10,802 bases of DNA. Origin: Tannerella sp. (GTDB lineage: Bacteria; Bacteroidota; Bacteroidia; Bacteroidales; Tannerellaceae). The stretch lies in the NCBI GenBank assembly GCA_031288935.1, contig JAITQL010000043.1:1-10802 (forward strand), given 5' to 3'. Numbering within the stretch: position 1 is the stretch's first letter; every line of letters starts with the position of its first letter. The notes below the pieces were generated by a model that had not been told where the DNA came from, ran no database searches, and saw only the letters and a list, made by a program, of their open reading frames with translations. A program made the translations under genes and the position numbers. This document shows, in pieces, positions 1 to 10,802 of the stretch.

Positions 1-1027
1 CCCCCCAATAAACCCCTGCAATAATATCTGTCAGCTGTCCGCGGGGATCGCGTACATCCGCCAGATAAGTTCCTTTCGGCCTGCCCTGGGTTACAAGTGT
101 TCTCACCAGGCGCGCGACGGTATCATTCATCACTATCGCAGGCTTTCCCGCCAAAGGATTCTCAAACGGTTTTCCGTCGCTGCCAATAATATCTTCCCCC
201 TCTGCAAGCGTCAGGGTCGCTGCGTTCAACTTTCCGGTCAAGCCGTCAAGACTGCTGATAACGGCCGGTTCGGTCGGGTGGCGGCGAACAACCGCGTTCA
301 GCTCCCCGTCCCCCTCAACAACAATTATCCCAAGCTTCCAGAGCTTTCGCAACAGAATCAGGCTGTCCGCATCGGCAAGGTCGATCTTGCCCGTGAACTT
401 CACTTCCAGCTTTTCTCCGGCATCGGCGCGGGATTCGGCTTCGCGGAGTTTTGCCCCGAACTCCGCCGCATGTGCGATTTCTATCAGACTGGCATTCGCA
501 AATCGCAGGAACGCAAGCTGGGCGGAGTTGAACAGGTTTTCGTCGGCGGTATTGATAACGAATCTGTATCCGCCGCCCGCCGCGTCAATTCCAAAGGGCA
601 GCCGTGCAAGGATTTTCGCCCGGGCATTTGTCAGAACAATGTTGTCCGTTGCGGCATACACGAACTTCCCGTTCCAGGCCATCCGGATTTTACCCGTCCC
701 GGCAGCGTTTATAAAGTCCAGCAGCTCTCCGAACATTTCTATGTCATGCGCTGTGGAACGGATGTTTTTCAGCGCCGAAATGTCGATGAACTTTTTTTCC
801 GTTTCGGATTGATGGCGGATTGCAGTCATGGATATGTCGGACGGCGCATTGACCGCAATCCTGAAAGTATCGGTTTTTTCAACCGGCGGCTTGGGCGGTT
901 CGGGCGGTTCGGGCGGCAACGGGTCATCGCCTCCGCCGCAGGAGGAGACGATTGATGCAACGGCAATCAGCGCCACCGGAACTGCTGCCTTTACTGCACT
1001 GCGAATATGAAGAGAAAAGGTTTTCAT
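1..1027 (-). CDS. Partial SPII lipoprotein of unknown function, runs off the left edge
   Basis: The reverse strand is open for 342 codons from ATG at 1027 to the window edge, so the C-terminus is missing. The start is followed by a signal peptide of basic N-region (MKTFSLHIRSAVK), hydrophobic core and lipobox VSSC, giving lipidated Cys30. Next come GGGDD and a proline-rich linker with PPEPPEPPKPP near residues 37-48. An acidic/Gly run after the cysteine is common in Bacteroidetes lipoproteins destined for the outer membrane or cell surface. The remainder (about 50-342) is a mixed globular sequence that I do not match to a family; residues such as ADADSLILLRKLW and SSLDGLTGKLNAATLTL suggest regular alpha/beta structure. 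A Bacteroidetes-type promoter lies 18 nt before the ATG, so the gene is probably transcribed separately from the DUF5686 gene upstream. Overlapping plus-strand ORFs here are antisense shadows: the minus translation has a signal peptide and sensible protein composition. Function unknown. Confidence 0.8.
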   Translation of the reverse strand, partial: MKTFSLHIRSAVKAAVPVALIAVASIVSSCGGGDDPLPPEPPEPPKPPVEKTDTFRIAVNAPSDISMTAIRHQSETEKKFIDISALKNIRSTAHDIEMFGELLDFINAAGTGKIRMAWNGKFVYAATDNIVLTNARAKILARLPFGIDAAGGGYRFVINTADENLFNSAQLAFLRFANASLIEIAHAAEFGAKLREAESRADAGEKLEVKFTGKIDLADADSLILLRKLWKLGIIVVEGDGELNAVVRRHPTEPAVISSLDGLTGKLNAATLTLAEGEDIIGSDGKPFENPLAGKPAIVMNDTVARLVRTLVTQGRPKGTYLADVRDPRGQLTDIIAGVYWG

Positions 1028-1045
1028 ATTTGAAATTTTATCCGG

Positions 1046-1075
1046 CAAAGGTACAATATAATTTCCCTGCTCAAA
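1046..1075 (-). promoter_or_regulatory. Bacteroidetes-type promoter of the lipoprotein gene
   Basis: Read on the minus strand, TTTG (1072-1075) is followed after 18 bp by TACCTTTG (1046-1053). This matches the TTTG / TAnnTTTG consensus of the primary Bacteroidetes sigma factor. The -7 box ends 18 nt before the ATG at 1027, so the leader would be very short. Motif match only. Confidence 0.6.
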
Positions 1076-1110
1076 AAAAAATATCGTCTGTTGGCGTTTT
1101 TCTTTATCCT

Positions 1111-1129
1111 CGACGGGTTGCCCCGTTCG
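1111..1129 (-). other. Small hairpin downstream of the DUF5686 stop codon
   Basis: CGACGGG (1111-1117) can pair with CCCGTTCG (1122-1129) around a GCAA tetraloop when read on the minus strand, with one bulged A. It sits 7 nt after the TGA of the DUF5686 gene. On that strand an A-rich stretch follows, not a T-tract, so it is not a convincing intrinsic terminator. It could stabilise the 3' end. Confidence 0.3.
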
Positions 1130-1136
1130 ATCTTTG

Positions 1137-3704
1137 TCAGAAGGAGAAGACCATCTTTATGCGCAGGCCTCTGGCGGGGGTGCGGGGGTGGTCTTTGTAG
1201 GAGAGCCGCCAGACGTAGTCCACTCGCAGGAGCTTGAAGAGGTTTTCGATGCCGGCGCTGGCTTCCATGTAGGGGCCGCGGTTCATGAGGAAGGTGTTCG
1301 GGGGGAAGAGGTAGAGGCCGTCGGGGTCGAGGGCGGGGTTGTTGCGGTCGCTCAGGCTGCCGTACCAGCCGCGGAAGGCGAATACTTCGCGCAGCTTGAG
1401 GTATTTGATCAGGGGGAGGCGGTTGAAGAGGGCGCCGTTCATGAAATAAGTGGTTTCCCAGGAGAGGTACTGGTCGTTGATAAATTCCATGGGATCCATG
1501 AGGGTGTACGATTCGGCTTCGATGCTGTAGGAGAGGTTGGCGTTGGGGATGAGGAGGAGAGGGTAGGGGACTTTGTTCCATACTTTTCCGGCCTGGGCGT
1601 AGAGGTCGAGGTATCCGAAGGGAGAGAACCAGAATCGCTTGCGGACGCCGAGGTCGGTACGGTTGTAGGTGTGGTCGGAGCCGAGGAATCCCTTGCGCGC
1701 GGCGACGTGGCTGAGGGTGATGACGGGTGCGTCGAGGGTGATGGGGTAGCGGTAGTTGCGCGACTGGTAGAATTTTTCGTTCGGCGCCCAGCGCAGTTTT
1801 CCTTCCAGCTGTGCGGAGGCGTAGCGGGAGAGGGGTGTGACGGCGCCGCCGGGGAGGATGCGGCTGAAGGGTACGTCGGGCGTAGCCCACTCGGTCAGGT
1901 GGCGGGCGGTGAGGCCGTATCCCCATCCGTTGTAGTGTTCGCGGTAGTAGCCGAGTTCGGCGGTGCGCATGTAGGTGATCAGGTTGTTGTTGCGGCGCTT
2001 GAGCATCATGAAGAGGTTGTCGGCGTTGGTGTAGAGGTAGTGCTGTCCGATCTGGTTGATGTCGTACCGGTACTCGGCGCGGAGGTAGTGGAAGGGGTAT
2101 TCCTTGCGGAAGGATTTTTTGCGGTTGAAGGAGTATTCGAGGAGCGCGTCGTACTTGAACTTGCGGTCTGCGAGGCCGTATGCCAGGTATCCGTCGGCAA
2201 AGAGGTGCCGGCTGAGGTTGCGGGTGGTTGTTCCGCCGGCGCGCAGGCGCATGCCTTCGAGTGCGTTGCCGCTGATGAAGGTGTTGGCCGGCCCGAACTC
2301 GAACTTGCTGTTTTCCCTTGCGGTCTGTACATATCCGTTGATGAGGGCGCCGGCCGTGGCTTCGAGCCAGTAGAAGGCGGGTACGCTGCGCAGGCGTGCC
2401 ATCATCTGTTCGACGGATGTTTCCCGGATGCCTTCGTCCCTGAATCGCCTTTCGCGCCAGAAGATTTCGGGCTGCCGGCGTGCTTCCTCGCTTTCCACGA
2501 CGGGGGCGTTTTCGCGAAAGAGTTCTGCGTCGGGCGGCTCGAAGGAGTGGTTGCGGCAGAGGCAGATGCGGCGTGCGTAGAAGCCCTTGTCGCGGTCGGC
2601 GAGTTGAAATTCGACGGTGACGTCGTTTTTGGTCATCAGGCGGGTTTGATCCGGGGTACGGTCAAAGTGCTGCTCGACGGTCATGTGTCCGACGAAGTTG
2701 AGGTTGATGTCTTTGGGCACGTTCAGGACGGCTTTGCGGACGAAGAAGGTGGAGTCGAGCGTGATGAAGAGGTGTCCGGTGAAGGCGAAGGATTCGGAGT
2801 TGAAGTGTACGAAGCCCATGACGAGGCACGCTTCGCCGCCGACGGTTACGGTGTCCAGCAGGTAGTACTTGTAGAAGTAGGGGCCGATGGAGGAGAGGGG
2901 ACTGACGAAGCGGTTGAGGAAGAGGGGGATGTTGTCCTGAAAGAGGTCGACTTCCTTGAATATTTCCTCGACGAGCTGTGTCATGCCGTCTTCGGGCAGG
3001 ATGTCGATGAGGCCGTCGCGCTTGTGTCCGTGCACGACCTGCTTTTCGGCGTGCGGCGACTTGCGGTAGTAGGTGCTGGCGATGATTTCCTCGTTGAAGA
3101 GGGGCAGGATCGTTTTGCCGGAGATGGCCGAGGTGTCGATGTAGTCGAAAATGAAGTCGACCTGTTTGTATACCCAGTTCCTGCGCGCCTTTTCCTCGTC
3201 GAAGTCGTTTTTTGCCAGCAGCTTCTGTTCGTAGGTTTCAAAGCTGTAATAGTCGCGGTTGCGGGGGCTGTTGCGGTTGCGCAGGGCGATGGCCTGTTCG
3301 ATGAACTCGACGGCGGGGTTGTCCTTGCGGGAATACCGTTCCTTGCGGGGTTTGATGATGACGTCGTCCAGCTGGTAGACGAGGGGGTTCAAGCGTATGA
3401 CCAGCCGGTTTGCAACGGAGGCCTGCAGGGTTTGCAGGCCGTCTTCGTATCCGATGACCGAGGCTACGAGAAGGACACTGTCCGACTGTACCTTGAAAGA
3501 AAAGTAACCGTCCTCGCCCGTGGCGGTTCCCAGCGAGGTGCCCTTCAGGTAGACCGCCACGCCGGGAATGGCTTCGTTCGTCAACGAGTCGATGATGTAA
3601 CCTTCCGCCTGAACGGTGCGTTGTGCCTGTACGCTTGCGAAGCAACCGGCGAACCATGTCAATATGAATAATAAGGCATGTGCAGCATATTTCCGTATAT
3701 TCAT
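1137..3704 (-). CDS. DUF5686 / carboxypeptidase-like regulatory domain outer-membrane protein
   Basis: The 855-residue protein begins with a signal peptide (hydrophobic core ALLFILTWFAG, probable SPI cut after SVQA at residue 27). Residues 32-108 form a CarboxypepD_reg-like beta-sandwich (GYIIDSLTNEAIPGVAVYLKG ... GEDGYFSF ... VIGYED), followed by the LDDVIIKP transition usual in this family. The rest is the DUF5686 region, with aromatic-rich beta strands in the C-terminal half (RYDINQIGQHY, FWFSPFGYLDLYAQAG). It ends in IKMVFSF, where the terminal Phe fits a C-terminal beta-barrel signal. Length agrees with full-length family members (about 830-870 aa). Location is inferred as outer membrane; biochemical role is unknown for the family. 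ATG at 3704 is supported by the signal peptide and an upstream promoter match. FAGC at 18-21 looks lipobox-like, but the -3 Phe and the barrel C-terminus favour SPI. Family assignment is strong. Confidence 0.9.
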   Translation of the reverse strand: MNIRKYAAHALLFILTWFAGCFASVQAQRTVQAEGYIIDSLTNEAIPGVAVYLKGTSLGTATGEDGYFSFKVQSDSVLLVASVIGYEDGLQTLQASVANRLVIRLNPLVYQLDDVIIKPRKERYSRKDNPAVEFIEQAIALRNRNSPRNRDYYSFETYEQKLLAKNDFDEEKARRNWVYKQVDFIFDYIDTSAISGKTILPLFNEEIIASTYYRKSPHAEKQVVHGHKRDGLIDILPEDGMTQLVEEIFKEVDLFQDNIPLFLNRFVSPLSSIGPYFYKYYLLDTVTVGGEACLVMGFVHFNSESFAFTGHLFITLDSTFFVRKAVLNVPKDINLNFVGHMTVEQHFDRTPDQTRLMTKNDVTVEFQLADRDKGFYARRICLCRNHSFEPPDAELFRENAPVVESEEARRQPEIFWRERRFRDEGIRETSVEQMMARLRSVPAFYWLEATAGALINGYVQTARENSKFEFGPANTFISGNALEGMRLRAGGTTTRNLSRHLFADGYLAYGLADRKFKYDALLEYSFNRKKSFRKEYPFHYLRAEYRYDINQIGQHYLYTNADNLFMMLKRRNNNLITYMRTAELGYYREHYNGWGYGLTARHLTEWATPDVPFSRILPGGAVTPLSRYASAQLEGKLRWAPNEKFYQSRNYRYPITLDAPVITLSHVAARKGFLGSDHTYNRTDLGVRKRFWFSPFGYLDLYAQAGKVWNKVPYPLLLIPNANLSYSIEAESYTLMDPMEFINDQYLSWETTYFMNGALFNRLPLIKYLKLREVFAFRGWYGSLSDRNNPALDPDGLYLFPPNTFLMNRGPYMEASAGIENLFKLLRVDYVWRLSYKDHPRTPARGLRIKMVFSF

Positions 3705-3741
3705 CCTATTTGCAGTCTAACTCTCTTTGAATAACAGTGTG

Positions 3742-3771
3742 CAAAAGTCGGATTTATTTTTTAGATAACAA
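3742..3771 (-). promoter_or_regulatory. Probable promoter of the DUF5686 gene
   Basis: On the minus strand TTG (3769-3771) is followed after 19 bp by GACTTTTG (3742-3749). This matches TAnnTTTG at all specified positions except the first T. It lies 37 nt before the ATG at 3704. The -33 part overlaps a small inverted repeat AACAAT/ATTGTT (3767-3772 and 3780-3785). Confidence 0.45.
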
Positions 3772-3946
3772 TGGTTTCTATTGTTTTTAAATTAGTCGAA
3801 ATCTTGTTTTTTCCGTTGCCGTTTTTGGCCGCTATCCCGTTGTTACCTTGCGGTCTGGAAAGCTTGATCCTTTGCTGTTTGCTGCCGTTAAAAAACAAAA
3901 TAACATCATTTCACGTATTTCGATGAGGTTTTTATCATATATCGAC

Positions 3947-3954
3947 TAAATTTG
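3947..3954 (+). promoter_or_regulatory. -7 box for the 218-residue helical gene
   Basis: TAAATTTG matches the Bacteroidetes -7 consensus TAnnTTTG perfectly and lies 38 nt before the ATG at 3993. No clean TTTG -33 box is visible at 19-21 bp spacing; the closest is TTTC at 3918-3921, too far upstream. Only the -7 element is supported. Confidence 0.5.
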
Positions 3955-3992
3955 CAGGGTTAAAAGAGTAATTATTTAAAAAGTAAGGAATC

Positions 3993-4649
3993 ATGACGGA
4001 GAAACAACTCGCGAAGCAGCAGATGCTTCAGAAAGTAATACGTACACTGGATGAAAACGAATCGCTGTATGCGACGATTCCGGTATTTGTAAAGACGGCA
4101 CAGGACTTGAAAAATGTAGCGAACGCGATAAAAATGGGAGCGGAGTCGCAACCGATAATGAACCTGCTGGAGAGTACGGTCAAGAGGAACGAATCCGAGA
4201 CGGCGCTTGTCAACCGGTTGATCGTGACGGCAAGCATACTGTCGCTGCTGGCGGTGGATACGGACAATACGGCGCTGCTGTCGAAAGTGTCCCTGACAAA
4301 AAGCCAGCTGTACCGCATGCCTCACTGCGAGCAGGTGTTTATTGCCCGGCGCATCCATGCCGAAGCGCTGGCTCACGTCGAAACCATAATCAATTACGGG
4401 ATTACGGCGAACGCCATCTATGAGCTGGAAACAGTCATCAGCCGCTACGAAAACCTGCTTGCCGCACTGGACGCTGATGCGGTTACATCGAAAAGGCAGG
4501 CAGTCACGCTTGAATATCTCCTGGCCGACAGCGATACGCTGCTGAACGACCGTATGGACAAACTGATGCGTCTGTTCAAAACGTCGCACCCGAACTTTTA
4601 CGCGGCTTATTTCAATGTCAGAAACATCGTTCGTGCGGTGGCAGAGTGA
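3993..4649 (+). CDS. Hypothetical all-helical protein, 218 aa
   Basis: I cannot name this gene. The protein starts MTEKQLAKQQMLQKVIRTLD, has no signal peptide or transmembrane segment, and looks almost wholly alpha-helical. Heptad-like Leu/Ile/Ala spacing covers residues 5-60, with further helices around 70-90, 110-165 and 170-218. The sole cysteine is in PHCEQVF. The tail TSHPNFYAAYFNVRNIVR resembles, from memory, the C-terminal pattern of a group of uncharacterised Bacteroidetes helical-bundle proteins of about 200 aa; this is recollection, not a search. AAGGAA at 3985-3990 sits just before the ATG, rather close for a Shine-Dalgarno. The gene is monocistronic: its own -7 box lies upstream and two intrinsic terminators lie downstream. 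It is probably cytoplasmic. A helical assembly or adaptor role is possible but unsupported. Confidence 0.8.
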   Translation: MTEKQLAKQQMLQKVIRTLDENESLYATIPVFVKTAQDLKNVANAIKMGAESQPIMNLLESTVKRNESETALVNRLIVTASILSLLAVDTDNTALLSKVSLTKSQLYRMPHCEQVFIARRIHAEALAHVETIINYGITANAIYELETVISRYENLLAALDADAVTSKRQAVTLEYLLADSDTLLNDRMDKLMRLFKTSHPNFYAAYFNVRNIVRAVAE

Positions 4650-4661
4650 CGATCCCAAAAT

Positions 4662-4686
4662 AACTGCCGGGTGAGGCGGTTTTTTT
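4662..4686 (+). terminator. Intrinsic terminator after the helical gene
   Basis: ACTGCC (4663-4668) pairs with GGCGGT (4675-4680), with one G-T wobble, around a 6-nt loop. A seven-T run (4680-4686) follows directly. It starts 13 nt after the TGA at 4649. Confidence 0.75.
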
Positions 4687-4739
4687 CGTTGGAGAGCTTC
4701 CTTTGCGGGCGCTGTCCGGTTAGAACGGTGAAACTTTTT

Positions 4740-4776
4740 CGGGGTCTGCTTAAAAGCAGACCCCGATTTTGTTTTT
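4740..4776 (+). terminator. Second, stronger intrinsic terminator
   Basis: CGGGGTCTGCT (4740-4750) and AGCAGACCCCG (4755-4765) form a perfect 11-bp stem with a TAAA loop. ATTTTGTTTTT follows. The T-rich tail is on the plus strand; read on the minus strand the hairpin is followed by GAAAAAG, so it is a poor terminator for the convergent rlmD gene, although it could block read-through by structure. Confidence 0.8.
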
Positions 4777-4813
4777 CCCCCATTCTACTTGCGCTTCCAC
4801 TTTTTGATTGGAT

Positions 4814-6217
4814 TTATCTTCTTTCCAGCAACACTACATTTTCCACATGATGGGTATGGGGAAACATGTCGACGGGTTGCACCCCGGCAACGCGGTAGTC
4901 GGCATCCAGCAGATTCAAGTCCCGCGCCTGGGTAGCCGGGTTGCAACTCACGTATACGATGCGCCGGGGCGCGGCGAAGCGGATGGCTTCCACCACGGCG
5001 CCGTGCATGCCGGCGCGGGGAGGGTCGGTGATTATAACGTCCGGCCGGCCATGCGTGTCGATGAAACCGGCCGTCATCACGTCCTTCATGTCGCCGGCAA
5101 AGAATCGCACGTTCGTGATCCCGTTCAGGGCGGCATTGACGTTGGCGTCTTCGATCGCTTCGGGAACGTATTCGATACCGATGACTTGCCGGGCGTTGCG
5201 GGCGATAAAGTTGGCGATGGTGCCCGTGCCGGTGTACAGGTCGTAGACCTGTTCCGTCCCGGTCAGTCCGGCAAAGTCGCGAACCGCGGCATACAGGCGG
5301 CAGGCCTGCTCGCTGTTCGTCTGGAAAAACGATTTCGGCCCGATTTTGAATCGCAGGTCTTCCATCTGTTCCAGGATGAAATCTTTTCCCCTGAACAGGT
5401 GTACTTCCCGGTCGGTAATCGTGTCGTTCGCCTTCGGGTTGAGGATGTAGAGGAGGGAGGTGATTTCGGGGAAACAGCCGGCCACGTGATTCAGCAAGTC
5501 GTTGCGTTTGTCCCCGTCGTCTTCGTAAAACACGACGATCAGCATGACCTCGCCGGTGGTGGCCGTCCGGATGATCAGATTGCGCAGCAGGCCGCCGCGG
5601 TTGCGCAGGTTGAAAAACGTGTATCCGCGAGCCAGCGCAAAGTCGCGGATCCCGTTCCGTATCCGGTTCGAGATGTCGTCCTGCAACCGGCAGGAGCGGA
5701 TGTCCAGCACCTTGTCGAACATTCCCGGAATATGAAACCCCAGCGCGTTGCGTTCGTCCACGGACTGGCCGGAGCGGATTTCTTCCGCAGTCAGCCACCG
5801 TTTGTCGGAAAAGGTAAATTCCAGTTTGTTCCGGTAGTATTGTGTCTTTTCGGAACCCAGGATCGGGGAGATTTCCGGCAGATCGACTTTGCCGATGCGG
5901 GCGAGCTGGTCGACAACCTGCTGCTGCTTGTAGCGGAGCTGTTCCCCGTAGGGCAGGATTTGCCACTGGCAACCGCCGCAGACGCCGTAGTGTTCGCAAA
6001 AGGGAATCGCCCGTTGCGCGGCGTAGCTGTGAAAACAGACGGCCTTCCCTTCGGCATAGGAATTTTTCTTTCTTGTCAATTGAATGTCCACCACGTCGCC
6101 CGGCGCTGCAAAGGGAACGAAAATCACTTGATCGCCGTGTCTGACGATGGCTTTTCCTTCGGCGGCGATTCCGCTGACGGTCACTTTTTCCAGTATGGGT
6201 AATTTCTTTTTCATCAT
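4814..6217 (-). CDS. rlmD: 23S rRNA (uracil-C5)-methyltransferase, RlmD/RumA family
   Basis: It methylates a 23S rRNA uridine at C5 using SAM (position 1939 in E. coli RumA). Numbered from the ATG at 6217 (467 aa), a TRAM-like beta-barrel covers about 10-65. A [4Fe-4S] set follows: Cys74, Cys80, Cys83 (CEHYGVCGGC, spacing Cx5Cx2C) plus Cys176 (SCRLQ). QTNSEQ is at 299-304 and the SAM motif DLYTGTGTIA begins near 326. TDPPRAGM and YVSCNPAT carry catalytic Cys425, and HHVENVVLLER near the end carries the likely general-base Glu459. All key residues are present. The frame is open up to 6295, but a TTG-N19-TACCTTTG promoter lies at 6230-6259 inside that extension, and the extra 26 residues are uncharacteristic, so ATG 6217 (or 6214) is preferred. 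The specific target uridine is inferred; an RlmC/D-type assignment is certain. Confidence 0.93.
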   Translation of the reverse strand: MMKKKLPILEKVTVSGIAAEGKAIVRHGDQVIFVPFAAPGDVVDIQLTRKKNSYAEGKAVCFHSYAAQRAIPFCEHYGVCGGCQWQILPYGEQLRYKQQQVVDQLARIGKVDLPEISPILGSEKTQYYRNKLEFTFSDKRWLTAEEIRSGQSVDERNALGFHIPGMFDKVLDIRSCRLQDDISNRIRNGIRDFALARGYTFFNLRNRGGLLRNLIIRTATTGEVMLIVVFYEDDGDKRNDLLNHVAGCFPEITSLLYILNPKANDTITDREVHLFRGKDFILEQMEDLRFKIGPKSFFQTNSEQACRLYAAVRDFAGLTGTEQVYDLYTGTGTIANFIARNARQVIGIEYVPEAIEDANVNAALNGITNVRFFAGDMKDVMTAGFIDTHGRPDVIITDPPRAGMHGAVVEAIRFAAPRRIVYVSCNPATQARDLNLLDADYRVAGVQPVDMFPHTHHVENVVLLERR

Positions 6218-6229
6218 TAATTTGCCGGG

Positions 6230-6259
6230 CAAAGGTAATGGATTTTTCGGAAGTATCAA
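6230..6259 (-). promoter_or_regulatory. Promoter of rlmD, with a near-leaderless start
   Basis: On the minus strand TTG (6257-6259) is followed by exactly 19 bp and then TACCTTTG (6230-6237), an ideal Bacteroidetes promoter. The box ends only 12 nt before ATG 6217. It decides the start codon against the longer frame beginning at 6295. Confidence 0.65.
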
Positions 6260-6335
6260 GACACGTGACTGCACGGGTTGAATCTTTGAACTCAAGAAAT
6301 GTGGAACAGGCGGTAAAAAAAGAAAAATGACCGCG

Positions 6336-6361
6336 TTTGTTCAAAACTTTTACTACGTTTG
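6336..6361 (+). promoter_or_regulatory. Probable promoter of the nitroreductase-metallophosphoesterase operon
   Basis: TACGTTTG (6354-6361) matches the -7 consensus perfectly and lies 34 nt before ATG 6396. A TTTG at 6336-6339 is only 14 bp upstream of it, shorter than the usual 19-bp spacing, so the -33 assignment is doubtful. The 178-bp gap to rlmD is a divergent promoter region. Confidence 0.5.
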
Positions 6362-6395
6362 CACACTCAAATAACAAAGTAAAAAGAATTTGTAT

Positions 6396-7040
6396 ATGAA
6401 CAAGAAGAGATTTTTTATTGCATTCGTATTTTGTTTTTCAGCGGTTAGTATGCAGGCACAGACGTTGCAGGCCATCAAGCTGAATGCGCCTGACAAAAAG
6501 CGCGGCTCGGCGATGATGCAAACTTTTTCAGACCGCCATTCCGACCGCGAGTTCAGCCGGCAGGAACTTGACTTGCAGGATTTGTCCGATTTGCTTTGGG
6601 CGGCAAACGGCGTCAACCGGAAGGATGGCAAACGTACCGCGCCCTCGGCCATGAACCGGCAGGAAATTGATGTCTACGTCGTTCGTGCGGACGGCGCCTA
6701 TTTGTATGATGCGCCGTCTCATTCTCTGAAACCGGTTGCCGGAGGAGACCACCGGGCGGCCGTGGCCGGACAGCAGGATTATGTCAAGACGGCGCCGGCA
6801 AGTCTTGTGATGGTGATCAATCTGGACAAGCTGGGCGATCCGAATGCCGGGCACACCAAGCTAATGGGGGCGGTGGACGCCGGGATTGTTTCGCAAAACA
6901 TCAATCTTTTCTGCGCAGCGGTCGGACTTTCTACCGTTCCGCGCGCGTCGATGGATCAGGCCGAACTGCGGAAGGTTTTAAAACTGAGCGATACGCAGCT
7001 TCCAATCATGAATAATCCGGTAGGTTATCCTAAAAAATAA
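6396..7040 (+). CDS. Exported SagB/ThcOx-like nitroreductase-family flavoprotein
   Basis: The 214-residue protein opens with a clear signal peptide (MNKKRFFIAFVFCFSAVSMQA, cut before Gln22), so the enzyme should act outside the cytoplasm. The mature part is a compact nitroreductase fold. RHSDREF (47-53) is the FMN-phosphate-binding RxSxRxF motif; LLWAANGVNR is around 67-75; SAMNRQEIDVYV (84-95) is the usual Ser/Asn/Gln-containing strand; DAGIVSQNINLFCAAVGL (161-178) is the central helix; and NNPVGYPKK forms the C-terminus. Such enzymes bind FMN and transfer hydride from NAD(P)H or oxidise small substrates; the substrate here is unknown. The frame also permits a TTG start at 6390, but ATG 6396 directly begins the signal peptide. 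A perfect -7 box lies upstream, and the metallophosphoesterase gene begins 3 nt after the stop, suggesting one operon. How an exported protein acquires FMN is not evident. Confidence 0.88.
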   Translation: MNKKRFFIAFVFCFSAVSMQAQTLQAIKLNAPDKKRGSAMMQTFSDRHSDREFSRQELDLQDLSDLLWAANGVNRKDGKRTAPSAMNRQEIDVYVVRADGAYLYDAPSHSLKPVAGGDHRAAVAGQQDYVKTAPASLVMVINLDKLGDPNAGHTKLMGAVDAGIVSQNINLFCAAVGLSTVPRASMDQAELRKVLKLSDTQLPIMNNPVGYPKK

Positions 7041-7043
7041 CGG

Positions 7044-8207
7044 ATGCGGGATATGCGTTCCGGAAGATCTTCCGGAACCGTATATCCTGATCCGGGACGG
7101 CAGATCCTGTTCATGGCTGTTTTTATCATCCTGATGTTAGGCGCCTATCTGGGCGGCAATTATTACATTTGCCTGCGCGGATTGCAGGCAATGCAGCATT
7201 TCCCGCTCCCTGCCAGATGGGTCTTCGGCGTGCTTGTGTGGGGCAGCGCATTGTCCGTGTTTTTGACCTTTGTGCTGCGCAATTCCAAACTGTCTGCCAC
7301 GCCCTGGGCGCATTTCTTTTTCGAATACAGTTCCGGCTGGCTGGTTTTCACGCTGTACATGGTACTGTTTCTGTTCTGTTTCGATCTGTTCCGCCTCTTC
7401 AACCATCCGTTTCAGTACGGATTCGCCGGCGCGCTCGTGTTGACAGCCTGTCTGCTGTCATACGGGTTTTATCGCTTTCAGCATCCTTCCGTACAAGTGA
7501 TCCGTCTGGCGGTGAACAAGCCGGCCGCCGTCGACACGTTCAGGATCGTAGCCGTGAGCGATGTTCACCTGGGAATGGGGACAAGCGACGCCATGCTGCA
7601 AAAATACATCCGGATGATCAATGCGCAGCAGCCGGATGTGATTCTTGTCGGCGGCGACCTGATCGACAACAGCATCGTCCCGGTACGGGAACGGCAGATG
7701 GAAAAGGCGCTGGCGCAGCTTCAGGCCAAATACGGCATTTACATGGCGCCCGGAAATCACGAATACATCAGCGGCATTTCTCAGTGCGAGCAGTATCTGC
7801 GGCAGACGCGGATATGTCTTTTGCGGGATTCGGCGGCGACGCTGCCCAACGGCATCCGGCTGGTTGGACGGGACGACCGCAGCAATCCGCTCCGGCAAAC
7901 GCTGCCGCAGCTGCTTGAACAGGTCGACACCGCGTTTCCCGTGATCGTACTGGATCATCAGCCGGCCGAACTGACCCCCGCGGCGGATGCCGGCGTCGAC
8001 CTTTTGTTTTGCGGACATACGCACGACGGGCAGGTATGGCCGATGAACCTGGTGACAAGCCGCCTTTTCGAACGCAGTTACGGATTCGAGAAGCGGGGCG
8101 GCGCCGCGATCTATGTCTCCTCCGGCCTGGCGCTCTGGGGGCCGCCCTTCCGGATTGGCAGCCGGAGCGAAATGGTCGTTTTCGACCTTACCTTCCAGCG
8201 CCCATGA
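7044..8207 (+). CDS. Membrane-anchored metallophosphoesterase, YkuE-like (paralogue 1)
   Basis: This is a 387-residue calcineurin-like phosphoesterase. The N-terminal 145 residues hold about four hydrophobic segments (roughly 22-38, 58-78, 98-118, 126-142). The catalytic domain follows with the full metal-ligand set: Asp173-x-His175 (SDVHLG), Asp205 (GGDLID), Asn238-His239-Glu240 (GNHEY), His305 (DHQP) and His325/His327 (GHTHDGQ). The di-metal site should therefore be active on a phosphoester; the YkuE/YaeI type includes lipid-headgroup phosphoesterases, but the substrate cannot be read here. If the N-terminus is cytoplasmic and there are four membrane spans, the catalytic domain faces the cytoplasm. 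It starts 3 nt after the nitroreductase stop and overlaps the next gene by ATGA. The first codons contain a perfect 20-bp palindrome (7058-7077). A later start at 7113 would remove 23 residues including that palindrome. Confidence 0.9.
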   Translation: MRDMRSGRSSGTVYPDPGRQILFMAVFIILMLGAYLGGNYYICLRGLQAMQHFPLPARWVFGVLVWGSALSVFLTFVLRNSKLSATPWAHFFFEYSSGWLVFTLYMVLFLFCFDLFRLFNHPFQYGFAGALVLTACLLSYGFYRFQHPSVQVIRLAVNKPAAVDTFRIVAVSDVHLGMGTSDAMLQKYIRMINAQQPDVILVGGDLIDNSIVPVRERQMEKALAQLQAKYGIYMAPGNHEYISGISQCEQYLRQTRICLLRDSAATLPNGIRLVGRDDRSNPLRQTLPQLLEQVDTAFPVIVLDHQPAELTPAADAGVDLLFCGHTHDGQVWPMNLVTSRLFERSYGFEKRGGAAIYVSSGLALWGPPFRIGSRSEMVVFDLTFQRP

Positions 8208-9352
8208 GAGTTTTTCTGCAAGCTGTTTTCGGACAGATTCTATTCGGCGGATATATTTTATGGCGCGGACGGCAGGCGCTTCCCCGCACGAAAGCGTGGC
8301 GCGTGACGTACGCGGGCTGCTTTCTGCTGGAGTGGATGCTGTACTTCACCGGCTATTTCTTCCACGGCTCCCTGCCGGAAAGCCTGCTTGAAACCATCCT
8401 TCTGGTTTGCAACACCTGGTATATCGCCTCCATTTATGTGACGATGGGGATGCTCCCGCTGGAGATCGTCGGGCTGACCCAACGGCGATGGAAATGGTAT
8501 CCGCAAACAGTCGGGAAACACTGGCGGGAAATCAAGCTAACCCTCTTCTTCCTGTTCATTGCCGGCGTGACCGGTTTGATGATCAGCGCCTATCACAACG
8601 TCGCCTGTCCGGTTGCAAGGCATCTCTTCCTTCATGTCCCCAAAACGGTGGAGGGCAGGGACAGCCTGACGGTCGTCCTGATGTGCGACACCCACTTCGG
8701 CGAAACCGTCGGGAAAAGGCAGGCGCAGCGCTACGTATCGCTCTGCAACGCCCAGCATCCCGACGTGATTCTCGTCGGCGGAGACCTGATTGACTATGAA
8801 TCCATCGTTGCCGAACAGGCGCATATCGAAGACGATCTCCGGCAGTTGAGCGCCCCCCTGGGCGTCTACCTCGTCCTCGGCAATCACGAATACCGTGCGA
8901 ACAGACATGCCAAACTCCGGTGGATACAAAAGACGGGGGGCATTCTGCTGGTTGATTCGGTGGCCATGCCCGACTCCTCCTTTTACATCGTGGGCCGGGA
9001 CGACGCCCTCAACCCCGGGCGCGCGGCGCTGCATACGCTGATGAAGGGACTGGATCATTCGAAACCGGTCATCGTCCTGGATCACCAGCCAATCAGCATC
9101 AACGAAACCCTGATGAACCGGGCGGACATAGCGCTGCACGGGCATACGCACAACGGCCAGCTATGGCCCAATTCGTTGCTCCTGAAATTTGTGTACGAGT
9201 GTTCCTATGGCTATTACCGGAAGGGCGACACGCAGTTCTACGTCTCCTCCGGCATTGGCTGCGCCGGGCCGCCCTACCGCGTTGGCACCCGTTCCGAACT
9301 GGCAGTGCTGCATATCACGTTTGATAAAAATACCTGCAAGGCAAATGAATAA
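8204..9352 (+). CDS. Membrane-anchored metallophosphoesterase, YkuE-like (paralogue 2)
   Basis: This 382-residue protein starts at an ATG overlapping the previous stop (ATGA), which implies translational coupling. The reading frame is open further upstream to 8009, but that part overlaps the conserved C-terminus of paralogue 1 and has no domain character, so ATG 8204 is chosen. About four hydrophobic segments (3-20, 33-53, 62-90, 111-129) precede the catalytic domain. Metal ligands are intact: Asp162-x-His164 (CDTHFG), Asp194 (GGDLID), Asn227-His228-Glu229, His294 (DHQP) and His313/His315 (GHTHNGQ). The catalytic domain closely resembles that of paralogue 1 (shared PDVILVGGDLID, PVIVLDHQP, GHTH-GQ-WP and YVSSG), whereas the membrane parts have diverged. 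This points to an old tandem duplication and perhaps different substrates or a hetero-oligomer. The TPR-lipoprotein fragment overlaps its 3' end. Confidence 0.9.
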   Translation: MRVFLQAVFGQILFGGYILWRGRQALPRTKAWRVTYAGCFLLEWMLYFTGYFFHGSLPESLLETILLVCNTWYIASIYVTMGMLPLEIVGLTQRRWKWYPQTVGKHWREIKLTLFFLFIAGVTGLMISAYHNVACPVARHLFLHVPKTVEGRDSLTVVLMCDTHFGETVGKRQAQRYVSLCNAQHPDVILVGGDLIDYESIVAEQAHIEDDLRQLSAPLGVYLVLGNHEYRANRHAKLRWIQKTGGILLVDSVAMPDSSFYIVGRDDALNPGRAALHTLMKGLDHSKPVIVLDHQPISINETLMNRADIALHGHTHNGQLWPNSLLLKFVYECSYGYYRKGDTQFYVSSGIGCAGPPYRVGTRSELAVLHITFDKNTCKANE

Positions 9353-9716
9353 AGTGGATGTACCGGTATTTGACGGCATGAAAGGGTACGGCCGGACGGG
9401 GGTGTTTCTCCTGTGGCTGGCGCTGGGGATGTGCACGGCGTGCACGGATTATGAGGTGCGGCGGATGGAGGACGAGGCGGAACGGCAAATCACGATCTGT
9501 CCGGACTCGGCACGCACGCTGCTCGAAGATGCCGCGCTCCTTTTTCCGGCAAGCGATCCGCTTCATGCCCGCTGGTGTCTGCTGTCGGGGATGGTGGAGG
9601 ACGAGATGCGGAAAAACGGGCGTTACGGCCATCTTTTGCCGGTCAACGAGTGGCTGCGTGCAACGGCCTGTTACGACCGGAAGGGCACGACGGAAGAGCA
9701 GGCGCAGATACCCTGA
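9345..9716 (+). CDS. N-terminal fragment of a TPR-type lipoprotein, probably a pseudogene
   Basis: This 123-residue frame overlaps the preceding stop by 8 bp. A second ATG at 9378 gives a more typical signal peptide (MKGYGRTGVFLLWLALGMC). The lipobox region is CTAC, with Cys33 counted from 9345. The mature part reads PDSARTLLEDAALL ... DPLHARWCLLSGMVEDEMRK ... WLRATACYDRKGTTEEQAQI. From memory this is the N-terminal pattern of Bacteroidetes TPR lipoproteins, which normally continue for several hundred residues, often into a C-terminal regulatory part. Here it stops just as the second TPR helix should begin. In the +1 frame immediately afterwards, EKRVQDGSRYETGL (to about 9756) resembles the expected continuation, which suggests a frameshift near 9705-9720. 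After that the sequence changes into a repeat-like GC-rich element. Inferred to be a decayed gene, probably still cotranscribed with the operon. A genuine short lipoprotein remains possible. Confidence 0.55.
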   Translation: MNKVDVPVFDGMKGYGRTGVFLLWLALGMCTACTDYEVRRMEDEAERQITICPDSARTLLEDAALLFPASDPLHARWCLLSGMVEDEMRKNGRYGHLLPVNEWLRATACYDRKGTTEEQAQIP

Positions 9717-9750
9717 AAAGCGTGTTCAAGACGGAAGCCGCTATGAAACC

Positions 9751-9860
9751 GGGCTTGCACCCTTTCAGGGCTTGGGTGGCGGTCGGCAACGGGGTCACAG
9801 GGCGTTGCCCCGTGCTATTGCTTGCCGGGGCGTTGCCCTTCCAATGTTTGCAGGGACGGG
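9751..9860. repeat. GC-rich hairpin element resembling a dispersed Bacteroidales repeat
   Basis: GGCAACG (9785-9791) pairs perfectly with CGTTGCC (9803-9809) across an 11-nt loop. GGGCGTTGCCC occurs twice as a direct repeat (9800-9810 and 9828-9838) and is itself nearly palindromic. The segment translates as LHPFRAW ... GRCPVLLLAGALPF, and in reverse as NRPSLQTLEGQRPGK. I recall such strings as frequent spurious peptides in Bacteroidales genomes, where they mark a dispersed noncoding element. The repeat identity is from memory; the hairpins are seen directly. Confidence 0.45.
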
Positions 9861-9960
9861 CGGTTGTTTGGACAATGGCCGCGCTTGCCGGTGACGGCGT
9901 CGGAGTATTCACCTTCGATGCGCAGCGTGTGGCTGACCGGGTCACGTTCCCCAAAAGGCC

Positions 9961-10254
9961 GGCTTCCCCTTCAAAAGGACTGGTTTCCACTTCGAAAGGG
10001 ACGGTTTCCTCTTCGAAGAGGACGGTCTCCACTTCGAAGTGGACGGCTTCCCTTTCGAAGTGCCCGGTTTCCTCTTCGAAGAGGACGGTCTCCACTTCGA
10101 AGAGGATGGCTTCCCCTTCGAAGTGCCCGGCTTCCACTTCGAAGTGGACGGCTTCCCTTTCGAAGTGGACGGCTTCCACTTCGAAGTGGAAGGTTTCCCT
10201 TTCGAAGTGCCTGGCTTCCTCTTCGAAGTGGAAGGTTTCCCTTTCGAAGTGGAA
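9961..10254. repeat. Array of 14 tandem 21-bp imperfect palindromes centred on TTCGAA
   Basis: Fourteen consecutive units of exactly 21 bp, without a single indel, begin with GG at 9961 and every 21 bp after it. Unit positions 10-15 are TTCGAA in units 2-14 and TTCAAA in unit 1. Five units (starting 10003, 10024, 10066, 10129, 10171) are perfect palindromes of at least 16 bp, for example TCCACTTCGAAGTGGA. The others mismatch mainly at positions 8, 9, 16, 17 and 19-20. Units 3-5 (10003-10065) and 6-8 (10066-10128) are 63-bp copies differing at 3 positions; units 11-12 and 13-14 form a similar 42-bp pair. Flanks hold degenerate units (about 9945-9960 and 10255-10278). No stop codon occurs within the units in the frames examined, giving heptapeptide repeats such as GFHFEVD, STSKWTA and LPLRSGR. 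Coding is therefore not supported over chance. Confidence 0.95.
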
Positions 10255-10387
10255 ACCTTCCGGTGCGTTGTCGAAGACGGTCATTGCCCGCAAAATACCT
10301 GTCGCCGCGTCGCGCCGGGGCGTGGCAGAGAGGCGGCGGAACCGGCGTACGGCGCTGGATGTGCGGTGCGTGAAGACGGGGAGGGAA

Positions 10388-10533
10388 ATTCAAAGATTCA
10401 AGGATTCAAAAATTCAAAGATTCGTTTCCCGCAGATTCCGCAGATTGCAACGGCCTGCGATCTGCGGAATCTGCGCCTTCATCCATCGCATCCGCGTGAA
10501 ATACGGAATTTTTGAATCCTTGAATCTTTGAAT
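10388..10533. repeat. Large nested inverted repeat built on 8-bp and 9-bp tandem repeats
   Basis: Outer arms of 28 bp are perfectly complementary (10388-10415 and 10506-10533). Each is made of 8-bp tandem repeats of the type GATTCAAA/GAATCTTT, with further copies flanking. Inside lies a second inverted repeat with 16-bp perfect arms (10430-10445 and 10460-10475), made of CGCAGATTC-type 9-bp repeats. With a T-G wobble and GCA/TGC pairing, this inner stem extends to 20 bp around a 6-nt loop (10450-10455). The structure begins about 18 nt after the stop of the TolC gene on the minus strand and separates the two convergent transcription units. It may act as a 3'-end structure; function is inferred. 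Confidence 0.9.
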
Positions 10534-10551
10534 CCTTGAATCCGAAGCGTC

Positions 10552-10802
10552 TTACAGTCCCGTGGCGGAGAGTTCGGCAAAGGCTTTCCGGAAGTCGCGT
10601 TCCGTCTCCAGCGCCTGACGGAGGGTGTCGTAGTAGTAGCCGAGTTCCGTCAGGTAGTCGAGCAGGGAGATTTCACCGGCGGCAAGCGACTTCTGCAACA
10701 GCGCGGAGGGGTTCAGGTCGACGAGCGGGGTGCGGTACGCCTCCGTGGCCCGGTGCAGCGTGGCGGCGCGGAGGTACAGACCTTGCAGACGGTTGCGGAA
10801 CT
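10552..10802 (-). CDS. TolC-family outer-membrane efflux protein, C-terminal end only
   Basis: The minus strand is open from the right edge to TAA at 10552-10554, giving the last 82 residues of a protein. The sequence is helical: FRNRLQGLYLRAATLHRATE, then LNPSALLQKSLAAGEISLLDYLTELGYYYDTLRQALETERDFRKAFAELSATGL at the end (written here in parts: LAAGEISLLDYLTELGYYYD, RQALETERDFRKAFAEL). The GEIS-lldYl-E-yyYd-r-qalE-erdf-kA-AeL pattern is the last coiled-coil helix pair of Bacteroidetes TolC/CusC-type proteins. These form outer-membrane channels for RND or ABC-type export, including metal efflux. Partner genes would lie beyond the right edge on the same strand. The assignment rests on a short tail, so pump class and substrate are unknown. 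Confidence 0.75.
   Translation of the reverse strand, partial: FRNRLQGLYLRAATLHRATEAYRTPLVDLNPSALLQKSLAAGEISLLDYLTELGYYYDTLRQALETERDFRKAFAELSATGL

Follow-up and report, generated by a model that had tools for sequence, protein, structure and literature searches.

Why would a tandem array lying between genes keep a period of exactly 21 bp, two turns of B-DNA, through 14 consecutive units? The window analysed here takes in all 10,802 bp of contig C13, from a genome that comprises 1.85 Mb in 264 contigs and is 56% complete. TRF and a unit list delimit the array as 14 units with a period of 21 bp and 0% indels (Table 1). The hexamer TTCGAA occurs in 13 of the 14 units, first at 9991 and last at 10243 with an exact spacing of 21 bp, and is replaced by TTCAAA in unit 1 (9961-9981); the window holds 16 TTCGAA in total, whereas 200 dinucleotide shuffles averaged 5.1 and never exceeded 12. 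Five dyads form long perfect palindromes, four of 16 bp and one of 20 bp, and the other eight TTCGAA dyads are short, three of 8 bp and five of just 6 bp. The preliminary description had reported fourteen phased TTCGAA palindromes in an intergenic position, five of them perfect over 16 bp or more, and had read them as a platform for a dimeric protein or a chain of RNA hairpins. Its unit number, exact period, lack of indels, five long palindromes and intergenic position all hold, with TTCGAA present in 13 rather than 14 units; the observation is partly confirmed and the interpretation partly supported, as detailed below.

Table 1 Features of the window at and around the 21-bp array
Feature	Position	Strand	Remarks
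5' fragment of TPR gene	9345-9716	+	cut after Ile122 codon; stop formed at element edge
Element leader	9712-9960	+	94% identical over 249 bp to C154:3176-3424
Generic dispersed module within leader	9732-9885	+	holds GGGCGTTGCCC palindrome; both orientations elsewhere
Tandem array, 14 x 21 bp	9961-10254	.	consensus GGYTTCCNYTTCGAAGTGSMN; 42- and 63-bp higher-order repeats
Element tail	10255-10386	+	query 10254-10386 97% identical to C156:5996-6128 (-)
8-bp microsatellite (ATTCAAAG/ATTCAAGG), left arm of inverted pair	10388-10423	+	TRF and inverted-repeat search
8-bp microsatellite, right arm of inverted pair	10506-10543	+	inverted-repeat search
Converging gene 3' end, open at contig end	10552-10800	-	no Pfam hit

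The array is a minisatellite with no sign of coding, carried by a dispersed element whose left edge adjoins a truncated TPR gene. Homologues of the TPR fragment were found in 4 of 40 other genomes of the genus, with alignments that start at residue 22-25 and end at residue 122 of 123. Their stop-to-stop frames span 513, 690, 212 and 586 codons (those of 513 and 212 reach a contig end) and run on past the point at which the window reads EEQAQI-P-stop. Both kin proteins put through a Pfam scan have TPR-family matches; the 123-residue fragment of the window has no Pfam match, and the window, whose contig ends 550 bp beyond the array, does not show the remainder of the gene on the right side of the element.

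Both flanks of the array recur in the genome. The leader has at least 58 matches, 56 of them in its generic module (40 of 67 candidates scored), and its copy at C154 adjoins a different gene as judged by eye. The stretch 10244-10560 has at least 116 matches, 114 of them in the microsatellite pair and the sequence between its arms (40 of 216 candidates scored); over 28 nt (10388-10415 and 10506-10533) the arms are 100% complementary. The tail is matched elsewhere by C156 alone and is present in 1 of 41 genus genomes, its own. Contigs C154 and C156 both terminate within the array and may therefore be the two ends of one further copy. An exact two-unit pattern of the array retrieved 0 records from genome_contigs and viral_contigs, where own-genome records may be left out, and the array units match G048 over 45 bp at 82% identity. 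The 176-aa metagenome ORF P0002 carries on the 7-residue steps of the minus-strand frame of the array, equivalent to 21 bp, together with part of the tail; 0 of 4 viral-contig candidates for it were confirmed. Restriction of the array to one genome had been named beforehand as an outcome that would speak against a conserved binding array: the sequence is nearly private to its own genome, and P0002 points to another copy.

The eight window genes scanned with Pfam comprise two metallophosphoesterases, a nitroreductase, an RNA methyltransferase, a DUF5686 protein and three without a family; the converging gene at the right end is possibly TolC-like. The two metallophosphoesterase genes lie side by side (7044-9352) as an apparent tandem duplication that is kept in L145, and the only relative found for a metallophosphoesterase of the window in named genomes, at 71% identity, is in the MAG Tannerella sp. 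Gsp477_bin149, presumably of a termite-gut series, which makes the lineage Tannerella-like. With regard to bidirectional promoter activity, a trait of the BrickBuilt MITE compared below, a sigma-70 scan of 9650-10600 returned 0 sites with a model that may not suit the host; promoters of Bacteroidota differ from the sigma-70 type. The 8-bp microsatellites ATTCAAGG/ATTCAAAG, which form the inverted pair in the window, have more than 100 matches in the same genome (G000), beside dispersed repeats, and 7-bp microsatellites occur in kin genomes. In the kin genome G089, locus L080 (G089:C287) carries at 1-329 a 66-bp tandem array with the GGGCAACGCCC palindrome of the window's leader module, adjoined by a Y1_Tnp gene (G089:C287:399-743), an arrangement to be expected if REP-associated transposases mobilise the leader module as a REP. 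Y1_Tnp was matched in 17 of 41 genus genomes and was not found in the window's own genome, which is 56% complete.

The array grew by whole-unit duplication. Units 3-4-5 agree with units 6-7-8 in 21, 19 and 20 of 21 bases, and the unit pairs 9-10, 11-12 and 13-14 resemble one another, agreeing at lag 2 in 17 to 20 of 21 bases; these are signs of 63- and 42-bp duplications. TRF also scores the 42-bp period above the 21-bp period (334 versus 300). A sister element with a leader and tail of its own occurs in the same genome at C204 (11.8 copies) and C223 (6.8 copies). Its units, most of which carry TTCGAG, match the window array, read on its reverse strand, at 67% identity across 179 bp. C204 and C223 share their flanks and align with a single 105-bp gap, equal to exactly five 21-bp units; both adjoin oxidoreductase genes that look similar by eye, so that the pair may stem from duplication of the gene and not from two separate insertions. 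The alternative that the preliminary description had itself allowed, recent unit duplication as the source of the strict length, is borne out by the higher-order repeats and by this five-unit difference. Its further proviso, that homologous arrays of varying unit length would weigh against a helical spacing, finds no instance in C204/C223, the sole comparable complete pair, which keeps 21 bp exactly.

Two other sets of repeats were encountered alongside. L268 (G104:C1) holds at 7309-7464 a 21/42-bp array, GGTTTCAGTTTAAAAGTAAGT, that looks similar to the window unit by eye and has TTTAAA, not TTCGAA, as its core. Short arrays of the 11-bp unit TTCGAACACAC were found at L050, L051, L053, L061, L064, L065, L066, L069, L073 and L075 (G086, G098 and G111) within a conserved dispersed element that has a TTTTCTTAAC-like upstream block and might have a regulatory role or form one end of a mobile element. 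A one-turn form of the window array was considered for these 11-bp arrays and rejected; they sit in a different element and are therefore not counted as homologues.

To place the 21-bp period among its kind, arrays were surveyed with TRF (score at least 60, at least 2.5 copies, period at least 10) in stretches taken regardless of their repeats. Contigs C1-C22 of the window's genome without C13 and C14 (138.5 kb) hold 14 arrays, 7 with periods of 20-23 bp and 5 of 39-44 bp. In G080, a single-contig genome of the genus sampled as 20 stretches of 20 kb, 63 of the 73 arrays in 400 kb fall in these two ranges (10 at 20-23 and 53 at 39-44), the others comprising 1 at 31, 3 at 84 and 6 further periods. 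Array density is about 16 per 100 kb in G080 (L186-L205) and 9 per 100 kb in the window's genome (L166-L185), and shuffled G080 sequence yields no arrays. Five other genus genomes (249 kb) gave 13 arrays, 1 at 20-23, 5 at 39-44, 1 at 31 and 6 others, with no 20-23 or 39-44 array in the 54 and 48 kb sampled from G078 and G107. Two of eight further genus genomes (74 kb) contributed one 42-bp, one 21-bp and one 12-bp array, and the remaining six, at no more than 10 kb each, had no such array. Other genera of the family (320.6 kb) gave 7 arrays, 4 at 20-23 and 0 at 39-44, and other families of the order (322.3 kb) gave 12, 6 at 20-23 and 0 at 39-44. Since these outgroups (38 stretches, 643 kb, 10 of 19 arrays at 20-23) also favour 20-23 bp, that preference is not special to the genus. 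The 39-44 bp class was seen in the genus alone among the stretches sampled, accounting for 53 of 73 arrays in G080 and 0 of 19 in the pooled outgroups (Fisher P 3e-9).

These intergenic arrays are mostly unrelated in sequence and abundant in several genomes of the genus. When units that share at least four 10-mers on either strand are linked, the 53 G080 arrays of 39-44 bp fall into 36 clusters. The 94 units compared across the class form 65 clusters; the largest cluster of the pooled set has 11 members, ten of them from G080. The 39-44 bp arrays cover 16.8 of the 400 kb sampled in G080. A simple gene model places 50 of the 53 between genes and 3 inside them; a cruder coding filter had marked 9 of the 53 as possibly coding.

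The periods of the class suggest a link to the helical repeat, and the stronger evidence for it lies inside the units. The pooled periods fit a 10.4-bp repeat with a phase offset of almost zero, a fit given little weight because it is flat and driven by the peak at 41-42 bp, and the periods 22, 23, 40 and 44 deviate from exact multiples of 10.5. Within units, each unit of 39-44 bp was treated as a circle, and its fourth-harmonic power (about 10.4 bp) in the purine/pyrimidine sequence was compared with shuffles. For the 53 units of G080 the power reaches z 9.4, and for the 8 units from all stretches of the window's own genome, two of them related, it reaches z 7.4; of these 8, 6 are well in excess of the shuffle mean (about 0.025). 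In neither set does another purine/pyrimidine harmonic rise above z 2. For 60 units of 40-43 bp the power is 0.060, against 0.023 (sd 0.003) in background windows of the same length from the same loci. Four of the five strongest G080 units have one common motif (AAAAAGTTTT-like), and taking one unit per family lowers the one-turn signal, which still holds at 0.0525 versus 0.0245 in shuffles for 44 units. Outside the best dyad the signal persists at z 6.5 (63 units) and, with one unit per family (45 units), at z 3.8; in that reduced set the second harmonic rises as well, to 2.8.

Two genomes show the one-turn pattern in their four-turn arrays. The six units of 39-44 bp from other genus genomes give z 0.2, and A/T phasing at one turn gives z 3.7 in G080 and -0.9 in the window's genome. 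Units of 20-23 bp at one turn score z 2.1 in the window's genome, 0.3 in G080, 0.1 for two other genus units and -0.2 in the outgroups. The window unit itself consists of one pyrimidine half and one purine half; its 10.5-bp purine/pyrimidine signal is almost nil (0.010-0.013), and a 21-bp signal is present. A helix-level constraint on the class is well supported, and the earlier proposal that helical phase matters stands for the class across several genus genomes but not from the window array alone.

Dyads were also assessed across the class. The best dyad arm averages 5.4 bp both in the window's genome (n 25, a set that includes stretches fetched for their repeats) and in G080 (n 63), compared with 3.6 and 3.8 in shuffled units, and the dyad reaches P 0.05 or below in 38 of 94 units and in 1 of 4 from the family outgroup. 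Among 57 indel-free arrays of at least 4 copies, 42 have arms of at least 5 bp, and in 30 of these the arm positions are less variable than the rest (Wilcoxon P 0.0006).

On this evidence we consider it roughly an even chance (about 0.5) that the array is a minisatellite in an element like BrickBuilt, compared below, and that the unit length of its class is held near helical turns by DNA shape. An element composed of leader, array and tail may have landed in the TPR gene or replaced the rest of it. The window unit would be one case of a class held near two or four whole helical turns, the longer units repeating a purine/pyrimidine pattern once per turn, and the constraint would act on the shape of double-stranded DNA. 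We infer that selection on this shape holds the period, with a wrapping or bending protein as its reason. The arrays would most likely be phased, bendable or wrappable DNA engaged by a nucleoid protein or gyrase, the ligand being a guess, and engagement mainly through shape and dyad would allow the unit sequence to drift while fixing the spacing. More speculatively, some genomes of the genus might carry hundreds of mostly unrelated helix-locked arrays, a figure extrapolated from the 16 per 100 kb sampled in the single-contig G080, in which runs of purines and pyrimidines alternate with every turn; together they might make up a sequence-free, shape-coded platform for wrapping or bending proteins, and the 21-bp array of the window might be a two-turn form of it.

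The main rival is a purely mutational cause. Neutral or selfish minisatellites would arise by slippage or unequal crossing-over, with no binder and no function, and helix geometry would set the step through hairpin-assisted slippage between sites on one helix face; slippage biased in this way could yield the same periods. The whole-unit duplications accord with such a process, and quasi-palindromes could both seed slippage and make paired changes. The placement of the arrays can be read either way. By gap length, the 48 placed G080 arrays of 39-44 bp occur in all intergenic types roughly in proportion (27 in 48.4 kb of tandem, 14 in 22.0 kb of divergent and 7 in 13.0 kb of convergent gaps), as expected of neutral repeats, whereas by gap number the divergent type is richer (14 arrays for 31 gaps, versus 27 for 172 tandem and 7 for 33 convergent gaps). 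The reduced variability of the arm positions argues against neutrality, and a purine/pyrimidine pattern repeated at each turn is not what unit duplication alone would produce. We regard a neutral origin as a possibility to be taken seriously, though a doubtful one.

An operator, iteron or centromere-like array, in which a sequence-specific dimer would sit on each TTCGAA dyad along one helix face, would account for the strict phase of the hexamer in the window. In a permutation test limited to the inner dyad pairs that vary on both sides, pair 8/17 is complementary in 6 of 14 units versus 4.7 in permutations and pair 9/16 in 8 of 14 versus 9.2, so that outside the invariant core the dyad is kept at chance level, beyond column make-up there is no covariation within it, and the preferential preservation of the dyad, which the preliminary description proposed as a test, is not seen in this array. 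The TTCGAG of the sister element, the similar 21-bp array of G104 without TTCGAA in its unit and the largely unrelated units of the class also speak against a sequence-specific ligand, and none of the eight window genes scanned with Pfam was recognised as a replication or partition gene, on a contig that stops shortly after the array. Such an array is improbable here.

Equally improbable is the proposal that the array is transcribed and works as a chain of structured RNA hairpins. Predicted folding is much stronger than in shuffles for each strand (z -9.66 and -9.77), but the very build of a quasi-palindromic tandem repeat makes either strand fold well. Of 20 distinct paired arm changes across the class, 11 are complementary, compared with 38 of 168 over eight slid controls; the controls slid by +2 and -2 alone give 9 of 25 and 9 of 19, and paired changes are therefore treated as weak and class-wide pairing as suggestive only. 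The helix-phase signal, moreover, is present outside the dyad too. A known RNA family was also considered and rejected, the window having no Rfam match at gathering score, and a CRISPR array was rejected on the contiguity of the units, which have no spacers.

The array shows no sign of coding. Several reading frames are open through it and a crude coding filter marked it as possibly coding, but the largest share of synonymous changes over six frames is 0.43 versus 0.38 in column shuffles (P 0.28), and no Pfam family is matched in three array frames. In a database of 5.8 billion proteins, searched by a method that finds only sequences sharing 5-residue words with the query, three proteins reach E 0.001 or below with the minus-strand frame (the window's own, P0002, and P0003, which matches the leader only), and with the plus-strand frame only the window's own does. 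Of 93 pooled genus periods of 18-100 bp, 44 cannot be divided by three, and codons are thereby ruled out as a cause shared by the class. A translated heptapeptide-repeat protein, for instance from the FE-rich frame on either strand, is therefore very improbable despite the open frames and the extension of one of them in P0002, given the synonymous test, the lack of a Pfam family, the few database proteins and class periods of 22, 23, 40 and 41; the earlier concern that such arrays might lie inside conserved, expressed heptapeptide-repeat proteins finds no support.

A constraint by DNA shape and a mutational bias carry different meanings. If selection on DNA shape holds the periods, bacterial non-coding DNA would hold a sequence-independent code; if mutation does, the periods would tell of slippage geometry in living cells, and both outcomes bear on how bacterial tandem repeats acquire their unit length. 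Repeats of 22, 23 and 41 nt had been described one by one in P. gingivalis in the portion of the literature available to us (PMC4596501). Here, in several genomes of one genus, mostly unrelated arrays run at two and four turns, and the four-turn units have a one-turn inner pattern. None of the literature matches listed deals with helix-locked periods of bacterial intergenic arrays. The window array is ordinary in form, a minisatellite in a dispersed element, and opens on a striking regularity in its genus.

Among known systems, the pneumococcal BOX elements have a similar modular build of leader, repeated unit and tail and are intergenic and dyad-rich, but belong to a different phylum and have a unit of about 45 bp and a different sequence. 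REP/BIME palindromes accompanied by REP-associated tyrosine transposases (PMC2817692, as far as the part at hand describes them) resemble the leader module, likewise a short palindromic repeat with dozens of matches; REPs are not head-to-tail 21-bp arrays, however, and the window's incomplete genome has yielded no such transposase. A-tract periodicity in prokaryotic genomes is helix-phased and linked, in the excerpts consulted, to curvature and chromosome organisation (PMC3940949, PMC3372288); it concerns short A/T runs genome-wide, whereas the class described here consists of fixed-length tandem arrays with purine/pyrimidine phasing.

The closest described elements, in the accessible part of the source, are two dispersed MITEs of Porphyromonas gingivalis, BrickBuilt, with intergenic tandem units of 23 nt between a leader and a tail, and 464/PgRS, with tandem units of 41 nt (PMC4596501), and their existence corrects the earlier view that no described element has this form. 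The same part of that report cites 22-nt repeats for strain W83, describes the 23- and 41-nt repeats as non-homologous and draws no link between these lengths and the helix. BrickBuilt as described there and the window element share an intergenic position, contiguous spacerless units, a distinct leader and tail, occurrence at several loci, change by whole units, contig breaks in the repeats, long predicted stem-loops, spurious hypothetical ORFs and the bacterial order. The BrickBuilt architecture is thus present in the window, a spacerless intergenic minisatellite between conserved leader and tail; whole-unit copy change is displayed by the sister element at C204/C223, the window element's other copies stopping at contig ends.

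The differences from BrickBuilt, on the same partial account, lie in sequence, unit length (23 versus 21) and ends. The published degenerate 23-mer was found in 0 of 393 genomes of the order, a set that includes the window's own and perhaps lacks P. gingivalis. The IS5-like terminal inverted repeats of BrickBuilt (GAGACC..TGCA) were not found in the window element: none of six published end variants lies within 1 mismatch in 9600-10600, matches with 2 mismatches occur at 9659 and 10446 only, outside the element ends, and none was seen near the C154 and C156 copies. Among the 25 inverted pairs listed, out of 26, none links the end of the leader with that of the tail; the pair that comes closest (9700-9712 / 10466-10478; 13 nt, 92%) sits in the cut gene rather than in the element. 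Target-site duplications are reported for BrickBuilt, whereas the right edge of the window element is formed by the 8-bp microsatellites, with no empty site found, and no BrickBuilt copy interrupts a coding sequence, whereas the window element abuts a truncated gene. The window element is therefore not filed as a member of BrickBuilt. The flanks of 464/PgRS are said to be repetitive, and this element is known here by description, with only the inverted ends compared; its 41-nt tandem units, which reside in a dispersed element, have the length of the four-turn class of the genus.
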